This document shows positions 1 to 64,000 of a DNA stretch of 64,000 nucleotides, in pieces. The DNA is from an uncultured Spirochaetia bacterium. Its GTDB lineage: Bacteria; Spirochaetota; Brachyspiria; Brachyspirales; Brachyspiraceae. The translations under genes were made by a program, and so were the position numbers. Below the pieces are notes generated by a model. That model saw only the letters and a list, made by a program, of their open reading frames with translations. It had not been told where the DNA came from and searched no databases. The stretch spans positions 1-64,000 of the forward strand of contig CAMRBQ010000001.1 in NCBI GenBank assembly GCA_947040495.1, written 5' to 3'. Positions within the stretch are counted from its first letter, which is position 1. Each line of letters begins with the position of its first letter.

Positions 1-72
1 GTTCGTGATTATGTTCATGTTCGTGATTATGTTCATGTTCGTGATTATGTTCATGTTCGTGATTATGTTCAT
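1..72. repeat. 18-bp tandem repeat, four copies, coding for a His-rich tract
   Basis: Four exact copies of an 18-bp unit (reads gttcgtgattatgttcat on the plus strand) run from the window edge to position 72 and probably continue to the left. On the minus strand each unit encodes HEHNHE inside larC. Unit length is a multiple of three, so copy-number change would lengthen or shorten the metal-binding tract without a frameshift. Confidence 0.95.
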
Positions 73-292
73 GCTCTTCATAAACATTAACATAGCAAGC
101 TCTAATACCTTGACGATCAACGCCTACTATCTCTGCCTTTATCCCATCAAGTTTGGATAATAATATAGAAAAAATATTTTCTAATTCTTTTTTATTATCA
201 TCATTCATATCACTTATGCTCGCCAAAAGCATATCACCTGCAGCCCCACCGCTTATATCAAAATATAAAATATTATTATTTGTTTCTAACAT
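1..292 (-). CDS. larC: LarC-like nickel-pincer cofactor chelatase, N-terminal part (runs off the window)
   Basis: This is a minus-strand gene start truncated by the left window edge, with about 97 codons visible. It opens with ILYFDISGGAAGDMLL, which matches the N-terminal signature of LarC proteins (usually YFD.FSGISGDM). LarC inserts nickel into the pincer cofactor of lactate racemase and related enzymes. From about residue 74 the chain becomes a His/Glu/Asn-rich repeat (HEHNHE units), the usual nickel-binding spacer of the family, here built from a perfect DNA tandem repeat. The ATG overlaps the ispF stop codon by 7 nt, so it is probably co-translated with ispF. In some bacteria larC is split by a programmed frameshift, but that part lies outside the window. 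Family assignment is fairly secure. Confidence 0.78.
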   Translation of the reverse strand, partial: MLETNNNILYFDISGGAAGDMLLASISDMNDDNKKELENIFSILLSKLDGIKAEIVGVDRQGIRACYVNVYEEHEHNHEHEHNHEHEHNHEHEHNHE

Positions 293-777
293 TGTTTCCC
301 TTTTTGTTTTAATAATGCAACAGCATGCACAATAATACCATTGCCTTTGCCAACATCATCCATGCCTTCATTTGTCTTAGCCTTCACAGACACATTAGCA
401 ATATCGGTTTCAAGAATAGACGATAATGTAAGCCTCATATCATCAATATATTCTCTAAGTTTTGGTTTCTCACATATAACAGAAATATCTACATTGCCTA
501 TGATAAATGACTGCTCTTTCATTATAAGTACAGTTTCTTCAAGCAGCAATATAGATGAAATATCTTTATGCCTTGTATCTGTATTTGGATAATGAGAGCC
601 TATATCACCCAATGCCAAAGCACCGAGTATTGCATCTATTATAGAATGTATTACTACATCACCATCAGAATGCCCTAGTAGTCCTTTGCTATATGGAATA
701 GTCAGACCTGCAAGTATCAGCGGCCTATTTTCAACAAGCAAATGCGAATCGTAGCCTATGCCTATTCTTAGATTCAT
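286..777 (-). CDS. ispF: 2-C-methyl-D-erythritol 2,4-cyclodiphosphate synthase
   Basis: IspF forms the cyclic diphosphate intermediate of the MEP isoprenoid pathway in the cytosol, as a zinc-dependent trimer. The 163-residue length is normal for the family. Metal ligands are visible at D10 and H12 (GYDSH) and H44, after the GHSDGDV signature (35-41). The C-terminal substrate loop (KTNEGMDDVGKGNGI) is also present. The usual partner ispD is not adjacent, and no other MEP gene is in the window. The stop codon overlaps the start of larC by 7 nt, so the two genes probably share a transcript. About 100 bp without a gene separates it from the mrr remnant. Confidence 0.95.
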   Translation of the reverse strand: MNLRIGIGYDSHLLVENRPLILAGLTIPYSKGLLGHSDGDVVIHSIIDAILGALALGDIGSHYPNTDTRHKDISSILLLEETVLIMKEQSFIIGNVDISVICEKPKLREYIDDMRLTLSSILETDIANVSVKAKTNEGMDDVGKGNGIIVHAVALLKQKGKQC

Positions 778-881
778 TATTTTCTCTAATTAATTTTTAT
801 TGATTATCAAGAGAGTATATTACTATATTTAATATATAAATCAACTTGAAATAATATCTAATACTTGGTCATTTTCATTTG

Positions 882-1787
882 TTAAATAATAATTTTATAA
901 ATATAGTTAGTTTCTACAACCTCAATGCCCGCTTGATATTCACGCATAAGGCGAGAAAGTTTATATCCATTTATCAAAACAATTTTTATATCTTTGGTTT
1001 CTTCGACTACTTTTTTGGCTTGCTGTGTAAAATCTGTTGTAGTGATAAAAATACCACGGCTAATTCCATTTACATTTTTTAGCCCATGATAAAATTTGGT
1101 GATTTCATTATCTGTTATATTGCCGCTCGCATAACATTTACATTGAATACCCACCCTGTCAAATCCAAATTTATCTAGTGTAAGAGTGCCATCAATGCCC
1201 CTATCATAAGAACCACCTGTTCTATCTTTTTCGCCATAGCCCATTTTTTCAAGCAAATCAAGACAGATGTTTTCAAATTGAGTGCCTTTATCAACAGTAT
1301 TTTTGCTATCCAAAGATTTGAGGCGGCTTAATATTTCAACCTCAATACTTTCATAATAGTTTTCAGTTGTAAGTTTTATTTCATCACTTTCATTGTTTTC
1401 TTCATTAGTATTATCATCATCATTGGTTAACTTATTCTTTGACTTCGACTTTTCATTTTGCAAATATGGCGTTTTCTCTTTCATTATCTTAAAATCAAAA
1501 TTAGGGTTCTCTTCTAAAAACTTTCTACCAAAATCTGTGATTTTATAAATTCCCCTACCAGTTGATTCTATTAATTCTGCTTGCTTAAGATAAACTAGAG
1601 ACCAATCCATGCGGTCTTTATAAACTGGATAATTATTAGCCTTCGTTATAATATTTTTATCTTCTTATGATATATTCATGCTTATAGTAGCAGCATCTAC
1701 TATAAGACTCTTATGCACGGGCTCTATAAATTCAGATAAACATTTTAAAACATATTTATCATATTCTCTACACTTTAACAATGCCAT
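882..1787 (-). pseudogene. mrr: Mrr-type restriction endonuclease, interrupted by an in-frame stop
   Basis: Mrr enzymes are type IV restriction nucleases that cut methylated foreign DNA. The C-terminal half has the PD-(D/E)xK-like Mrr catalytic domain: FENICLDLLEKMGYG, then GGSYDRGIDG and the core IQCKCY. The N-terminal half resembles the Mrr_N winged helix (YLKQAELIESTGRGIYKITDFGRKFL). An ATG at 1787, preceded by a strong AGGGGGG ribosome site, opens a frame that runs 40 codons and stops at TAA (1665-1667). The same frame then continues through the winged helix and nuclease domain without a shift. An internal ATG at 1610 could give a 242-residue product with an intact catalytic domain but a truncated DNA-binding domain. 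A single nonsense mutation is the simplest reading, and residual function is possible. Confidence 0.78.
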
Positions 1788-1836
1788 AATCCCCCCTTAT
1801 CTACTCGAACAATTTACTAGCCTTTATAAATAATAA

Positions 1837-2988
1837 TTATTTACCAAAGACCTTTTTTGCCTCTTCCATTTTATCAATAATAGCAACTTCAAATGGACAA
1901 TTTTTTTCGCAATTCCCACAGGCAATGCAGTCTTGTGCTGTAGCATTCAGAAGAGAATAATGTTGCTTCACTGTTTCTGGTATTTGTTCACTTAGCTTAG
2001 CCAAGTCCAAATATTTATTTACCTGTGCAATATCAATCCTTGATGGACAAGGCAGGCAATGGTTGCAATACATACATCTGCCCTTTGCAGAAAACTTAGA
2101 TGTAGCACTTAAAATCACCGAATAATCACGCTCTTCATCCGAAGCATTTTCATATTTGACAGCATCTAAAACCTGCTCGGGCGAATTACATCCTATCAAA
2201 ACGCTTGATACCGCAGGGCGAGTAAGGCTATAATGAATTGCCTGAGGCACGGTAAGTGCTATTCCAAATGGTGAAGTTTTTTCATTAAGCAAAGTCCCCG
2301 CACCCAAAGTTTTCATTACAGTTATACCAACATTCATCGCCTCACATGTTTGATATAGCTCATTTCTAACTTTATTTATACCATTTAAATTTTCATTCTC
2401 ATATGTTTTTGAAGCAAATAGCCCGTCAATATCTGTGTCTTCCGAAAGTATATCATAAGCAGGATTTATGCTAAACATCAATACATCGATTAAGCCTGTT
2501 TTGACCGCACGCAAAGCCTCAATAGGATTATGAGAACTCATACCAATGACTCTAATTTTGCCCTCTTTTTTTAGCCGCTCTGCATATTGAATTATCTCGC
2601 CTTCAAAAATATTATCATAATCTTCTTTTGTATCAACATAATGAATCATACCAATATCAACATAATCGGTATCCAAACGTTTCATAAAATCTTCAAAGAA
2701 AAATATGCACTCATCTATTTTACGAGTACGACCATATTGTTCGTCTAACCAACCAGAACCAATATGCCCTTGCAAAATAATTTTATCACGATAGCCTTTA
2801 ATTGCTTTACCAATATTTGAACGCACCTCAGGCTCTGACATAAAAATATCGAGTATTGAAATACCATTTTCAAAAGCAATGTCAATTACTGATTTTATTA
2901 ATTCATAACTTTTTTTTTCAAGATGTTCGCAGCCGAGCCCTATCTCACTTACTTCAATACCAGTATTACCCAAATTTCTATACTTCAT
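1837..2988 (-). CDS. Aldo/keto reductase fused to a C-terminal 4Fe-4S ferredoxin domain
   Basis: The first 290 residues form an aldo/keto reductase barrel (MKYRNLGNTGIEVSEIGLG start). The C-terminus has two ferredoxin-like Cys clusters, CMYCNHCLPCP (305-315) and CIACGNCEKNCP (354-365). The classical AKR tetrad is incomplete. The strand that normally carries DTAxxYG reads LDIFMSEPEV (no Tyr), and the usual Lys is replaced in ILQGHIG. This is typical of the Fe-S-fused AKR subfamily as I know it, so a redox role with ferredoxin is more likely than ordinary NADPH carbonyl reduction. It lies 33 bp downstream of ileS on the same strand. The substrate is unknown. Confidence 0.85.
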   Translation of the reverse strand: MKYRNLGNTGIEVSEIGLGCEHLEKKSYELIKSVIDIAFENGISILDIFMSEPEVRSNIGKAIKGYRDKIILQGHIGSGWLDEQYGRTRKIDECIFFFEDFMKRLDTDYVDIGMIHYVDTKEDYDNIFEGEIIQYAERLKKEGKIRVIGMSSHNPIEALRAVKTGLIDVLMFSINPAYDILSEDTDIDGLFASKTYENENLNGINKVRNELYQTCEAMNVGITVMKTLGAGTLLNEKTSPFGIALTVPQAIHYSLTRPAVSSVLIGCNSPEQVLDAVKYENASDEERDYSVILSATSKFSAKGRCMYCNHCLPCPSRIDIAQVNKYLDLAKLSEQIPETVKQHYSLLNATAQDCIACGNCEKNCPFEVAIIDKMEEAKKVFGK

Positions 2989-3021
2989 ATCACACCCTTA
3001 TCCAATTGTATTCTCATAAAA

Positions 3022-5784
3022 TTATAATGAAGCAGCACAACGAGAACATAGTTCAGGATGCTCCTTGTTCGCACCAACATCATCATAATGCCCCCAACAG
3101 CGTATACATTTTGTAGAAGTCGATGCCTCTGTACGCACAAATGACAATGAACCTTCTATAAAATTTTCATCTTTATCATTTACTAGGCTAACTTTACTTA
3201 CGATAAATATATCTTTTAATGCCTCTATCTCCTCTTCCAAATATGTTTTTATAACCTCATCTTTAACAGCTATAGATACACTTGCTTCAAGCGATTTACC
3301 TATCGTAGAATTATCTCTTGCCCTTTCAAGCGATAAAAGCACATCATCACGGACATGTAATATCTTAGACCACTTCTCTTCAAGTGCACTATCAATAAGG
3401 TTTTCATCTGCTAATATAAATGTTTGTAGATGAATAGAACCAGCCTCATCGCCTTTATAATTTCGCCATATCTCTTCAGCTGTAAATGGAAGCACAGGTG
3501 CTATCATTCGAACAAGGCTTTCTAATATTTTATAAAGTACAGTCTGTGCACTCCTTCTACTTTTTGAAGATTTACCATCGCAGTAAAGCCTGTCTTTTAA
3601 TATGTCAAGGTATGTTGATGATAATTCTGCCGAGCAATAATTTGTAAGCCTTTGATAGAACATATGAAATTCAAAATCATCAAACTTTTCTTTTGATATT
3701 TTCAAAAATGTATTTAGCCTTGAAATAGCATATCTATCGATACTAGGCATTTCGCTCTCGCTAACCATATCTTTTTGTGGGTGAAAGTCGCCTGTATTTC
3801 CAAGTATATAACGGAATGTATTTCTTATTTTTCTATAAGCATCGGATACTGCAACAAGTACAGTTTCGCCAATTCGCAAGTCCTCTTTGAAATCCTCACT
3901 AATTATCCAAAGCCTTAGCACATCAACACCATATTTATCTATAACATAATCTGGTGCAATAACATTACCAACACTTTTATGCATAGCATGCCCATGTTCA
4001 TCGAGCATCCAACCACATGTTACAAGATTTTTATATGGTGGTTTATTATGTATAGCCATATAAGGCCACATAGCCGCTTGAAACCATCCACGATATTGAT
4101 CATTTCCTTCTATATATAAGTCTACAGGAAACTTTAATTCACTATGGCTTTTGCCTACTGCAAATGCAGAAACACCCGCATCAAACCATACATCAAGGAT
4201 ATCATTTTCTTTGTCAAAATCTGAAACACCCGCCCCACATGTACATTTTATATGAGCTGGCAATAATTCACTCGCAGGCAGTTCAAACCATATATCGACA
4301 CCCTTCTCTTTCACAATATCAGCAACACTCTTTGTTGTCTCTGGTGTCAAAATAGTCTCACCACACTTTTTACAATAGAATGCAGGTATAGGCACTCCCC
4401 AAGCACGTTGACGAGATAAACACCAATCAGGTCGACTAGAAAGCATATTATTCATTCTATCTTTTCCCCATTTTGGAAAAAAGTTTACATCATCAAGTTT
4501 TGAAAGTGTATTCTCGCGTAAATTATTATTATCTATTTTCATAAACCATTGTTCAGTCGCACGGAATATTAATGGCTCTTTACATCTCCAACAATGAGGA
4601 TAGCTATGTTCAATATGTTCATCATAATAGAGTACATTTTTATCTTTTAATAATGCCACTATCTTAGAATTGGCATCCCATATTTTTACACCTTCCATTT
4701 CGGGGAAGTCTTTTGTATATTTACCTTGTCTATCTACTGGGCAATATATTTCAAGACCATTTTTTAAGCCTGTATGATAATCTTCGCTACCATGACCAGG
4801 TGCTGTATGAACAACGCCTGTACCAGTATCGCTTGCAACATAACCTGCAAATACAACCTTAGATATTCTATCTACAAATGGATGTTGTATTTCTAAGTTT
4901 TTTATTTCTTCCATAGTAAGTGCTATTTTTTCTACACTATTATGGTCTATACCTTGCTTTGATAATACTTGCTCAACCAATGCCTCTGCCATTATAGAAT
5001 ATCCATCGTCCATTTTGACAGCAACATAATCGAAAGCATCATTAAATGCACAAGCCATATTCGCAGGCAGTGTCCAAGGTGTTGTAGTCCAAATCATCAC
5101 ACTAACATTTTTATCAAGCCTATCGTTTATTTTATTTTTGATAGGGAACTTTACATATACACTATGAGATTTATGACTTGCATATTCTACTTCAGCTTCA
5201 GCCAATGCAGTAGCACAATCTACACACCAATGTATTGTACGCATGCCTTTATAAATATATTTTTTTTCTACAAGTTCAGAAAACACACGGACTATTTCTG
5301 CCTCATATTCACGGCTCATTGTAAGGTATGGATTATCCCAATCGCCTATACCGCCAAGCCTTTGAAATTGCTTCTTTTGTTTGTCTACATATTTTTGTGC
5401 ATATGCCCTACATTTTTTGCGTAGTATATTTGTTGGTATGCTTTCTTTTTTATCACCCAAATCTTGGACAACCCTATGCTCGATAGGTAGACCATGGCAA
5501 TCCCAACCCGGTATATATGGCGTATCAAATCCGAGTAAACTATGATACCTTATAATAATATCTTTGACTATTTTATTTAAAGCATGCCCCATATGTATAT
5601 CACCATTTGCATATGGAGGCCCATCATGGAGAATATATAGAGGGCGACCTTTTCTTGCTTCTCTAATTTTTTGATATAGGTTTATATCATTCCATTCTTT
5701 AAGCATCTTAGGTTCTTTTTCTCTTAGACCAGCTTTCATTGGGAAAGATGTTTGCGGTAGATTAATTGTATTTTTATAGTCCAT
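3022..5784 (-). CDS. ileS: Isoleucyl-tRNA synthetase
   Basis: IleRS charges tRNA-Ile in the cytosol and edits misactivated valine. The 920-residue chain is of the bacterial type, with the class I HIGH motif as HMGH (64-67), a CP1 editing domain (around residues 200-400) and a C-terminal zinc knuckle with C893, C896, C913 and C916. The second class I signature, normally KMSKS, reads MHKS (601-604) inside HGHAMHKSVGNVIAP. The catalytic second Lys is kept, but the first Lys and first Ser are changed. The compact bacterial form differs from the longer eukaryote-like IleRS of Treponema pallidum and Borrelia. No T-box leader is visible upstream. Confidence 0.97.
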   Translation of the reverse strand: MDYKNTINLPQTSFPMKAGLREKEPKMLKEWNDINLYQKIREARKGRPLYILHDGPPYANGDIHMGHALNKIVKDIIIRYHSLLGFDTPYIPGWDCHGLPIEHRVVQDLGDKKESIPTNILRKKCRAYAQKYVDKQKKQFQRLGGIGDWDNPYLTMSREYEAEIVRVFSELVEKKYIYKGMRTIHWCVDCATALAEAEVEYASHKSHSVYVKFPIKNKINDRLDKNVSVMIWTTTPWTLPANMACAFNDAFDYVAVKMDDGYSIMAEALVEQVLSKQGIDHNSVEKIALTMEEIKNLEIQHPFVDRISKVVFAGYVASDTGTGVVHTAPGHGSEDYHTGLKNGLEIYCPVDRQGKYTKDFPEMEGVKIWDANSKIVALLKDKNVLYYDEHIEHSYPHCWRCKEPLIFRATEQWFMKIDNNNLRENTLSKLDDVNFFPKWGKDRMNNMLSSRPDWCLSRQRAWGVPIPAFYCKKCGETILTPETTKSVADIVKEKGVDIWFELPASELLPAHIKCTCGAGVSDFDKENDILDVWFDAGVSAFAVGKSHSELKFPVDLYIEGNDQYRGWFQAAMWPYMAIHNKPPYKNLVTCGWMLDEHGHAMHKSVGNVIAPDYVIDKYGVDVLRLWIISEDFKEDLRIGETVLVAVSDAYRKIRNTFRYILGNTGDFHPQKDMVSESEMPSIDRYAISRLNTFLKISKEKFDDFEFHMFYQRLTNYCSAELSSTYLDILKDRLYCDGKSSKSRRSAQTVLYKILESLVRMIAPVLPFTAEEIWRNYKGDEAGSIHLQTFILADENLIDSALEEKWSKILHVRDDVLLSLERARDNSTIGKSLEASVSIAVKDEVIKTYLEEEIEALKDIFIVSKVSLVNDKDENFIEGSLSFVRTEASTSTKCIRCWGHYDDVGANKEHPELCSRCAASL

Positions 5785-5875
5785 GCTTTTAAAAAACTCC
5801 TTGATTTCATATATATAAATAGCATATATAATTCAAATGAAATTGTCAAGAACGCGCCATTTACTAATGCATGAT

Positions 5876-5913
5876 ATAAAAAAAAGACACCTCACATTAA
5901 AGCAAGGTGTCTT
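5876..5913 (-). terminator. Rho-independent terminator after the GLUG-like lipoprotein
   Basis: A perfect 9-bp stem (AAGACACCT at 5884-5892 with AGGTGTCTT at 5905-5913) has a 12-nt loop and is followed on the minus strand by a run of T (the plus-strand A run at 5878-5885). It lies about 60 bp downstream of the lipoprotein stop and upstream of ileS, so it separates the two minus-strand transcripts. Confidence 0.88.
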
Positions 5914-5973
5914 GACATGGCATAGTTGTACATTATAAATATTTATAACATGCAACTAGACTGTGTAAGAATA

Positions 5974-6847
5974 CTATTTTAATACAGGATACTCAGAACC
6001 CATTGTCCATATAGTATTAAAATCCCATCCATCAAAACTACCTTGCTGTGCGAATTTCTCAACAGTAAGTGTAGTAACGCCATCTTCAAGAGTAGTATAT
6101 AAATTATAGCTATCTGTTATAGCTACAGTACCTCCTCTAATAACACCAATCATCTCAATATCTTGATAATTATAAACAAAGTTAATTTTCACTGTACCAA
6201 AAACGCCGCCAATAATACCACCAGTTATAGCCCCTGTATTAGAAGCATTGTTAATTGTTGTTGTACCCACCAGCAGAACCAATAATACCACCAGCACGAG
6301 TACCAGTACCAGATTCTACAGAAGCTTTATTTAAAACACCTGTAATTGTTATTGTGCCAGTAGCCTTGCCAACAAATGCACCAGCAGGAGCAGTAGCAAC
6401 AGAACCACTAGCAGTTGCTTTTATACTACCGCTTTCAATTGTTAAGTCTTTAATACTACCGCCGTCGCCTAACTCAAGAATTAGCCCCGCATTACTAGTT
6501 GTTTTTTCTATAAGTAGATTTTTTATACTTTTGCCATTGCCGTCCATTGAGCCAGTAAACTTTTTTATCCCACCAAAGCTTTTTTTATTCATATCAATAT
6601 TGGCATCGAAGCGAATATTCTTTGTAATTTCCGCACCAGCAGCATCACTAGCAAGCCAAACTAAATGTGCGGCTTCTGTTATTATGTAGACATCAGATTC
6701 TGTCTTACCTTCCGTTGCTGTTGTTCCGTCCCATGGGGCAGGATTTTTATCTTCAATTTCATTGTTTGGATCGGTATTGCCACATGAGATAGCAAAAATC
6801 ATCACCGCTGCCAAAAGTAGTAATACCGCATTTTTAAATTTGTTCAT
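5974..6847 (-). pseudogene. GLUG-repeat-like lipoprotein with a +1 frameshift
   Basis: The N-terminus is a lipoprotein signal (FAISCGN, with lipidated Cys at residue 22), so the product would be anchored in the envelope. After a spacer, the chain shows parallel-beta repeats of GLUG type: IKNLLIEKTTSNAGLI, IKDLTIESGSIKATAS, then Gly-rich AGGIIGSAGG and GAITGGIIGGVFG. The first frame stops after GGYNNN. The same repeat continues in another frame as GTTTINNASNTGAI and ends with EYPVLK, a common ending for these proteins. Removing one G from the GGG at 6266-6268 would restore a single frame of about 290 residues. The cause could be a sequencing error, slippage or true decay. Its ligand is unknown. 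Confidence 0.75.
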
Positions 6848-6986
6848 AAATCATTCTCCTTCAATATAATAATTTTCAATTTATTATAAAAAAGACATAA
6901 GAATACCTGTGCCTAGTTTTATTAATCGTTATAGGCTTAGAAGATAAAGCCCTAGACATAATTGTTTTTAATGTTAGATTTATATA

Positions 6987-6994
6987 GGGGGGGG
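6987..6994. repeat. G8 homopolymer in the lipoprotein/der intergenic region
   Basis: The 329-bp gap between the divergent lipoprotein (starts 6847) and der (starts 7177) holds no supported gene. It contains a run of eight G in an otherwise AT-rich stretch. Such runs change length by slippage and can tune promoters, but no promoter boxes could be placed around it with confidence. The rest of the gap is featureless AT-rich sequence. Confidence 0.85.
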
Positions 6995-7176
6995 TAAACT
7001 GGATTGTTATATTTTGGCAAATACAAAAGATTGCTTTAATATATATGTTCACTTTTTTCATTAATTAATAATCCCCTCAATTTATATAGTTTATATAATT
7101 TATGGCAATTGTCAATATAAATCATAACATAAAAACATATATAAAGAGCATTACTCTCTTTATTTTTTAGCAAAAT

Positions 7177-8523
7177 ATGTTATCATTCATAACTATGATA
7201 CATATAGCAATAATAGGTCGTCCAAATGTCGGCAAATCCACACTCTTTAATAGACTAGTTGGTAGTCGTAAATCTATAGTCGAACCCACTCCCGGGGTAA
7301 CACGTGATATCAATGATGCATTTATAAGGATAGATGATGTAGAGATTATGCTCTATGATACAGGTGGCCTACTAGAAAAAAGTGATGATATACTTAATGA
7401 TAAAGTACGAAACAAAACATTTGATGTCGCCAAAAATATAGACATAATCCTTTTCCTTGTCGATGTCAGCGAAAGCCACCCCGATGATAGACATTTTTTA
7501 CAAGAACTTAGAAAAATAAATAAACCTATAATACTTGTTGTTAATAAAGTAGATAGTGAATCTAGAGAAAGCCTAGTGTATGATTTTCAAAATCTAGGTG
7601 TCAAAGACATAGTCCCTATTAGTAGTGAACATGGGCGTGGTATAAGTGAGCTACTAGAAGAAATGGAGAGAGTATCTCTATCTCTAACACCTTCAGGCGA
7701 AGAAAACCAAAGAAAAGATGATGAAATAAAAATTGCAATTGTTGGAAAACCAAATGCAGGTAAATCTACATTTTTAAACACAATACTTGGCAAAGAAAGA
7801 AGCATTGTCCATGATGAAGCGGGTACAACTCGAGATAGTATTGATGTACACTTTACATTTAATAATGATGATATATGCCTCATTGATACAGCTGGGATGA
7901 GAAGAAAAAGAAATGTACATACAAGTGTTGAATATTATAGTGTAAATAGATCGGTACATGCAATAGAAGCCTCTGATGTTTGTATACTTTTACTTGATAT
8001 GCAAGAAGGGCTTACCGAGCAAGATAAAAAAATCGCAAGTTTAATTATTGAAAGAAAAAAGGGTATTGTAATAGCTGCAAACAAATGGGACATTCGAGAA
8101 AAACCTACAACTTGGAATGAATACGAAGCATTTATGAAAGACAACTTCCCTGTGCTACAATATGCCATATACACAAAACTTACAGCAACACATAAAACAA
8201 CATCTGAAAAACTTTTATCACTAGCTATCAGAGTTGCGAAAACTAGAAAGATGGAATATAGCACGCATTCACTAACAGAAACTATGGTAAGAGCTAGTCG
8301 TCAATATACATTAAATGTTGGTAGAACTAGTTTCAAAATATTCTATGTAGTTCAAATAGGCACTAATCCGCCTGCATTTTCTATATTTTCAAATCATCCC
8401 GAAAAACTTACCTTCGATTATAAAAGGTATCTAGAAAACAAATTTAGAGAAATATTTGATTTTAGAGGAACCCCTATTGTGCTACATTTTAAAAAAGAAA
8501 AGGAAAAAGGAAGAGGTAGATAA
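7177..8523 (+). CDS. der: Ribosome-assembly GTPase Der (EngA)
   Basis: Der is an essential double GTPase that acts on the 50S subunit during assembly. Two G domains are visible. The first has P-loop GRPNVGKS (14-21), DTGG and NKVD. The second has GKPNAGKS (about 190), DTAG and NKWD. A KH-like C-terminal domain follows (FEIFYVVQ-like segment, PPAFSIFSNHPEKL, RGTPIVLHFKKEKEKGRGR). The length of 448 is usual. The start is uncertain: ATG at 7177 or the in-frame ATG at 7195 (MIHIAIIGRP), which fits family N-termini better. Neither has a clear Shine-Dalgarno. It is transcribed alone, and the next gene begins 93 bp downstream. Confidence 0.96.
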   Translation: MLSFITMIHIAIIGRPNVGKSTLFNRLVGSRKSIVEPTPGVTRDINDAFIRIDDVEIMLYDTGGLLEKSDDILNDKVRNKTFDVAKNIDIILFLVDVSESHPDDRHFLQELRKINKPIILVVNKVDSESRESLVYDFQNLGVKDIVPISSEHGRGISELLEEMERVSLSLTPSGEENQRKDDEIKIAIVGKPNAGKSTFLNTILGKERSIVHDEAGTTRDSIDVHFTFNNDDICLIDTAGMRRKRNVHTSVEYYSVNRSVHAIEASDVCILLLDMQEGLTEQDKKIASLIIERKKGIVIAANKWDIREKPTTWNEYEAFMKDNFPVLQYAIYTKLTATHKTTSEKLLSLAIRVAKTRKMEYSTHSLTETMVRASRQYTLNVGRTSFKIFYVVQIGTNPPAFSIFSNHPEKLTFDYKRYLENKFREIFDFRGTPIVLHFKKEKEKGRGR

Positions 8524-8616
8524 ATACTACATAGTTTTATTATTTTACAAAATAGGTATTTATTATGTTTTGGTTAATAGCTTTTTAAATTCATAATAAT
8601 GGGAGAGTAGTTTTCA

Positions 8617-10149
8617 ATGTTTAAAAAGATACATATATTATTTTTCATGCTATTATTTTCAGTAACGTTTTTGTATGCTCAAGAAGAAGAACAAAATGAA
8701 AATAAAGAATTAGAAGAATTAACAGAACAAGAAAAAGCATTTAGAGAAACTGGAAGATATCTTTTTTCAAATGATGTCGACACTACCACCACAAACTACA
8801 TCACTTACGATGCATATATTGAAAGTATAAAAAGAAGTTTGCCTTCAATACAATTAAACCTACTAGATATAGAAAGCTCTGAAGTTAATCTAATGAGAGA
8901 AAAAGGCACTGGCGATGTAAACCTCAGCGCAGACTTAGGTGCTGTTGGTACTCAAGGCCAAACGATTTCATTATTACCCATCGCCCCTTCTAGTGGAATT
9001 GGTATCGGTAGAAGCATTGGAGCAGGTTCTCTTATCCCATATTCTGGGACAAGATGGCAAGTATCTCTAACAAATACAACTATGTTTTATTCAGACCCAA
9101 AAGGTGCAAGATACCAGCCGACTATAAACCTTACAGTTTCACAACCCATATTACGCAATTTCTTTGGTATGGCAGATAGATATAGAATTGAAGATGCAAG
9201 GTTTGCTATTGATATAACAAGAGATACATCTATGCTAAGTAACAACAATCTCTTAGTCGCATATCAAAAAATATATTATCAATGGATAGGATTAGAAAAA
9301 TCACTACAAGGTATTGACTCGGCACTTTTAAATGCAAAAAATGTAGAAGGCAGAACATTGAGACGCTATAGATCAGGACTTATAGATAATGATAGCTATC
9401 AGCAGTCAAAAGCACAAACATTTCAATATATGGACATGGTAACACAATATCGAGAACAAGTTATATCATTAATTAATACATTAAAATTTTTCATAACAAA
9501 TACAGGTATAATAAGACCAGACCATCAACAATGGGAGGTAGACTTAGAAAGAGCTATCGGTGAAAAACCAGAGTTTATACCATTTAATCAAAGTTCATAT
9601 GGTAGACTAGCCAGTAAAAATGGCGAACGCATTGCAAATAATATCGCAATACAAGAAAATCTCACAATGCCAGACTTATCAATAGTTGCGGGTGTTGGCG
9701 TTGGTGCTGATGACAGTAGTGGATATTTTAATTCTATCAGTAAAATGACAAATGTAGATTATTTTGTAGGCTTTAAATTTTCATACCCAATAGGCAATAG
9801 AGCAAGTAAGGCAAATCTAAAGGATGCAGAAATTTCACTAGAAAAATTTAATATGCAATATAGAAATATGGTGCTAGATTATAATACTAGAATGAGAAAT
9901 TCTATACTACGCTATAATGCTATAACAGATATGCTAGATACAAAAAAAAACAGAATAAAATCGCTTGAGTCCGCCTTGAAAACACAAATGACAAAATACA
10001 ATCAAGGTAGAATTGAACTAATTGATGTAATAGAAACAGAAAATCTTATACTTACAGAGAAACTAAACCTAAATGACTTGGAATATCAGCTCATCAATAA
10101 CTACTACGATTATAAAGAGCTATTTACTGTAACTCATACAATAAACTAA
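8617..10149 (+). CDS. TolC-family outer-membrane efflux channel
   Basis: This is a 510-residue outer membrane efflux protein with a signal peptide (residues 1-21, cleavage after LYA). It has the long helical segments typical of TolC-like trimers (for example the heptad-rich region around residues 205-280 and 390-470). Such channels span the outer membrane and periplasm and dock to inner-membrane pumps. A GGGAGAG ribosome site at 8601-8607 sets the start. The RND transporter gene follows after 84 bp, so the two probably act together. No membrane-fusion (adaptor) gene lies between or beside them. The transported substrate cannot be read from sequence. Confidence 0.88.
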   Translation: MFKKIHILFFMLLFSVTFLYAQEEEQNENKELEELTEQEKAFRETGRYLFSNDVDTTTTNYITYDAYIESIKRSLPSIQLNLLDIESSEVNLMREKGTGDVNLSADLGAVGTQGQTISLLPIAPSSGIGIGRSIGAGSLIPYSGTRWQVSLTNTTMFYSDPKGARYQPTINLTVSQPILRNFFGMADRYRIEDARFAIDITRDTSMLSNNNLLVAYQKIYYQWIGLEKSLQGIDSALLNAKNVEGRTLRRYRSGLIDNDSYQQSKAQTFQYMDMVTQYREQVISLINTLKFFITNTGIIRPDHQQWEVDLERAIGEKPEFIPFNQSSYGRLASKNGERIANNIAIQENLTMPDLSIVAGVGVGADDSSGYFNSISKMTNVDYFVGFKFSYPIGNRASKANLKDAEISLEKFNMQYRNMVLDYNTRMRNSILRYNAITDMLDTKKNRIKSLESALKTQMTKYNQGRIELIDVIETENLILTEKLNLNDLEYQLINNYYDYKELFTVTHTIN

Positions 10150-10233
10150 AAATTAAATATTATTATTCTATTATATTTTAAACAAAGTTTTATAATATAA
10201 TAGAAAATTATTTTCAAGGAAATATTAAATATT

Positions 10234-13200
10234 ATGAGAAAATTATTTGGCTATTTTGCACATCACAGAATGCTTGTAAATATTATAGTACTTTTGATTG
10301 TACTAGGTGGAGGCTTCTCTCTAACACTCTTACGTCAAGAGACGTTCCCTTCAACAGACTTAGATATGATGCTTATATCTGTAACATATCCCGGGGCTGC
10401 TACTATCGATGTCGAAATGAATGCTGTTATACCAATTGAAGAGGAGCTACAGCAAATTGTAGGTATTGAAGAATATACTTCAACAATACTCGAAAATCTT
10501 GCTATCATAAAGATAGAACTGGATCAAGAAATGGATGACCTCACTTCTGTTAAAGATGAGGTGTTTAGAAAGATGCAAAATGTGCCCGATATTTCCCCAG
10601 ATGTAGAAGAGATTCGGGTAATAGATGTAAACCCAAAACTTATGTCTGTTTATACAATTGGGGTGCACCTAAAAGAGGGAACGGAAGGAACTGAGGCCGA
10701 TATTTATAAATATGTTGATATATTAGAAAAAGAGCTTATAAGGCTTGACCCTGTAGCTGAAATAAGAACCAAAGGTTATGTAGACCCCGAAGTACATATT
10801 TATGTAAAGCCTGATGCTATGAAACAAAACTATATTGCCTTAAATGATATAGTTCAAAGCATTGCAGCAAGAAATGTACGCTCTACTGGTGGAGATTTAC
10901 AGTCTGTACAAGTCGAACAAACTATAGTCACAATCGGAGAATTTGATGACCCCCTTGAAGTCGGTGAAGTTATTATACGCTCTGGCTTTGATGGACAAAG
11001 AGTAAGAGTTAATGATGTTGCTAGAATACAACAAGGTTTTGAAGAAAAAGATGTATTTATGAATGTCAATAAAACAGCAGGGGTATCAATTAGCATCGTA
11101 AAAAAAGAGAATACTGATATTATCGATACCATAGAAACTGTAAAAAAATACATCGAAGATAATAAGGACCAACTCCCAGACAACCTCGTTATAAGTCCTA
11201 TTAGTGATAATTCAAGGACAATAAAATCGCTTATCGATGTTGTTATATCAAACTTGATTTCTGGATTTGTGCTTATATTTGTAGTTCTCTTGATATTCTT
11301 AGACACAAGAAGTGCTATATGGACAAGTGTTGGTATGGTTTTAATAATACTTATGACATTTATATATATGGTATTTGCTGATATTACATTTAATACTATA
11401 TCTTTGGCGGCTATAATTACCGTACTTGGAATGATTGTTGATAATAGTATTGTTGTTTCGGAGAATATATTTAACTTTAAAAGTAAGGGCTTAAAACCAC
11501 TTCAAGCAATAGTTGCGGGTATTATGGATGTGGCAGCACCTATGCTTGTTTCTTCTATTACAACAATAGCAGCATTCGCACCCATGCTTATGGTTACAGG
11601 CGTTATGGGTAAATTTATAAATATATTCCCAAAGGTTGTTATGTTTGCCATAATAGCTAGTTTACTACAGGCTTTATTTATATTACCAAATCAGCTTAAT
11701 GAAAATCGTAAAAAAGAGAAAGAAGAAGATAATACAAAGCCAAAGAAAAAGAAATTTGATAAAGATGCTTTATTTAATCCAGCAAGAGAAGCATTTGGAA
11801 AAATACTTGCTTTATGCTTAAAGACAAGATATATCATTTTAGTTGCATTACTTGGACTCTTTGCTATAACTATAATGCTCGGTATAAAAATGTTTGAAAA
11901 CTTCGTCCTCGTATACGATACAAGTGCTGATACTGTAATAGTAAATATTGATACTGGTATTGGTACACCTATTGATACAACCAAAGAAGTCATATCTGAA
12001 ATAGAAAATATTATACTTGAGATTGTAAAGCCTGAAGAGCTGATGGCATTATATACTCTTATTGGTGAAAATGTAGATAAGGGTATTGTAAGTGAAGAAC
12101 TTGGCAGCCTCGCGGGCTCAATGATATATTTGGTGCCATCTGCAGAAAGAGAACGTACGGCAGACGACATAAATAATGCTTTAATTAAAGCTCTTGATGA
12201 AACTGATATAGAAAGCAAGGTTCAAATATTAACTGTATCTGTAAAGGGAGCTGTTAATGCTGGTAAAGCTGTTGATATTAAAGTTGTAGGTAATGATATA
12301 GAAGCCTCAACCAAAATAAAAAATGAAGTAGAAGCTTATTTAAAAACAATTAATGGCGTTTACAATATAGATAATAATCAAAAGCCCGGTAAAACAGAGA
12401 TGATTCTAAAATTTAATTATGAGAGGCTTGCACAGCTAGGTATAACAGTGGCTACTGTCGCCCAAGAGGTACGTACTGCATATAATGGGGCTGTCGCTAC
12501 ATCATTACAAAGGCTTGACAATGAAATGGATTTTAGAGTACAATTTGAGAAATCTTATACAAGAGATGAAAATTTCCTACTAGGTTTACTCATCCCAAAT
12601 CAAACAGGTAGGCTTATAATATTAAGAGATATTGCTACAATTGAATATAGAGAGGGCTTATCTTCTATACAGCATTATAATGGCGAGCGTGCTATTACTA
12701 TAGAAGCCGATGTTGTAGAAGGTGAAACTACATCCAAATTGGTCAAAGAAGCCGTAGAAAAAGAGTTTGCAGATATATCAAGCAGATATCAAGGTATGAA
12801 ATTAGAATTTGCTGGTGAGGTTGAAGAGACAATTAAAAGTTTATCCGCACTTATAGTAAGTTTACTAATCGCTATATTTGTAATATATCTTGTTCTACTT
12901 CTACAGTTTAATAAAATAGTACAGCCTCTAATAGTTTTGATAATTATACCATTTGGTTTAATTGGTGTACTTTGGGCATTCTATTTCCATGGTATGCCAA
13001 TATCATTTATGGGATTCATAGGTATAATTGGACTCTCTGGGGTTGTTGTAAATAATGGCATTGTTATGGTTGATTTAATTAACCGTATTATGGACAGCGG
13101 ACATGCCACTACAAGAAAGCATGTTATTAATAGTATTATAAACGGGGCTAAAGCAAGATTTAGACCTGTTATGCTTACGTCTCTAACTACAATAATTGGC

Positions 13201-13593
13201 CTACTGCCTACTGTATATGGCATTGGTGGTAGTGCTGATATTATTGTACCTATTGTTATGGCAATGGCTTATGGTCTATTATTTGCAACATTCCTTACAC
13301 TTATATTCTTGCCATGTATATTCCTTATTGCCTATGACCTCAAACTTATAAAGCCTAATCCTAAAGATGACGATGATGATTTAGCCCTTGAAGAGGCAAT
13401 ACGTGGCTCTTATGTTTCGCTTGATGATTCATTTGAAGGAGATAATAATAACAGTAGCCCACTTGAAAATAGTGTAAGTGTATCATCTCAAGGGGTCGCT
13501 GCAATAGATATAAAAAGAAATAGACGGGCTAGCATTGAAATGAAAAGTATAAAGATTAAAATGCCAAAAATTAGAAAGAGAAGTAAAAAATAA
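10234..13593 (+). CDS. RND efflux pump, AcrB/HAE1-like inner-membrane permease
   Basis: The 1119-residue protein has the RND layout: TM1 near residues 13-32, a large periplasmic loop, TM2-6 (about 335-490), a second TM7 (about 540-560) and loop, and TM8-12 (about 870-1040). TM4 carries the proton-relay region GMIVDNSIVV with one Asp kept (AcrB has two). TM10 reads GLSGVVVNNGIVMVDL, without the AcrB Lys. The C-terminus extends about 70 residues past TM12 into an acidic then strongly basic cytoplasmic tail (ends KMPKIRKRSKK). It is paired with the upstream TolC gene, but no periplasmic adaptor gene is present. Drug, metabolite or lipid export are all possible. Confidence 0.92.
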   Translation: MRKLFGYFAHHRMLVNIIVLLIVLGGGFSLTLLRQETFPSTDLDMMLISVTYPGAATIDVEMNAVIPIEEELQQIVGIEEYTSTILENLAIIKIELDQEMDDLTSVKDEVFRKMQNVPDISPDVEEIRVIDVNPKLMSVYTIGVHLKEGTEGTEADIYKYVDILEKELIRLDPVAEIRTKGYVDPEVHIYVKPDAMKQNYIALNDIVQSIAARNVRSTGGDLQSVQVEQTIVTIGEFDDPLEVGEVIIRSGFDGQRVRVNDVARIQQGFEEKDVFMNVNKTAGVSISIVKKENTDIIDTIETVKKYIEDNKDQLPDNLVISPISDNSRTIKSLIDVVISNLISGFVLIFVVLLIFLDTRSAIWTSVGMVLIILMTFIYMVFADITFNTISLAAIITVLGMIVDNSIVVSENIFNFKSKGLKPLQAIVAGIMDVAAPMLVSSITTIAAFAPMLMVTGVMGKFINIFPKVVMFAIIASLLQALFILPNQLNENRKKEKEEDNTKPKKKKFDKDALFNPAREAFGKILALCLKTRYIILVALLGLFAITIMLGIKMFENFVLVYDTSADTVIVNIDTGIGTPIDTTKEVISEIENIILEIVKPEELMALYTLIGENVDKGIVSEELGSLAGSMIYLVPSAERERTADDINNALIKALDETDIESKVQILTVSVKGAVNAGKAVDIKVVGNDIEASTKIKNEVEAYLKTINGVYNIDNNQKPGKTEMILKFNYERLAQLGITVATVAQEVRTAYNGAVATSLQRLDNEMDFRVQFEKSYTRDENFLLGLLIPNQTGRLIILRDIATIEYREGLSSIQHYNGERAITIEADVVEGETTSKLVKEAVEKEFADISSRYQGMKLEFAGEVEETIKSLSALIVSLLIAIFVIYLVLLLQFNKIVQPLIVLIIIPFGLIGVLWAFYFHGMPISFMGFIGIIGLSGVVVNNGIVMVDLINRIMDSGHATTRKHVINSIINGAKARFRPVMLTSLTTIIGLLPTVYGIGGSADIIVPIVMAMAYGLLFATFLTLIFLPCIFLIAYDLKLIKPNPKDDDDDLALEEAIRGSYVSLDDSFEGDNNNSSPLENSVSVSSQGVAAIDIKRNRRASIEMKSIKIKMPKIRKRSKK

Positions 13594-13621
13594 ACGATAA
13601 TAATTAGATTACACTATAATT

Positions 13622-13666
13622 AAAAGAGGGCATTGTGGGACTACTCCCCGCTGCCTTCTTTTTTTA
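13622..13666. terminator. Bidirectional terminator between the RND pump and comEC
   Basis: An inverted repeat (GAGGGCA at 13626-13632 with TGCCTTC at 13652-13658, one wobble) is flanked by an A run on the left and a T run on the right. It sits between convergent genes and can end transcription in both directions. Confidence 0.75.
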
Positions 13667-13681
13667 TTAAATAATATAATT

Positions 13682-15277
13682 TTATATATTCTCAAAATAT
13701 TTACCCGCCTTATTTTTATGAAAAATATAATTTATTATCAGCGATATTACAATCATAATTAAAGTGATAATTAAAGCTAGATTAAAATGTAATGTTAATT
13801 CATACCTAAGTATATCAAGCCCCGCAAGAGAATCTGTAAGCATAAGCATTATATCAATTATCATACTATTTATATTCGATGGTATTATAGAAAGTGGGCT
13901 ATATATAAAATATAGAACAACTGTTATTATATCTAATATGATTATAAAAAATGTTAATGGCACGGCATATATATTCGCTATAATTGATGTAAGGGTAATA
14001 GTACCAAAATAATTACTTATCAATGGTAGTAGCATTATATTTGCGACAATACTTACAATAAAAAATGACAATATCGTTTTTAATATATAGGTCAGACTTT
14101 TTATTATACTATTAAATATAGGCATATAAAGAATAAGTGAAAGCGTCGCTAGAAAAGAAAACTGAAAACTTATCTCTTTTATTGCTTGTGGATTATCAAC
14201 AAGTATAATAAATGCCGTGAATAAAAGTGTATTTAATATATTACGACTTCTATCAAGTAATACTGTGACAGTCATGAATGCCATCATCAAAGAGGCTCTC
14301 ATTATTGGTATTGAATATAGCGTTATTGGCAAATATATAAATAAAATCATTATACTAGATATTATCATTTTAAATTGAAGTTTAATCGGAAATATAGATA
14401 GAAATGAAAACAAAATAAAATATACTATTCCAAGATGTAGCCCAGAAACAGACAATATATGTGATATCCCAAGCAACTGAAAATTTTGCTGTAAACTATA
14501 TGACAATATATATTTGTCTCCTATAAGTAAACATTGTGCTATAGAATAATTGACACTATTGATATGTTTAGAAAGTGCTTCTTTTATAAATATTCTCAGT
14601 GGTATAAAATATTTGTTCATATAATTTACAAGATTAAATCCATTATCTACAATTATTATATTATGATAGTTATATGAAGTAGCTACTCCTACCAATGACT
14701 TTTTTTCAAGCATCGATAATATTTTTCTATCTACTTCTGTGTTGTTCGTAAATATATCTTTATATAATTTTATTTTGGCTGTCGAAGTGATTGTATCATT
14801 TATGTTCAACATCTTATCATTATAACTATAAAGCCTTATTTTTGAAGAATATCTATGCCAATTAATCCCATCATGCAAAAAGTTCATCTCGACAACATAA
14901 ACATGCCTGTTCATATTAAGTCCATTATAAGAAATAACTTTGGCGGAAAAACCTTTAATATCTTTTATATTACCTGTGTAATCAGAGGTTGGGTATTTAA
15001 ATACATTGTAATATTTGATAGATGCATATGTATAGCCCGATATAAGTGAAACTATAATAAATAAAACAACAAAAATCTTATTATTATAGTAGTTGAAAAA
15101 AAGTATAGATATTAGAGAAAATATTGTAATAGCAATGGCAAAAAGTAATAGATAAAAAATATAATCTACATTTTTAATATTTATGGCAAAAGATAAACCA
15201 ATTATAAAAAACGAAAAAAAATAAAAACTATGTCCAAATGGATATGAAAATATAAAACCATATTTTTTAGTATCCAT
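13682..15277 (-). CDS. comEC: ComEC/Rec2-type DNA-uptake membrane channel lacking the MBL domain
   Basis: ComEC moves single-stranded DNA across the inner membrane in natural transformation. This 531-residue protein has N-terminal membrane segments, a soluble region around residues 90-200 and the competence-domain signature HILSVSGLHLGIVYF (about 273-287). At least eight hydrophobic segments follow. The C-terminal metallo-beta-lactamase-like nuclease domain found in many full-length ComEC proteins is absent, since the chain ends shortly after the last membrane region. The start is supported by GGGGGA 8 nt upstream of the ATG. No other competence genes are in the window. Whether this lineage is transformable is not known from this sequence. 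Confidence 0.88.
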   Translation of the reverse strand: MDTKKYGFIFSYPFGHSFYFFSFFIIGLSFAINIKNVDYIFYLLLFAIAITIFSLISILFFNYYNNKIFVVLFIIVSLISGYTYASIKYYNVFKYPTSDYTGNIKDIKGFSAKVISYNGLNMNRHVYVVEMNFLHDGINWHRYSSKIRLYSYNDKMLNINDTITSTAKIKLYKDIFTNNTEVDRKILSMLEKKSLVGVATSYNYHNIIIVDNGFNLVNYMNKYFIPLRIFIKEALSKHINSVNYSIAQCLLIGDKYILSYSLQQNFQLLGISHILSVSGLHLGIVYFILFSFLSIFPIKLQFKMIISSIMILFIYLPITLYSIPIMRASLMMAFMTVTVLLDRSRNILNTLLFTAFIILVDNPQAIKEISFQFSFLATLSLILYMPIFNSIIKSLTYILKTILSFFIVSIVANIMLLPLISNYFGTITLTSIIANIYAVPLTFFIIILDIITVVLYFIYSPLSIIPSNINSMIIDIMLMLTDSLAGLDILRYELTLHFNLALIITLIMIVISLIINYIFHKNKAGKYFENI

Positions 15278-15347
15278 TATAATATCCCCCAGAAATTATA
15301 TGGAAAAACTATTTTATATAGATTATTATTTTTGGTACATCTATATT

Positions 15348-17759
15348 TTAGCTTCTAAGAACTATATCAAATTTATTTTTGAGCATCTCTAATATAGAAC
15401 TCTCACATTTATTAACATCTTCCTCTAAAAGTGTGCGGGTATTATCATTATATACAATAGATATAGCTATTGAAATTTTGCCTTCTTCTACCTGAGGACC
15501 CTCATATCTATCAGCAACTGTAACATATTTTATAATACTACTAGATGTTTTAATACTCCTAAGTACATCATCAAAAATTAAATCTTTAGAACATATAAGG
15601 GCTAAATCTCTATACATAGATGGATATTTACCGATGTCTTTATACATATATTCAGAAGCATTCTTAGACTCTGAATAATCAATAACTTTTCTAACATCAA
15701 TCTCAAAGAAGAACACATCATCTTTTATATCAAATATATTTAATATTTTAGGATGTACCTGCCCTATTCGACCAATATATTCGTCAGCAATATTTATATC
15801 AGCACCTTTAAATGGAATAAACAAAAAATTATCTTTAGGTATAATTTTAAAACTATCTATACCCATAGTTTTAGTTATAAAAGCCTCTGCTATACCAATG
15901 ATATCAAATATATCACTCTTACGAGCAACTTCATTCCAAGACTTCTGTATTGTATTGCCATATATAACAGCAGAAAGCATTTTTTTTTCTATATACAATT
16001 CTTCACTATTTGAATTAAGATTTTTATAAAACACATTGCCTAATTCAAAAAATCTAGCATTTAAGCCACGCCTTTTTTTATTATATGATACTGTATTCAT
16101 TAGAGAGACAAAAGAAGAAGGTCTTAATATATCATAATCAACATTTATAGGCTCTTTGACATTAATAAATAATGCCTCATCAAAACCAACCATTTTATGT
16201 ATTTTTGATGAACCAATAGAATAATGCTTTGTCTCAAATAATCCAAAACCTGAAAAGGCATGTCGTATTTTTGAAAGCATATCATAATCTGTTTTTATAA
16301 AATTAGATTTAATACTAGGTCTTGTTGTTTCAATATTATTGTACCCATAAATACGGGCTATCTCCTCAAGCAAATCGATATCAATTGAAAGGTCATAGCG
16401 ATAAGAAGGGATATCTACTTTAAGAGAGCCTTCACCTGCCTGCGTTGTAGAAAAATAAAATCTCTTAAATATAGATGATACTTCAGCTATAGATAAATCA
16501 AGATTTAAATATTTTTTTGTAAGAGAGATATTGAATATAATAATCTTTTTTTGAGGGGGTTTTGCAATGACATCTTTTACCTTTGATGCAATTTTTCCAC
16601 TTTTTGTAATATTAAGTATTAAATCTACTGCCCTATTTAAGGCTAAAACAGTAGATGCTCTATCGACACCACGTTCAAAACGATATGATGCATCACTTTT
16701 TATCCCCGCAAGTTTTGAACTTTTTCTAACTTTTATAGGTTCAAAATAGGCACTCTCTATTATAATATTTTTTGTTGTTTCAGATATTTCAGTATCAAGT
16801 CCACCCATAACACCTGCAATGGCGATAGGGTGTTTCCCATCCGCTATAACAAGCATCTCATTTGTAAGATTTATCATACTGCCATTTATAGCATGCAAAG
16901 TTTCACCGTCCCTTGCATTTCTTACAATGATTTTTTTATCTTCTACTTTGTCCAAGTCAAAAGCATGAAGTGGCTGCCCATACTCTAGTAAAACATAATT
17001 TGTAATATCGACTACATTATTAACACTTCTTACACCAGAATTATTAAGCCTTCTAATAAGCCAATCGGGCGAAGGACCTATTTCAACATCAAATATAAAT
17101 CTAGCTGAATACCTAGGGCAAGCTTCTTCTTCTTCTACAGTTATCTCAATATTGCCGCCAACATTATCATAATCTTTTATATCAAGAGTTGTAAGACGCT
17201 TCTCACATAAAATAGCACATTCCCTTGCAATACCAAGAACACTTAATAAATCAGCCCTATTTGTAGTTACATCCAAATCAAGTATATAGTCAGTAGTACC
17301 AATAACAGTAGAAATAGAATTACCTAATACGCTATCATCACAATCTAATACCCATATACCAGCAGATTCATCTTCATAGCCGAGCTCTTCTTTTGAACAT
17401 ATCATGCCATTGCTTTCAAATCCACGTATAGATGTCTTTTTTATAGTGCTCCCATTCGGCAATAGTGAACCAACTGTTGCAACAGGTACAAATATATTGT
17501 CAGAAACATTTTGTGCCCCACATACGATAGGGATAGGGCTATTATCACCAATATCAATGCTACATATAGAAAGCTTATCCGCATCGGGATGTTTTCTATT
17601 TGATATTATCTTACCAACAACAACACCAGGTATATCCCCACCAACTTTATTTATTGATACAACCTCCGTCCCTGAAAGAGTAAGCATTTTTGCAACATCT
17701 TCAATAGAGCGGTCATCTAAATCAATATATTCTTTAAGCCAACTATATGGAATCTTCAT
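15348..17759 (-). CDS. pheT: Phenylalanyl-tRNA synthetase beta subunit
   Basis: This is the non-catalytic large subunit of the heterotetrameric PheRS, 803 residues as usual. Visible parts are the N-terminal MKIPYSWLKEYIDLDD block, the OB-fold tRNA-binding domain (about 40-150, with GVVVGKI and VVCGAQN-like IVCGAQNVSDN), the B3/B4 editing domain (with VVDITNYVLLEYGQPLHAFD), the B5 domain and the C-terminal ferredoxin-fold anticodon-binding domain (KYPSMYRDLALICSKDL). It is encoded 84 bp downstream of pheS on the same strand, so the two subunits are probably co-transcribed. It ends 70 bp before comEC. Confidence 0.97.
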   Translation of the reverse strand: MKIPYSWLKEYIDLDDRSIEDVAKMLTLSGTEVVSINKVGGDIPGVVVGKIISNRKHPDADKLSICSIDIGDNSPIPIVCGAQNVSDNIFVPVATVGSLLPNGSTIKKTSIRGFESNGMICSKEELGYEDESAGIWVLDCDDSVLGNSISTVIGTTDYILDLDVTTNRADLLSVLGIARECAILCEKRLTTLDIKDYDNVGGNIEITVEEEEACPRYSARFIFDVEIGPSPDWLIRRLNNSGVRSVNNVVDITNYVLLEYGQPLHAFDLDKVEDKKIIVRNARDGETLHAINGSMINLTNEMLVIADGKHPIAIAGVMGGLDTEISETTKNIIIESAYFEPIKVRKSSKLAGIKSDASYRFERGVDRASTVLALNRAVDLILNITKSGKIASKVKDVIAKPPQKKIIIFNISLTKKYLNLDLSIAEVSSIFKRFYFSTTQAGEGSLKVDIPSYRYDLSIDIDLLEEIARIYGYNNIETTRPSIKSNFIKTDYDMLSKIRHAFSGFGLFETKHYSIGSSKIHKMVGFDEALFINVKEPINVDYDILRPSSFVSLMNTVSYNKKRRGLNARFFELGNVFYKNLNSNSEELYIEKKMLSAVIYGNTIQKSWNEVARKSDIFDIIGIAEAFITKTMGIDSFKIIPKDNFLFIPFKGADINIADEYIGRIGQVHPKILNIFDIKDDVFFFEIDVRKVIDYSESKNASEYMYKDIGKYPSMYRDLALICSKDLIFDDVLRSIKTSSSIIKYVTVADRYEGPQVEEGKISIAISIVYNDNTRTLLEEDVNKCESSILEMLKNKFDIVLRS

Positions 17760-17843
17760 TTTTACAAAACCTCTGTTATTCTACTTAATTCAACAATCAT
17801 TATTACCATTTTCTTATATATCATATCAATACAAATCAATTTC

Positions 17844-18866
17844 TTAAAACTGAGATAAAAATTCAATATCATTTTCATAAAACATTCGTATATCGGGGAC
17901 GCCATATTTTATCATAGCAACACGCTCTATACCAAGACCAAATGCAAAGCCACTATATAAATATGGGTCATATCCTGCATGTTCAAATACCTTAGGATGT
18001 ATCATTCCACATCCAAGTATTTCTATCCAACCCTCATACCCACATGTTTTACAACCCTCGCCATTACATATAATACAACTTGCACTTATATCAGCACCGG
18101 GCTCTACAAAAGGAAAATAGTCGGGGCGTAGTCGAATAGATGTTTTCTCACCAAACATCTTTTTACAAAAGTGTTCTAAACATCCTTTCAAGTCGCCAAA
18201 TGTAATATGCTTATCAACTAAAAATCCCTCTATCTGATGAAACACTGGCGAATGTTTTGCATCAACTGCATCATGACGTACACATTTCCCCGGAGATAAT
18301 GCTGCAATTGGTGGCGACGTTTCTTTCATAATACGCACTTGCATACCTGAAGTATGTGTTCTAAGTAAATATTTATCATCGATAAAAAGTGTATCATGGC
18401 TATCACGGGCAGGATGGTATGATGGAATATTTAATGCTTCAAAATTATGATAATCATCTTCAATCTCATTACCATCAACAGGTATAAACCCCATGTTTTG
18501 AAAAATACTAATAATTTCTTCTTCAACTTGTGTTAGTATATGTATATTCCCAGAAAGCGGCATTCTACTTGGTAAAGTTATATCTACCTTTCCACTTTCA
18601 AATTCTTTTAATAATAAAACCTCTTCTATCTCTTTCTGCCTTATTCCCATAGCATTTTCGCATGTGGTTTTTAATATATTTATAAGTTTGCCATGCTCTT
18701 TTTTTGCCTCTACATCCAAGTATGCCATTTCTTTAAGCAAATCGGTAATTATGCCTTTTTTCCCAAGTAAGGATGAATGTATCTCTTTAAGCATTTCTTT
18801 TGTATCAGCACTTCCAATATCGACAACAAATTTCTCACTAATCTCTTTTATCTTCGCATTAAACAT
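17844..18866 (-). CDS. pheS: Phenylalanyl-tRNA synthetase alpha subunit
   Basis: This is the catalytic class II subunit of PheRS, 340 residues. The N-terminal coiled coil is followed by motif 2 (LRTHTSGMQVR, CVRHDAVDAKHSPVFHQIEG) and motif 3 (FAFGLGIERVAMIKYGVPDIR). A four-Cys knuckle (CIICNGEGCKTC) is inserted just before the WIEILGCGMIHP strand. It looks like a zinc site and occurs in several non-proteobacterial PheS proteins. The gene leads the pheS-pheT pair. The upstream 140 bp before valS is AT-rich, with no attenuator or T-box-like element that I can see. Confidence 0.97.
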   Translation of the reverse strand: MFNAKIKEISEKFVVDIGSADTKEMLKEIHSSLLGKKGIITDLLKEMAYLDVEAKKEHGKLINILKTTCENAMGIRQKEIEEVLLLKEFESGKVDITLPSRMPLSGNIHILTQVEEEIISIFQNMGFIPVDGNEIEDDYHNFEALNIPSYHPARDSHDTLFIDDKYLLRTHTSGMQVRIMKETSPPIAALSPGKCVRHDAVDAKHSPVFHQIEGFLVDKHITFGDLKGCLEHFCKKMFGEKTSIRLRPDYFPFVEPGADISASCIICNGEGCKTCGYEGWIEILGCGMIHPKVFEHAGYDPYLYSGFAFGLGIERVAMIKYGVPDIRMFYENDIEFLSQF

Positions 18867-19009
18867 GTAATTATTTCCTAATATTATGACTCGAAATATT
18901 CTACACCATTAATATAATTAATTCAATTATATACAATTGTTAAATATTATGTTGTTTATAAAAAATATAATATCTAATATACAACAATACTCCAAAAATA
19001 AAACTATTT

Positions 19010-21673
19010 TTAAATCGCATTAAAAACATCTGTTGTATGTTTGAGCTTGTCTTCAAATTCTGTTTCTTTTCTTTTTTCTGTATCAATAGCCGACTGTTTT
19101 GCTTTACTTATAAAGTTTTCATTGCCTAATTTTTTTCGCACTATTGAAAGCTCTTTTTCATACTGTTCTATATCTTTTTTCAGCCTATTCTTTTCGCTTT
19201 CAATATCGATAACACCCATCAAACATAAAGCAATTTGCCCGCCTTCAAAAATTTTAACAAAGCTATTTTTCTCTCTAGTAAACTCGCTAGACTCTACTAT
19301 ACTAACAACAGAGGGTGCAATCATATTATTAATATCACTTTCAAATATACTCACCGCCTCTTTGAATAAATCATTTGTATATACTAGTTTTATGTCTAAT
19401 GATACAGAATGAGCAATATTAAAATTAACTTTAATATTTCTAATTGAAGAGATAATATTTATAGATATATCAAAATATTTCTCAATATCGATATTAAAAT
19501 TTGATTCATTATAAATTGGATATTCACTAATAGTAATAGCCTCTTTATCCGAATATTTTTTTGGTAGATGAGTAAATATATGCTCCGTAATAAAAGGCAT
19601 AAATGGATGAAGTAATGATATACTTTTTTCAAGCACATAAAGTAGAACAGAAATAGTTCTATCCTTAGCCTCGCCACCAAGCCTCAAGTCAAACTTTGAA
19701 AGTTCAATATACCAATCGCAATAATCATTCCAATAAAATTTATATATAGATTGAGAAGCCTCATCAAAACGAAACTCATCTATCTCTGTCGATACATTTT
19801 TAATAGTGCTTTCAAGCCTTGATATTATCCATTTATCTTTTGCTGTAAGAGTATCATTTTTTATATATTCATTTATATCTTTTATATTATTTTCATCATC
19901 AATATTTGAAAATATAAAACGGCTGCTATTATATATTTTATTTGCAAACTTCGCACCCATCTTAAACAATTCTCTATCGAGTAAAATATCTTGCCCTAGG
20001 CTCGTAATAAATGATAGGGTAAATCTAAATGCATCTGCCCCATATTCCTCTATAATTTCGATAGGGTCTATACCATTGCCAAGGCTCTTTGACATTTTTT
20101 TCCCATGTTTATCTCGAACGAGCCCATGAAGATATATATTTTTAAACGGGATATTTTTCATAAAATGAGTCCCCGCCATAACCATTCGAGCTATCCAAAA
20201 AAATATAATATCATACGCAGATACCAATGTGCTTGTTGGATAAAAATATTGTAAATCTTCTGTATTTTTTGGCCAGCCTAATGTGGAGAAAGGCCATAGC
20301 CATGATGAAAACCAAGTATCAAGTACATCTTCATCTTGCCTAATATTTTTTGATTGACACTCTTCGCATTCTGTTGCTATCGTTTTTGATACAGTCATAT
20401 GAGAGCAGTCATCACAATACCAAACAGGGATTCTATGCCCCCACCAAAGCTGACGGCTTATACACCAATCTCTTATATCAGTTAGCCAATGATTATATGT
20501 ATTTATCCAACGCTCGGGATATATATTTATACTACCATCTGCTATAACAGACAATGCCTTTTCAGCAAGGGGCTTCATCTTTACAAACCATTGGTCGCTA
20601 TAATATGGTTCAATTGCATTATGGCAGCGATAACAATGTCCAACCTGATGTTTTATATCATTTTTGCCAATATATAAACCAAGGCTTTCCAAGTCTTCAA
20701 TTATTTTTTTGCGTGCATCCTCACGAGTAAGAGCAATATAATCATTTGGGGCATTATCATTTATGCTACCATTTTCAGTCAATATATTTATTATAGGAAG
20801 ATTATATTTTTGTGCCAATACAAAGTCATTCATATCATGGGCAGGTGTTATCTTTAATGCACCTGTTCCAAACTCCATATCAACATATTCATCTTTTATC
20901 AAACGAAGTTCTCTATTTACAACAGGCAAAATAATTATTGTATCATTGCTTAAATGCTTATACCTTTCATCATTTGGATTCACCGCAATAGCAGTATCAC
21001 CAAGCATTGTCTCTGGTCTTGTAGTTGCTATTTCAATATATTCATCACTGTCTTTTATTTTATATTTGACATGATACAAAGCACCATCTGTTTCTTTATG
21101 GTCGACCTCATCATTTGCAAGGGCTGTCCCACAACTAGGACAATAATTTATAAGATACTTCCCTCTATATATAAGCCCTTCTTTATATAGGTTCACAAAC
21201 ACTTCTTTGACAGCATCGCTTAGCCCTTCATCAAGGGTAAATCTTTCACGCTGCCAATCGACACTACTTCCAATTCTTTTTAATTGTTCTGTAATTGTTT
21301 TATGATGTTCTTCTTTCACTTTCCAAGTTAATTCAATAAATTTATCTCTACCAAAATCATGCTTATTTTTGCCTTCACTTTTTAATCTACGTTCAACAAC
21401 ATTCTGTGTTGCAATCCCCGCATGGTCAGTACCAGGCACCCATAATGCAGAATAGCCTTTCATACGGTGATATCTAATCAGTATATCCTGAAGTGTATTA
21501 TTAAGCCCATGCCCCATATGTAGCACACCTGTAACATTAGGTGAGGAAATAACTATGGTATAAGGCTTTTTATTTTTATCTACTTTTGTATGAAAATAGC
21601 CTTGTTCTATCCAATTGACATATATATCATGTTCTATTTCTTTGGGATGAAAAATTTCACCCAACGCTTTCAT
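19010..21673 (-). CDS. valS: Valyl-tRNA synthetase
   Basis: ValRS charges tRNA-Val and edits threonine. The 887-residue protein has HMGH (52-55), the editing domain (with ATTRPETMLGDTAIAVNP), KMSKS in HGKKMSKSLGNGIDP and the C-terminal coiled coil (from about residue 815, ESEKNRLKKDIEQYEKEL). All expected elements are present, so this is the working copy. The start is supported by AAAGGA 8 nt before the ATG. Its promoter region and first 78 codons lie inside a 308-bp block repeated at 24523-24830, with one base difference. That difference makes residue 70 Arg here and His in the copy. Confidence 0.97.
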   Translation of the reverse strand: MKALGEIFHPKEIEHDIYVNWIEQGYFHTKVDKNKKPYTIVISSPNVTGVLHMGHGLNNTLQDILIRYHRMKGYSALWVPGTDHAGIATQNVVERRLKSEGKNKHDFGRDKFIELTWKVKEEHHKTITEQLKRIGSSVDWQRERFTLDEGLSDAVKEVFVNLYKEGLIYRGKYLINYCPSCGTALANDEVDHKETDGALYHVKYKIKDSDEYIEIATTRPETMLGDTAIAVNPNDERYKHLSNDTIIILPVVNRELRLIKDEYVDMEFGTGALKITPAHDMNDFVLAQKYNLPIINILTENGSINDNAPNDYIALTREDARKKIIEDLESLGLYIGKNDIKHQVGHCYRCHNAIEPYYSDQWFVKMKPLAEKALSVIADGSINIYPERWINTYNHWLTDIRDWCISRQLWWGHRIPVWYCDDCSHMTVSKTIATECEECQSKNIRQDEDVLDTWFSSWLWPFSTLGWPKNTEDLQYFYPTSTLVSAYDIIFFWIARMVMAGTHFMKNIPFKNIYLHGLVRDKHGKKMSKSLGNGIDPIEIIEEYGADAFRFTLSFITSLGQDILLDRELFKMGAKFANKIYNSSRFIFSNIDDENNIKDINEYIKNDTLTAKDKWIISRLESTIKNVSTEIDEFRFDEASQSIYKFYWNDYCDWYIELSKFDLRLGGEAKDRTISVLLYVLEKSISLLHPFMPFITEHIFTHLPKKYSDKEAITISEYPIYNESNFNIDIEKYFDISINIISSIRNIKVNFNIAHSVSLDIKLVYTNDLFKEAVSIFESDINNMIAPSVVSIVESSEFTREKNSFVKIFEGGQIALCLMGVIDIESEKNRLKKDIEQYEKELSIVRKKLGNENFISKAKQSAIDTEKRKETEFEDKLKHTTDVFNAI

Positions 21674-21743
21674 AAATTTAGTCCTTTACAATGCTACTTT
21701 TTATGCATGTAGTATACAATATTATATAAGAAAATCTATATAT
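21436..21743. repeat. 308-bp direct repeat, valS-proximal copy
   Basis: This block holds the valS promoter region, ribosome site and first 78 codons. It matches 24523-24830 base for base at a constant offset of 3087, with no indels and a single difference (C at 21465, T at 24552). On the minus strand upstream of the ATG, a TATACT box and an AAAGGA ribosome site are visible, so both copies carry a start region. The two copies flank the decayed ABC/GH123 segment. Confidence 0.95.
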
Positions 21744-21777
21744 TTTGAATTTTATGTGCTGGATATAAAACTTTTAT

Positions 21778-21818
21778 AAAAACAATTAGGATATACTATA
21801 ATTATCAGTATACCCTAA
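21778..21818 (-). terminator. Terminator downstream of the substrate-binding-protein pseudogene
   Basis: A 12-bp stem (21786-21797 with 21807-21818, one mismatch) and 9-nt loop are followed on the minus strand by a T-rich run. It ends the transcript of the ABC/GH123 remnant before the inner copy of the valS promoter. Confidence 0.75.
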
Positions 21819-21842
21819 TGATTTTTCTAGTTATTTTATAAT

Positions 21843-22335
21843 TTAATATGTTTTAAATTTATAAAAGGCAGCTATTATTTTTTTACCATCTACTTCAGTA
21901 TAATCTAAAACTTGCTGAGGAGTTAACTCCCCATTTAACATTTTTTGAATATTTTTTAATAAAACATCGTATAGGCGGGCAGCCCCATTAATTTTATCAT
22001 ATTTTAATTTCAAATACTCTGATTGCAGTTAATCTACAACATAAGGTGCATAGGCAAATTTATCCTTTATAGCAGGGACATAATCCCATTCAAATTTGGC
22101 AGAATGTTCAAAGATAACAGACCCCGTAGGAGGTGTAATAATGAAAGCAGATTTGCCGTCAACAAAAAACTAAGAAGCACTTTCAAATGTAAAAAATGAA
22201 CCTTCAGGTTGGATTTTATATTTATCTCTCATATGCAAACGGTGCCAACCATAAATCAATTGTGTTTTTAGATTCTTTGCCACCACCACATGCTAAAACA
22301 CTAAAACAAATAATTAACAAACTCAAATTTTTCAT
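21843..22335 (-). pseudogene. Sugar ABC transporter substrate-binding lipoprotein, decayed
   Basis: The remnant begins with a lipoprotein signal (CFSVLACGGGKESKN), followed by NTIDLWLAPF and an early stop. After a frame change the reading resumes as DKYKIQPEGSFFTFESAS, stop, FFVDGKSAFIITPPTGS, then FEWDYVPAI, VVD, stop, LQSEY, and runs to KIIAAFYKFKTY. The GKSAFII and WDYVPA blocks and the C-terminal helix fit extracellular solute-binding proteins of sugar ABC systems. About 165 codons remain of a family that usually has over 400, so a large internal deletion has occurred. Both internal stops (TAG, TAA) could have arisen from Gln codons by C-to-T changes. It follows the GH123 gene, and its lost partners were presumably the permeases. 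Confidence 0.8.
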
Positions 22336-22377
22336 TACTAATTTAATACTTTCCTCCTAATTTATAACCTAAATATT

Positions 22378-24015
22378 TTATAACAATTGCATAATTTTTT
22401 GATTGATAATTCCCCTAGTTTCTAATATATATTCAGAGCCATGAGGATATTTAGAAAATGTCATATCATTTTGAGAATCAATAATTTTAAGCACTTCTTC
22501 TTTGCTACTTAATTTTTCTAACATTTTCATGGCACGTAAATCATATAATGCCTCACTAAAAACTTTCAACCTAATAGAAACATCTGCTTGATAGTCTGCC
22601 CCTGGGTATACTAAAAAAGAATCGCCTGAAGGGAAAACACATCCTGCATCTGTAACTTTATAAGGGTCTATCGCTTTTTTAGAATGCATCGTATTCCAAA
22701 AATTATAACCCCAATGTAAAAATCCACAAATATCAAATTTAAACATTTGATAGCCTATAATACGATTTCTTGCACTTGGCATAGAAAAAAATCGATTGCT
22801 TACATCTATATATTGTGCTGTACAATAATATACCCAAAGAGGATCAACTTTCGCCTCTAAGAATGGCTCTATATGATTATTGGCTGGAATTGGACATTCA
22901 ACGGCACCATGTTTATAAAAATCAAAATCTGATAGAGCATCAATGAGAGGGAAGTCTAGAATATATGGCTTTATGATGTCTTTCGCTTTTTTGTATGAAT
23001 CGAGGGCTTCTAAAGATGGCTCATCAGAGACATGGAAGAAACATTGTTTTTCAATACCCAAAGACTTAATTTCTTTCACCAAATTCGACAAAAATTCCTT
23101 CAAAAATGTTGTATATTCTTCAGACAAAGCAGCAGTATGCCATCCAAACATATGTTTGGCAACGCCTTCTGTATGAACTATAACCTTAGGAGCATATGCA
23201 GCCCCCCATTGAGAAAATAAATGCGAAATTTCAAAATATTTAATGCCCACTTTTTTGGCAATCATAACCCATTTTTTAAAGTTATCAAAATTAAAACTAT
23301 ATTTATTATCATCATACATAATTTTGATAAGCTGCACTGTCAACCTTTCACCACCTATTTCTGTATCAAGTGGCGGGGTTAATACAGGAGTCAAAACCAT
23401 ATTCATGCCATGCTCTACAGAGGCTTTAAGATAATTTTCTACCAGTTGCCAATATTCATCGCCAAAAACATCTACATTATAATAGTTACAAAGACAGTCG
23501 GTATGAAACCACTGTGTACAATATAATTCTTGTTCTGGTAAATTTGCATCAATTAACACAAAATCATATACTACAGAATTAATCTCTTTACCCTCTTTAT
23601 AAAATTTAATGCTAATACTATATTTCCCACCCTTTGCTTGAGGGCTCGCCATTAATTCTAACCACAAAGATTTCCAATAAGACGGGGTAACTCTTATAAT
23701 ATTATTATTTCTCTCTTCTAATAAATCAGGGAAAAGACCGGGCTCTGTTGTCAAATAGTTATCATCTGTTTTCGGATGAGCAGCATATTCAGACGGCATG
23801 AGCTTTACGTCATAAAGTTTTACTTTCATCCCATTAGGAACACCTTCTACTTTGCAGCTAAACTCTTCTGAAACATCTGCCAAAGTTGGAAGACTATAAG
23901 CAACCTGAAAAGAATGGTTTTCATTTTTAAAAAATGAATTACCACACATAACTGTATTTGGTTCTTGCTTAGGAAACACTTTTTCCAAAGAACTTAAAAC
24001 ACGCAATTCTATCAT
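22378..24015 (-). CDS. GH123/DUF4091-like glycoside hydrolase (candidate N-acetyl-beta-galactosaminidase)
   Basis: This 545-residue protein has an N-terminal beta-sandwich-like part (about 1-170) and a TIM-barrel region. The barrel region carries the acidic pair HVSDEPSLEAL (D-E near residue 330), which corresponds to the Asp-Glu catalytic pair described for GH123 enzymes acting by substrate assistance on N-acetyl sugars. Other family-like segments are QWFHTDCLCNYYNVDVFGD and GFLHWGYNFWN. No signal peptide is visible, so the enzyme would act in the cytoplasm on an imported glycan. It is flanked by a truncated permease and a decayed binding protein. The ORF itself is intact, but its import system is broken here. 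Substrate identity is inferred from family only. Confidence 0.72.
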   Translation of the reverse strand: MIELRVLSSLEKVFPKQEPNTVMCGNSFFKNENHSFQVAYSLPTLADVSEEFSCKVEGVPNGMKVKLYDVKLMPSEYAAHPKTDDNYLTTEPGLFPDLLEERNNNIIRVTPSYWKSLWLELMASPQAKGGKYSISIKFYKEGKEINSVVYDFVLIDANLPEQELYCTQWFHTDCLCNYYNVDVFGDEYWQLVENYLKASVEHGMNMVLTPVLTPPLDTEIGGERLTVQLIKIMYDDNKYSFNFDNFKKWVMIAKKVGIKYFEISHLFSQWGAAYAPKVIVHTEGVAKHMFGWHTAALSEEYTTFLKEFLSNLVKEIKSLGIEKQCFFHVSDEPSLEALDSYKKAKDIIKPYILDFPLIDALSDFDFYKHGAVECPIPANNHIEPFLEAKVDPLWVYYCTAQYIDVSNRFFSMPSARNRIIGYQMFKFDICGFLHWGYNFWNTMHSKKAIDPYKVTDAGCVFPSGDSFLVYPGADYQADVSIRLKVFSEALYDLRAMKMLEKLSSKEEVLKIIDSQNDMTFSKYPHGSEYILETRGIINQKIMQLL

Positions 24016-24049
24016 AATAATAACTCCATTTTGAAATAAAAAATATATT

Positions 24050-24760
24050 TTAAGATTCTTTTGAACCTGTCATAGCAATCCCTTCCACAAATGTTTTTTG
24101 TAAAATAATATAGAGTATAAATGGGGGCAAAAATATAAGAGTAGGGCCCGCCATAATCAATCCATAGTTGGCCAAATAATTACTTTGCAATGTTGCCAAT
24201 GCTAAATTTAAAGTATGCAATTCAGAATCTGTAGTAACAACAAAAGGCCATACAAAGTCATTCCATATTCCAATAAAAGTAAATATCGTTAGTGAAATTA
24301 AAACTGAACGCATCAACGGCAACATAATATGAACAAAAATTTGAAATTCTGAAGCACCATCCAATACAGCAGATTCAGTTATTTCATCAGAAACGCGCTC
24401 TACAAATTGTTGTATTAAAAATGTACCAAAAGCAGATACCACAGGCAAAAAAAGAGCAAGGTGCGTATTGATAAGCCCTAATTCTTTAATAATAAAAGTA
24501 GGGATTAATTTTACACTACCCAGCACCCATAATGCAGAATAGCCTTTCATATGGTGATATCTAATCAGTATATCCTGAAGTGTATTATTAAGCCCATGCC
24601 CCATATGTAGCACACCTGTAACATTAGGTGAGGAAATAACTATGGTATAAGGCTTTTTATTTTTATCTACTTTTGTATGAAAATAGCCTTGTTCTATCCA
24701 ATTGACATATATATCATGTTCTATTTCTTTGGGATGAAAAATTTCACCCAACGCTTTCAT
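24050..24760 (-). CDS. Chimeric ORF: ValRS N-terminus fused in frame to the C-terminal half of a sugar ABC permease
   Basis: Residues 1-79 equal the ValRS N-terminus (including HMGH at 52-55) apart from R70H. From residue 80 the chain becomes the C-terminal 157 residues of a MalG/UgpE-type permease: hydrophobic segments, the cytoplasmic EAA-like loop (DGASEFQIFVHIMLPLMR), the segment IGIWNDFVWPFV and the terminal FVEGIAMTGS motif. A normal permease has about 280 residues and six membrane segments, so roughly the first half is missing. The valS promoter and ribosome site are copied with the fusion, so it may be expressed ahead of the GH123 gene. Function as a synthetase or transporter is unlikely. 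An assembly artefact is a serious alternative. Confidence 0.85.
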   Translation of the reverse strand: MKALGEIFHPKEIEHDIYVNWIEQGYFHTKVDKNKKPYTIVISSPNVTGVLHMGHGLNNTLQDILIRYHHMKGYSALWVLGSVKLIPTFIIKELGLINTHLALFLPVVSAFGTFLIQQFVERVSDEITESAVLDGASEFQIFVHIMLPLMRSVLISLTIFTFIGIWNDFVWPFVVTTDSELHTLNLALATLQSNYLANYGLIMAGPTLIFLPPFILYIILQKTFVEGIAMTGSKES

Positions 24761-24830
24761 AAATTTAGTCCTTTACAATGCTACTTTTTATGCATGTAGT
24801 ATACAATATTATATAAGAAAATCTATATAT
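24523..24830. repeat. 308-bp direct repeat, outer copy at the chimeric ORF
   Basis: This is the second copy of 21436-21743, in the same orientation. It ends at 24830, after which the sequence differs completely from that upstream of valS. Its inner edge (24523) falls inside the chimeric ORF, exactly where ValRS sequence gives way to permease sequence. Confidence 0.95.
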
Positions 24831-24963
24831 CATTATTAGAAATGTCAAACAAAATATAAAATTTCTATAAATATATATTTTAATATTGCATTCAATATTA
24901 AAGTGTGATAAAGTAAAGCCATGTCAATCATATAATTTACACATAAGATATTTTATTCAACTA

Positions 24964-24993
24964 TTGGCTTACATTTTATAAATGTAATATAAA
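24964..24993 (+). promoter_or_regulatory. Promoter with an operator-like palindrome upstream of the BASS transporter
   Basis: TTGGCT (24964-24969) and TATAAA (24988-24993) are separated by 18 bp. The spacer together with the last base of the -35 box forms a perfect 8-bp inverted repeat, TTACATTT-TAT-AAATGTAA (24969-24987), well placed for a repressor. A GAGGTGA ribosome site follows, just before the ATG at 25015. The regulator is unknown. Confidence 0.5.
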
Positions 24994-25014
24994 AATTATT
25001 TGAGGTGATTCATA

Positions 25015-25968
25015 ATGAAAACATTTAAAATGATCGGTAGTTTTGTTGGTAAATACATGGCTGTAATTGTTTTAATTATAGCAGCTATTGCTCTATTTCG
25101 ACCTATAACATTTACTTTTATAAAGACTAGCTATATCAGCCCACTTCTTATGATAGTAATGTTTGGAATGGGACTTACATTGAAAGCATCCGATTTTGCG
25201 ATAGTATTTTCGAGACCTAAAGATGTATTACTTGGAACTCTTGCCCAATTCACAATAATGCCTTTATTAGCTTTTCTACTAACAAAAATATTTAAGCTGC
25301 CACTTGAACTTGCAGTTGGGGTTATACTTGTTGGAACATGCCCGGGTGGCACTTCTTCAAATGTAATGACATATCTTGCAAGGGGTGATGTTGCCCTTTC
25401 TATTGGGATGACTGCTGTATCAACTATGCTTGCACCTTTATTAACACCATTACTTACATTACTTTATGCAGGTCAAAAAGTTGATGTAGAAATTATTGCT
25501 ATGTTTATATCTATAATTAAAGTTGTTATTATACCTATAGGACTTGGTGTATTGGTAAACAGATTCTTTGGAAAAATTACAGAAAAAATCGTTGATCTAT
25601 TACCACTAGTATCTGTAATTGCTATTGTTGCTATCATTGCTGCTGTTGTTTCTGCAAATAGTGCCAGACTTTTAAATACTGGAATTTTATTAGTGGTAAT
25701 TGTTATACTACATAATATACTTGGATATATTTGCGGATATTTTGTAGGAAAGGTTTTGAAGATGGATGAGCAAAGATGCAATACAGTTTCAATTGAAGTT
25801 GGGATGCAAAACTCTGGTCTTGCAACTGCACTCGCTTCTATGCATTTTGCCGCTATGCCATTAGCCACAGTAGCTGGTGCTTTATTTAGTGTATGGCATA
25901 ATATCTCAGGTTCTATACTTGCCAATATTATGGCTGTTCGTATGGATAAAACAAACAAAAAATCATGA
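25015..25968 (+). CDS. Bile acid:sodium symporter family (BASS/SBF) transporter
   Basis: This 317-residue inner-membrane protein has about nine or ten hydrophobic segments. It has the BASS signatures LMIVMFGMGLTLKASDF (about 44-60) and VGTCPGGTSSNVMTYLARGDVALS (split crossover region, about 106-129), with EVGMQNSGLATALA in the second half. Members move bile acids, pantothenate or other organic anions with sodium. The pattern is closest to the PanS-like bacterial branch, but the substrate is not fixed by sequence. Its stop codon overlaps the next gene's start by 4 nt (ATGA), so the two are translationally coupled. Confidence 0.9.
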   Translation: MKTFKMIGSFVGKYMAVIVLIIAAIALFRPITFTFIKTSYISPLLMIVMFGMGLTLKASDFAIVFSRPKDVLLGTLAQFTIMPLLAFLLTKIFKLPLELAVGVILVGTCPGGTSSNVMTYLARGDVALSIGMTAVSTMLAPLLTPLLTLLYAGQKVDVEIIAMFISIIKVVIIPIGLGVLVNRFFGKITEKIVDLLPLVSVIAIVAIIAAVVSANSARLLNTGILLVVIVILHNILGYICGYFVGKVLKMDEQRCNTVSIEVGMQNSGLATALASMHFAAMPLATVAGALFSVWHNISGSILANIMAVRMDKTNKKS

Positions 25969-26669
25969 AAATAAAAACAATTAAAATATTTGCTCTGATT
26001 ATTTTTATGGCATCTTGTACCCAACATCAAAAAAATAAAATGAATCTTGACAAAGCCTATAACTTATCTGTTGAAGCAGAAACAGAAGAACAATTACAAG
26101 AGGCATTAAAAATTTATGGTGGTATTATAGAACAAAAAATATATGCCCAAAAAAGAATGGCTGTTGTATATCGCCTACTTGCAGATAGAAGCCTTGCTAT
26201 GGAACAATATGGTTATGCTGCAAAGTATTTCACTGAAGCATTAAAGATTACACCAACTAAGACATCGCTACATTATGGACTTGGTATATCATATGCCAAT
26301 CTATATGAAAGTTCTACAGATGAAAATCAAAAGAAAAATTTCTTAGCGAAGGCAGAAAGTAGCCTTAAATATTCTATTGAAAAAGATAGCGAAAATCCAA
26401 ATTATTATGCAGCACTTGCAACTGTTGTTGGTATATATAAAGGCCACTATAATGAGGCTATGAAATATATAACTAAAGCCTTGAGTTATAATGCAAATAA
26501 TGTAGAATCCCTTTTTATACTAGCAAGGCTACAGTATCAACTAGAGAATTATAATGATAGTATAAATACATATAATCTTATAATAAAGTTATCACCAGAT
26601 AGCTATAATACAAGACAGAATGCAGAAAATAATATAAAGCAAATTATGCAATTAGCTAATAGTAACTGA
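25965..26669 (+). CDS. TPR-repeat lipoprotein
   Basis: The protein has a lipoprotein signal with MASC and lipidated C18, so it is envelope-anchored. Residues 25-230 are helical TPR-like repeats (for example GYAAKYFTEALKITPTKTSLHYGLGISYANL and NEAMKYITKALSYNANNVESLFILARLQYQLENYNDSINTYNLII). Such repeats hold protein partners, and no catalytic motif is seen. It is coupled to the BASS gene by a 4-nt overlap and followed after 35 bp by the PEGA-domain gene. The real partner is unknown. Confidence 0.8.
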   Translation: MKIKTIKIFALIIFMASCTQHQKNKMNLDKAYNLSVEAETEEQLQEALKIYGGIIEQKIYAQKRMAVVYRLLADRSLAMEQYGYAAKYFTEALKITPTKTSLHYGLGISYANLYESSTDENQKKNFLAKAESSLKYSIEKDSENPNYYAALATVVGIYKGHYNEAMKYITKALSYNANNVESLFILARLQYQLENYNDSINTYNLIIKLSPDSYNTRQNAENNIKQIMQLANSN

Positions 26670-26704
26670 TAATAAGATTTATTGTTTTATAAAGGAGTAT
26701 AGCT

Positions 26705-28333
26705 ATGCACAGATATTTTTGTGCATCATTATTTATTATATATTTATTTTCATCTAATGCTATCTTTGGTTTTGCAGGGCGACCAGAGACGGTACAAGAT
26801 GTAAGACTATATCATCAGGCAAAACAAGACCTTGAAGTAGATATATTTATATTTAAAAATAATAGCACCAATAAAGATTTTGACTATTTTTCTTTGGCAA
26901 TACCAGAAATAATAGCATCCCAAATAGAATTAAATAAAAAAGTCATAGTCTCATCTAACAATATGAAAGCATCACCTGTAGGCTATGCAAATGCATATGA
27001 TTATAAAACATTGCAATTTACAAATACAACTTATGCAAGCAATTTTATAAGCAATCAATTGATTGTAACAACAAACACATTATATCTAACTGTAACAAAT
27101 TCTATAAAAAAGAAAGAAAATATAAATATTATTGATGCAAACTCTGAAAATCTTACTATATCATCAAATGAAATATTATATATGTATGAAAATAATCCCG
27201 TAATATTAAAAGATAATAATAATTTTATACGAGATATTAAAGTAAATAATTCTTTTGTAAATTATAAAGGCGATGACATAAAAGAATATGTATTCACTCG
27301 TGATAGCGATATAGTAATTTTTGGAAATATAGATGTTACAAGATATACAGTTATAATTACAGCATATATAGCCGAGGTACATGCAAGAACATTGACATCA
27401 TTCTCTGTAGAAATAAATGATTTTGAAGTAGAGAATATTCTACCATTATTTTGTATTGAAGTTGCAAATCAAATGAATGCTATAGAGAAAACAGGTGTTA
27501 TTGGTATACAAACAGAACCATCCGATGCACTTTTATACATAGATGGAATATATGTTGCAAAGACCACAGATACAGTTTATATACCATCACTTACAATAGG
27601 CGAACATCGAATCACAATTAAAAAGAATGACTATAAAACTATAGATAAAGTTTTTTCATTTCAAAAACCTCTAGAAGATTTAAATATGGATTTTAGTTTA
27701 ATACCATTAGAAAATGTTGGTAAAATAATTATTGATGTCCCTGGTGGTACAAATACAACAGTTATATTTAATGGTATACGAGAACCTAAAAATGATATCA
27801 TTGAAAAACATCTCACGCCAGGTACTTATTCAATCAAAATGATAAACGATGAATATGAAGACTATTTTGCCTCTATACTGTTAAACTCTGAAGGGGAATA
27901 TAACCTCATACCCAAACTCAAGAAAAAGCCAGAACAAACATTGGCTAGAAAAATATTTGGCAATTATGAACGCAATACAAAAATAGGGCTTGGTATAACA
28001 GCTGCTGCTGGTTTATTTGCTTTGGGCTCATATATATATGCCAATGAAATATATGATATAACAGTAATAGAGCATTATGAAAAGTATCAGGGCATAAATA
28101 ATCCACCACCATTAGACCTTGACAAATATAATCTTGCTTATAATCTATATATAGCAGGAATTGTTACTACATCTGTTTTTGCTATCAGTACGGGTATATT
28201 TTATCTACTTTGGGTATCAGAAGCAAATTTTGATGTAGAAGAAATACAACTCGGCTACGGCAAGGATAAGAGTTTTAACTTTAACTTCGCAGTTGCTGAT
28301 GGTGCAATGTTCTCTTTCTCAAAACGTTTTTAA
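26705..28333 (+). CDS. PEGA-domain envelope protein with C-terminal membrane segments
   Basis: The N-terminal 24 residues form a signal peptide. A PEGA domain is clear from about residue 262 (GVIGIQTEPSDALLYIDGIYVAKTTDTVYIPSLTIGEHRITIKK), with a second degenerate copy after it (GKIIIDVPGGTNTTVIFNG). Two hydrophobic segments near residues 425-445 and 478-503 suggest membrane anchoring, with a short C-terminal region beyond. PEGA domains are common in spirochaete and other envelope proteins, and their general role is thought to be surface or scaffold binding. An AAAGGAG ribosome site precedes the start. No enzyme motif is seen. Confidence 0.78.
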   Translation: MHRYFCASLFIIYLFSSNAIFGFAGRPETVQDVRLYHQAKQDLEVDIFIFKNNSTNKDFDYFSLAIPEIIASQIELNKKVIVSSNNMKASPVGYANAYDYKTLQFTNTTYASNFISNQLIVTTNTLYLTVTNSIKKKENINIIDANSENLTISSNEILYMYENNPVILKDNNNFIRDIKVNNSFVNYKGDDIKEYVFTRDSDIVIFGNIDVTRYTVIITAYIAEVHARTLTSFSVEINDFEVENILPLFCIEVANQMNAIEKTGVIGIQTEPSDALLYIDGIYVAKTTDTVYIPSLTIGEHRITIKKNDYKTIDKVFSFQKPLEDLNMDFSLIPLENVGKIIIDVPGGTNTTVIFNGIREPKNDIIEKHLTPGTYSIKMINDEYEDYFASILLNSEGEYNLIPKLKKKPEQTLARKIFGNYERNTKIGLGITAAAGLFALGSYIYANEIYDITVIEHYEKYQGINNPPPLDLDKYNLAYNLYIAGIVTTSVFAISTGIFYLLWVSEANFDVEEIQLGYGKDKSFNFNFAVADGAMFSFSKRF

Positions 28334-28470
28334 AAATTATTTGATTAACAATATCATTTTTTTAAATAATCTTAAGAAATTAGTATATTTGCAAAAGAGC
28401 CTTTTATGCTATATAATCAATACATAATAAATATATATAAAATATCAATATTTTTTTGGAGTGTATAAAT

Positions 28471-29070
28471 ATGTATATAGTATGTCTTGATGTTGAGGGT
28501 GTATTAGTACCAGAAATATGGATTAATGTTGCAAAAAAAACAAATATTCAAAGCCTTACAAAAACAACTAGGGACGAACCAGACTATGACAAACTTATGC
28601 AGTATAGATTAGATATACTAAAAGAAAATAATATAAAATTAAAAGATATACAAAATGTAATAGAAACTATGGAGCCTTTTGAAGGGGCATTAGATTTTAT
28701 TAATTGGATAAAAGAAAGAACAGAACTCATACTGCTTTCTGATACATTTACACAATTTGCAAAGCCACTAATGAAAAAACTTGGCTATCCAACACTTTTT
28801 TGTAATGAGCTTATAATAGACAATGATGATAATATTACAGGCTATAAACTTAGACAAAAAGATGGCAAAAAGCATGCGGTCACTGCACTAAAAAATATAG
28901 GATTTAATGTATTTAGTGCAGGCGATTCATACAATGATGTAAATATGATAAAATCTTCAGATGCCGCGGCTTTTTTCAAACCACCACAAACAATAATTGA
29001 TGAATATAAAGATATTGCAATAACAAATAATTATGAACAATTAAGAGATCTCATTTCAAAATATGTTTAA
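28471..29070 (+). CDS. thrH: ThrH-like phosphoserine phosphatase / homoserine phosphotransferase
   Basis: This HAD-superfamily enzyme has 199 residues. Motif I is CLDVEGVLVPEIW (D7 nucleophile, with Glu at 9 instead of the usual second Asp, as in ThrH). Motif II is LLSDTFTQF and motif III is GDSYNDVNMI. ThrH proteins remove phosphate from phosphoserine and can transfer it to homoserine. The start is set at 28471, because GGAG at 28458-28461 is well spaced from that ATG. An in-frame TTG at 28456 overlaps the ribosome site and is less likely. DUF721 and apbE genes follow closely. Confidence 0.88.
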   Translation: MYIVCLDVEGVLVPEIWINVAKKTNIQSLTKTTRDEPDYDKLMQYRLDILKENNIKLKDIQNVIETMEPFEGALDFINWIKERTELILLSDTFTQFAKPLMKKLGYPTLFCNELIIDNDDNITGYKLRQKDGKKHAVTALKNIGFNVFSAGDSYNDVNMIKSSDAAAFFKPPQTIIDEYKDIAITNNYEQLRDLISKYV

Positions 29071-29078
29071 AATAATAA

Positions 29079-29540
29079 ATGCTAGATAATATAAAAAATA
29101 TAATAGATGAGTTTTCAAATAGATGCACATATGGCAATAGAGATTTATCCACATTCTTAAAAATAAGTGTGAATTGGAATAGCATCGTTGGTGCTACCCT
29201 ATCAAAGATATGTAAACCTATATTTTACAGCAATGGAAATCTTACTGTTATAGTAATTGATGCTACTTGGGCAAATGAAATAATGTTTTTTAAAAGTAAA
29301 ATAATAAAAAAGATTGAAGATTTAGCATCAATAAATATAAAAAATATTATAACTAGAATAGGCGAAATAGAAGACACAGAAAATAGCAAAAATTTAAATA
29401 ACAAAGATAATGAGCGATTTCTTACAGATGATGAGAGAGTATGGATAGATAATATTATAAAAGATATTGATGATGATACATTAAAAAACAAATTGGCTGC
29501 AACATTAGGGACATATATAAAAACAGGTGGTGATAGATAA
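29079..29540 (+). CDS. DUF721 / DciA-like protein
   Basis: The 153-residue protein matches the DUF721 (DciA-like) pattern: an N-terminal helical part, VNWNSIVGATLSKICKPIFYSNGNLTVIVIDATWANEIMFFKSKIIKKIE (the conserved W..IVG..L......P....G.L.V.V....WA.EL core), then a charged tail. DciA loads the replicative helicase in many bacteria, and the role of short DUF721 proteins such as this one is less certain. It begins 8 bp after thrH and ends 6 bp before apbE, so it is in the same operon. Confidence 0.75.
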   Translation: MLDNIKNIIDEFSNRCTYGNRDLSTFLKISVNWNSIVGATLSKICKPIFYSNGNLTVIVIDATWANEIMFFKSKIIKKIEDLASINIKNIITRIGEIEDTENSKNLNNKDNERFLTDDERVWIDNIIKDIDDDTLKNKLAATLGTYIKTGGDR

Positions 29541-29546
29541 ATTATT

Positions 29547-30557
29547 ATGAAAAAATATATTCTAATATTTGTATTACTTATAATGAGCATGGCCATATTT
29601 ACATATAAAAATCTTGTTCGTGAAAGTTATATTGACAGTGAAATATTTATAAGCGATACATTCCTCACGATAACAGCCTCGACAACAGCAAAAAAATATA
29701 AAATGCTTACCAATGATATTATAAAAGAAATAGAAAGAAATGATAATATACTCAATCCTTATAATGTTAAAAGTGAAATAAGTAAAATAAATAAACTAAG
29801 CTTAGAAGGCAATACAAATATAGCAATATCAAAAGAAATAGCCGACTTATTTAGCATAGGGATAGAATATTCAGAACATACAGAAGGTAGATATGATATC
29901 GCTTTGAGAGAGCTCATTGAATTATGGGGCTTTGGAACGAGAGAACCCTCTGTACCAAATGATAATGATATAAAAAATGTACTGAAAAATACGGGCAGTC
30001 ATGACGTTTCTATAATAACAAATAATGACGAATATTATCTACAAGTAAATAGAAAAGTATCATTTGATTTAGGCTCATATGGTAAAGGCTATATACTTGA
30101 AAAAGTAAAAGATATTCTATCTATCTATGATATAGAAAATTATCTTCTAAATTATGGTGGTGATATTATACTTAATGGAATAAGTAAAAAAAACAATCCT
30201 TGGGTTATAGCTGTAAAAAACCCTAGAGATGCATATGAGCAAAATCAACTCATAATACAAAGCACAAATGCCTCAATTATTACAAGTGGCGACTATGAAA
30301 GATATTTCATGAAAAATGATAAAAGGTATCATCATATACTTGATGCCACAACAGGCTATCCCACATATAATAGTATTTCAGTGACCATAGTTGCTGATAA
30401 TCCCACAGAAGCTGATATATTATCTACAGCAGCTTTTATACTCGGTACAAATTTTTTTAATGAAAATATATTTAAAAATGTATTTAATTATAAACAAGCT
30501 TATATTATAACTGAGACAAATAATGAATTATTTATATATGAACAAATAAATGATTAA
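29547..30557 (+). CDS. apbE: FAD:protein FMN transferase (ApbE)
   Basis: ApbE attaches FMN covalently to Thr/Ser of flavoproteins such as Rnf and Nqr subunits, outside the inner membrane. The 336-residue chain starts with a membrane anchor or signal segment (residues 3-19, no lipobox Cys). The family core is LDLGSYGKGY-like FDLGSYGKGYILEKV, NYGGDIILNG, HHILDATTGYP and the magnesium-site region EADILSTAAFILG. It is the third gene of thrH-DUF721-apbE. No target flavoprotein gene is in the window. Confidence 0.9.
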   Translation: MKKYILIFVLLIMSMAIFTYKNLVRESYIDSEIFISDTFLTITASTTAKKYKMLTNDIIKEIERNDNILNPYNVKSEISKINKLSLEGNTNIAISKEIADLFSIGIEYSEHTEGRYDIALRELIELWGFGTREPSVPNDNDIKNVLKNTGSHDVSIITNNDEYYLQVNRKVSFDLGSYGKGYILEKVKDILSIYDIENYLLNYGGDIILNGISKKNNPWVIAVKNPRDAYEQNQLIIQSTNASIITSGDYERYFMKNDKRYHHILDATTGYPTYNSISVTIVADNPTEADILSTAAFILGTNFFNENIFKNVFNYKQAYIITETNNELFIYEQIND

Positions 30558-30589
30558 AAACATTCATTAATATATGGGGAGATAAAACA

Positions 30590-31543
30590 ATGGGACTATT
30601 ATATGATATACATACAATAGTAGAGGTTGCAAGACTTTATTATAGTGATGGGTTGTTACAGCAAAATATAGCGAAAAAATTAAATATTTCAAGGCCGTAT
30701 GTATCGCTTCTTTTAACAAAAGCGAAAGAGCTTGGTATTGTAGAGATATCTATAAAAAATCCTTATGAAAGTAATGAAGAATTAAATAAAGATATGGAAA
30801 ATACATTTAACATTCAAAAATGTATTACAATAGATGTACCAAATAATAATAATAAAATAGCAACATCAATTGTAGCCTGTCAAGCGGCAGCGGTTATGAA
30901 GGCTCATATAAATAACGAAAGTAATATAGGGCTTGCAAGTGGTAGTATGATTTATAATATAGTTGAAAGCTGTGATAATGATGTAAGCTATAAATCAGCT
31001 CAAGTATATCCATTAATTGGTGAAATAAATATAGCAGACTATTCTTTATTAAATGGAGTAGTTCGTGATTTCGCCAAAAAAATTAATGCCAATTGGAATA
31101 TAATATATGCCCCTTATATAGTACCAGATATTAAAGATAAAGAAATATATTTACAAAGTAGTGGTATGAAACTATTAAGAGAGAAATGGAAAAATCTTGA
31201 TATTGCTATTATGGGTATATGCTTGGCACCAGATAAAAATCCATACTTTATTGATTTATATAAATCTAAAAAATATGAGCTAACCGAAAAATCTGTTGGA
31301 AATATATGTGCCATGTTTTATGATATAGAAGGCAATATTCTAGATCATGATATTAATGACTATATAATATCTATAGATAAAGAAGCATTGAAAAGTGCAA
31401 AGATAAAGATAGCCGCAGCCTGTGGTACTGAAAAAACAGAATCAATATTAGGGGCATTAAAAACTGGTCTCATAGATATACTAGTTGTAGATGAGAGTAC
31501 ATCCATCAAGGTATTAAACCTAAATACTAAATTATTTAAATAA
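30590..31543 (+). CDS. SorC/DeoR-type sugar-binding transcriptional regulator
   Basis: This 317-residue regulator has an N-terminal helix-turn-helix (residues 12-55, LYYSDGLLQQNIAKKLNISRPYVSLLLTKA) and a C-terminal SorC effector domain. The domain includes the phospho-sugar-binding part IGLASGSMIYNIVE and the segment ILGALKTGLIDILVVDE. Family members bind phosphorylated sugars and usually control nearby catabolic genes. Here no sugar operon follows, so its targets are elsewhere or it is orphaned. A GGGGAG ribosome site supports the start. Confidence 0.88.
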   Translation: MGLLYDIHTIVEVARLYYSDGLLQQNIAKKLNISRPYVSLLLTKAKELGIVEISIKNPYESNEELNKDMENTFNIQKCITIDVPNNNNKIATSIVACQAAAVMKAHINNESNIGLASGSMIYNIVESCDNDVSYKSAQVYPLIGEINIADYSLLNGVVRDFAKKINANWNIIYAPYIVPDIKDKEIYLQSSGMKLLREKWKNLDIAIMGICLAPDKNPYFIDLYKSKKYELTEKSVGNICAMFYDIEGNILDHDINDYIISIDKEALKSAKIKIAAACGTEKTESILGALKTGLIDILVVDESTSIKVLNLNTKLFK

Positions 31544-31566
31544 TTTACAAACTATAATAACAATAT

Positions 31567-32577
31567 TTAACTTATAATATCTATCATAACCTGATATACA
31601 GAGGCGGGCTCTATAGATTTAAGACATTCTATAGATTTACATCCACGTTTCATATAAGTACAATGTAGCCTTTTTATAGTATTGCCACAATATTCTCTAG
31701 CACTAATATTTATAGCCTTATCACCACGAGCCCCATATATTAGAGGCAATGTATCGCCATAAATACCCACTGTAAATAAATCAAATGCATTTGCTATATG
31801 TAGAGGAGCACTATCACCGCCTAAAAATATATAACCATATTTCATAACGCTAAGCATCTCTCTCATAGAAAGCTTTGCTGTAAAATTTAATGCAATAGCA
31901 CCAGATGAAGAAAACCTTTGTATATCATTTGAAAAAGACACATCATCTTTAGAACCTATCAGTATTGTAGGTATTTTTGTTTTTTCATAAAATTTATTTA
32001 TAACATCCGCAAATTTATCCGTTGGGTATCTCTTTGAAGCCCTTGTCGCCCCCGCATGAACAATGAGCGATTTATCAAAATTTTTCATGATGTTTTTGCC
32101 AAATTCATCTTCACCTTCGCTAAGAGTTATTATAGGTTTTATTGTCTGTATTTTTATATTTAACGGTTGTAAAAGATATAGCATATTATCAATTATATGT
32201 TCGCTATATTTTTTATATTTTATTTTCTTCGTTAAAAGAAAACCACGCATATCACTATTCAAACCTATCCTCATATCTATCTTTGCTCTATAAGCATCAT
32301 AGGCACTAATAAAAGATGTATTTACAATAAAGGCTAGCTCGTAACTACTCTCTTCAAGTTTTGCAATATATGAGGCGTAGTCTTGCTTATCAGTTGGTCT
32401 GATTATTATATTATCTATATCTTTATTATTTTTTAATATATCTATCCCACGAGCCCCATTCACTATATCAATCATACAGTCATTTTTATAATGTGCTTTT
32501 ATTGAACGTATCAGTGGCGTTGTAAACAGGGTGTCGCCTATATAGTTCATCCCCATCACAAGTATTTTTTTTATCAT
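31567..32577 (-). CDS. Glycosyltransferase family 9 (heptosyltransferase-like)
   Basis: GT9 enzymes transfer ADP-heptose or similar sugars during outer-membrane glycolipid assembly. The protein starts KKILVMGMNYIGDTLFTTPLIRSIK, the usual N-terminal Rossmann strand. It has the acceptor/donor site motifs VHAGATRASKRYPTDKFADVI and GGDSAPLHIANAFDLFTVGIYG. A Cys-rich tail (CGNTIKRLHC..MKRGCKSIEC) is typical of the family. The ATG at 32577 is preferred to an in-frame TTG at 32592. It lies between plus-strand genes and is transcribed alone. The exact sugar is unknown. Confidence 0.85.
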   Translation of the reverse strand: MIKKILVMGMNYIGDTLFTTPLIRSIKAHYKNDCMIDIVNGARGIDILKNNKDIDNIIIRPTDKQDYASYIAKLEESSYELAFIVNTSFISAYDAYRAKIDMRIGLNSDMRGFLLTKKIKYKKYSEHIIDNMLYLLQPLNIKIQTIKPIITLSEGEDEFGKNIMKNFDKSLIVHAGATRASKRYPTDKFADVINKFYEKTKIPTILIGSKDDVSFSNDIQRFSSSGAIALNFTAKLSMREMLSVMKYGYIFLGGDSAPLHIANAFDLFTVGIYGDTLPLIYGARGDKAINISAREYCGNTIKRLHCTYMKRGCKSIECLKSIEPASVYQVMIDIIS

Positions 32578-32690
32578 AATTATAATATCCAATAATACAC
32601 TAGACTTAATTTATTTCTAAGTTATATTGATAGCATTATAAAATATAATGTTTTTAATTTCAAATATATTATTAATCTAGGTGTGTAAAA

Positions 32691-33293
32691 ATGAGGATAA
32701 AAAATGAACATCCAGTATTTATCATAACAGGACCTATAGCTTGTGGTAAATCTACATTTTCAAAAATGCTTGGTGAATATTTTGGGGCAACATATATCAA
32801 TGCAGATACTATAGGCCATAATGTACTTATAGAATTATCTGAACTTGTTGTGAGTAAATTTGGTAGCCAAATATTAAATAAAAATAGTATTATCGACAGA
32901 AAAAAACTTGGCTCTATTGTGTTCGCAGACAAAGAAAAATTATTAATGCTCGAAAGTATATTACATCCCATTATAAATAAAAAAGTAGAAAATATAATAT
33001 TAAATACAAAAAATATTATAGTCTTTGAAGTGGTGCTTTTAGAAAAAACAAACTATAAAAATATAGACAATACTATAATCGTATATGTAGACAGCCCTTA
33101 TGAAAATATAGTGCAAAGAATTATAGATAGAGGCCTTAGTGAAAAAGAAGCCGTAAAAAGAATAGAAAGCCAAAGTGAAATAAAATATCTCAAAAACAAA
33201 AGTGAGATTACAAATATTATAATAGAAAACAACTCTACCTTAGAAAGTTTAAAAGACAAAGCATATCAATTATCCAAAGACTATATGAAATAA
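32691..33293 (+). CDS. coaE: Dephospho-CoA kinase
   Basis: CoaE performs the last step of coenzyme A synthesis, phosphorylating dephospho-CoA. The 200-residue P-loop kinase shows GPIACGKS (14-21), INADTIGHNVL (substrate Asp) and the LID region with RIIDRGLSEKEAVKRIESQ. An AGGTG ribosome site precedes the ATG. The gene is followed by hisC after a 72-bp gap. Confidence 0.92.
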   Translation: MRIKNEHPVFIITGPIACGKSTFSKMLGEYFGATYINADTIGHNVLIELSELVVSKFGSQILNKNSIIDRKKLGSIVFADKEKLLMLESILHPIINKKVENIILNTKNIIVFEVVLLEKTNYKNIDNTIIVYVDSPYENIVQRIIDRGLSEKEAVKRIESQSEIKYLKNKSEITNIIIENNSTLESLKDKAYQLSKDYMK

Positions 33294-33365
33294 AATATAA
33301 AATACTTGCAAATATATAATACTCTATTTATAATAAAAATAATTTTTCTAAGGCTATATAATAAT

Positions 33366-34418
33366 ATGAAATACTGCAATCCCCATATAAAAAATATTGA
33401 GGCATATAAGCCCGGCGAACAACCCGAGTGTAAAGACAATATTGTAAAACTCAACACAAATGAAAGCCCATATTCCCCATCAAAAAATATTTTAAAAATG
33501 CTTGAAGACTTTGATATAAGCCTTCTAAGATTGTATCCCGACCCTAAAGCTGAAAAGCTGTGCGAAACAATAGCTGATAAATTAAACTTTTCAAAAGATA
33601 ATATAATAGCTACCAATGGAAGTGATGAAGTATTTACATATATATTTAATGCATTTGTATCAAATAAAAAAAATGTTATTTTTACAAATCCAACATATAC
33701 CGTATACGAATCGCTTGCATATCGATTTAATATAAACTTCACTACTATTGAAACGGAAAGCGATTTTTCTATCGATTTAAGCAAAGTACCAAATGAAAGT
33801 AATACTGTATTTTTCTTAGCCAATCCAAATGCCCAAACAGGTATTTATATCGATTTTGAAACACTAGAAAATTTTATAAAAAAGTTTAAGGGTCTTATAA
33901 TAGTAGATGAAGCGTATATAGATTTTGCTCCCAAAGGAATAATAAGCCTTGCATTAAAATATGATAATCTAATAGTTACCCGTACATTATCAAAATCATA
34001 TTCGCTATGTGGTATTAGACTTGGATTTGCTGCAAGTAACTCCATAAATATCGAAGCATTACATAAAGTCAAAGATTCTTATAACATAAATATGCTAACA
34101 CAGATGATAGCTATTGAGGCTATAAATGATGAAAAACATATGCTTGAAAATGCCTATAAAATAATAACAGAGCGAGAGCGAATGATAGAAATATTAAATA
34201 AAATGTGCTTTATGGTACTCCCTTCAAAGGCAAACTTTGTACTAGCAAAACCACTTCTAAATAATGCAAAAGATATATTTGAGGCTCTCAAAAAACAAAA
34301 TATATATGTAAGATATTTTGAAACACCAAGATTAAAAGAATATATACGCATCACCATAGGTAGCGAAAAAGAAAATAATATTTTAATCAAAGCATTATCT
34401 AAAATAAATAACAACTAG
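33366..34418 (+). CDS. hisC: Histidinol-phosphate aminotransferase (HisC-like, fold type I)
   Basis: This PLP enzyme has about 350 residues from the ATG at 33366 (MKYCNPHIKNIEAYKPG, the usual HisC N-terminus). A longer in-frame start at 33306 adds an unrelated hydrophobic stretch and is rejected. Motifs: VKLNTNESPYSPS, ATNGSDEVFTYIF, NPNAQTG, VDEAYIDF and the PLP Lys in RTLSKSYSLCGIRLGF. HisC makes histidinol phosphate and in some bacteria also handles aromatic amino acids. No other his gene is in the window. It converges with the next gene, leaving one base between the stop codons. Confidence 0.9.
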   Translation: MKYCNPHIKNIEAYKPGEQPECKDNIVKLNTNESPYSPSKNILKMLEDFDISLLRLYPDPKAEKLCETIADKLNFSKDNIIATNGSDEVFTYIFNAFVSNKKNVIFTNPTYTVYESLAYRFNINFTTIETESDFSIDLSKVPNESNTVFFLANPNAQTGIYIDFETLENFIKKFKGLIIVDEAYIDFAPKGIISLALKYDNLIVTRTLSKSYSLCGIRLGFAASNSINIEALHKVKDSYNINMLTQMIAIEAINDEKHMLENAYKIITERERMIEILNKMCFMVLPSKANFVLAKPLLNNAKDIFEALKKQNIYVRYFETPRLKEYIRITIGSEKENNILIKALSKINNN

Positions 34419-34419
34419 C

Positions 34420-35151
34420 CTAATTAAATATTGATTTATTTTTTAAGTTTATCTCTTTAACTGTTTTTAAAAAATGTCCATCAGGGTATATCTTTGAAGC
34501 AAGTGAAATATATTTATTATAATTTGTATTATCTTTTTGTTTCATATATGCCTGAGAAATCCATATATAAATCATATATTTTTCATAATCTGTTTTTGCA
34601 TTAGCCAAAGCCCTTTGTAATATTGGCATGGATTCTTTTATACCACCACCTGCAAAGCTAGGCTGAAATGCCTTCGCCACACCATAACTTAATAGAGTTG
34701 TAAAATGATTTGGATTTATAAGTAGGCTTGCTTCATATACTGCACTCGATTTTTTACCAAGGTCGATAATATCTGGCAAAGAAGCATATGGCATTGCTGC
34801 TATCATTAAATTGCCAAGTGATGCTAGATAATCGCTATCTTTCACCGACAAATACATATCCTGCTTTTCAATAACTACTTTTAATCTTTTCAACTTTTCT
34901 TTTTTATTCTTTTTTTTATCATCATCCATATATGCTTCAAATGTATTCGCTATATTTTCATATGAAAGTTTTTCAATATTAGAGCCACTTAAATTTTCTA
35001 CTTTTTTTATTGCATTTTCAATATTATTTTTATCTTCTTGTATATCATTTGAAGATTGATATATTATATAAAGATTTTCTACTTCCTTTGGATAAGTAGC
35101 AAAAATTAGATTGACACTAAATAATAGCAGTAATAAAATATATTTTTTCAT
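34420..35151 (-). CDS. Exported TPR-like protein of unknown role
   Basis: The 243-residue product has a signal peptide (residues 1-18, FATYPKEV). A helical region follows, with a conserved-looking block SSAVYEASLLINPNHFTTLLSYGVAKAFQPSFAGGGIKESMPILQRAL that resembles periplasmic TPR-type proteins, including the TatT-like accessory proteins of TRAP transporters. That resemblance is weak, and no TRAP genes are nearby. It is transcribed alone from AT-rich DNA, divergent from the small motility-like gene. Confidence 0.6.
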   Translation of the reverse strand: MKKYILLLLLFSVNLIFATYPKEVENLYIIYQSSNDIQEDKNNIENAIKKVENLSGSNIEKLSYENIANTFEAYMDDDKKKNKKEKLKRLKVVIEKQDMYLSVKDSDYLASLGNLMIAAMPYASLPDIIDLGKKSSAVYEASLLINPNHFTTLLSYGVAKAFQPSFAGGGIKESMPILQRALANAKTDYEKYMIYIWISQAYMKQKDNTNYNKYISLASKIYPDGHFLKTVKEINLKNKSIFN

Positions 35152-35291
35152 GATTTTTTTATGCCTTCCTTTTTATAACATTATACTATAGTTATCTAAA
35201 ATTAATGACAACAAACAATAAATGGGTATTAATTATAGTTTACAACTATACATAAATAGTTCTATTATTTTATAAATATATAATATTTGTC

Positions 35292-35319
35292 TTGCCTTAT
35301 CGATTATATGTACTATACT
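35292..35319 (+). promoter_or_regulatory. Sigma-70-type promoter of the YjfB-like gene
   Basis: TTGCCT (35292-35297) and TATACT (35314-35319) are spaced by 16 bp. They lie 37 bp upstream of the ATG at 35356, which has GAGG at 35344-35347. Confidence 0.55.
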
Positions 35320-35355
35320 CTAACTGAAAGATATTACTTATAAGAGGAAATTACT

Positions 35356-35571
35356 ATGCAGATAAATCAGAGCAGTTATAGCAGCTATCAAAGTTCGATG
35401 GTATTAGATAGATTTGCTATGCAGACAATGAAAGATTCTCAAGAGATAACATCACAATCAGTAGATAAACTACTTTCTAGTGTGGCTGAAGTATCTCAGA
35501 ATGTGGCACAATATAGCTCAAGACCTGCTTTAGCAGCCGGTGTTGGTCAATCTTTAGATGTATATGCTTAA
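35356..35571 (+). CDS. Small YjfB-like putative motility protein
   Basis: The 71-residue protein is Ser/Gln-rich with the sequence feel of the YjfB_motility family: a helical N-terminal part with FAMQTMKDSQEITSQSVDKLL and the C-terminal signature RPALAAGVGQSLDVYA (family end: P.LG..LD..A). Proteins of this family are linked to flagellar motility by co-expression rather than by known mechanism. It is monocistronic with its own promoter and a GAGG ribosome site, and it is only 28 bp from the convergent yqeK. Confidence 0.62.
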   Translation: MQINQSSYSSYQSSMVLDRFAMQTMKDSQEITSQSVDKLLSSVAEVSQNVAQYSSRPALAAGVGQSLDVYA

Positions 35572-35598
35572 GAACTATTGCTGTTTTTAATATAGCAT

Positions 35599-36174
35599 TT
35601 AATTTTGGCTATAACCCATATTGTGGTTATACATTAAAATAGAGTCTGTATCTAAGTATTGTTTTTGCGATAATACAAATGATATAGACTCTATTATTGT
35701 TAAGAGCAAAGCCTTGTTAAAATCTTTGATGGCAATCTCACGTATTTCATCTGCTTTGTCTAATTTACGAAGCGGCTCAAGATAATCTGAAGCATATATT
35801 ATTTTTTCAAGCATACTCATCTCTGCCCTACCCGTTGTATGATATAAGATAGCATTAATTATATCAGCATCTTCTATACAAAAATCATTTTTCGCTATTA
35901 TCATAGATACTTTTGCATGCAAAAGCCCTTCATTATAATGGCTTTTATAGGCGATATTATTTTTATCTAAAATACTTTTCATCTCTTCTAATTTATAATA
36001 CCTAGAGGCGTCATGTAGATATGATGAATATATAATACTTTTTTCGGATATGTTAAGATTATTAGATTTATTTAATAATATAGCCATATCACAAACAGAA
36101 TATGTATGCTCTAATCTTTTTTGTGTTAAATTTTTCTTAATATAACATTCTATTTTTGTTTGAAGAGCATCCAT
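35599..36174 (-). CDS. yqeK: YqeK-like HD-domain nucleotide hydrolase
   Basis: This 191-residue HD-domain protein shows RLEHTYSVCDMAILL, SSYLHDASRYY (HD pair) and YHTTGRAEMSMLEKIIYASDYLEPLR. The pattern is that of the YqeK group, which hydrolyses diadenosine tetraphosphate symmetrically. It begins 15 bp downstream of efp on the same strand, so the two are probably one operon. nadD, a frequent partner, is not present. Confidence 0.85.
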   Translation of the reverse strand: MDALQTKIECYIKKNLTQKRLEHTYSVCDMAILLNKSNNLNISEKSIIYSSYLHDASRYYKLEEMKSILDKNNIAYKSHYNEGLLHAKVSMIIAKNDFCIEDADIINAILYHTTGRAEMSMLEKIIYASDYLEPLRKLDKADEIREIAIKDFNKALLLTIIESISFVLSQKQYLDTDSILMYNHNMGYSQN

Positions 36175-36189
36175 ATTATAAATTAAATA

Positions 36190-36750
36190 TTACTTTGCAC
36201 GTTCGACATATGAATTATCTCTAGTGTCTATTTTTATTTTTGCACCAATCTCAATAAATAATGGCACATTAACGCTTAGCCCAGTCTCTGTTTCAGCAGG
36301 CTTTAATGTAGAGCCAGTTGTGTCCCCTTTGAAGCCGGGCTCTGTATATGTAATCTCTAGCGTAATATGAATAGGGAAACGAATAGATGCTATATCCTCA
36401 TTTATATATTGTATATCCACCTCACAATTTTCAAGCAGATAATATTTACCATCGCCAAGTATATCTTCATCTACAGGGACTTGCTCATAATTATCCATAA
36501 TCATAAATATATAATTAGAGCCATCTTGATATAAATACTGTGAACGTTTATATGATACATCTGCCTCTTCGACAGCATCTGTAGAAGCAAATGTTTTTTC
36601 AATAACATTGCCTTTCATCATATTTTTTAATTTTGTTCTGACAGTAGCCTTTCGCTGTTGTGCCCTATGAAAGTTTGCATCTAGTACAAGATAAGTCTCG
36701 CCATCTATCAAAACAGCATCACCTTTTCTAATATTATTTACAGGTAACAT
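36190..36750 (-). CDS. efp: Elongation factor P with an atypical tip loop
   Basis: EF-P relieves ribosome stalling at polyproline. The 186-residue protein aligns along its whole length with three beta-barrel domains, from DGETYLVL in domain I to the C-terminal IKIDTRDNSYVERAK. In the loop that reaches the peptidyl-transferase centre, the usual PGKG reads AQQR (30-33). The residue aligned with the modified Lys34 of E. coli is Gln (Q32), followed by Arg and Lys. A conventional lysyl modification at that position is therefore not possible. Modification enzymes are not seen nearby. The gene leads yqeK. Confidence 0.93.
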   Translation of the reverse strand: MLPVNNIRKGDAVLIDGETYLVLDANFHRAQQRKATVRTKLKNMMKGNVIEKTFASTDAVEEADVSYKRSQYLYQDGSNYIFMIMDNYEQVPVDEDILGDGKYYLLENCEVDIQYINEDIASIRFPIHITLEITYTEPGFKGDTTGSTLKPAETETGLSVNVPLFIEIGAKIKIDTRDNSYVERAK

Positions 36751-36888
36751 TTAATTGCCTCCAATACTTATACTTGCATTAGCATTATAATTAAAACACG
36801 AGTAGTCAGTATAATCATTTTTAATTTGTTAAAGAATGTACTAAATTTATTTATAAATGTCAAGTTTATACAAGTTATTATTTAATGA

Positions 36889-38256
36889 TTAGCCATCAAT
36901 AATTTTTGCATCTCTATTTTCAGCTTTCTTTATAGAAGCAAGCAATCTTTCACGCATAGATTTTTTTACTTCTTTATAATTTGTATCAGTAACTACATTA
37001 TTTAATTGATATTTATCTTTGATCATATCATATAAATAATCATCATAATAGGTATCACAATAAGCAACAGAATCTCCACTTATATTTGGGGCATAAATAG
37101 CATATAGAAAATTCTCTGTACGAATAGCACGTCCAACACGGCTTTCTGAAATTTGAATAAAAACTTCATTTTCTCTATCTGTATTTTGTTTAGTTGTAAC
37201 TTCAATAAGGTTTTCACCTATCATTTTATCACCAATCTCAATACCCGCTATAGCTAAAATAGTCTTAGGCAAAGAGGCTGTACTTATAAGCTCTTTTACA
37301 CTTATATTACTTTTAAGTTTTGAACTTTTTATAACAAATGGAACATGTGTACTTGCATCATGGGCAGAGCGTTTATAGTCATCATAGCCATATAAATGCC
37401 CATCATTATTACGTGTTCTAAAATGAGAGCCATGGTCAGACGAAAAGATTATAGTTGTGTTCTCATAAATACCCTCTTCTTTAAGTTTATTTATAAGATT
37501 ACCCAAATTATCATCTAAACTTTTGCAAGCCCCAAGATAATCAGGGTACTCTTTTACACTATCGCCATTTAAAGCCTTTAAATCCTCAGGCAAAACAAAA
37601 TCTTTATATTTTTCTTTACTACCAAGAGGGCCTTCATAACAATTATTATCATTTTGATGATGTGGTTCTATATGAGAGATAGTCATAAAAAATGGCTTTT
37701 CTTTATCTCGTACCTCAAAAAAATCTATCGCAAAATCAGTGATAGCATCTGCCCTATAGCCTTTAAACTCTCGCTTCTCATTATTCTCATCAAAAACATA
37801 GCCATCATATCCATGGCTTGTAAACTCTAAAACATCGGAGGCTCGCCAATAGCCACTATATCCACCACGCAATTCTTTGGGTATAGCAACAGTTCTATGG
37901 TCTACCTCATGATTACCCTCCAAATCATTTTGACTTGCAAGATGCCATTTGCCTATATAAGCTGTTTCATAACCATCTTCTTCTAAATAATTTGCAAGTG
38001 TTTTCACATTGTTTGGAAGCATTATACCATTACGAAAACAGCCTGTATCTGTTGGATATAATCCTGTTTGAAATATAGCCCTACAAGGACCGCATACAGG
38101 TTGGGCAGAAAATGCATTCTCAAATATAACACCCTCTTTTGCAAGTTTATCTAAGTTTGGTGTTATATCTAATGGTTGCCCATAACAACCACATGTATCA
38201 AATCTTTGTTGATCTGTAAAATAAAAAATTATATTTTCTCTTGTTTGCTTTTCCAT
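36889..38256 (-). CDS. Cytoplasmic Cys-type sulfatase
   Basis: This type I sulfatase has a metal-site start (IIFYFTDQQRFD) and the formylglycine motif CGPCR with Cys at residue 55 in PVCGPCRAIFQTG. Further core motifs are AYIGKWHL and IIFSSDHGSHF. The Cys must be converted to formylglycine, and the matching anaerobic maturase is encoded upstream in the same operon. No signal peptide is seen, so the enzyme cleaves a sulfate ester inside the cell. The start is ATG at 38256 with GGAG 9 nt before it. A GTG at 38271 overlaps that site. It lies 40 bp after tctA. Substrate unknown. Confidence 0.88.
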   Translation of the reverse strand: MEKQTRENIIFYFTDQQRFDTCGCYGQPLDITPNLDKLAKEGVIFENAFSAQPVCGPCRAIFQTGLYPTDTGCFRNGIMLPNNVKTLANYLEEDGYETAYIGKWHLASQNDLEGNHEVDHRTVAIPKELRGGYSGYWRASDVLEFTSHGYDGYVFDENNEKREFKGYRADAITDFAIDFFEVRDKEKPFFMTISHIEPHHQNDNNCYEGPLGSKEKYKDFVLPEDLKALNGDSVKEYPDYLGACKSLDDNLGNLINKLKEEGIYENTTIIFSSDHGSHFRTRNNDGHLYGYDDYKRSAHDASTHVPFVIKSSKLKSNISVKELISTASLPKTILAIAGIEIGDKMIGENLIEVTTKQNTDRENEVFIQISESRVGRAIRTENFLYAIYAPNISGDSVAYCDTYYDDYLYDMIKDKYQLNNVVTDTNYKEVKKSMRERLLASIKKAENRDAKIIDG

Positions 38257-38296
38257 TTCTATTTTCTCCACATTTACTAATATCTTACAATTACAA

Positions 38297-39814
38297 TTAT
38301 TTGGCTATATTGCTACTGCTGTCTTCTTTGTTGCTGATTATTTTACCCCTTACCATAGTTATTATAGTAATAAGAATTAATATTAAAAAAGCAATGCTAA
38401 ATGGACTATCTATAAATATTGAGGGGCTACCATCAGACAATTGCAATGCTCGTCTAAAGTTTATTTCTGTCATACGTCCAAGTACAAAGCCTAGCAATAT
38501 AGGGACAACAGGGATATCAAGTTTGCGTAGCACCCAAGCAAGTACACAAAAAACTAATGCCATAGCAACATCAAAGTGAGACTTGTTAATAGAGTATGCA
38601 CCCGCAAAACAAAATATAACGACAAGTGGTGTAAGAATTTCTTGTGGAACAGAAACAATTTTTGCAAAAAGTTTGAGTAGAAACTTACCTTGTAAAAACA
38701 TAAATATATTAATGAAAATCAATCCAATCATTATGGCATACATAATATTACCCTGAGTTGTAAAAAGGGTAAGACCTGGATTTAATCCATTTATCATTAA
38801 GGCAGAAAGCATTAAAGCAACAACGCCATCACCGGGAATACCAAGTGTTAGAAGTGGTATTAGTGTTGCACCTGTTACTGCATTATTTGCAGACTCGGCT
38901 GCCGCAATTCCCTCAAAAGAGCCCTTGCCAAACTCATCTTTATGCTTTGACATCGCCTTTGCCCTATCATAGCCAATCCATGATGCCATACCAGAACCTG
39001 TGCCGGGGATAATACCAACTATAACACCTATTATTGATGAAACAATCATAGGCATTCTCATGCGTCTCTTTTCATCTTTTGTAATTATGCCATCATCTGT
39101 AATTTTACTGGTGTCCAACTTCATTGAACCACTATTGCCATTATCATCTTCAGCTTTTGTGAGCACTTGTAATAAAGCAAATACCCCTATAATACAAATA
39201 GCTAAATCAATACCCAAATAAAGTCTATCGACACCAAATGTAAATCTATCATAACTAGTAAGCGGGTCTGCCCCAATAGTTGATATAAGTAGTCCAACAC
39301 AAGCAGCAATAATCCCTTTTATCATACTCTTGCCAGAAACACCTGCTATAACAGTTAGTCCAAACATACAGACTAAAAAGTATTCAGCAGTACCAAGTTT
39401 GGCAGCAATTTTTGCAACTTGTGGGGCTAAGAAAAGTAGTATTAAAGCAGAGAAAATTCCCCCAAAAGTAGAAGCATTTAATGCAGCCTTCAATGCAGCC
39501 TTTGCTCTACCCATTTGAGTTAGCGGATAACCATCTAACATAGTTGCTGCTGCATGTGGTGTCCCTGGTGTATTTATCAAAATAGCAGACACACTTCCGC
39601 CATATCCACCCGCACAATATATGCCAAGCAAAAACATCATCCCAGGTACAGCTTCCATAGAATATGTAAATGGCAAAAATAATATTATACAAAGCATCAC
39701 TGTAAGACCGGGAATCGCCGCAAATACAGAGCCTATAAATACTCCAACATTCATCCATACAAAATTTTCTATACTAAAGAGTTCTTTTAATGCTGGTAGA
39801 AAGTATTCAAACAT
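38297..39814 (-). CDS. tctA: Tripartite tricarboxylate transporter, large permease TctA
   Basis: TctA forms the transport path of TTT systems. The 505-residue protein has about 11-12 hydrophobic segments and the Pro-rich family signatures AAIPGLTVMLCIILFLPFTY (near 33-52) and GTGSGMASWIGYDRAKAMSKH. A LGIPGDGVVALMLSALMINGLNPG segment lies in the second half. It sits between tctB and the sulfatase, and the gene spacing (43 and 40 bp) suggests co-transcription. TTT systems are known for citrate and other small carboxylates, and the present context suggests an organic sulfate ester as cargo, which is an inference. Confidence 0.92.
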   Translation of the reverse strand: MFEYFLPALKELFSIENFVWMNVGVFIGSVFAAIPGLTVMLCIILFLPFTYSMEAVPGMMFLLGIYCAGGYGGSVSAILINTPGTPHAAATMLDGYPLTQMGRAKAALKAALNASTFGGIFSALILLFLAPQVAKIAAKLGTAEYFLVCMFGLTVIAGVSGKSMIKGIIAACVGLLISTIGADPLTSYDRFTFGVDRLYLGIDLAICIIGVFALLQVLTKAEDDNGNSGSMKLDTSKITDDGIITKDEKRRMRMPMIVSSIIGVIVGIIPGTGSGMASWIGYDRAKAMSKHKDEFGKGSFEGIAAAESANNAVTGATLIPLLTLGIPGDGVVALMLSALMINGLNPGLTLFTTQGNIMYAIMIGLIFINIFMFLQGKFLLKLFAKIVSVPQEILTPLVVIFCFAGAYSINKSHFDVAMALVFCVLAWVLRKLDIPVVPILLGFVLGRMTEINFRRALQLSDGSPSIFIDSPFSIAFLILILITIITMVRGKIISNKEDSSSNIAK

Positions 39815-39857
39815 AATACCCCCCTTTTATTATTAGGATAACAAATATCCTTTATTG

Positions 39858-40364
39858 TTAAAGTCTTACATTTAGAAAAAAGCGGAACAATAACCAAATA
39901 GCTAAAGTACAAACTAATGTAATTATATAATAGCGTTTCTTCTTACACTTGAAAAATATTAGAAATCCTATAGAAAAAAAACTCGCACCTATAAGAAAAA
40001 TATTTGTAACTACATTTAATAAATAAAATATAAAATATAAAAGTAATATAATGAAAACCTTGAGTTCTACAAATAAATTAAGAGACTGATACGCTAAAGT
40101 CTCTTTTCTTATTATTTTTTTTACTTCTATCGCAGCCAACACTATTGAGCATCCAATAATTATATACATTAATAATTTTGGAAAGCTCGTACCATCTATA
40201 GATTCATCTTTGGACATCTGTATATACTTTGGTATAATATTTAAAACAATTATAGCAAATATAAAGCAGACGACAGATGCGGCTAAATTAACAGGATAAG
40301 TAATTTCTTTTTTTTCTAAAAATTTCTTAATAGCCGAAGTTTTATCTTTTAAATTCATTATCAT
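39858..40364 (-). CDS. tctB: Tripartite tricarboxylate transporter, small permease TctB
   Basis: This is a 168-residue protein with four hydrophobic segments (about 24-44, 64-82, 102-124, 128-150). It has the TctB feature of a conserved small soluble loop, ESIDGTSFPKLLMYIIIGCSI. It is placed between tctC and tctA as in other TTT operons, with 12 bp from tctC. It helps TctA translocate the cargo. Sequence conservation in this family is low, so the call rests partly on position. Confidence 0.82.
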   Translation of the reverse strand: MIMNLKDKTSAIKKFLEKKEITYPVNLAASVVCFIFAIIVLNIIPKYIQMSKDESIDGTSFPKLLMYIIIGCSIVLAAIEVKKIIRKETLAYQSLNLFVELKVFIILLLYFIFYLLNVVTNIFLIGASFFSIGFLIFFKCKKKRYYIITLVCTLAIWLLFRFFLNVRL

Positions 40365-40376
40365 TTAAAGACCAAC

Positions 40377-41330
40377 TTAATTTAATACAAGATGTTTATA
40401 TTGCTCTACAATATCAGCAACTTTATGAAGATGCTCTTCCATCTCTTCATTAGTTAGAGGGTCTATCTCTAAAAGCATAGAATCTGTAAGCCAAGAAGCA
40501 AACTCAGGGTCTTCCAATATTTTTCCATATAAACTGTTTAGCTCACTTATTCTAGTTGCATCAGTACCAGCCACGGCAACAATACCACAAACATTTTTGA
40601 AGTAAGGTAAGTCATACTTACCAACACCTTCTAAGCCCTTGAATGGACCTGTTTGTATAGCATCTTTATCAAAAGCACATACCATATTAACAGCATTTTG
40701 TTTATATGATTCTAAAATTTGAGATTGATGAGAGATAGCGAAATCAGTTTCACCACGTGATACTGCTTGAGCCGACTCTGCTGCTGAAGTATAGGCAACT
40801 ATTTTTATTTTATCGCCATAGCCAATAGAGCCAAATAATGCTGCTGCTAAAAAAGCTTCTGAACCTACAGAGCCATTTGCTGCCACTGTAATTTTGTTGC
40901 CAGCTTCCATATAACTAATTAAATCTTCAATACTCTTTATTCCAAGTTTCGCATTGGCTGACATAACAAATATTGAAGAGTATAGGTTTTGAATAAAAGA
41001 AAGGTCACTATAATTAAACTGTAGTTTAGAAGAGTCTAAATTTGCAGTTATAGATAATACGCCCTCGCCTACAAACATTAAAGAATCAGACTCTGCATTG
41101 TTAGACTTTATCCAACTATTCATTGTAGCGGTATCACCTGGTATAGCCTCGGCTACTAAAATAATATTTTCAGATAACTTTGTTGATAGGCTAGCTGCCT
41201 TTTGACTTACAACCGAAGCAACGCCCGATGCAGCCCAAGGTGTAGTAACAGTCCAAGTCGTTTTACCATCAGAACATCCGACAATCACTAATGATAAAAA
41301 CAATGCAAAAATAGATAATAATTTTTTCAT
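40377..41330 (-). CDS. tctC: TTT periplasmic solute-binding lipoprotein TctC
   Basis: TctC-type (Bug) binding proteins catch the cargo for TctAB. The start is ATG at 41330, preceded by GAGGT. The lipoprotein signal is LVIVGCSDG with the lipid Cys at about residue 19. The mature part has TVTTPWAASGVASVVSQK, ITVAANGSVGSEAFLAAALF and VVSRGETDF-like AVSRGETDFAISHQSQ. It lacks the Arg/Asp pocket pattern I would expect for a dicarboxylate, but I cannot name a ligand. It is 106 bp downstream of the sulfatase maturase gene. Confidence 0.85.
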   Translation of the reverse strand: MKKLLSIFALFLSLVIVGCSDGKTTWTVTTPWAASGVASVVSQKAASLSTKLSENIILVAEAIPGDTATMNSWIKSNNAESDSLMFVGEGVLSITANLDSSKLQFNYSDLSFIQNLYSSIFVMSANAKLGIKSIEDLISYMEAGNKITVAANGSVGSEAFLAAALFGSIGYGDKIKIVAYTSAAESAQAVSRGETDFAISHQSQILESYKQNAVNMVCAFDKDAIQTGPFKGLEGVGKYDLPYFKNVCGIVAVAGTDATRISELNSLYGKILEDPEFASWLTDSMLLEIDPLTNEEMEEHLHKVADIVEQYKHLVLN

Positions 41331-41436
41331 AATAATATACCTCATATATTTAAATACTAATTTAGCAGTATACCTACAAATATACATTTGTCAATAATAT
41401 GGGTTAAATGGCAAGAGAATACTTATATTATAGATA

Positions 41437-42552
41437 TTATTTTTGATTTTTCATCAATAAATATCTCATTTTGGAATAGGCATGTTCAAAAAATGTTTTA
41501 TATGCTTCACAGAAATAATTTTTTCCACGGTAATTTTCACTCACAGGTTCACAACTTCGCCTACAACCATTACGACATAAACTCGCCCATCGACACTTTC
41601 TACATTCATCATTGATATTTTTAGAATATTCAATAAATTTTATTTCATCTCTTTTTTTATTAATATCAGTTATACTTTGTCTATTAAAATTGCCAAGATA
41701 ATATTCATCGAGGGCATAAAAATCACATGGATAGGCGCTACCATCTGCCTCTACAACTAAATATGTTCCACATATACCAACCATACTACAAACTTGAGGC
41801 ATTTGCCCACATAAAATCCCCATGATATTTTCAAAGTATTGAATATATATAAATTGCCCTTGAGCTATATCATCATACCATTTATCAAATAAGTCTATTA
41901 AAAATTGAGCATAATCTTTTGGGCTTAGCGAATGTTCATAACCCCATTGTTCTTGAGCAAGAGGCTCAAGGCATTCTATATATTGTTGATAGAGTAAGTT
42001 ATTCTCTTTATAAAAATCATATATTTCTGATGCTCTTTTTGCCACATCCGAAGTTATAACTGTCAGTATATTAAAGTCTACTTCATGATTTTTTAATAGC
42101 AAAGATGTTTCTATAACCTTATCAAAACTGCCATTAGAAGATTTATCTAGCCTGTATTTATTATGAATATCTTTTAATCCATCGAGAGAAAGCCCTATTA
42201 AAAAATTGTTTTGCTTGAAAAATTTTGCCCATGAATTATTTAATTGATAACCATTTGTCTGTAATGAATACTGCATATTACATTCTTTTTTATTAAATTT
42301 ATTAACTATGCTCACAAAATTTTTAAAATAATCAAGCCCTATTAATGTAGGTTCACCACCTTGAAAAACAATACTACATATTCCATCAGCATAATCAATT
42401 GTCTTTTTTAATACATTTTCTAATGTAGCAATATTCATAAAGCCATAATTTTTGGTTTCTCTATTTTCCATTTCATCTGTATAAAAACAATATTTACATT
42501 TCATATTACAACTACCTGAAGCAGGCTTTATAAGTAATGTCATAGGTGGCAT
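41437..42552 (-). CDS. Anaerobic sulfatase-maturating enzyme (radical SAM, SPASM)
   Basis: anSME oxidises the active-site Cys or Ser of sulfatases to formylglycine without oxygen. The radical-SAM cluster is C15, C19, C22 (CNMKCKYC), in the usual context LLIKPASGSCNMKCKYCFY. FQGGEPTLIGLDYF and SLDGLKDIHNKYR follow. The C-terminal SPASM clusters are rich in Cys (CGTYLVVEADGSAYPCDFY and CRKCRWASLCRNGCRRSC). The length of 371 is typical. It lies in the operon with a Cys-type sulfatase and is the only such maturase in the window, so it presumably also serves the sulfatase at 50339-51853. Confidence 0.93.
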   Translation of the reverse strand: MPPMTLLIKPASGSCNMKCKYCFYTDEMENRETKNYGFMNIATLENVLKKTIDYADGICSIVFQGGEPTLIGLDYFKNFVSIVNKFNKKECNMQYSLQTNGYQLNNSWAKFFKQNNFLIGLSLDGLKDIHNKYRLDKSSNGSFDKVIETSLLLKNHEVDFNILTVITSDVAKRASEIYDFYKENNLLYQQYIECLEPLAQEQWGYEHSLSPKDYAQFLIDLFDKWYDDIAQGQFIYIQYFENIMGILCGQMPQVCSMVGICGTYLVVEADGSAYPCDFYALDEYYLGNFNRQSITDINKKRDEIKFIEYSKNINDECRKCRWASLCRNGCRRSCEPVSENYRGKNYFCEAYKTFFEHAYSKMRYLLMKNQK

Positions 42553-42602
42553 AATTATATTTTATCCTTGTATAAATTTGTCAGTTTTATTTTAATCAAT
42601 AA

Positions 42603-43385
42603 TTATATAAGTTGTAATACTACATTTACTACACAAATGAGAAAAACTAAAATTTGAACGCCATTGAAAGTATATATTATTTGATTGTTTGAAAAGCTGA
42701 GACTTAATTTACTGCCTACAAATCCACCAGTAATAGCCCCAATAATCATTGCAGGTGCAACAGACAAGTCATAGACTTCAAATCCTGTTGTAAATAATAT
42801 TAATGATAATTTTGATAATTGAGTAAATAATATTATAAAAATAGAGCTTATAGCTGCTGTCTTCAAGTTATAAGAAAATAGATACATAAAAATTCCAACA
42901 TTTAAAGGACCACCACCTATCGCCAAAAATGATGATATCATACCCAAAAATATTCCTACAATAATAGAAGGGATAATACCACCTATATTCTTTGAAGCAA
43001 TTTTATCTTTATTAATCGTATAGAAAAAAATAAGTGCTATCAATATTGCAAGTATGATGTTTTGAGATAGCACTATAATGCTTTGAGATTCAATATTTGC
43101 TATAAAAATATTTAGTAAAGATTGTCCTATAAATCCACCACCAATAGAGCCAAATGCAAGCGGTATTATAATTTTTATATTAAACTCTGATTTATTTAAG
43201 ACTTGTTTGATTATAGAAACTATTGCCATTGAAAATAATGTAACCGAAGACAGCACTGCTATTGTTTGAGTATTATAGTGGGCAAATATATCAAGCACTG
43301 GTTTTATTATAATGCCACCACCAACACCTGTAATAGCACCTATTGTAGTTGTTATAATCGCAATTAAAAAATATAAAACACACAT
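42603..43385 (-). CDS. TSUP family (TauE/SafE) membrane exporter
   Basis: This 260-residue, roughly eight-segment membrane protein has the TSUP repeat signatures GAITGVGGGIIIKPVLDIF (about 16-34) and SFLAIGGGPLNVGIFMYLFS in the second half. The family exports sulfite, sulfoacetate and other organosulfur anions. It is the first gene of the maturase-Tct-sulfatase set on the minus strand, 50 bp ahead of the maturase, so disposal of sulfate or sulfite released by the sulfatase is a reasonable role. Confidence 0.85.
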   Translation of the reverse strand: MCVLYFLIAIITTTIGAITGVGGGIIIKPVLDIFAHYNTQTIAVLSSVTLFSMAIVSIIKQVLNKSEFNIKIIIPLAFGSIGGGFIGQSLLNIFIANIESQSIIVLSQNIILAILIALIFFYTINKDKIASKNIGGIIPSIIVGIFLGMISSFLAIGGGPLNVGIFMYLFSYNLKTAAISSIFIILFTQLSKLSLILFTTGFEVYDLSVAPAMIIGAITGGFVGSKLSLSFSNNQIIYTFNGVQILVFLICVVNVVLQLI

Positions 43386-43448
43386 AAAAAAACCAACATA
43401 TTTATAGTATTAAAAGCAGCACCAGTATAATAGAAATCACAAAAAATG

Positions 43449-43475
43449 ATACTACCTAAGTATATACTATCTTAG
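43449..43475. promoter_or_regulatory. Two direct 12-bp repeats upstream of the TSUP-sulfatase operon
   Basis: ATACTACCTAAG (43449-43460) and ATACTATCTTAG (43464-43475) form a direct repeat with two mismatches and a 15-bp period. They lie about 65 bp upstream of the TSUP start. On the minus strand a TATACT box occurs between them and the gene, with a poor -35, as expected for an activated promoter. No regulator gene is adjacent. Confidence 0.35.
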
Positions 43476-43513
43476 CAAGCATAGTCTTTTTTAATAATTT
43501 TGTAAAAATTTTA

Positions 43514-44485
43514 TTATCTGTTTTTAGCAATACGAAAACCTGTAAAACTATCAGAAAGAGTTGGGGATTCTTCATATCTATTGGCACTCTTTAATCCCTC
43601 TACAAAACTAGTATAAAAAGAGCCGCCACGTATAACCCTTTTATATCCTCTCGATTCACCTTTAGGATTTTTTTTATGCACATCCCTATATGGACCATAA
43701 AAATCAAATACCCATTCCCATACATTACCTATCATATTATATATACCAAAGTCATTTGGCATATATACATATACAGGTGCAGTATCTGTATACATATCCT
43801 TTACTCTTATATACGTTTTAGACCTTATAAAACTACTTGCTGTAATATCAAGGGAATTAGCATATTTATACATTTCTCTATAACTATTACCCCAAGGAAA
43901 TACAGTCTTGCTACCAGCTCTTGCTGCATACTCCCACTCAGCTTCTGTTGGCAGACGATAACCATCACCATTCCATAAAACCATAGTTACAGTTACATCG
44001 ACTATACCCTTTCTATAAATATTTTGTTTCATACTATCTATATAGTATATAGGTGTAAGTCCATCCATCTCACTTTTAGCATTAGACCATTTGATAATAT
44101 CGTACCAACTTATCCCAACAACAGGGTGGCTTTTATTGCCCGTACCGCTATCATTTTCTTGCCCTAGTGTAACTATCTTCGAATACGAAGCACCCGCTCT
44201 ACCCGCATTATCAAATTCATATCCATTTGTAATAGCCCAATCATAAATATATTTCCATTGACCATAGCTTATTTCATATTTACCCATATAAAAACCAGAA
44301 ATTGAAACCATAAATGCAGGCATCTCATCTTTATCTGATGGCATTTTACTATTGAAAACACTGCCCATCAAAAAATCACCACTTTTTATATAAACCATCT
44401 CTATTTCATTATCATTTATTATATTAGAATACACAAAGGCATGCATAGAAAGTAGTAAAATAAATATATAAAATAATTTAAACAT
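43514..44485 (-). CDS. Exported SUMF1/FGE-sulfatase-domain protein lacking the FGE cysteines
   Basis: The protein has a signal peptide (residues 1-20). It then has a full SUMF1-type domain: EMVYIKSGDFLMGS, FYMGKYEISYGQWKYI, HPVVGISWYDIIKWSNA, RLPTEAEWEYAARAG, GIYNMIGNVWEWVFDFYG, VIRGGSFYTS and DSFTGFRIAKNR. Genuine aerobic formylglycine-generating enzymes carry copper-binding Cys after RGGS, and here the segment reads SFYTSFVEGLKSANR with none. It is therefore probably not a sulfatase activator despite lying next to the sulfatase operon. Spirochaetes often carry several such secreted proteins of unknown role. It is divergent from flgB. Confidence 0.85.
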   Translation of the reverse strand: MFKLFYIFILLLSMHAFVYSNIINDNEIEMVYIKSGDFLMGSVFNSKMPSDKDEMPAFMVSISGFYMGKYEISYGQWKYIYDWAITNGYEFDNAGRAGASYSKIVTLGQENDSGTGNKSHPVVGISWYDIIKWSNAKSEMDGLTPIYYIDSMKQNIYRKGIVDVTVTMVLWNGDGYRLPTEAEWEYAARAGSKTVFPWGNSYREMYKYANSLDITASSFIRSKTYIRVKDMYTDTAPVYVYMPNDFGIYNMIGNVWEWVFDFYGPYRDVHKKNPKGESRGYKRVIRGGSFYTSFVEGLKSANRYEESPTLSDSFTGFRIAKNR

Positions 44486-44584
44486 AAAAATACATCCATT
44501 AAAATATCATACTATATAGTATAATATAAAATAATTAATTTACAATTACATAAAAAGCACTATAATTTTCATCAAAAAAATATG

Positions 44585-44611
44585 TAAAGTTGGTTTTTTG
44601 TATACCGAAAA
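44585..44611 (+). promoter_or_regulatory. Sigma-28-type flagellar promoter upstream of flgB
   Basis: TAAA (44585-44588), a 15-bp spacer and ACCGAAAA (44604-44611) match the sigma-28 consensus (TAAA-N15-GCCGATAA) at most positions. It lies 20 bp before the flgB ATG. Use of the late flagellar sigma factor for a rod gene would be unusual but is known in spirochaetes with merged hierarchies. Confidence 0.65.
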
Positions 44612-44631
44612 TATAAGCAAGTCAAATATTT

Positions 44632-45069
44632 ATGGATTATAAAATTATGTTCCAAGAAACTAGCTTTAATAAAACAATGTATATATCTAATAGGCTTTTG
44701 GATGCTTATGCCACACGTGGTGAAGTATTAGCTAACAATATTGCAAATGTCTCAACACCAAATTTTAAAAGGAGTGATGTAACATTTGAACATGAATTAA
44801 ATAGAGCACTTGCTAGTGAAGATAAAAAAATGCTCATGGCAAAAACAACAGATAGCCGTCATATTCCATTTGAAATACCTATGGATTATAAAAAAGTTGA
44901 ACCAAATATTATAGTAGACTATGATACAACATATAGAAATGATTTAAATAATATTGATATAGATAGCGAAATGGCTGAAGAGGCTAAAAATACTATGCGT
45001 TATCAAATGTTCACACAAATTATAAATATGCAATATAAAATGATTAGAAAATCAATAGGAACAGCATAG
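44632..45069 (+). CDS. flgB: Flagellar basal-body rod protein FlgB
   Basis: FlgB forms the proximal rod of the flagellum. The 145-residue protein has the rod signature YATRGEVLANNIANVSTPNFKRSDVTFE near residues 25-52 and a C-terminal helix (MAEEAKNTMRYQMFTQIINMQYKMIRKSIGTA). No strong ribosome site is seen. It leads flgB-flgC-fliE, the standard order, which here follows a sigma-28-like promoter. Confidence 0.95.
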   Translation: MDYKIMFQETSFNKTMYISNRLLDAYATRGEVLANNIANVSTPNFKRSDVTFEHELNRALASEDKKMLMAKTTDSRHIPFEIPMDYKKVEPNIIVDYDTTYRNDLNNIDIDSEMAEEAKNTMRYQMFTQIINMQYKMIRKSIGTA

Positions 45070-45102
45070 TAATATAAAACTATAAAAAAGGAGAATAAGA
45101 AA

Positions 45103-45564
45103 ATGGGAATATTTTCTATAATAAATACATCTGGTAGCGGGCTTACAGCTCAAAGAACAAGACTTGATGTCATAGCCGACAATATCGCCAATGTCAATAC
45201 AACACGTACTACAGATGGCGGTGCTTTCAGAAGAAGCAGGGTTATATTTTCACCACGTGATGATAGTAATCAATATAAATCATCATTCTTGCCCGATGCA
45301 TTAAAGCCAAATGTAGGAAGTGGCGTACGTGTTTTTGAAATAGAAAAAGATATGGAAAGCCCTACTCGTTTTGTATATGACCCAGAACATCCTGATGCTA
45401 TACAATATGGCGAAAAATCGGGCTATGTTGAAATGCCAAATGTAAACCCAGTTGTTGAGATGGTTGATATGATTGATGCTTCTCGTGCTTATGAGGCAAA
45501 TTCAACTGTTATACAATCGGCAAAAAATATGTTTAATAGTGCATTAAGTATTATAAGATATTAG
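45103..45564 (+). CDS. flgC: Flagellar basal-body rod protein FlgC
   Basis: FlgC is another proximal rod subunit, 153 residues. The N-terminal motif SGSGLTAQRTRLDVIADNIANVNTTRT and the C-terminal EMVDMIDASRAYEANSTVIQSAKNMFNSAL are diagnostic. It starts 33 bp after flgB with an AAGGAG ribosome site. Confidence 0.96.
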   Translation: MGIFSIINTSGSGLTAQRTRLDVIADNIANVNTTRTTDGGAFRRSRVIFSPRDDSNQYKSSFLPDALKPNVGSGVRVFEIEKDMESPTRFVYDPEHPDAIQYGEKSGYVEMPNVNPVVEMVDMIDASRAYEANSTVIQSAKNMFNSALSIIRY

Positions 45565-45636
45565 GTATTGAATTTAAACAGAATTAAGTTAACATAGCAT
45601 GTGTTATATTATTGTAATAAAAGTGGGGTATAAATT

Positions 45637-45966
45637 ATGGATAGATTAGAAGCTGGACAGGGATATATAGTAAAAATGCAGGCAACAGATCCAAGGCATT
45701 ATGGAAGCCCTATATCTACCAATAGAGAGCCAAAAAGTGATACAGTATCTAATTTTGCTGCTCTATTTGAAAATGCTTTACAAAATGTAAATGACAAGCA
45801 AGTGAAAGCGGATAATTTAGTCGTACAAGCCGCCACATTGCCAGATACAGTAGATGTACATGATGTTGCTAATGCTTTGGCTGAAGCTGATTTATCTTTG
45901 AGTTTCACAAAGGCTGTAATAGACAGAGCCGTTCGTGCATATCAAGAAATAACAACCTCAAGATAG
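45637..45966 (+). CDS. fliE: Flagellar hook-basal body protein FliE
   Basis: FliE links the MS ring to the rod. The 109-residue protein has the typical DTVSNFAALFENALQNVNDKQVKADNLVVQAA and the C-terminal DVHDVANALAEADLSLSFTKAVIDRAVRAYQEI. It is preceded by a GTGGGG ribosome site. In the usual spirochaete order fliF and fliG come next. Here the stop codon is followed at once by tandem 23-bp repeats and an unrelated cassette, so the operon ends at fliE. Confidence 0.93.
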   Translation: MDRLEAGQGYIVKMQATDPRHYGSPISTNREPKSDTVSNFAALFENALQNVNDKQVKADNLVVQAATLPDTVDVHDVANALAEADLSLSFTKAVIDRAVRAYQEITTSR

Positions 45967-46012
45967 TACGGCGTACGCTTAAGTTGCACTACTGCGTACG
46001 CTTAAGTTGCAC
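45967..46012. repeat. Two tandem 23-bp repeats (left end of the RadC cassette)
   Basis: Copies at 45967-45989 and 45990-46012 differ at one base. Each holds the 8-bp palindrome GCGTACGC joined to CTTAAG and ends in TTGCAC. They start at the base after the fliE stop codon. Confidence 0.95.
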
Positions 46013-46028
46013 ATTATAAAGCTATCTA

Positions 46029-46715
46029 TCATTTCAATTTTTCTATTTCTTTTTTTGATAGCTTTGTAATTTTTATTATTTCTTCTATATCATAATTCAT
46101 AGATAACATTTCTTTTGCTATCTCTATCGCCTTATTCTTTTCTCCGTCAAGTTTATAGTCTTGTTTTTCTTTATCCAAAACATCTTTAACATCATCCACT
46201 AATTTATAACTTAAATCTTGCTTGAAAAAATCCATATAGCCCGACACCAAAAAACTATAGTAAATTGATTCTTTACTTTCTAAAGACAAACGGGAAAGTA
46301 TTATATGGTCGAGTACATTAATATTTAAATATTGCGACACATGAGAAAGCTTATTTGTAAAATCAATATCAAATTGTGAAGGCTCTGGTTTTTTTCTACT
46401 TGTATGATTATGAGCCACGACAATATTTGTTGCCTTCGATTGAACGGCTATACTAAAAACATCGGTCATCGGAACTTTCACAATATTTTGACTGCCCAAA
46501 GCGACTAAGTACAGGCAAACAGAATATCCATCATTATCCATCCCCATTATCCAAAAATGCTCTTTGCCATATAAATCTTTATGTTCTGATTTGAAAAAAT
46601 GAAGGAAGGCTCTATAGTAATCTTCTACTGTATTAATTTTTATAGATTTTAATTTGAAATGTTTAATGGTTCTAACTTCCATTTTTTTAACTTCAGTTGT
46701 TTTTTTGCTCGCCAT
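46029..46715 (-). CDS. RadC-like JAB/MPN-domain protein with an Rpn-like C-terminal tail
   Basis: The central part (residues about 35-160) resembles the RadC JAB domain: FWIMGMDNDGYSVCLYLVALGS, then the metal motif AHNHTSRKKPEPSQFD (H-x-H with S-x-x-D spacing) and LDHIILS. The C-terminal 40 residues (KAIEIAKEMLSMNYDIEEIIKITKLSKKEIEKL) resemble the tail of Rpn/PD-(D/E)XK transposase-family proteins rather than any RadC. The start is ATG at 46715 after AAAGGTG. RadC-type proteins are often cargo of mobile DNA, and a role in DNA repair is not established. The gene is enclosed by 23-bp inverted repeat pairs. Confidence 0.72.
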   Translation of the reverse strand: MASKKTTEVKKMEVRTIKHFKLKSIKINTVEDYYRAFLHFFKSEHKDLYGKEHFWIMGMDNDGYSVCLYLVALGSQNIVKVPMTDVFSIAVQSKATNIVVAHNHTSRKKPEPSQFDIDFTNKLSHVSQYLNINVLDHIILSRLSLESKESIYYSFLVSGYMDFFKQDLSYKLVDDVKDVLDKEKQDYKLDGEKNKAIEIAKEMLSMNYDIEEIIKITKLSKKEIEKLK

Positions 46716-46845
46716 AGAACACACCTTTATAATTTTTTATGATTTTTTATTATATACAATATTTTATTCTTTTCCACTACTGCTTAGGCTTTAGTATTAT
46801 ATATTAATAGATATATTTAAATGTTATTATTATGCATTTTTTAAT

Positions 46846-46868
46846 GTGCAACTTAAACGTACGTAGTA
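46846..46868. repeat. 23-bp repeat, inverted copy (inner right end of the cassette)
   Basis: This is the reverse complement of the left-end repeat with few changes. It begins GTGCAACTTAAACGTACG. Confidence 0.9.
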
Positions 46869-46902
46869 CCAAATATATTAAAATATTATATTGCATTAAA
46901 TA

Positions 46903-46925
46903 GAGCAACTTAAGCGTACGCAGCA
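46903..46925. repeat. 23-bp repeat, inverted copy (outer right end of the cassette)
   Basis: This second inverted copy keeps CTTAAG and GCGTACGC exactly. It ends 2 bp before the degT stop codon. Confidence 0.9.
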
Positions 46926-46927
46926 CC

Positions 46928-47980
46928 TCAGCGAACTTTTTTTAAGAGTTTGGTTATGAGATTGGCATCTTCTTTAACAAGCGTAGGATATATCGGTATA
47001 GATACAGACTTTAAGAAAGCATCTTCTGAATTTGGGAAATCATTTTTGTCAAGGTCGAGATATTGATGAAGCGGCTTATATATAGGCCTAGTAACATCAA
47101 CACCATGCCTAGCAAACATATCTATTATTTCATTTATATTCATAGAGCCATTTGCCTTACATACATAGCGATAATTTGACGGCAGTTCACTATCATGTAA
47201 AACATGTTTTGAAAGCGAAGATTCCATAATCGCTGTATCATAAAATGAGGCAATATCATTTCTTACGGTAATCATTCTATCAAGATTTTTCATCTCTTCA
47301 ATACCAATAGCAGCCTGTAAATCTGTTGGATAATAATTAAATCTCTGTATGAAATCATCTTTTTTATCATAATGACGTATATCACGTATAGCTTCAATAC
47401 CCTTTTTATTTGTAAGTATCATCCCACCAGCACCACCACTTGTAATCATCCGAGTAGCGGACAATGAGAAATAAGCATAATCACCATATTCGCCAATTTT
47501 TTTATCTTTATATATCGCCCCAAGACTATGGCTTGCATCTTCAATAATAGGTATTTTAATATCAGCAAGTTCATCTATTAAAGTAACATTGCCAAACATA
47601 TGTGATACTATTATAGCCTTAGTGTTTTCATTAATTTTATCTATAACCAAATCCATATCCATTTGATATGAATCCTCTGTAATATCAACGAGAACAGGCT
47701 TTGCTTTAAACATACTAATAACTTGCAAGGGAGAGCTATTAAGATAAGAGCTTAATATAATTTCATCACCTTCTTTAATACCAAGATGATTTAGTATAAG
47801 ATATAATGCAGCAGTACCACTGTTAACAAATACAGAAGAATATGACTTGCCATAATAATTTGCAAAGGTGCGTTCAAATTCATAAATTATATCACCAGTT
47901 GCAAGTTTATCGCTAATCATAACAGTTAGAGCGACTTCAAGGTCTTTTTTTCTTATCGTTGGTCTAGAATGAGAAATCAT
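46928..47980 (-). CDS. DegT/DnrJ-family aminotransferase fold, PLP lysine replaced by Arg
   Basis: This 350-residue fold-type I protein has the DegT layout: VNSGTAALYLILNHLGIKEGDEIILSSYL, IPIIEDASHSLGAIYKDKKIGEYGDYAYFSLS and the C-terminal sugar-substrate part with RPIYKPLHQYLD. The residue that normally forms the Schiff base with PLP (Lys in ATKNITTGEGG-like segments) is Arg in SLSATRMITSGGAGG. The codon is CGG, at least two changes from any Lys codon. Such proteins usually make amino-deoxy sugars for surface glycans. Without Lys, transamination is not expected, although Lys-less relatives such as ColD (His) do other PLP chemistry. It is 9 bp downstream of accC. Confidence 0.85.
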   Translation of the reverse strand: MISHSRPTIRKKDLEVALTVMISDKLATGDIIYEFERTFANYYGKSYSSVFVNSGTAALYLILNHLGIKEGDEIILSSYLNSSPLQVISMFKAKPVLVDITEDSYQMDMDLVIDKINENTKAIIVSHMFGNVTLIDELADIKIPIIEDASHSLGAIYKDKKIGEYGDYAYFSLSATRMITSGGAGGMILTNKKGIEAIRDIRHYDKKDDFIQRFNYYPTDLQAAIGIEEMKNLDRMITVRNDIASFYDTAIMESSLSKHVLHDSELPSNYRYVCKANGSMNINEIIDMFARHGVDVTRPIYKPLHQYLDLDKNDFPNSEDAFLKSVSIPIYPTLVKEDANLITKLLKKVR

Positions 47981-47989
47981 ATAATATTT

Positions 47990-49342
47990 TTATAGATCCT
48001 TAACATCTACATTTTCTAAAAATTTGGTTGTTATCTTGCCTTCTTTCATTGTTGGATGCATAAGTATTTTCTGATGGAAACCAACAGTCGTAGGCACACC
48101 AAGTATCATAGTTTCATCGAGAACCCTATACATTCGCTGTATGGCCTCGCTTCTATTTTCTCCCCATACAATAATTTTTGCAATAAGAGAATCATAATTA
48201 CTTGGAATTTTATAATCGGTATATATATGGCTATCGACACGAACACCAAAACCACCAGGGAAATGTAGCCTTTCGATTTTACCGGGCGTTGGGACAAAGC
48301 CATTCTCCCAATCTTCAGCATTGATACGACATTCTATAGCATGCCCTTTCATTTCTATATCATGCTGCTTTATGGATAATTTTTCACCCATAGCAACTAA
48401 TATTTGCATTTTTACAATATCGATACCTGTCACCATTTCAGTTACAGGATGTTCAACTTGTACACGTGTGTTCATTTCCATAAAATAAAAACTGCCATCT
48501 TCGTCAAGCAAAAATTCAATAGTCCCCGCACCAGCATAATTAACACTCTTCGCACCACGAACAGCAGCATCACCCATCTTTTTTCTAAGGCTTGCTGTAA
48601 CAACAGGCGAAGGCGATTCTTCTAATAATTTTTGATGACGTCTCTGTAGCGAACAATCACGCTCACCAAGATATAAAACATGACCATAATTATCAGCCAT
48701 TATCTGTACTTCAATATGTCTTGGATTTTCTATATATTTTTCCATATATAGATTTGGATTATTAAATGATACACTAGCCTCATTTTGTGCCAGTGGAAAA
48801 TTAGTTTTCACCTCATTTTCATTCCTACATATACGCATGCCCTTTCCACCACCGCCCGCAGTAGCCTTTAATATTACAGGATAGCCAACACGAGAAGCAC
48901 CTTTCACAGCCTCATCCACATCCTTTAATATATCAGTACCGGGGATAATAGGGACACCCGCCTCTTTCATAGTTGCACGGGCATTAGCCTTATCACCCAT
49001 TCTAGTAATGACATCCGACTTTGGACCTATAAATGTAATATTATTATTTTCGCATATATCTGCAAATGTAGCATTCTCCGACAAAAAACCATATCCCGGA
49101 TGTATAGCATCAGCACCAGAAATCTCACATGCTGCTATTATACGTGGTATATTTAAATAACTTTCTTTTGCAGGGGCAGGACCTATGCATACATCTTCAT
49201 CGGCAAATAATGTATGTAGAGAATCCTCATCCGCTTGAGAATGTACGGCTACTGTTTGTATGCCCAAATCTTTACAAGCACGGATAACCCTTAAAGCTAT
49301 CTCGCCTCTATTTGCTATAAGTATCTTTTTTATATTCAACAT
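47990..49342 (-). CDS. accC: Biotin carboxylase (AccC)
   Basis: AccC carboxylates biotin on BCCP using ATP and bicarbonate. The 450-residue protein is complete: IANRGEIALRVIRACKDLGI, IHPGYGFLSEN, the ATP-grasp loop ATAGGGGKGMRI, RDCSLQRRHQKLLEESPSP and YFMEMNTRVQVEHPVTEMV. All catalytic residues I can check look normal. It follows accB by 2 bp and precedes degT by 9 bp. The carboxyltransferase genes accA and accD are not in the window. Its adjacent carrier lacks the biotin lysine, so its true partner is uncertain. Confidence 0.96.
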   Translation of the reverse strand: MLNIKKILIANRGEIALRVIRACKDLGIQTVAVHSQADEDSLHTLFADEDVCIGPAPAKESYLNIPRIIAACEISGADAIHPGYGFLSENATFADICENNNITFIGPKSDVITRMGDKANARATMKEAGVPIIPGTDILKDVDEAVKGASRVGYPVILKATAGGGGKGMRICRNENEVKTNFPLAQNEASVSFNNPNLYMEKYIENPRHIEVQIMADNYGHVLYLGERDCSLQRRHQKLLEESPSPVVTASLRKKMGDAAVRGAKSVNYAGAGTIEFLLDEDGSFYFMEMNTRVQVEHPVTEMVTGIDIVKMQILVAMGEKLSIKQHDIEMKGHAIECRINAEDWENGFVPTPGKIERLHFPGGFGVRVDSHIYTDYKIPSNYDSLIAKIIVWGENRSEAIQRMYRVLDETMILGVPTTVGFHQKILMHPTMKEGKITTKFLENVDVKDL

Positions 49343-49344
49343 AA

Positions 49345-49815
49345 TTATTTCAACCTAAATAATGGCTGGGCAAACTCTACAGCCTGACCATCCTCTACAA
49401 GTATCTCTGTAATTTTTCCGTCATACTCGCTTTTTAATTCATACAAAATCCCAGTAGATTTTATATAAGCAAGTATCTGCCCTTTTTTTATCTCATCTCT
49501 AAGTTTAACAAGTATTTGACTTTTATCATCAGCCGAACGTAAAAATATACCAACCTCTGGGCTTAGGATATCATTATAATTTATATCAGCCTCTTCAAGC
49601 ATATCTTTTTGCTCTGTTGCTTTCTCATCGATAGAAGTTTTGACAACATTATCAAATATCTGCTCTACTTTTTTGGCTATAGATACAGCACTCATATCAC
49701 GTACAATATGTATACCACAATTATCATTTTCGATAACAAGCTCTTCTACACTACTCTCAGATAAGGCATGAAGTATTTTATCTACTTGTTTTGGTTCAAT
49801 ACTCTTATTTTCCAT
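49345..49815 (-). CDS. accB: Acetyl-CoA carboxylase carrier protein (BCCP) without the biotin lysine
   Basis: The 156-residue protein has the BCCP plan: an N-terminal helix (MENKSIEPKQVDKILHALSESSVEELVIE), a linker and a C-terminal lipoyl/biotinyl barrel (SPEVGIFLRSADDKSQILVKLRDEIKKG to VEFAQPLFRLK). The barrel aligns without gaps to E. coli BCCP, but the EAMKM biotin motif is replaced by KSTGI in AYIKSTGILYELKSE. The position of the biotinylated Lys is Gly, and both flanking Met are lost. The rest of the fold (GQAVEF, DGKITEILVEDG) is well kept, which argues against simple decay. It is the second gene of rpmE-accB-accC-degT, with 20 bp and 2 bp gaps. Confidence 0.88.
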   Translation of the reverse strand: MENKSIEPKQVDKILHALSESSVEELVIENDNCGIHIVRDMSAVSIAKKVEQIFDNVVKTSIDEKATEQKDMLEEADINYNDILSPEVGIFLRSADDKSQILVKLRDEIKKGQILAYIKSTGILYELKSEYDGKITEILVEDGQAVEFAQPLFRLK

Positions 49816-49835
49816 CGTATTACCACTTTAAAAAA

Positions 49836-50039
49836 TTATTTTTTCAAACCATATCTTTTCTTAAACTTATCTACTCTACCAGCAGTATCCATAAGCTTCT
49901 GTTTTCCTGAGAAAAACGGATGGCAGTTATGGCATATATCAGCATGTATTGTTTTTAATACCGAACGTACCTTGAATTTTGCACCACAAGCACATGTAAC
50001 TTCTGTATCAAAATAATTTGGGTGTAAATCTTTTTTCAT
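49836..50039 (-). CDS. rpmE: Ribosomal protein L31, zinc-binding type
   Basis: This 67-residue protein (MKKDLHPNYF start) has the four zinc Cys in CACGAKF and CHNCHPFFSGKQK. It is followed by the conserved end DTAGRVDKFKKRYGLKK. The start at 50039 has GGAGAG upstream, and a longer in-frame start at 50060 is rejected. It leads the rpmE-accB-accC-degT run. Confidence 0.96.
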   Translation of the reverse strand: MKKDLHPNYFDTEVTCACGAKFKVRSVLKTIHADICHNCHPFFSGKQKLMDTAGRVDKFKKRYGLKK

Positions 50040-50186
50040 ATTAATCTCTCCATAGAACACGGATTATATCCCGTATATTAAATATTTAGAGTCCTATAAA
50101 TAATATAGACTCTTCTATATGATAACATCAATAAGCATTTATTGCAAATATGCATTTGTGAAAATCCGTCTAAAACATAAATATAG

Positions 50187-50214
50187 AAAAAGCCCCGCTA
50201 ATTAAAGCAGGGCT
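50187..50214 (-). terminator. Terminator after the second sulfatase gene
   Basis: AGCCCCGCT (50191-50199) and AGCAGGGCT (50206-50214) form a 9-bp stem with one mismatch and a 6-nt loop, followed on the minus strand by T residues. It lies 125 bp downstream of the sulfatase stop. The roughly 300-bp gap 50040-50338 holds nothing else that I can support. Confidence 0.82.
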
Positions 50215-50338
50215 AATATAATTTATACTGAACCAGTTTTCTCTTTATTATAAGCATAAACAAGACTAAAAATAATATCATTATGAACATTCAAATTCTA
50301 TTTATTTGAAACAGATTCAAAATATTACATTAGTAGTA

Positions 50339-51853
50339 TTACTTTACTTTTATATATCTTGTTGTTTGCTTTTTCCTTGTAGACTCAAGCATTTCTAAAC
50401 CAGTATCATAATCAAGCTGCCTAGGCTCATATTCTTCATTTTCTCTTTGTCTTGTATAGCCATCATTTAGCCAAACGGGTTGTTTATCTTTTCGCCATGC
50501 TCTTGCCGCCCATTGATAACCCCTATAGAGATCCCTAGTTTTATTCATATTTTCTAATAAAGCATCATGCAATTTCTCTCTTTGTTTAGAATAAGCCTCA
50601 TCATTAATCAAGTTTTTCATTTCAAATGGGTCATTTTCCATATCATAAAACTCATCTGTATCAAGCAAATTAATAACAAGTTTATATTTTTCTGTTATAG
50701 CTGCCCTCATCATTTGAAGCCCACCAAAACCGTCATGGTCGACTTCATACCTTGTAAACTCAGAAAAAATGATATCATTAATTTTTGTATTAGTATCATA
50801 AATTTGTGAAAGTATGCTTTTACCATCCAACCACTTAACAATAGGAAGATCCATATAATCCAAAATAGTTGGAACAATATCTATATGAGATGCAGGCTCT
50901 GTTATAATTTTAGCTTTTTCACCACCTTTTATTATTAACGGAATATTTGCGACCTCTTTATACGCTGTTGCATTTTTTGCTCGCAGTTTATGTGCCCCCA
51001 ACATGTCGCCATGGTCTGAAGTAAAAATAACCAAGGCATTCGGTATGGTTTCAGATATTTTATCGAGAACTCTACCAATTAAATCATCAACGAAAGAGTT
51101 GCAACCTAAAAATAGAGACAAAGTTTCTGAGGGTTTATTAATTTCATTTTTTGTTAATTTTATACTATCCCCTGCCCAAAGTTTTTGCATCAATGGCTTG
51201 TTTTCAAGATTGTCATCAAAGTTTGGATTATCAGGGAATTTAAAATCAGAATACATAGTATTATATGGAGCAGGGCAAAGGCTCGGATCATGAGGCTCAT
51301 CATAAGAGAGTGCTAAAAAGAAGTCATCATCTTTACTTTTTTCAATATAGTCAATAGCCCTCTTAGTACATCGATAACCATAGGTAAATTCTTCGCTAAA
51401 GTTTTCATCATAAGAAGTCTTTTCATCCCTAGAACGTAGTCTATCCTCATCACTTAATTCTTCTAGATACATTCTCATATCATACCAATAATCTTTATCC
51501 CAACCTTGAGGACAAACACCATTGCCAAAATAATCACCGCCATCTAAATGCCATTTCCCAATGTATCCAGATTTTATACCTTTGTCTGATAATCTCTGAC
51601 CTATAGTTTTTATATTATCACCCAAAGCAATGGAGTTTGTAACCATTCCATTTGAATGAGGAAATAAGCCTGTAAAAATCGCAGAACGAGCTGGGCCACA
51701 AACAGGCTGGGCACAATAAGCATTTTCATATTTAATCCCCTCACCCGCCAATTTGTCAAGATTTGGTGTTATCATATCCTTATTTCCATAACAACCTAAC
51801 ATGTCCTTTCTTGTAGTATCAGTCATTATAAAAACAATTTGTTTTTTATTCAT
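50339..51853 (-). CDS. Second cytoplasmic Cys-type sulfatase
   Basis: This is a 504-residue type I sulfatase. It has IVFIMTDTTRKDMLGCYG at the metal site, the formylglycine motif CGPAR in QPVCGPARSAIFTG, SGYIGKWHLDGG, IFTSDHGDMLGAH and FYDMENDPFEMKNLIND. No signal peptide is present, so it acts in the cytoplasm. It is the last gene of a run with two sodium-solute symporters, 25 bp after the second, under a divergent GntR-type regulator. Maturation needs the anSME encoded about 8 kb away. It differs clearly from the sulfatase at 36.9 kb, so the substrates probably differ. Confidence 0.9.
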   Translation of the reverse strand: MNKKQIVFIMTDTTRKDMLGCYGNKDMITPNLDKLAGEGIKYENAYCAQPVCGPARSAIFTGLFPHSNGMVTNSIALGDNIKTIGQRLSDKGIKSGYIGKWHLDGGDYFGNGVCPQGWDKDYWYDMRMYLEELSDEDRLRSRDEKTSYDENFSEEFTYGYRCTKRAIDYIEKSKDDDFFLALSYDEPHDPSLCPAPYNTMYSDFKFPDNPNFDDNLENKPLMQKLWAGDSIKLTKNEINKPSETLSLFLGCNSFVDDLIGRVLDKISETIPNALVIFTSDHGDMLGAHKLRAKNATAYKEVANIPLIIKGGEKAKIITEPASHIDIVPTILDYMDLPIVKWLDGKSILSQIYDTNTKINDIIFSEFTRYEVDHDGFGGLQMMRAAITEKYKLVINLLDTDEFYDMENDPFEMKNLINDEAYSKQREKLHDALLENMNKTRDLYRGYQWAARAWRKDKQPVWLNDGYTRQRENEEYEPRQLDYDTGLEMLESTRKKQTTRYIKVK

Positions 51854-51878
51854 CGATATAATCCTTTAATATTTTTTT

Positions 51879-53579
51879 TTATTCAATATTTTTCTTTTTT
51901 GGAAGAAAAATTTTAAAAGCCACGATAGAAATAACTAGAAATATAGAAGTTATTATAGCAAACTTTGGATATACTTCACCAAATGAAAGCCCTATAAGAC
52001 CAATAGGTGATAACAGAACATAGAAATAAATTAGAAATGACACAACTATGGCAGAAAAAGAATTAGCATATTTCCAAGGAATTGCAGGGACAACATTTTT
52101 TTCACTTTGTTTGTATGCTTGTTTCATTGGAGCAATTTTTCCAATCACAAACATTATGGTTACACATAATATAAACAGTATTCCTAAAAGATGTAAAAAA
52201 TTTATAGGTATTTTTAATACATATTGAACTAATCCATATATAACCATAAATGTGAAAAGTGAAATTTTTGCAGCAATCGGGGGGATTTTTTTTGAAAAGA
52301 ATCCAACTAGAACAATAACCAATGTTGGAACATTAAAAAATCCCATAAATCGCTTCATAAATATAAAAAACCCTTCAGGCGTATCTCCAAAATATGGAGC
52401 AATGAAAATAGCACAAAGACCCACAAATAAAGCAAATATTTTACCAACTTTAACTAAATTTTGATCCCCTATCGCAGGTTTAAAAATAGGTTTGTAAATA
52501 TTCAAGCAAAATAATGTAGAAGCCGAGTTGAGTGCTGAGTTAAATGTACTTAGTACAGCACCAAAAATAACAGCACCAAAAAAACCTAATAAAGGTGCAG
52601 GAAGAACTTGATTGACTAACATAGGATATGCCATATCAGGATGTGCAACATTGCCTGAGTTGAGAGCAAAAACTATTAGACCTGGCACAGACAAAGCAGC
52701 AGGGACTAAAATAATTAAAAAACCCGCATACAAAGCACCTTTTTGACCTTCAGCTAAAGATTTTGCACCTAAAGCCCTTTGTACTATAACTTGATTAGTA
52801 CACCAATAAAAAGTATTTATTAAAAGCATTCCTGTAAAAATTCCAGAAAAAGGAACAGGACTATCAGCACTGCCAATTACATTTGTCTTGTCAGGGAATT
52901 TCACAACAAGTGTTTCTACCCCTGTAAAAAAATTCCCATCTCCAAGTATAGAAAATCCGATAATTGGAATAAGAAGCCCGCCCAAAACTAATCCAATACC
53001 ATTAATTGTATCAGAAATGGCAACAGCTTTTAATCCACCAAATATAGCATATATTCCGCCAATTATACCAATAGCCCAGATACTTATAATAAGAGCAGCA
53101 GGTTCACTTACATTAAGTATTTTACTTACATCAAAAAGGGCATTTATAGCAATCGCCCCAGAGTATAATACCGTAGGAAGCATTATGCCAATAAGACTTA
53201 TCAAAAATAAAACAGCCACAATATTTCTTGTCGCTTTATCATATCTTTCTTCTAGAAATTCAGGAACAGTAGTAAAACCACTTTTTAGATATCTCGGCAA
53301 AAAATATAAAGCCATAAAAACCAATGATACACTAGCTGTAACAGACCAAGCAACAACTGAAAGCCCACCACTAAATGCCTGACTATTCATCCCTATCAAT
53401 TGCTCTGTAGAAATGCTTGTAAGTAAAAGAGAACCCGCTATTACACCCCCAGTCAAACTTCGCCCACCCAAAAAATAACCTGTGTTCGATTTTAAATCTT
53501 CTTTTTTAGTAAATTTCCAAGAAATGAATGCTACTAAAAGAGTAAAAAATATAAATGTTACTATAGCTAAGATATTCAT
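51879..53579 (-). CDS. Sodium:solute symporter (SSS family), copy 1
   Basis: The 566-residue inner-membrane protein has about 13-14 segments, with the SSS signatures GYFLGGRSLTGGVIAGSLLLTSISTEQLIGMNSQAF and YAIFGGLKAVAISDTINGIG, and the WCTNQVIVQRALGAKSLAEGQKG block typical of the sugar (SglT-like) branch. The start at 53579 is preferred, as it matches the paralogue and has GGGGG upstream. A longer in-frame start at 53642 is less likely. It is paralogous to the next gene, and the two proteins are visibly similar along their length. Confidence 0.9.
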   Translation of the reverse strand: MNILAIVTFIFFTLLVAFISWKFTKKEDLKSNTGYFLGGRSLTGGVIAGSLLLTSISTEQLIGMNSQAFSGGLSVVAWSVTASVSLVFMALYFLPRYLKSGFTTVPEFLEERYDKATRNIVAVLFLISLIGIMLPTVLYSGAIAINALFDVSKILNVSEPAALIISIWAIGIIGGIYAIFGGLKAVAISDTINGIGLVLGGLLIPIIGFSILGDGNFFTGVETLVVKFPDKTNVIGSADSPVPFSGIFTGMLLINTFYWCTNQVIVQRALGAKSLAEGQKGALYAGFLIILVPAALSVPGLIVFALNSGNVAHPDMAYPMLVNQVLPAPLLGFFGAVIFGAVLSTFNSALNSASTLFCLNIYKPIFKPAIGDQNLVKVGKIFALFVGLCAIFIAPYFGDTPEGFFIFMKRFMGFFNVPTLVIVLVGFFSKKIPPIAAKISLFTFMVIYGLVQYVLKIPINFLHLLGILFILCVTIMFVIGKIAPMKQAYKQSEKNVVPAIPWKYANSFSAIVVSFLIYFYVLLSPIGLIGLSFGEVYPKFAIITSIFLVISIVAFKIFLPKKKNIE

Positions 53580-53693
53580 AGAACAACCCCCAATTATTGG
53601 TTTAATATTAAAAAAATTTACAAGCCCAAAATAATACAACAATTTTTAGTTGAAATATAATTTACAAGTAAAATCTATTAATTCATCAAATAT

Positions 53694-55376
53694 TTAAATC
53701 TTTTTTTGTTTCATATTTACCATAAAAAATGGTGCAACTGTAATAACTATATATAAAACAGTAATTACCCAACCATTTATACTACTTCCACTAAGTAAGC
53801 CGACCTTAGAAAACAAAGCATATACCCATACAACTGTTGTAAATGAAGCAAAAGCCATAGGATATAAATATTTCCAATTTTTCATGTCTATTGCAGGTGT
53901 AAATGCTTTAACTTTAGGGACTTGTCGTGGTACTATTAACCCCCAAACAAACATTATAGCAGCACAAGCAACTGATAAAATACCTTGTATGTATAAGAAA
54001 TGGATAGGCACTTTTAGTTGGAATGAAAATAACCAATAACAAAACATAAAAAAGAACATAACAAACTTGGCAGATATTGCAGGCGGCTTTTTGGTTGCAA
54101 AGCCCATCATAATAATTGTAACCAAAGGAATATTAAAGAAGCCCATAAAACGTCTCATGAAATCGTAAAGACCCGCTGGAGCATTGGCTATCATAGGAGC
54201 TACCCACATACAAACAATAGCCATTATTATACCAAAATACATCCCTACTTTTATCAATTTTTTATCATCAATATCTTTCTTAAAGAATGGTTTATAAATA
54301 TCTACACAGAAAATTGTTGAAGCCGAATTTAAGATAGAGTTAAATGTTGACAATATAGCACCAAAAAGTACAGCACCAAAAAAACCTGCTAGAGGTTTTG
54401 GTAATAACTGAGTTACAAGATACGGATAAGCCATATCATTTTTTTCAATCACACCATTTCCATACAAAGCAAATGCAAGAATACCAGGGAGTACTAATAT
54501 AAAAGGAACAAGAATTTTTAAAAATCCAGCAAAAAGAACACCCTTTTGTCCTTCTGCCAAAGATTTTGCTCCCAAAGCCCTTTGAATTATCGATTGATTA
54601 GTACACCAATAAAATAAATTAACCAGTAGTATACCAGAAAATAAAGTTCCAAAAGGGACGGTGCCATTAGAAGGACCAATAGCATTCATTTTTTCAGGGT
54701 GTTCAACTATAAGACGATTAAAACCTTGGAGTAAATTACCATCACCATATAAGGACAAAGCTAATACAGGAATAATAGTACCACCGATAATAAGACCAAT
54801 ACCATTATAAGTATCAGAAATCGCGACAGCCTTTAAGCCCCCAAAAACAGCATAAATACTACCGATAATACCAATAAACCAAACAGTAATAACAATAGCT
54901 GTTTTAGTATCTACATTGAGAAGTTCCTTTACATTAAACAAAGGGAAAAGTGCCAAAGCCCCTGAATATAAAACAGAAGGCAGCATAATAACTGTAAAGG
55001 CGATTAGAAATAAAATACTTATTAATATACGTGTCCATTTATCATAACGCTCTTCAATAAACTCTGTAATTGTTGTCATCCTACGTTTTAGATAAGCGGG
55101 AAGAAACAGTAATCCCATCAAAGCCAAAGGTATTGCTGATGTTATTTCCCAAGCGATAACTTGCATACCAGCCCCAAATGCTTGCCCATTAAGACCAACC
55201 AATTGTTCTGCCGACAGATTAGTCAGCAACAATGAACCGGCAATAACTATTCCAGATAAACTACGACCACCAAGGAAATAATCATCATTAGTCTTTATTT
55301 TATCTTTTCGTATAGTCACATAAGTAGCTACTGCAACTAAAATTGTAAAAAATAGAAAAGAAATTATAGTTAGCAT
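53694..55376 (-). CDS. Sodium:solute symporter (SSS family), copy 2
   Basis: This 560-residue paralogue of the downstream gene has YFLGGRSLSGIVIAGSLLLTNLSAEQLVGLNGQAF, YAVFGGLKAVAISDTYNGIG and WCTNQSIIQRALGAKSLAEGQKG. It is the first gene of the symporter-symporter-sulfatase run and is divergent from a GntR/UTRA regulator, with a good promoter at 55414-55442. The gap to copy 1 is 114 bp. The SglT-like motif suggests a sugar or sugar derivative, and a sulfated one is likely given the sulfatase. That is inference. Confidence 0.9.
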   Translation of the reverse strand: MLTIISFLFFTILVAVATYVTIRKDKIKTNDDYFLGGRSLSGIVIAGSLLLTNLSAEQLVGLNGQAFGAGMQVIAWEITSAIPLALMGLLFLPAYLKRRMTTITEFIEERYDKWTRILISILFLIAFTVIMLPSVLYSGALALFPLFNVKELLNVDTKTAIVITVWFIGIIGSIYAVFGGLKAVAISDTYNGIGLIIGGTIIPVLALSLYGDGNLLQGFNRLIVEHPEKMNAIGPSNGTVPFGTLFSGILLVNLFYWCTNQSIIQRALGAKSLAEGQKGVLFAGFLKILVPFILVLPGILAFALYGNGVIEKNDMAYPYLVTQLLPKPLAGFFGAVLFGAILSTFNSILNSASTIFCVDIYKPFFKKDIDDKKLIKVGMYFGIIMAIVCMWVAPMIANAPAGLYDFMRRFMGFFNIPLVTIIMMGFATKKPPAISAKFVMFFFMFCYWLFSFQLKVPIHFLYIQGILSVACAAIMFVWGLIVPRQVPKVKAFTPAIDMKNWKYLYPMAFASFTTVVWVYALFSKVGLLSGSSINGWVITVLYIVITVAPFFMVNMKQKKI

Positions 55377-55413
55377 TTTGCCCCCTTAAAACAAAAAACA
55401 TACTCACATTTTT

Positions 55414-55442
55414 AGTATACCAGACGCATACCAAGAAATCAA
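55414..55442 (-). promoter_or_regulatory. Promoter with an overlapping operator-like repeat for the symporter-sulfatase operon
   Basis: On the minus strand TTGATT (55437-55442) and TATACT (55414-55419) are separated by exactly 17 bp. The spacer contains two GGTAT half-sites in direct orientation 11 bp apart (TTGGTATG and TGGTATAC), the second running into the -10 box. A repressor bound here would block polymerase. The divergent GntR/UTRA gene is the obvious candidate regulator. Confidence 0.6.
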
Positions 55443-55586
55443 TAGAAGATCTAATTTTTTTTAAAAAATTATAAAAAAATATTACAGACAAGACTTATCT
55501 ACTAACTATTAATAGAAATTACATTTTAATACCTATGAAATTTATCTATAATTGACTTTTATTACTAATTAGGTTAAAAACATTTT

Positions 55587-56297
55587 ATGCCAAAACAAAA
55601 AAATATTAAGTATATTGAAATTGCTATTGAAATAAAAAAAACACTCGCCAAAACAAAAGACTATGATTTCCCACTTGAATCCGAGCGTAATCTTGCCAAA
55701 AAATTTGGGGTTAGCAGAGATACCATTCGTAAAGCCTTAGATGTTCTTCATAAGCAAAGTTTGATAAATAAGAAAAGTCGAAGCGGGCATTTCCCATTAC
55801 CTCCTGTCATTAATAGGGATTTATACTCTATTAATACGATTGCCGAAGATATAGAGCCGCTCCATTTAGATTATAACATTGATATTATTCGTATTACAAA
55901 GCAAAAATATTTACCAAAAGAACTTGCAAGTATTTGTAAAGATATTAATTTTCATAAGATAGAAAGGCGTATTATTATTGCAAATATTCCTACAGTATAT
56001 GAAGAACATTATATTCCATCTTCTATATTCCCAAATTTTCCAAAAGAATCTGCCTCTGATATCATTCCTTTTATAGAAAAAAAATTGAAATTGGTAATCA
56101 GAGATTCTCATCAAGATATTTCTATTAAAAAACCAACAGATAAGGTATTGAAGTCTTTAAATATAGATTACCCCATGCTTCTACATATTACCTCTCACAA
56201 TTATCTGTCTGACGGTAGAATTTTCCAGCTAACATCTCAATTTTTTCACCCTAATTATAATTTTAAAATACACTTAGGTCGTAAAAATAATATCTAA
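55587..56297 (+). CDS. GntR-family transcriptional regulator with UTRA effector domain
   Basis: The 236-residue protein has an N-terminal GntR winged helix (FPLESERNLAKKFGVSRDTIRKALDVLHKQSLINKKSRSGHF) and a C-terminal UTRA-type ligand domain (DIIRITKQKYLPKELASICKD, IERRIIIANIPTVYEEHYIPSSIFPNF, SHNYLSDGRIFQLTSQFFHPNYNFKIHL). UTRA regulators of this kind sense small sugars or their phosphates. It is divergent from the two symporters and the sulfatase across a 210-bp gap with an operator-like site. Confidence 0.88.
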   Translation: MPKQKNIKYIEIAIEIKKTLAKTKDYDFPLESERNLAKKFGVSRDTIRKALDVLHKQSLINKKSRSGHFPLPPVINRDLYSINTIAEDIEPLHLDYNIDIIRITKQKYLPKELASICKDINFHKIERRIIIANIPTVYEEHYIPSSIFPNFPKESASDIIPFIEKKLKLVIRDSHQDISIKKPTDKVLKSLNIDYPMLLHITSHNYLSDGRIFQLTSQFFHPNYNFKIHLGRKNNI

Positions 56298-56423
56298 AAA
56301 AATTATATGAATTTTTATAACGTCAAACTTACTACAATGTGAATAGGCTATACTAATTAGAACAAGAAATATTCGACCATAATTTAATATTAAAGTATAT
56401 AATAAAATATTAGAAAAAAAGTT

Positions 56424-56537
56424 ATGGAAAGAAAAGTCAAGAATTACACAGATGAGTTTAAAAAACAAATAGTGGCACTAAACAAAAATGGAATGGCAAG
56501 GGCTTACCTCTACTTAAGTTGGACATATAGAAAATAA
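56424..56537 (+). pseudogene. IS3-type OrfA transposase remnant
   Basis: A 37-codon frame reads MERKVKNYTDEFKKQIVAL then NKNGMARAYLY, which is the N-terminus of an IS3-family OrfA (HTH transposase). It breaks off and is joined to a segment CTACTTAAGTTGGACATA that resembles the ends of the 23-bp repeats in this window. The remainder of the insertion sequence is gone. It lies between the GntR gene and the NUDIX gene. Confidence 0.72.
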
Positions 56538-56540
56538 TTT

Positions 56541-57089
56541 TTATGATTTATCTATATTTTTTTTATCTAAAAATATTTTTATAACTGTTTTCGCAGATAT
56601 AAAGCCTATCTCATCTATATTAATATCAGATGGTTTTATATATTCAATCGATAAAGCATCATCTGAAGCGATTAAATCATTTGTGTTTTCTATATAAGTA
56701 TGAAAAAATATATCTAATGTTATATAAAGTAAATTATTAAAAACATAATCATTAGGGTTTGTAATAAAAAAATCCAACTTGCCACTTTCTAAAAAGTTTA
56801 TTTCCTCTTTGAGCTCTCTTAATATAGCCTCTTCTGCATTTTCATTTAAGTCGACAAAACCGCCGGGCAAATCTAACATGTCTTTCTTTGGTTCAAACTT
56901 ACGCCTCACAAATAATATACCCTTAGGCGTTTCAATAATAGCACCAACAGCCGAAGCTGCATTCATATAGAAAGTTCTAGCACATTGGCTACATTTAAAC
57001 TTTTTTTTGCCATCAAATATAAAGCTATCTTGTTGCCCACAGAATGGACAATATTTAAACTCATCTTTTGGATGATATTCTAATTGCAT
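56541..57089 (-). CDS. NUDIX hydrolase with an N-terminal zinc ribbon
   Basis: This 182-residue protein starts with a zinc ribbon (C14, C17, C33, C36) followed by a NUDIX domain, with the Nudix box between GGFVDLNENAEEAIL and RELKEEINF. The order zinc ribbon then NUDIX is like NADH pyrophosphatase NudC, but the chain is shorter and lacks the N-terminal NudC domain, and the NudC SQPWPFP motif is not seen. It probably hydrolyses a nucleoside diphosphate derivative of unknown type. It lies 33 bp downstream of polA on the same strand. Confidence 0.85.
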   Translation of the reverse strand: MQLEYHPKDEFKYCPFCGQQDSFIFDGKKKFKCSQCARTFYMNAASAVGAIIETPKGILFVRRKFEPKKDMLDLPGGFVDLNENAEEAILRELKEEINFLESGKLDFFITNPNDYVFNNLLYITLDIFFHTYIENTNDLIASDDALSIEYIKPSDINIDEIGFISAKTVIKIFLDKKNIDKS

Positions 57090-57122
57090 AATTATTCCCC
57101 CAAGTTTTTGAAATTAATAAAC

Positions 57123-59849
57123 CTAATGTATTTCACCCCAAGAATAGCCCTTAGCAATATCTACCAATAGTGGGACAGTCAATTTATAGGCATTTTCCAT
57201 GCTATCTTGTACAACTTCCATAGCATGCTCACTTTCATTTTCAGCAACTTCGACAACGAGCTCATCATGGACTTGCATAATAATTGATGCATTCTTAAAA
57301 TCTTTTTTAAATTTATTGTTGAGGTCTATCATCGCAAGCTTTATAAGGTCCGCCGCACTGCCTTGTATCACTGTATTTATAGCCATCCTCTCTGCCTCAT
57401 TTCTAATACTAGCATTTTTATTATTTATTGTACTCGTAAAATCTCGCCTTCTATCAAGCATTGTACGCACCTCAAGTTTCTCTCTAACATCATCAAGCAC
57501 TTTATCAAAATATGGCTTCACATCTGAATACATAGAAAAATAGCCTTTGATAAAACTCTCCGCTTCTTTTCTACTTATATCTAATTCCCTTGAAAGCCCA
57601 AATGCTGTTTTACCATATATGATACTAAAATTTATAACCTTTGCAACTGAACGCATGGTATTTGTTATATGCTCTTCTTTTACAGAATACATTTTCATAG
57701 CCGTTCTTTTATGTATATCCTGATTGTTATTGAACGCCTCTACCAAATTTTTATCCGCTGTAAAATGGGCAAGCAGTCTAAGTTCAATTTGTGAATAGTC
57801 GGCTGCTATAAGTACATTGCCTTTTTCAGGAATAAAAGAACCCCTTATCTTTTTGCCATCATCATCACGTATTGGGATGTTTTGAAAATTTGGCTCAGAA
57901 GAAGATAGACGCCCAGTAGCAGTTACTGTTTGATTGTATGAACTATGCACACGCCCTGTTTTCTCTTCTATTAATGTTGGTAGCACATCGATATATGTAT
58001 TTTTTAATTTTGCATATTTTCTATATGTTAATAGATGCCTTGCTATTTCATGCTTCTTCGATAATTCTGTTAGAACTGCTTCATCTGTAGAATAGCCTGT
58101 TTGTATTTTTTTTATTGTTGGCAAGCCGAGCTTATTAAATAAAATATTTGCTACTTGCTTTGGAGATTGTACATTAAACTCTTCGCCTGCCAAATTATAA
58201 ATATTTTTCATAGCATCACTAAGCTTTTTAGAATACTCTTCTGACATGCCACTTAGTTTACCTTTATCTATAAATACACCTTTATATTCCATTTCAGCAA
58301 GGACTATAAGTAAAGGCAATTCTAATTTATAAAAAATATTTTCAAGGTTATGCTGCTTTAATAATGGATTAAATATTTTATATAATCTAAAAGTCATATC
58401 CGCATCTTCGCAAGCATAGTCAACGACAACATTAATATCTACATCGAGAAGTGTGAGTTTCCCCTTGTCTGTAATATCTTTATACTTTGTCATTTTATAA
58501 GAAAGATATTCGCTAGCCAAATCGTCAAGGCTATATTTATATTTGCCCGAGCTTATTAAGTACGCTGCTATCATCGTATCAAAATATATATTTGAAAATG
58601 ATTGGCCTATAGACTTAAGCATTTGATATTCATATTTGAGATTATGCCCTATAATATTAATATCTTTTGAAGCAAATAATTGAAATACTTTTGCCAAGCA
58701 TTTATCACAATCAATATTAGTTCGCCCAGAAACATCCAAATAAAATGCCTCATTCTCTTTATAAGAAAATGCTATACCTATAATTTTATCTTGAAATACA
58801 TTAAGCCCAGTAGTTTCAAAGTCGACAGCAACTTTTTTTTGACTATTAATTTCACTAATCATATTATCAAGTTCTATTTCATTTTCGATTAGATAGTAGC
58901 TAACATTTGTTATAATATTTGGTTTTTCTTCTGTCTTTACTCTTGCCTCTTTCATCTCTTTTGCTTTATTAGGGCAATCAATATATTCGAGTATTTTTTT
59001 TCTAACCTGATTTAATTCGAGAGTATCTAATATTTTCATAACATTATCGCTATCAACTTTTTTTATAGTATATTTATCATAATCAATATCTATTGGCATA
59101 TCTAATTCTATTGTAGCAAGCTTATAACTCAAATAGGCATTGTCTTTGTCTGCTATAAGTTTCTCTTTTAATTTACCCGATATAGATTCTATATTTTCAT
59201 ATACACCATCGAGGCTGTCATATTCTTCTAATAATTTTAATGCAGTTTTCTCACCAACGCCCTTAACACCAGGGATATTATCAGAGGCATCGCCCATTAA
59301 AGCCAGTAAATCAATAATTCTGTTTGGGGCAACACCACGCTTTTCAAACACACCACTTTCATCATATTCGATAAGGCTATTTTCTCTCGACGAAGATACT
59401 ATATGTGTGCTATCATTTACAAGCTGCATTATATCTTTATCTGGTGAATATATGAGCGTATCTATATTATTTTTTTTATTCGCTTTGGCAATTGTTCCAA
59501 TTATGTCATCGGCTTCATATTCATTATGTGCTATTTTGGTGATACCCATACTATCTAGCAAATTATAAAGCGGCTCTATCTGTGCTCTCAAATCATCGGG
59601 CATGCTCTCTCGATTAGCCTTATACTCGCTATACATTTTTCTTCGGAATGTGTCTTTTGTAGAATCGACAGCCACAACAATATAATCTGACGGATATGTT
59701 TCTATTAATGAAAAGTATGTACGCATAAATCCGTGTATTGCTGAAGTGTTCATACCTTTGGAATTGGTAAGCGGATTTTTTATAAATATAAAATAGTATC
59801 TATAAAGTATCCCAAATGCATCTATAATAAGTAATCTTTTATTTGCCAT
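57123..59849 (-). CDS. polA: DNA polymerase I
   Basis: PolA repairs DNA and processes Okazaki fragments. The 908-residue protein has all three domains. The 5'-3' exonuclease has LLIIDAFGILYRYYF and YEADDIIGTIAK. The 3'-5' exonuclease keeps acidic residues (VAVDFETTGLNV), so proofreading looks intact. The polymerase has SQIELRLLAHF, RSVAKVINFSIIYG and MQVHDELVVEVA. An AAGGAAAAT ribosome site precedes the ATG. The upstream 50-150 bp contains a 102-bp MITE-like repeat, which may sit in its promoter. Confidence 0.97.
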   Translation of the reverse strand: MANKRLLIIDAFGILYRYYFIFIKNPLTNSKGMNTSAIHGFMRTYFSLIETYPSDYIVVAVDSTKDTFRRKMYSEYKANRESMPDDLRAQIEPLYNLLDSMGITKIAHNEYEADDIIGTIAKANKKNNIDTLIYSPDKDIMQLVNDSTHIVSSSRENSLIEYDESGVFEKRGVAPNRIIDLLALMGDASDNIPGVKGVGEKTALKLLEEYDSLDGVYENIESISGKLKEKLIADKDNAYLSYKLATIELDMPIDIDYDKYTIKKVDSDNVMKILDTLELNQVRKKILEYIDCPNKAKEMKEARVKTEEKPNIITNVSYYLIENEIELDNMISEINSQKKVAVDFETTGLNVFQDKIIGIAFSYKENEAFYLDVSGRTNIDCDKCLAKVFQLFASKDINIIGHNLKYEYQMLKSIGQSFSNIYFDTMIAAYLISSGKYKYSLDDLASEYLSYKMTKYKDITDKGKLTLLDVDINVVVDYACEDADMTFRLYKIFNPLLKQHNLENIFYKLELPLLIVLAEMEYKGVFIDKGKLSGMSEEYSKKLSDAMKNIYNLAGEEFNVQSPKQVANILFNKLGLPTIKKIQTGYSTDEAVLTELSKKHEIARHLLTYRKYAKLKNTYIDVLPTLIEEKTGRVHSSYNQTVTATGRLSSSEPNFQNIPIRDDDGKKIRGSFIPEKGNVLIAADYSQIELRLLAHFTADKNLVEAFNNNQDIHKRTAMKMYSVKEEHITNTMRSVAKVINFSIIYGKTAFGLSRELDISRKEAESFIKGYFSMYSDVKPYFDKVLDDVREKLEVRTMLDRRRDFTSTINNKNASIRNEAERMAINTVIQGSAADLIKLAMIDLNNKFKKDFKNASIIMQVHDELVVEVAENESEHAMEVVQDSMENAYKLTVPLLVDIAKGYSWGEIH

Positions 59850-59898
59850 AATATTTTCCTTGTAGATTATTTTATATTTTTTTCATTAATAGTAAAGG

Positions 59899-60000
59899 TA
59901 CTGTGTACACTTAAGTTATACATTGAAAAGATATCTAATACTTAAAATATATACAAGTATTAGACAGCCTATATAACGGGCTACTTAAGCATACGCAGTA
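59899..60000. mobile_element. 102-bp MITE-like element upstream of polA
   Basis: A 23-bp repeat at 59899-59921 and its inverted partner at 59978-60000 bound a short AT-rich interior with no gene. Both belong to the same family as the RadC cassette ends (TACTGYGTAYRCTTAAG core). It ends 2 bp before the terminator of the first beta-barrel gene. Confidence 0.68.
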
Positions 60001-60002
60001 TT

Positions 60003-60031
60003 AAAAAAGCCCCACCGATAAAGGCAGGGCT
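60003..60031 (-). terminator. Terminator after the first beta-barrel gene
   Basis: AGCCCCACC (60008-60016) pairs with GGCAGGGCT (60023-60031) with two wobbles over a 6-nt loop. On the minus strand a T6 run follows. A nearly identical hairpin follows the second beta-barrel gene at 61977-62005. Confidence 0.88.
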
Positions 60032-60093
60032 TATAATTTTTTTGTTCTCTATTCTATTAAAAAATAATTGTTAGCAATAAAATAAATTAGAAA

Positions 60094-60828
60094 TTACTTC
60101 CATTTACTATTGAAAGCATATCTATAAGTTAAAGCTACACTAAAATCATCCTGAAACCAATCAGCTACACTATCTACACCAGCAGAAGTAGCATAAGGTC
60201 TTAACAGATTTAAGTCATAACCCACTCTTACACCTATATAATGTGAAGTAGCAATTCTAAATTCTTGACCAAGAGCAAAAGCAATGTCTAATGTAAATGG
60301 AGCTGCCTTTATCATAATAGCATCATCACCTTTTATTTCTTCTATATTACCAGTATCATAATTATAATCTTTACCTGACTGTGTTTGATAGGCAGAAATA
60401 GGGATGCCAAGTTTGACACCAGCAGAAAGATATGTTACACCCAATCTATACTCAAACTGACCACGTAGCATAACAGGGATATATATCTCGCTTCTTGTAG
60501 TAGCAGAAATAGTATCCATATCACCAAATTTCTGAGTATAATTGAATGTAGAGTATTTAAATCCAACACCTGTTTCTAATGCTAAAAAAGGAATAAATTC
60601 AAACATAACATTAACTTGAGGTACCAAGTTAAAAGTTATTTTCTTCATGACATCAGGATTTTCTTTGACGACCTCATTGATACTCTTAACCATATCTGTA
60701 GCATCTGTACCATGGAATATTGGCATACCAGCTCCAAACGATGCTCCTACCGAAATCTCTACTGCATAGAGGCTTGTATTTATAGCAAGCAAAGCAATCA
60801 TCACACATAACAATTTGTTTAACTTCAT
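60094..60828 (-). CDS. Outer-membrane beta-barrel protein, paralogue 1
   Basis: The start at 60828 (MKLNKLLCVMIALLAINTSLYA) gives a signal peptide of 22 residues and has AGGAG upstream. A longer in-frame start at 60927 would bury it. The mature part alternates polar and hydrophobic residues in short strands and ends SVALTYRYAFNSKWK, with aromatic and basic residues as in outer-membrane barrels. It shares layout and many segments with the genes at 62037 and 62948: VGASFGAGMPIF, EFIPFLALETGVGFKYS, PVMLRGQFEYRLGVTYLSAGVKLGIP and HYIGVRVGYDLNLLRPYATSAG. An eight-stranded pore or surface antigen is likely. Function unknown. Confidence 0.75.
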   Translation of the reverse strand: MKLNKLLCVMIALLAINTSLYAVEISVGASFGAGMPIFHGTDATDMVKSINEVVKENPDVMKKITFNLVPQVNVMFEFIPFLALETGVGFKYSTFNYTQKFGDMDTISATTRSEIYIPVMLRGQFEYRLGVTYLSAGVKLGIPISAYQTQSGKDYNYDTGNIEEIKGDDAIMIKAAPFTLDIAFALGQEFRIATSHYIGVRVGYDLNLLRPYATSAGVDSVADWFQDDFSVALTYRYAFNSKWK

Positions 60829-60934
60829 AGTGTTAAATCTCCTGATAAATAAAATCGGAACATTAAGTTCCATGTAAAAAAAGCAAAAGTCAATCGTATA
60901 ACCATAAAAATTAGAAAAAATTAGCAAAATAAGC

Positions 60935-61828
60935 CTATCTTATAACCATTTCACCACTTGCACTATATATTTCATACCATTCAGAATGTTTGATTTTTAT
61001 ATCCAAAGCATGAACTGCGATACCAAGCCTTTCAATATTACTACTGCCAGAAATAGCAAGAGCAGCAACAGGGTGATGCATTATCCAAGCATATATAATC
61101 GCTTCAGGTTTTTCATTATATCTATCTGCTATCTCTTTTATTTTATCAAAAGCCTTTTTATAACGCTCTTCATCTGAAGTAAATATATTGCCACCCGCAA
61201 GTGGAGACCATATCATAGGATGTATTTTTTTTTCTGTAAGAACATCTATCATGCCACTTTTAAAATGTTCAAAACATACAGGGCTAAGTTCTATTTGATT
61301 TGTTACAAGTATATTTTCTGATGCATTATTTAGGGCATTAAATTTATATGGGTCAAAGTTTGAAACACCAGCCTCAATAATTAATCCTTCTTTTTTTAAA
61401 TCAATCAAAGCCCTGGCCGTTTCATAAAAATCAATACAAGGGTCTTCACGATGTATAAGATATAAATCGATATAATCTGTATTAAGCCTTTTTAAACTCG
61501 CATGGCAGCTTTCTTTTACTCTTTTATATGTTGTGTCATAATAAGTAAAATTTTTTCCATTTATATTTTGTATAGAAATACCTGTCTTTGAAACAATCTC
61601 AACTTTATTTCTAATCGATTTGTCAAAAGAAAAAGCCTCCCCCATCATAGATTCGCAAGCACCACCAGCATAAATTTCAGCGGTATCAAAAGTAGTTACA
61701 TCAAGCTCTATACATTTATTCATAAAAGAAGCTAAATCTTCTTTTGAAAAATTCCAGCTATCTAATCTCCAAAACCCCTGTACAATAGAAGAAAGTAAAA
61801 GTTCTTCACTGAATTTAATTTTTTTCAT
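60935..61828 (-). CDS. Aldo/keto reductase (YdhF-like)
   Basis: This 297-residue AKR has the tetrad in place: DTAEIYAGGACES (Asp and Tyr), IVSKTGIS (Lys) and YLIHREDP (His). MIWSPLAGGN and the cofactor-binding AISGSSNIERLG follow near the C-terminus. Enzymes of this group reduce aldehydes or sugars with NADPH. It is inserted between two beta-barrel genes on the same strand, 108 bp upstream of the first. The substrate is not known. Confidence 0.88.
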   Translation of the reverse strand: MKKIKFSEELLLSSIVQGFWRLDSWNFSKEDLASFMNKCIELDVTTFDTAEIYAGGACESMMGEAFSFDKSIRNKVEIVSKTGISIQNINGKNFTYYDTTYKRVKESCHASLKRLNTDYIDLYLIHREDPCIDFYETARALIDLKKEGLIIEAGVSNFDPYKFNALNNASENILVTNQIELSPVCFEHFKSGMIDVLTEKKIHPMIWSPLAGGNIFTSDEERYKKAFDKIKEIADRYNEKPEAIIYAWIMHHPVAALAISGSSNIERLGIAVHALDIKIKHSEWYEIYSASGEMVIR

Positions 61829-61976
61829 ACAATTTTCCTTATGCTAATTAATATTTTGTAAACAGAGTCTACTTATTAAAACAGCAAATGTCAATATAAA
61901 AATTATGAAAAGGGTTTTAATATATTTAAATATTATTCATACATTGATTCGCTCTACCTATATAGTATATGGGAAA

Positions 61977-62005
61977 CAAAAAGCCCCACCGATAAAGGCA
62001 GGGCT
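61977..62005 (-). terminator. Terminator after the second beta-barrel gene
   Basis: AGCCCCACC (61982-61990) pairs with GGCAGGGCT (61997-62005), with T residues after it on the minus strand. The hairpin is a copy of the one at 60003-60031, which points to duplication of gene plus terminator. Confidence 0.88.
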
Positions 62006-62036
62006 TATAATAAATAATATTAATTATTAATAAAAA

Positions 62037-62750
62037 CTATTTTTTCCACTTACTATTAAAAGCATATCTATAAGTAAGACTTCCACTCATGTTATCTTGA
62101 TAAAAAGAAGGGTCACTATTTCCACCAATGCTTTTTATAGGGGATAATAAATTTAAGTCATAATTAAATCTAGCTCCAAAATAATGAGATTTACCAAGCC
62201 TAACCTCAAAACCCAAAGCAAAACCTAAATCTATAGCAAAATCATTATTTTCAATATAGCCTTGAGGAAGAATAGCTTCGCCACCTTTTCCATAATCTAA
62301 GGCAATATAATCGCTACTTGGTATAAAAAACTTAGGGCCAATAGAGCCATATAAAAGCATAATACCAGCTTCAAATTGACCACGCAACATAAGCGGTATA
62401 GTATAACCTGTTTTATCAAATAATGGATCTTCACTATCAATCAATGGAAATTTATCAGATATATTCATATCATTTAAACGTAAACGAGAAGTCCCATATC
62501 CAAACCCTGTTTCTATTGCAAAAAATGGTGCAAGTTCAACCATAAGGTCGACACCGAATCTATAAGACAAACCATGACCATTTTCAAAACCTATATCATA
62601 TAAACCCGCAACATAAGTAGTATAATCGTCTCCACGAAATATAGGGCTACCAATATCCGCAGAAATACCTACAGAAATTTCAATTGCATAAGCGGCAGTA
62701 TTAATTGTAAGCAAAATAATTATCGCACATAGCAATTTATTAAACTTCAT
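62037..62750 (-). CDS. Outer-membrane beta-barrel protein, paralogue 2
   Basis: The 237-residue protein has a signal peptide (MKFNKLLCAIIILLTINTAAYA) and the barrel pattern shared with its neighbours: ISVGISADIGSPIFRG, ELAPFFAIETGFGYG, IPLMLRGQFEAG, GPKFFIPSSDY, FAIDLGFALGFEVRLGKSHYFGARFNYDLNLLSP and the ending MSGSLTYRYAFNSKWKK. It is the most diverged of the three. It ends with the duplicated terminator and lies 197 bp downstream of paralogue 3. Confidence 0.75.
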   Translation of the reverse strand: MKFNKLLCAIIILLTINTAAYAIEISVGISADIGSPIFRGDDYTTYVAGLYDIGFENGHGLSYRFGVDLMVELAPFFAIETGFGYGTSRLRLNDMNISDKFPLIDSEDPLFDKTGYTIPLMLRGQFEAGIMLLYGSIGPKFFIPSSDYIALDYGKGGEAILPQGYIENNDFAIDLGFALGFEVRLGKSHYFGARFNYDLNLLSPIKSIGGNSDPSFYQDNMSGSLTYRYAFNSKWKK

Positions 62751-62947
62751 AATATTAAATTTCCTTATAAATATAATTTTAAATAAAAATATTAAAAATA
62801 ATCTAAAGTCAATACAAAAAGTATAGAGAATATTTTATATATTTAAATTGTTACTCATATATTGATTCTCTCTACTTAAGCATAAAGAATATTACTTATA
62901 AAAGTTGGTTTAGGAGAAAATAATATTAATTATTATCTTCTCTTCTT

Positions 62948-63703
62948 TTATTTCCTATTAAAAGTATATCTATAAGTAAGAGCTACCGCAAAATTATCCT
63001 GAAACCAATCTGTATCATCTAGCATTGTTTCTGCTTCACTAGGAACAGTATCACCAGATTCTGCAACTACACCAGCAGAAGTAGCATAAGGCCTTAACAC
63101 ATTCATATCATAACCAACTCTTACACCTAAATAATGTGAATTGGCAATTTTAAATTCTTGACCCAAAGCAAAGGCTATATCCAATGTAAATACAGATGCT
63201 TTAGCTATTATTATCTTCTTATTATTAAGAGTTGGGTATTCATTTTCTTGTAATAAATAATCTGAAACAGGGATGCCAAGTTTTACACCAGCGGAAATAT
63301 ATGTTACACCTAATTTATATTCAAATTGACTGCGTAGCATAACAGGGATAAAAAATTCGCTTCTTGTCACGATTTTACCCCCAGTTTTAATATCACCATC
63401 TTGAATACTATCACTATAATTTAATGTGGAATATTTAAAACCCAAGCCTGTTTCAAGTGCCAAAAAAGGGATGAACTCGAGCATCAAGTCTACTTGTGGT
63501 ACTATAGCAAATGTTGTTTTTTTAAAATTTGGAAAAGTTTCTTTAAGTAAACCGACATTCCCCATTCTCTTTTTATAATCTAGCCCACGAAAAATCGGAA
63601 GCCCTACTCCAAATGCCCCCCCTAGCGAAATATCTAGCGCATAGGCTGATGTATTTACAACAATCAAAGCAACTATTATGTATAACAATTTATTTAACTT
63701 CAT
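62948..63703 (-). CDS. Outer-membrane beta-barrel protein, paralogue 3
   Basis: The start at 63703 (MKLNKLLYIIVALIVVNTSAYA) gives a normal signal peptide; a longer in-frame start at 63763 is rejected. The body is close to paralogue 1 (LEFIPFLALETGLGFKYSTLNYS, KLGVTYISAGVKLGIPVSDY, GVRVGYDMNVLRPYATSAG) and ends FAVALTYRYTFNRK. An acidic insertion (SGDTVPSEAETMLDDTD) near residues 217-233 is not in the others and could be an external loop. No terminator of the AGCCCC type follows. A weak hairpin without a T run lies near 62913-62943. Confidence 0.75.
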   Translation of the reverse strand: MKLNKLLYIIVALIVVNTSAYALDISLGGAFGVGLPIFRGLDYKKRMGNVGLLKETFPNFKKTTFAIVPQVDLMLEFIPFLALETGLGFKYSTLNYSDSIQDGDIKTGGKIVTRSEFFIPVMLRSQFEYKLGVTYISAGVKLGIPVSDYLLQENEYPTLNNKKIIIAKASVFTLDIAFALGQEFKIANSHYLGVRVGYDMNVLRPYATSAGVVAESGDTVPSEAETMLDDTDWFQDNFAVALTYRYTFNRK

Positions 63704-63899
63704 AATTTTTAAAATCCATAAATCCATATTTTTATTTATCTTAAAAATAATTCTAACATACATACATGCTAAGTCAAGATGATTTTTCCATACTTAGAAA
63801 ATATTATATATTCAAAAAAAATACTTTTTTATTACTGCAAACATTCAATAGAAAACTATAAAAATTTGATTATCACAAAAAATCTGTTATTATATAGTA

Positions 63900-64000
63900 A
63901 TGAATAAAATAAAAATAAATGAAAATGGGATAATTGATTTACATACACATTCGACATTAAGTGACGGGAGACTCTCTTTCAAAGAATTAATTATGTCTGC
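63900..64000 (+). CDS. PHP-domain phosphoesterase, N-terminal part (runs off the window)
   Basis: The ATG at 63900 opens MNKIKINENGIIDLHTHSTL, followed by SDGRLSFKELIM. DLHTHSTLSDG is the first metal motif of PHP domains (H-x-H plus Asp). The protein is cut by the right window edge after about 33 codons. Both 5'-nucleosidase-like and RNase AM/TrpH-like members start this way. It is divergent from the third beta-barrel gene across about 200 bp of AT-rich DNA. Confidence 0.72.
   Translation, partial: MNKIKINENGIIDLHTHSTLSDGRLSFKELIMS

Follow-up and report, generated by a model that had tools for sequence, protein, structure and literature searches.

The window, which comprises the whole 64-kb stretch of DNA analysed, carries two nearly identical copies of the promoter region and 5' end of valS, one belonging to the complete gene and the other fused in frame to the C-terminal part of a sugar permease gene, with the remains of a glycan utilization operon in between. 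We regard it as about an even bet that this arrangement is the scar of a real and fairly recent chromosomal rearrangement, in which a tandem duplication and a deletion affected an operon that was formerly located upstream of valS.

The direct repeat of the valS 5' end

The direct repeat consists of an inner copy (21436-21743, minus strand), which contains the valS -10 region, the 5' leader and codons 1-79, and an outer copy (24523-24830, minus strand), the 3' end of which is fused to permease sequence. Over 308 bp the two copies show no indels and one mismatch, at a spacing of 3087. Given its length and identity the repeat is not due to chance; no second repeat of such length and identity was detected in the 64-kb window, and the whole assembly (2.55 Mb in 165 contigs) contains just these two copies of the 308-bp sequence. 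The sole mismatch is, on the plus strand, a C at 21465 in the inner copy and a T at 24552 in the outer copy, where it changes a conserved Arg to His. Since Arg is present at this position in all relatives inspected (23/23), the outer copy has the derived base, as would be expected for a functionless copy.

The order on the minus strand is the divergent SBF gene, the outer copy, the permease C-terminal part, the GH123-like gene, the binding-protein remnant, a terminator, the inner copy with the complete valS, pheS and pheT, the last two identified by their translations. A sequence-only reading of this DNA had described two 308-bp copies one base apart and without indels, which the comparison of 21436-21743 with 24523-24830 bears out, and had attributed the inner copy to a complete valS; the gene that starts there (19010-21673, minus strand) indeed encodes a complete valyl-tRNA synthetase of 887 aa. 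Its proposal that the promoter and 5' end of valS were duplicated recently is supported.

Among the genomes searched, the genus of the source organism (g1) is represented by this genome alone, and the family relatives are G001-G028. The valS proteins of these relatives are 63-66% identical to the protein encoded in the window where they are full length. The source organism is a member of this family, in which the large genus g3 is taken here to be Brachyspira.

The valyl-tRNA synthetase-permease fusion

At the junction at 24523, valS codon ~79 meets permease codon ~114, and the joined sequences share few bases (GTGC, followed by mismatches), as would be seen in illegitimate recombination. The frame remains open until the permease stop codon, 34 bp ahead of the start codon of the glycosidase gene, which results in a chimeric ORF of 236 aa (24050-24760, minus strand) with the N-terminus of the synthetase joined in frame to the C-terminal part of the permease. 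The 236-residue chimera proposed earlier, with the outer copy running in frame into the C-terminal half of a sugar ABC permease, was thus recovered as one ORF containing both Pfam domains, tRNA-synt_1 at residues 17-81 (E 1.5e-19) and BPD_transp_1 at residues 101-225 (E 2.5e-14). The permease sequence (24053-24522, minus strand) derives from the C-terminal end of a MalG-type ABC permease (~residues 114-269 of 269) and is 58% identical to residues 114-269 of the intact 269-aa permease of the Brachyspira-family genome G014. The synthetase part corresponds to a small portion of the catalytic domain. As only the first ~79 synthetase residues are present and the first ~113 permease residues are missing, the fusion is unlikely to act as either a synthetase or a permease, and the protein is probably functionless.

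The glycosidase gene and the binding-protein pseudogene

The intact GH123-like gene that had been placed after the chimera is a full-length ORF of 545 aa (22378-24015, minus strand) encoding a glycosidase of the GH123_cat family, with a complete match to PF13320 (361 bits, profile positions 1-324 of 324). Its closest solved relative is the beta-N-acetylgalactosaminidase NgaP2 (PDB 8k2l; E 3.5e-156, full-length alignment), a Group 4 enzyme near GH123 in which an Asp-Glu (DE) motif is catalytic (PMC11087588). The motif HVSDEP of the window enzyme, containing the catalytic Asp-Glu, aligns with the Asp-Glu motif of NgaP2. The likeness to NgaP2 and the Group 4 beta-N-acetylgalactosaminidases consists of a full-length alignment and a conserved motif, whereas the window gene sits in the remnant of a spirochaete ABC operon and encodes a predicted enzyme known here from its sequence. 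The gene is present as a single copy in its own genome and its product is 48% identical to the GH123 protein of G014. GH123 was detected in only two of the 29 family genomes searched, G014 and the genome of the window, which suggests either gain by transfer or repeated loss within the family.

The glycosidase gene is followed by a pseudogene of a sugar-binding lipoprotein (SBP; 21846-22335, minus strand) from the binding-protein family that also serves the intact operons described below, which retains the lipoprotein start, consists of the N-terminal 37 aa and C-terminal pieces, and has two internal deletions, a frame change and two stops, in agreement with the earlier description of a broken binding protein. 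Compared with the proteins of G014 and G323, which are the only convincing matches of the C-terminal pieces, ~200 and ~50 residues have been lost in the two deletions. This decay points to a transport system that was already failing, if the SBP was not a redundant second copy. The operon is closed by an intrinsic terminator-like hairpin with a 14-bp stem (21785-21819, minus strand; -18.1 kcal/mol and z -4.45 for the region 21774-21830).

Counterparts of the operon in other genomes

Intact operons with the order SBP-permease F-permease G-GH123, contiguous and on one strand, are present in three other spirochaetes: G014 (L047), G290 (L079) and G323 (L084). The sequence-only reading had suggested a search for an intact permease-permease-GH123-SBP operon; intact operons were found, but with the SBP gene first and not last. 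The window shares with them the gene families, the common strand and a permease gene directly before GH123. It differs from them in that its SBP remnant comes after GH123 and not at the head of the operon, and in lacking permease F and the 5' part of permease G. These two missing segments, and any SBP gene at the head of the operon, could not be located in the source assembly, which is 96.6% complete. The best other homologues in the same genome are 37% (F) and 36% (G) identical, as would be expected of paralogues from other sugar operons, so that the missing permease part is counted as not found.

As the three related operons begin with the SBP gene, the order in the window requires an earlier rearrangement or a second SBP gene: either the order has changed in this lineage or the remnant is a second, older copy. 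The GH123 loci of Clostridia leave the gene order unsettled: among 30 inspected, GH123 is accompanied by both permease genes in operon order in one, and in five more a permease gene points away. In G014 the intact operon (G014:C32:209-6361) is followed by an epimerase-like gene, assigned by eye. In-frame stops are also found in other sugar ABC permease genes of the source genome (G000:C86:1212-2009, C28:5240-5461 and C34:18365-19213), which suggests a wider decay of sugar-uptake loci.

Promoters and gene neighborhood of valS

Regarding the promoters, the inner copy has a promoter-like site TTCAAA-17-TATAAT (21721-21749, minus strand) 47 nt upstream of the valS ATG, with the -35 element just outside the repeat. 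The outer copy keeps TATAAT but with a poor -35 (ATAATG), and a second promoter-like site, TTGACA-17-TAGATT (24820-24848, minus strand), which straddles the repeat border, sits 12 bp further up. In most Brachyspira valS genes a TTGAAA element is conserved ~16 bp ahead of the -10, and its equivalent in the inner copy is TTCAAA. With random flanks of the same composition, 7% of trials yielded a promoter that equalled the inner one. The inner copy has the better valS promoter, which weakly favors the inner copy as the original context, SBP-valS as the original order and the outer border as a secondary junction.

The outer copy is flanked by an intact, divergent gene of an SBF-family transporter (bile-acid:sodium symporter type; 25015-25968, plus strand). 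Comparison of the outer upstream region with other Brachyspira-family loci revealed nothing beyond AT-rich promoter-like similarity at unrelated genes. In the eight relatives for which the region around valS was compared, valS is without the SBF, TPR, PEGA and pheST neighbors, and the ancestral gene order is therefore not readable from these relatives.

Elsewhere in the window, two adjacent and similar sodium:solute-symporter-like genes (51879-55376) are located beside a sulfatase-like gene (50339-51853) and a gene for a GntR-type regulator (55587-56297), all named from their translations only. The region 60094-63763 encodes three related small exported proteins (at 60094, 62037 and 62948), two of which share a 136-bp stretch that is 85% alike; these are probably a local family of outer-membrane proteins.

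Origin of the rearrangement

From the repeat, the junctions, the missing genes and the state of the remnants, all of which are observed, we infer the following events and their order. An ABC operon for a GalNAc-containing glycan, ending permease-GH123-SBP-terminator, would initially have been located directly upstream of valS and on the same strand. An illegitimate, low-homology tandem duplication would have joined valS codon ~79 to permease codon ~114, giving the junction that is seen at 24523. A deletion reaching from the intergenic region at SBF to a point close upstream of the copied valS -10 would then have removed the upstream copy of the locus and left a single operon remnant enclosed by the two valS 5' ends. 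Duplication followed by deletion was among the origins offered by the sequence-only reading and is the best fit of these. Several points weigh against it: two events are required and the ancestral order is not directly observed; the end of the deletion must fall within ~20 bp of the copied -10; the promoter comparison (7%) is weak, and any alternative would be biased in the same way by the requirement for valS expression; and the SBP gene, last in the window, leads the three related operons.

It is possible, though in our judgement doubtful, that the permease end, GH123 and the SBP remnant were instead inserted into an original SBF-valS arrangement with duplication of the 308-bp target, either by single crossover of a circle that carried a piece of the valS 5' end or by repair of a staggered break. 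The layout would also suit an insert between duplicated target copies, the SBF leader in the outer intergenic region looks intact, a TTGACA element there points at valS, and the SBP gene is heavily decayed yet the flanking repeat is near identical, as if the DNA had arrived decayed. With an insertion, however, the good -35 would be a chance feature of the inserted end (the 7% above), and a circle would need a prior valS-permease joint. The single crossover of a circle, as proposed earlier, gained no independent support: a plasmid search with the 2.8-kb insert gave no match, a scan of viral contigs with the GH123 protein gave no relative, the DNA between the repeats contains no integrase or replication gene, and the 64-kb window is free of tRNA genes. 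Integration of a plasmid or phage by this route was rejected on the lack of mobile-element genes and of a matching circular element, and a foreign origin on the codon usage of the glycosidase gene and the third-position G+C of the glycosidase and permease frames, which are close to those of neighboring genes and thus native-like.

Promoter capture and the meaning of the fusion

Silent genes are known to come under the control of new promoters through tandem duplication, for example his in Salmonella (Anderson and Roth, 1978) and, in the long-term experiment with E. coli, citT (Blount, 2012), as cited in PMC11111574. The window resembles these cases in having a promoter copy upstream of a formerly upstream gene and a low-homology join: the native promoter and gene start have been copied upstream of the permease part and GH123 in the same orientation, and the join at 24523 has little homology. 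It differs from them in that most of one unit copy is gone, with only the valS end present twice and the rest of one copy presumably deleted, in that the event is natural and known from sequence alone, and in that the join is a coding fusion. The outer copy could supply the promoter, ribosome-binding site and start codon for the 236-aa fusion, and transcription from it might continue into the intact glycosidase gene; it is plausible that the glycosidase is expressed constitutively from this promoter.

Compatible with either real origin, but unlikely, is that the copied valS promoter was retained by selection for the glycosidase expression that it would sustain after loss of the operon promoter. 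The glycosidase gene has 0 lesions in 545 codons compared with ~4 in the SBP gene, the chance of which at equal decay is ~0.5-2% by a crude rate comparison, and the frame of the fusion is intact as far as the permease stop shortly before the GH123 start. The lesion contrast is a crude hint that GH123 may be under constraint; the old promoter may, however, have kept the gene until recently, and no complete uptake system is left at the locus. We give still less credence to the stronger claim that a synthetase promoter captured in nature keeps an orphan GalNAc-releasing enzyme constitutively expressed via a selected fusion while its own uptake operon decays.

Least probable is an assembly artefact or strain mixture, i.e., that the junctions do not exist in one cell: a chimeric assembly had been suggested, the assembly is fragmented and a typical short read would not span the repeat, but two false joins with very little shared sequence (at the 24523 and 21744 borders) would be needed, neither junction has identity long enough for a false k-mer join, and the copies are one base apart, with an in-frame fusion and no sequence gaps.

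The arrangement is probably an ordinary rearrangement scar of a kind known from laboratory evolution rather than a new system, and it opens no new question. If real, it would provide a natural snapshot of duplication-deletion rewiring, with both junctions still readable, from a spirochaete lineage in the course of losing its genes for sugar transport, and would show how functionless fusion ORFs, which can be annotated as synthetase or permease, may arise.

Follow-up and report, generated by a model that had tools for sequence, protein, structure and literature searches.

A BCCP paralogue without the biotinyl lysine, encoded beside accC in spirochaetes, as a probable counterpart of plant BADC

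Results

The accB* gene lies directly upstream of accC

The window analysed here is the whole 64,000-nucleotide stretch of an uncultured Spirochaetia bacterium, whose genome assembly comprises 2.55 Mb in 165 contigs and is 97% complete. On its minus strand, at 49345-49815, an open reading frame, supported by profile matches, encodes a 156-aa BCCP paralogue that lacks the biotinyl lysine, hereafter accB*. Two bases downstream starts accC (47990..49342, minus strand), which codes for biotin carboxylase, scored 729.8 bits on TIGR00514 (cut-off 626.5) and retained the usual active-site motifs; it was the sole copy found in the genome and, as the sequence-only reading of this DNA had stated, it is intact. 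Nine bases after accC follows a DegT/DnrJ/EryC1 aminotransferase gene (46928..47980, minus strand; PF01041, 224 bits), which runs in the same direction as accC and is probably not part of the system; no close relative of it adjoined accC in the other accB*-accC loci that were read. Upstream of accB*, at a distance of 20 bases, an rpmE-like gene for ribosomal protein L31 (49836..50039, minus strand) was identified by eye from the sequence. The surroundings also include, on the same strand, a RadC-like JAB domain protein (PF04002) with an additional C-terminal region (46029-46724) and adjacent sulfatase-like and sodium:solute symporter-like genes (50339-51853 and 51879-53642, by eye), a pair perhaps devoted to the use of sulfated sugars.

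The AccB* protein of the window matched the Biotin_lipoyl profile PF00364 with 42.8 bits (cut-off 22.1), and its match to the BCCP equivalog TIGR00531 spanned the whole protein, with a score of 76.7 bits that fell below the curated cut-off of 115.2. The sequence-only reading had described a barrel that aligns to BCCP without gaps and in which EAMKM is replaced by KSTGI, the lysine by glycine, with both methionines lost. The alignment to E. coli BCCP (1a6x) was indeed gap-free from residue 76 to 153, and it placed KSTGI at residues 119-123 (49447..49461, minus strand), so that the biotinyl motif E-[AS]-M-K-[MLVI] was absent and the biotin lysine site was occupied by Gly122 (codon GGG, 49450-49452). 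No methionine remains in KSTGI, although this point required a refinement, because the residue preceding the lysine site, Thr in the window, is usually Leu or Met in relatives. Judged from its sequence, AccB* cannot be biotinylated at the usual site. The further statement that the rest of the fold is intact held for the fold and failed for the thumb, which retained its length and lost its conserved Tyr and Pro columns. The Glu147-Phe148 turn was present (49372..49377, minus strand).

An AlphaFold2 single-chain model of AccB* predicted an N-terminal domain (residues 8-38) made of a helix (8-19) and a hairpin (25-30 and 33-38), a disordered linker (45-75) and a barrel (81-155), with pLDDT values of 92-97 over residues 81-156. 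Superposition of the model gave 0.7-0.8 Å against E. coli BCCP and 0.8 Å against Arabidopsis BCCP1, and a profile built from 22 AccB* sequences aligned to the entire 4hr7 chain B, N-terminal domain included. Both the BCCP barrel fold and the N-terminal helix-hairpin domain were present in AccB*.

The window genome encodes a complete biotin-dependent enzyme

The sequence-only reading had suggested searching the genome for a second BCCP with AMKM, for accA and accD and for BirA, and all of them were found. A canonical AccB with EAMKM (VEAMKMM) was located on contig 39 (G000:C39:14139-14597), with unrelated genes on both sides and a TIGR00531 score of 113.8 bits, just below the cut-off of 115.2, which ruled out that the genome lacks a canonical carrier. 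accD and accA scored above their curated cut-offs, the biotin ligase scored over the birA cut-off and the accC copy number was exactly one. Since AccA, AccD, BirA, AccC and a canonical AccB are all encoded, this gene content indicates that a biotin-dependent acetyl-CoA carboxylase is probably functional and that accB* is an extra subunit gene. As far as can be told without biochemistry, this supports the proposal that the protein could serve AccC as scaffold or inhibitory subunit while another gene supplies the true BCCP. The other suggestion made at that time, a complex that no longer uses biotin, found no support, since all biotin parts are present together with one AccC.

Contig 7 of the same genome encodes a 564-aa XdhC/CoxI-like protein (L004:109-1803, by eye), adjoining a MobA-like nucleotidyltransferase, whose C-terminal stretch weakly matched the biotinyl/lipoyl fold (21.8 bits). 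Seven genomes of the window genome's family (G001, G002, G003, G005, G009, G013 and G017) each contained one Carboxyl_trans protein (515-527 aa), which was of the decarboxylase/PCC type, and neither AccA- nor AccD-like matches were obtained in these seven, so that acetyl-CoA carboxylase seems to be absent from the nearest relatives of the window genome.

AccB* is a conserved family within the phylum

We surveyed 60 relatives first and then 295 genomes of the phylum, many of them drafts, and read out the loci. Lysine-less homologues were present in 22 genomes, from 16 genera and 15 family-level groups, with Gly at the lysine site in 18 of them, Asn in two, His in one and Gln in one. The change is thus conserved across related spirochaetes, a comparison that the sequence-only reading had proposed, and its occurrence in 21 other genomes within the same clade excludes chance or sequencing error. 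accB* was directly upstream of accC in at least 19 of the 22 genomes (18 by scan, plus G040, counted as linked because its accC match begins 30 bases beyond accB*); in G070, G074 and G090, which make up one genus, the two genes did not adjoin in the sequence available. The classical gene order is efp-accB-accC, and efp was immediately upstream of accB* in 14 of the 22, L31 taking this position in the window. A lysine-bearing canonical AccB, the partner AccB, was encoded elsewhere in 21 of the 22 genomes. No canonical AccB was found in G042 (a draft 85% complete), and G052 (83% complete) had only a short carrier, beside a second accC; accC was single in 20 of the 22. The accB* and canonical AccB genes were unlinked, so their co-expression is not shown.

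No AccB* was found outside the phylum in 24 genomes of other phyla and 78 planctomycete genomes, a small sample without Cyanobacteria. Where AccB was present, these genomes had one full-length copy each, G323 having in addition one partial, broken copy, and the biotinyl lysine was present in 55 out of 55 carriers read outside the phylum. A lysine-less match in a Bacilli genome (L079) resembled an M23 peptidase and was dropped, as were the HlyD-like matches in G033 and G045. G051 (L139:6321-8348) and G039 (L140:4168-6060) encode an additional carrier in which all ancestral features are retained: a BCCP with EAMKMF and a VEF turn, fused to an alpha subunit resembling that of pyruvate carboxylase or oxaloacetate decarboxylase.

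Phylogenetic trees were based on about 165 columns, with SH-aLRT support only. In a tree built without the two trait motifs, a single branch (SH-aLRT 87) separated all 22 AccB* proteins from the other sequences, and a second branch (SH-aLRT 99) did so for the 19 partner AccBs of that tree set; an earlier tree that included poor rows required 2 and 3 changes. The data neither established nor rejected a single origin for both clades (p-AU 0.49), and the simplest reading is one ancient duplication followed by joint inheritance of AccB* and its partner. In pairs of related genomes, dN/dS of the AccB* barrel was about 0.03-0.07, comparable to the 0.01-0.12 of canonical AccB; these values are rough, with dS near saturation. 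By these sequence estimates AccB* is under strong purifying selection, and G89, F91, E147 and Y/F148 were nearly invariant.

AccB* and its partner have lost complementary features

Column conservation was defined on a reference made of spirochaete AccBs from genomes without AccB* and of AccBs from other phyla, in which 35 barrel columns were conserved (by residue class, at least 85%). Of these, 16 were kept in both paralogues, 13 were lost only in AccB*, five only in the partner AccB and one in both. The losses confined to AccB* included the pre-barrel Pro, the thumb Tyr, a Gly (column 269), a Cys (column 279), E-A-x-K and the post-motif Asn, and those confined to the partner included alignment columns 310 and 311, which correspond to E147 and F148 whether the residues are counted in E. 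coli BCCP or in the window protein. Specifically, E147-[YF]148 was present in 21 of 22 AccB* proteins. None of the 21 stand-alone partners had it, against 41 of the 46 AccBs from spirochaete genomes without detected AccB* (Fisher P = 5e-13, only indicative, as the genomes are related), and nearly every AccB read from other phyla carried it too. One of the five exceptions, G050, is a draft 81% complete whose AccB lies inside the partner clade, so the assembly has probably missed its AccB*. The partner AccB retained the lysine and the thumb, even in G032, G039 and G051, where the thumb of AccB* was deleted. E. coli BCCP is disrupted when its thumb Tyr and Pro are mutated (Cronan 2001, as cited in PMC11926652).

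Discussion

The sequence-only reading did not extend to the conservation of the family, to the complementary loss of E147-[YF]148 from the partner AccB or to the resemblance to plant BADC. We consider that AccB* probably is a non-biotinylated assembly or regulatory subunit of acetyl-CoA carboxylase that would work like plant BADC, an interpretation resting on sequences, a structural model and analogy, in which binding and activity are inferred. That it is a non-catalytic subunit is likewise likely, in the absence of data on binding, abundance or activity. AccB* and AccB would co-assemble on AccC through their N-terminal hairpins. In the fused BC-BCCP of Chloroflexus, the hairpins of four BCCPs build an eight-stranded barrel and thereby link two BC dimers (PMC11077971), and the hairpins shared by AccB and AccB* make a mixed assembly on AccC plausible, by inference. 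The two proteins may also pair through their barrels, AccB supplying biotin and the thumb and AccB* supplying the Glu147-[Tyr/Phe]148 turn, which would dock to AccC or AccB. AccB* would then be an assembly subunit, or glue, and the AccB*:AccB ratio could serve to tune the enzyme as well, a proposal already made for plant BADC. We lean towards a role in promoting assembly rather than only inhibiting, without being able to distinguish glue from regulator.

Other explanations account for part of these observations. AccB* could mainly be an inhibitor that occupies the place of BCCP on AccC and lowers its activity, the AccB*/AccB ratio setting fatty-acid output; of two competing views of plant BADC, one takes this form (cited in PMC11926652 and PMC7712654), and it would suit the retained N-terminal BCCP domain. 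We regard it as unlikely, because accB* is encoded with accC and is present wherever the split AccB occurs, and because the partner has lost E147-[YF]148, a change that a pure competitor leaves unexplained and that suggests dependence on AccB* and not competition. In E. coli, AccB autoregulates accBC, and AccB* might have kept this role as a dedicated regulator of accC expression, given that it stays at the accBC position with its N-terminal domain while the catalytic copy lies elsewhere. A purely N-terminal regulator would, however, have no need of the C-terminal barrel and of E147-[YF]148, both under selection, which makes this explanation very improbable.

Nor is there much room for the attachment of biotin, or of some other group, to another lysine, or for service in a biotin-independent complex. 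Lys119 lies three residues from the site in the window, but its column varies in relatives (R, E, K, D, I, L, N, Q or V), and the full biotin-dependent set of the window genome speaks against the biotin-independent complex, so that we give this explanation hardly any credence. Decay after duplication, an error of sequencing or an artefact of assembly, which the loss of the lysine and of most motif residues might suggest, is refuted by the recurrence of the same loss within one clade of 22 genomes, at a conserved position, and by dN/dS of 0.03-0.07, with G89, F91, E147 and Y/F148 hardly varying; relatives with a normal motif and further decay at accB*, which would have turned the gene into an error or a pseudogene, were not encountered.

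Within the favoured role of AccB* as an assembly or regulatory subunit, a more specific arrangement can be put forward tentatively, and we hold it to be possible without being likely: the ancestral BCCP homodimer would have split into a heterodimer, with the AccB thumb docked onto the AccB* turn Glu147-[Tyr/Phe]148, and a similar split would have arisen independently in plants as BCCP and BADC. Such complementary halves would account for each paralogue losing what the other supplies. In plants, BADC contacts the thumb of BCCP1, and S190 of Arabidopsis BCCP1 shifts upon BADC3 binding, more so with BC, along with the thumb residue K147 (PMC11926652). BCCP1 carries biotin on Lys165, its strand beta7 spans G186-V189 and beta8 starts from L195; from these strand positions and equal spacing we infer that S190 occupies the position of E. 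coli E147. If so, in plants and spirochaetes alike the carrier that has a non-biotinylated partner lacks Glu147.

Automatic annotation will call the accB* genes accB and may count AccB* as the biotin carrier. A bacterial counterpart of BADC could also assign a function to the E147-[YF]148 turn, which is kept by nearly all bacterial AccBs read and lost where a partner holds it.

Among known systems, AccB* equals the bacterial AccB (TIGR00531; E. coli 4hr7 and 1bdo) in length, N-terminal helix-hairpin, linker and barrel, and shares with it the efp-accB-accC position and the E147-[YF]148 turn, whereas it lacks the biotinyl lysine, EAMKM and the thumb Tyr and Pro and scores under the curated cut-off. 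The actinobacterial AccE-type small subunit is a helical protein and not a BCCP paralogue. Subunits of this type are comparable to AccB* in being non-catalytic and in promoting assembly, as mentioned in PMC11926652 and PMC3199775. The Chloroflexus BC-BCCP (BC1, PMC11077971) offers in its hairpin barrel a plausible model for the mixing of AccB* and AccB hairpins on AccC; unlike AccB*, it is biotinylated and fused to BC, and no non-biotinylated partner is described for it.

The closest parallel lies in the plastid enzyme of plants, where BADC proteins are BCCP paralogues without the biotinylation motif that have been called unique to plants (PMC11926652, 2025). No bacterial protein of BADC type was reported in the open-access literature that we searched, which is not proof of absence. 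Like AccB*, BADC lacks the motif and shares its genome with a BC subunit and a BCCP of the biotinylated type. In Brassica, a BCCP-like class orthologous to the non-biotinylated Arabidopsis proteins has the motif CYIEQLGGQF, with Lys replaced by Gly (PMC9578262), the same residue as in 18 of the 22 AccB* proteins. Over the 17 positions outside the motif, however, the 23-residue Brassica fragment was identical to AccB* at a mean of 4.6 and to spirochaete canonical AccB at 5.3-5.4; on this one short fragment, AccB* resembles the plant class no more than ordinary AccB does, which gives no indication of shared descent and leaves convergence as the default. AccB* differs from BADC in being bacterial and encoded beside accC, and the binding and assembly roles shown for BADC are only inferred for AccB*. 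The role of BADC is itself disputed, as glue for BC-BCCP assembly or as inhibitor (PMC11926652 and PMC7712654), and a bacterial counterpart, small enough for expression in E. coli, would make this question directly testable. Lysine-less BCCP subunits are a known kind in plants, of which AccB* would represent a variant in bacteria.
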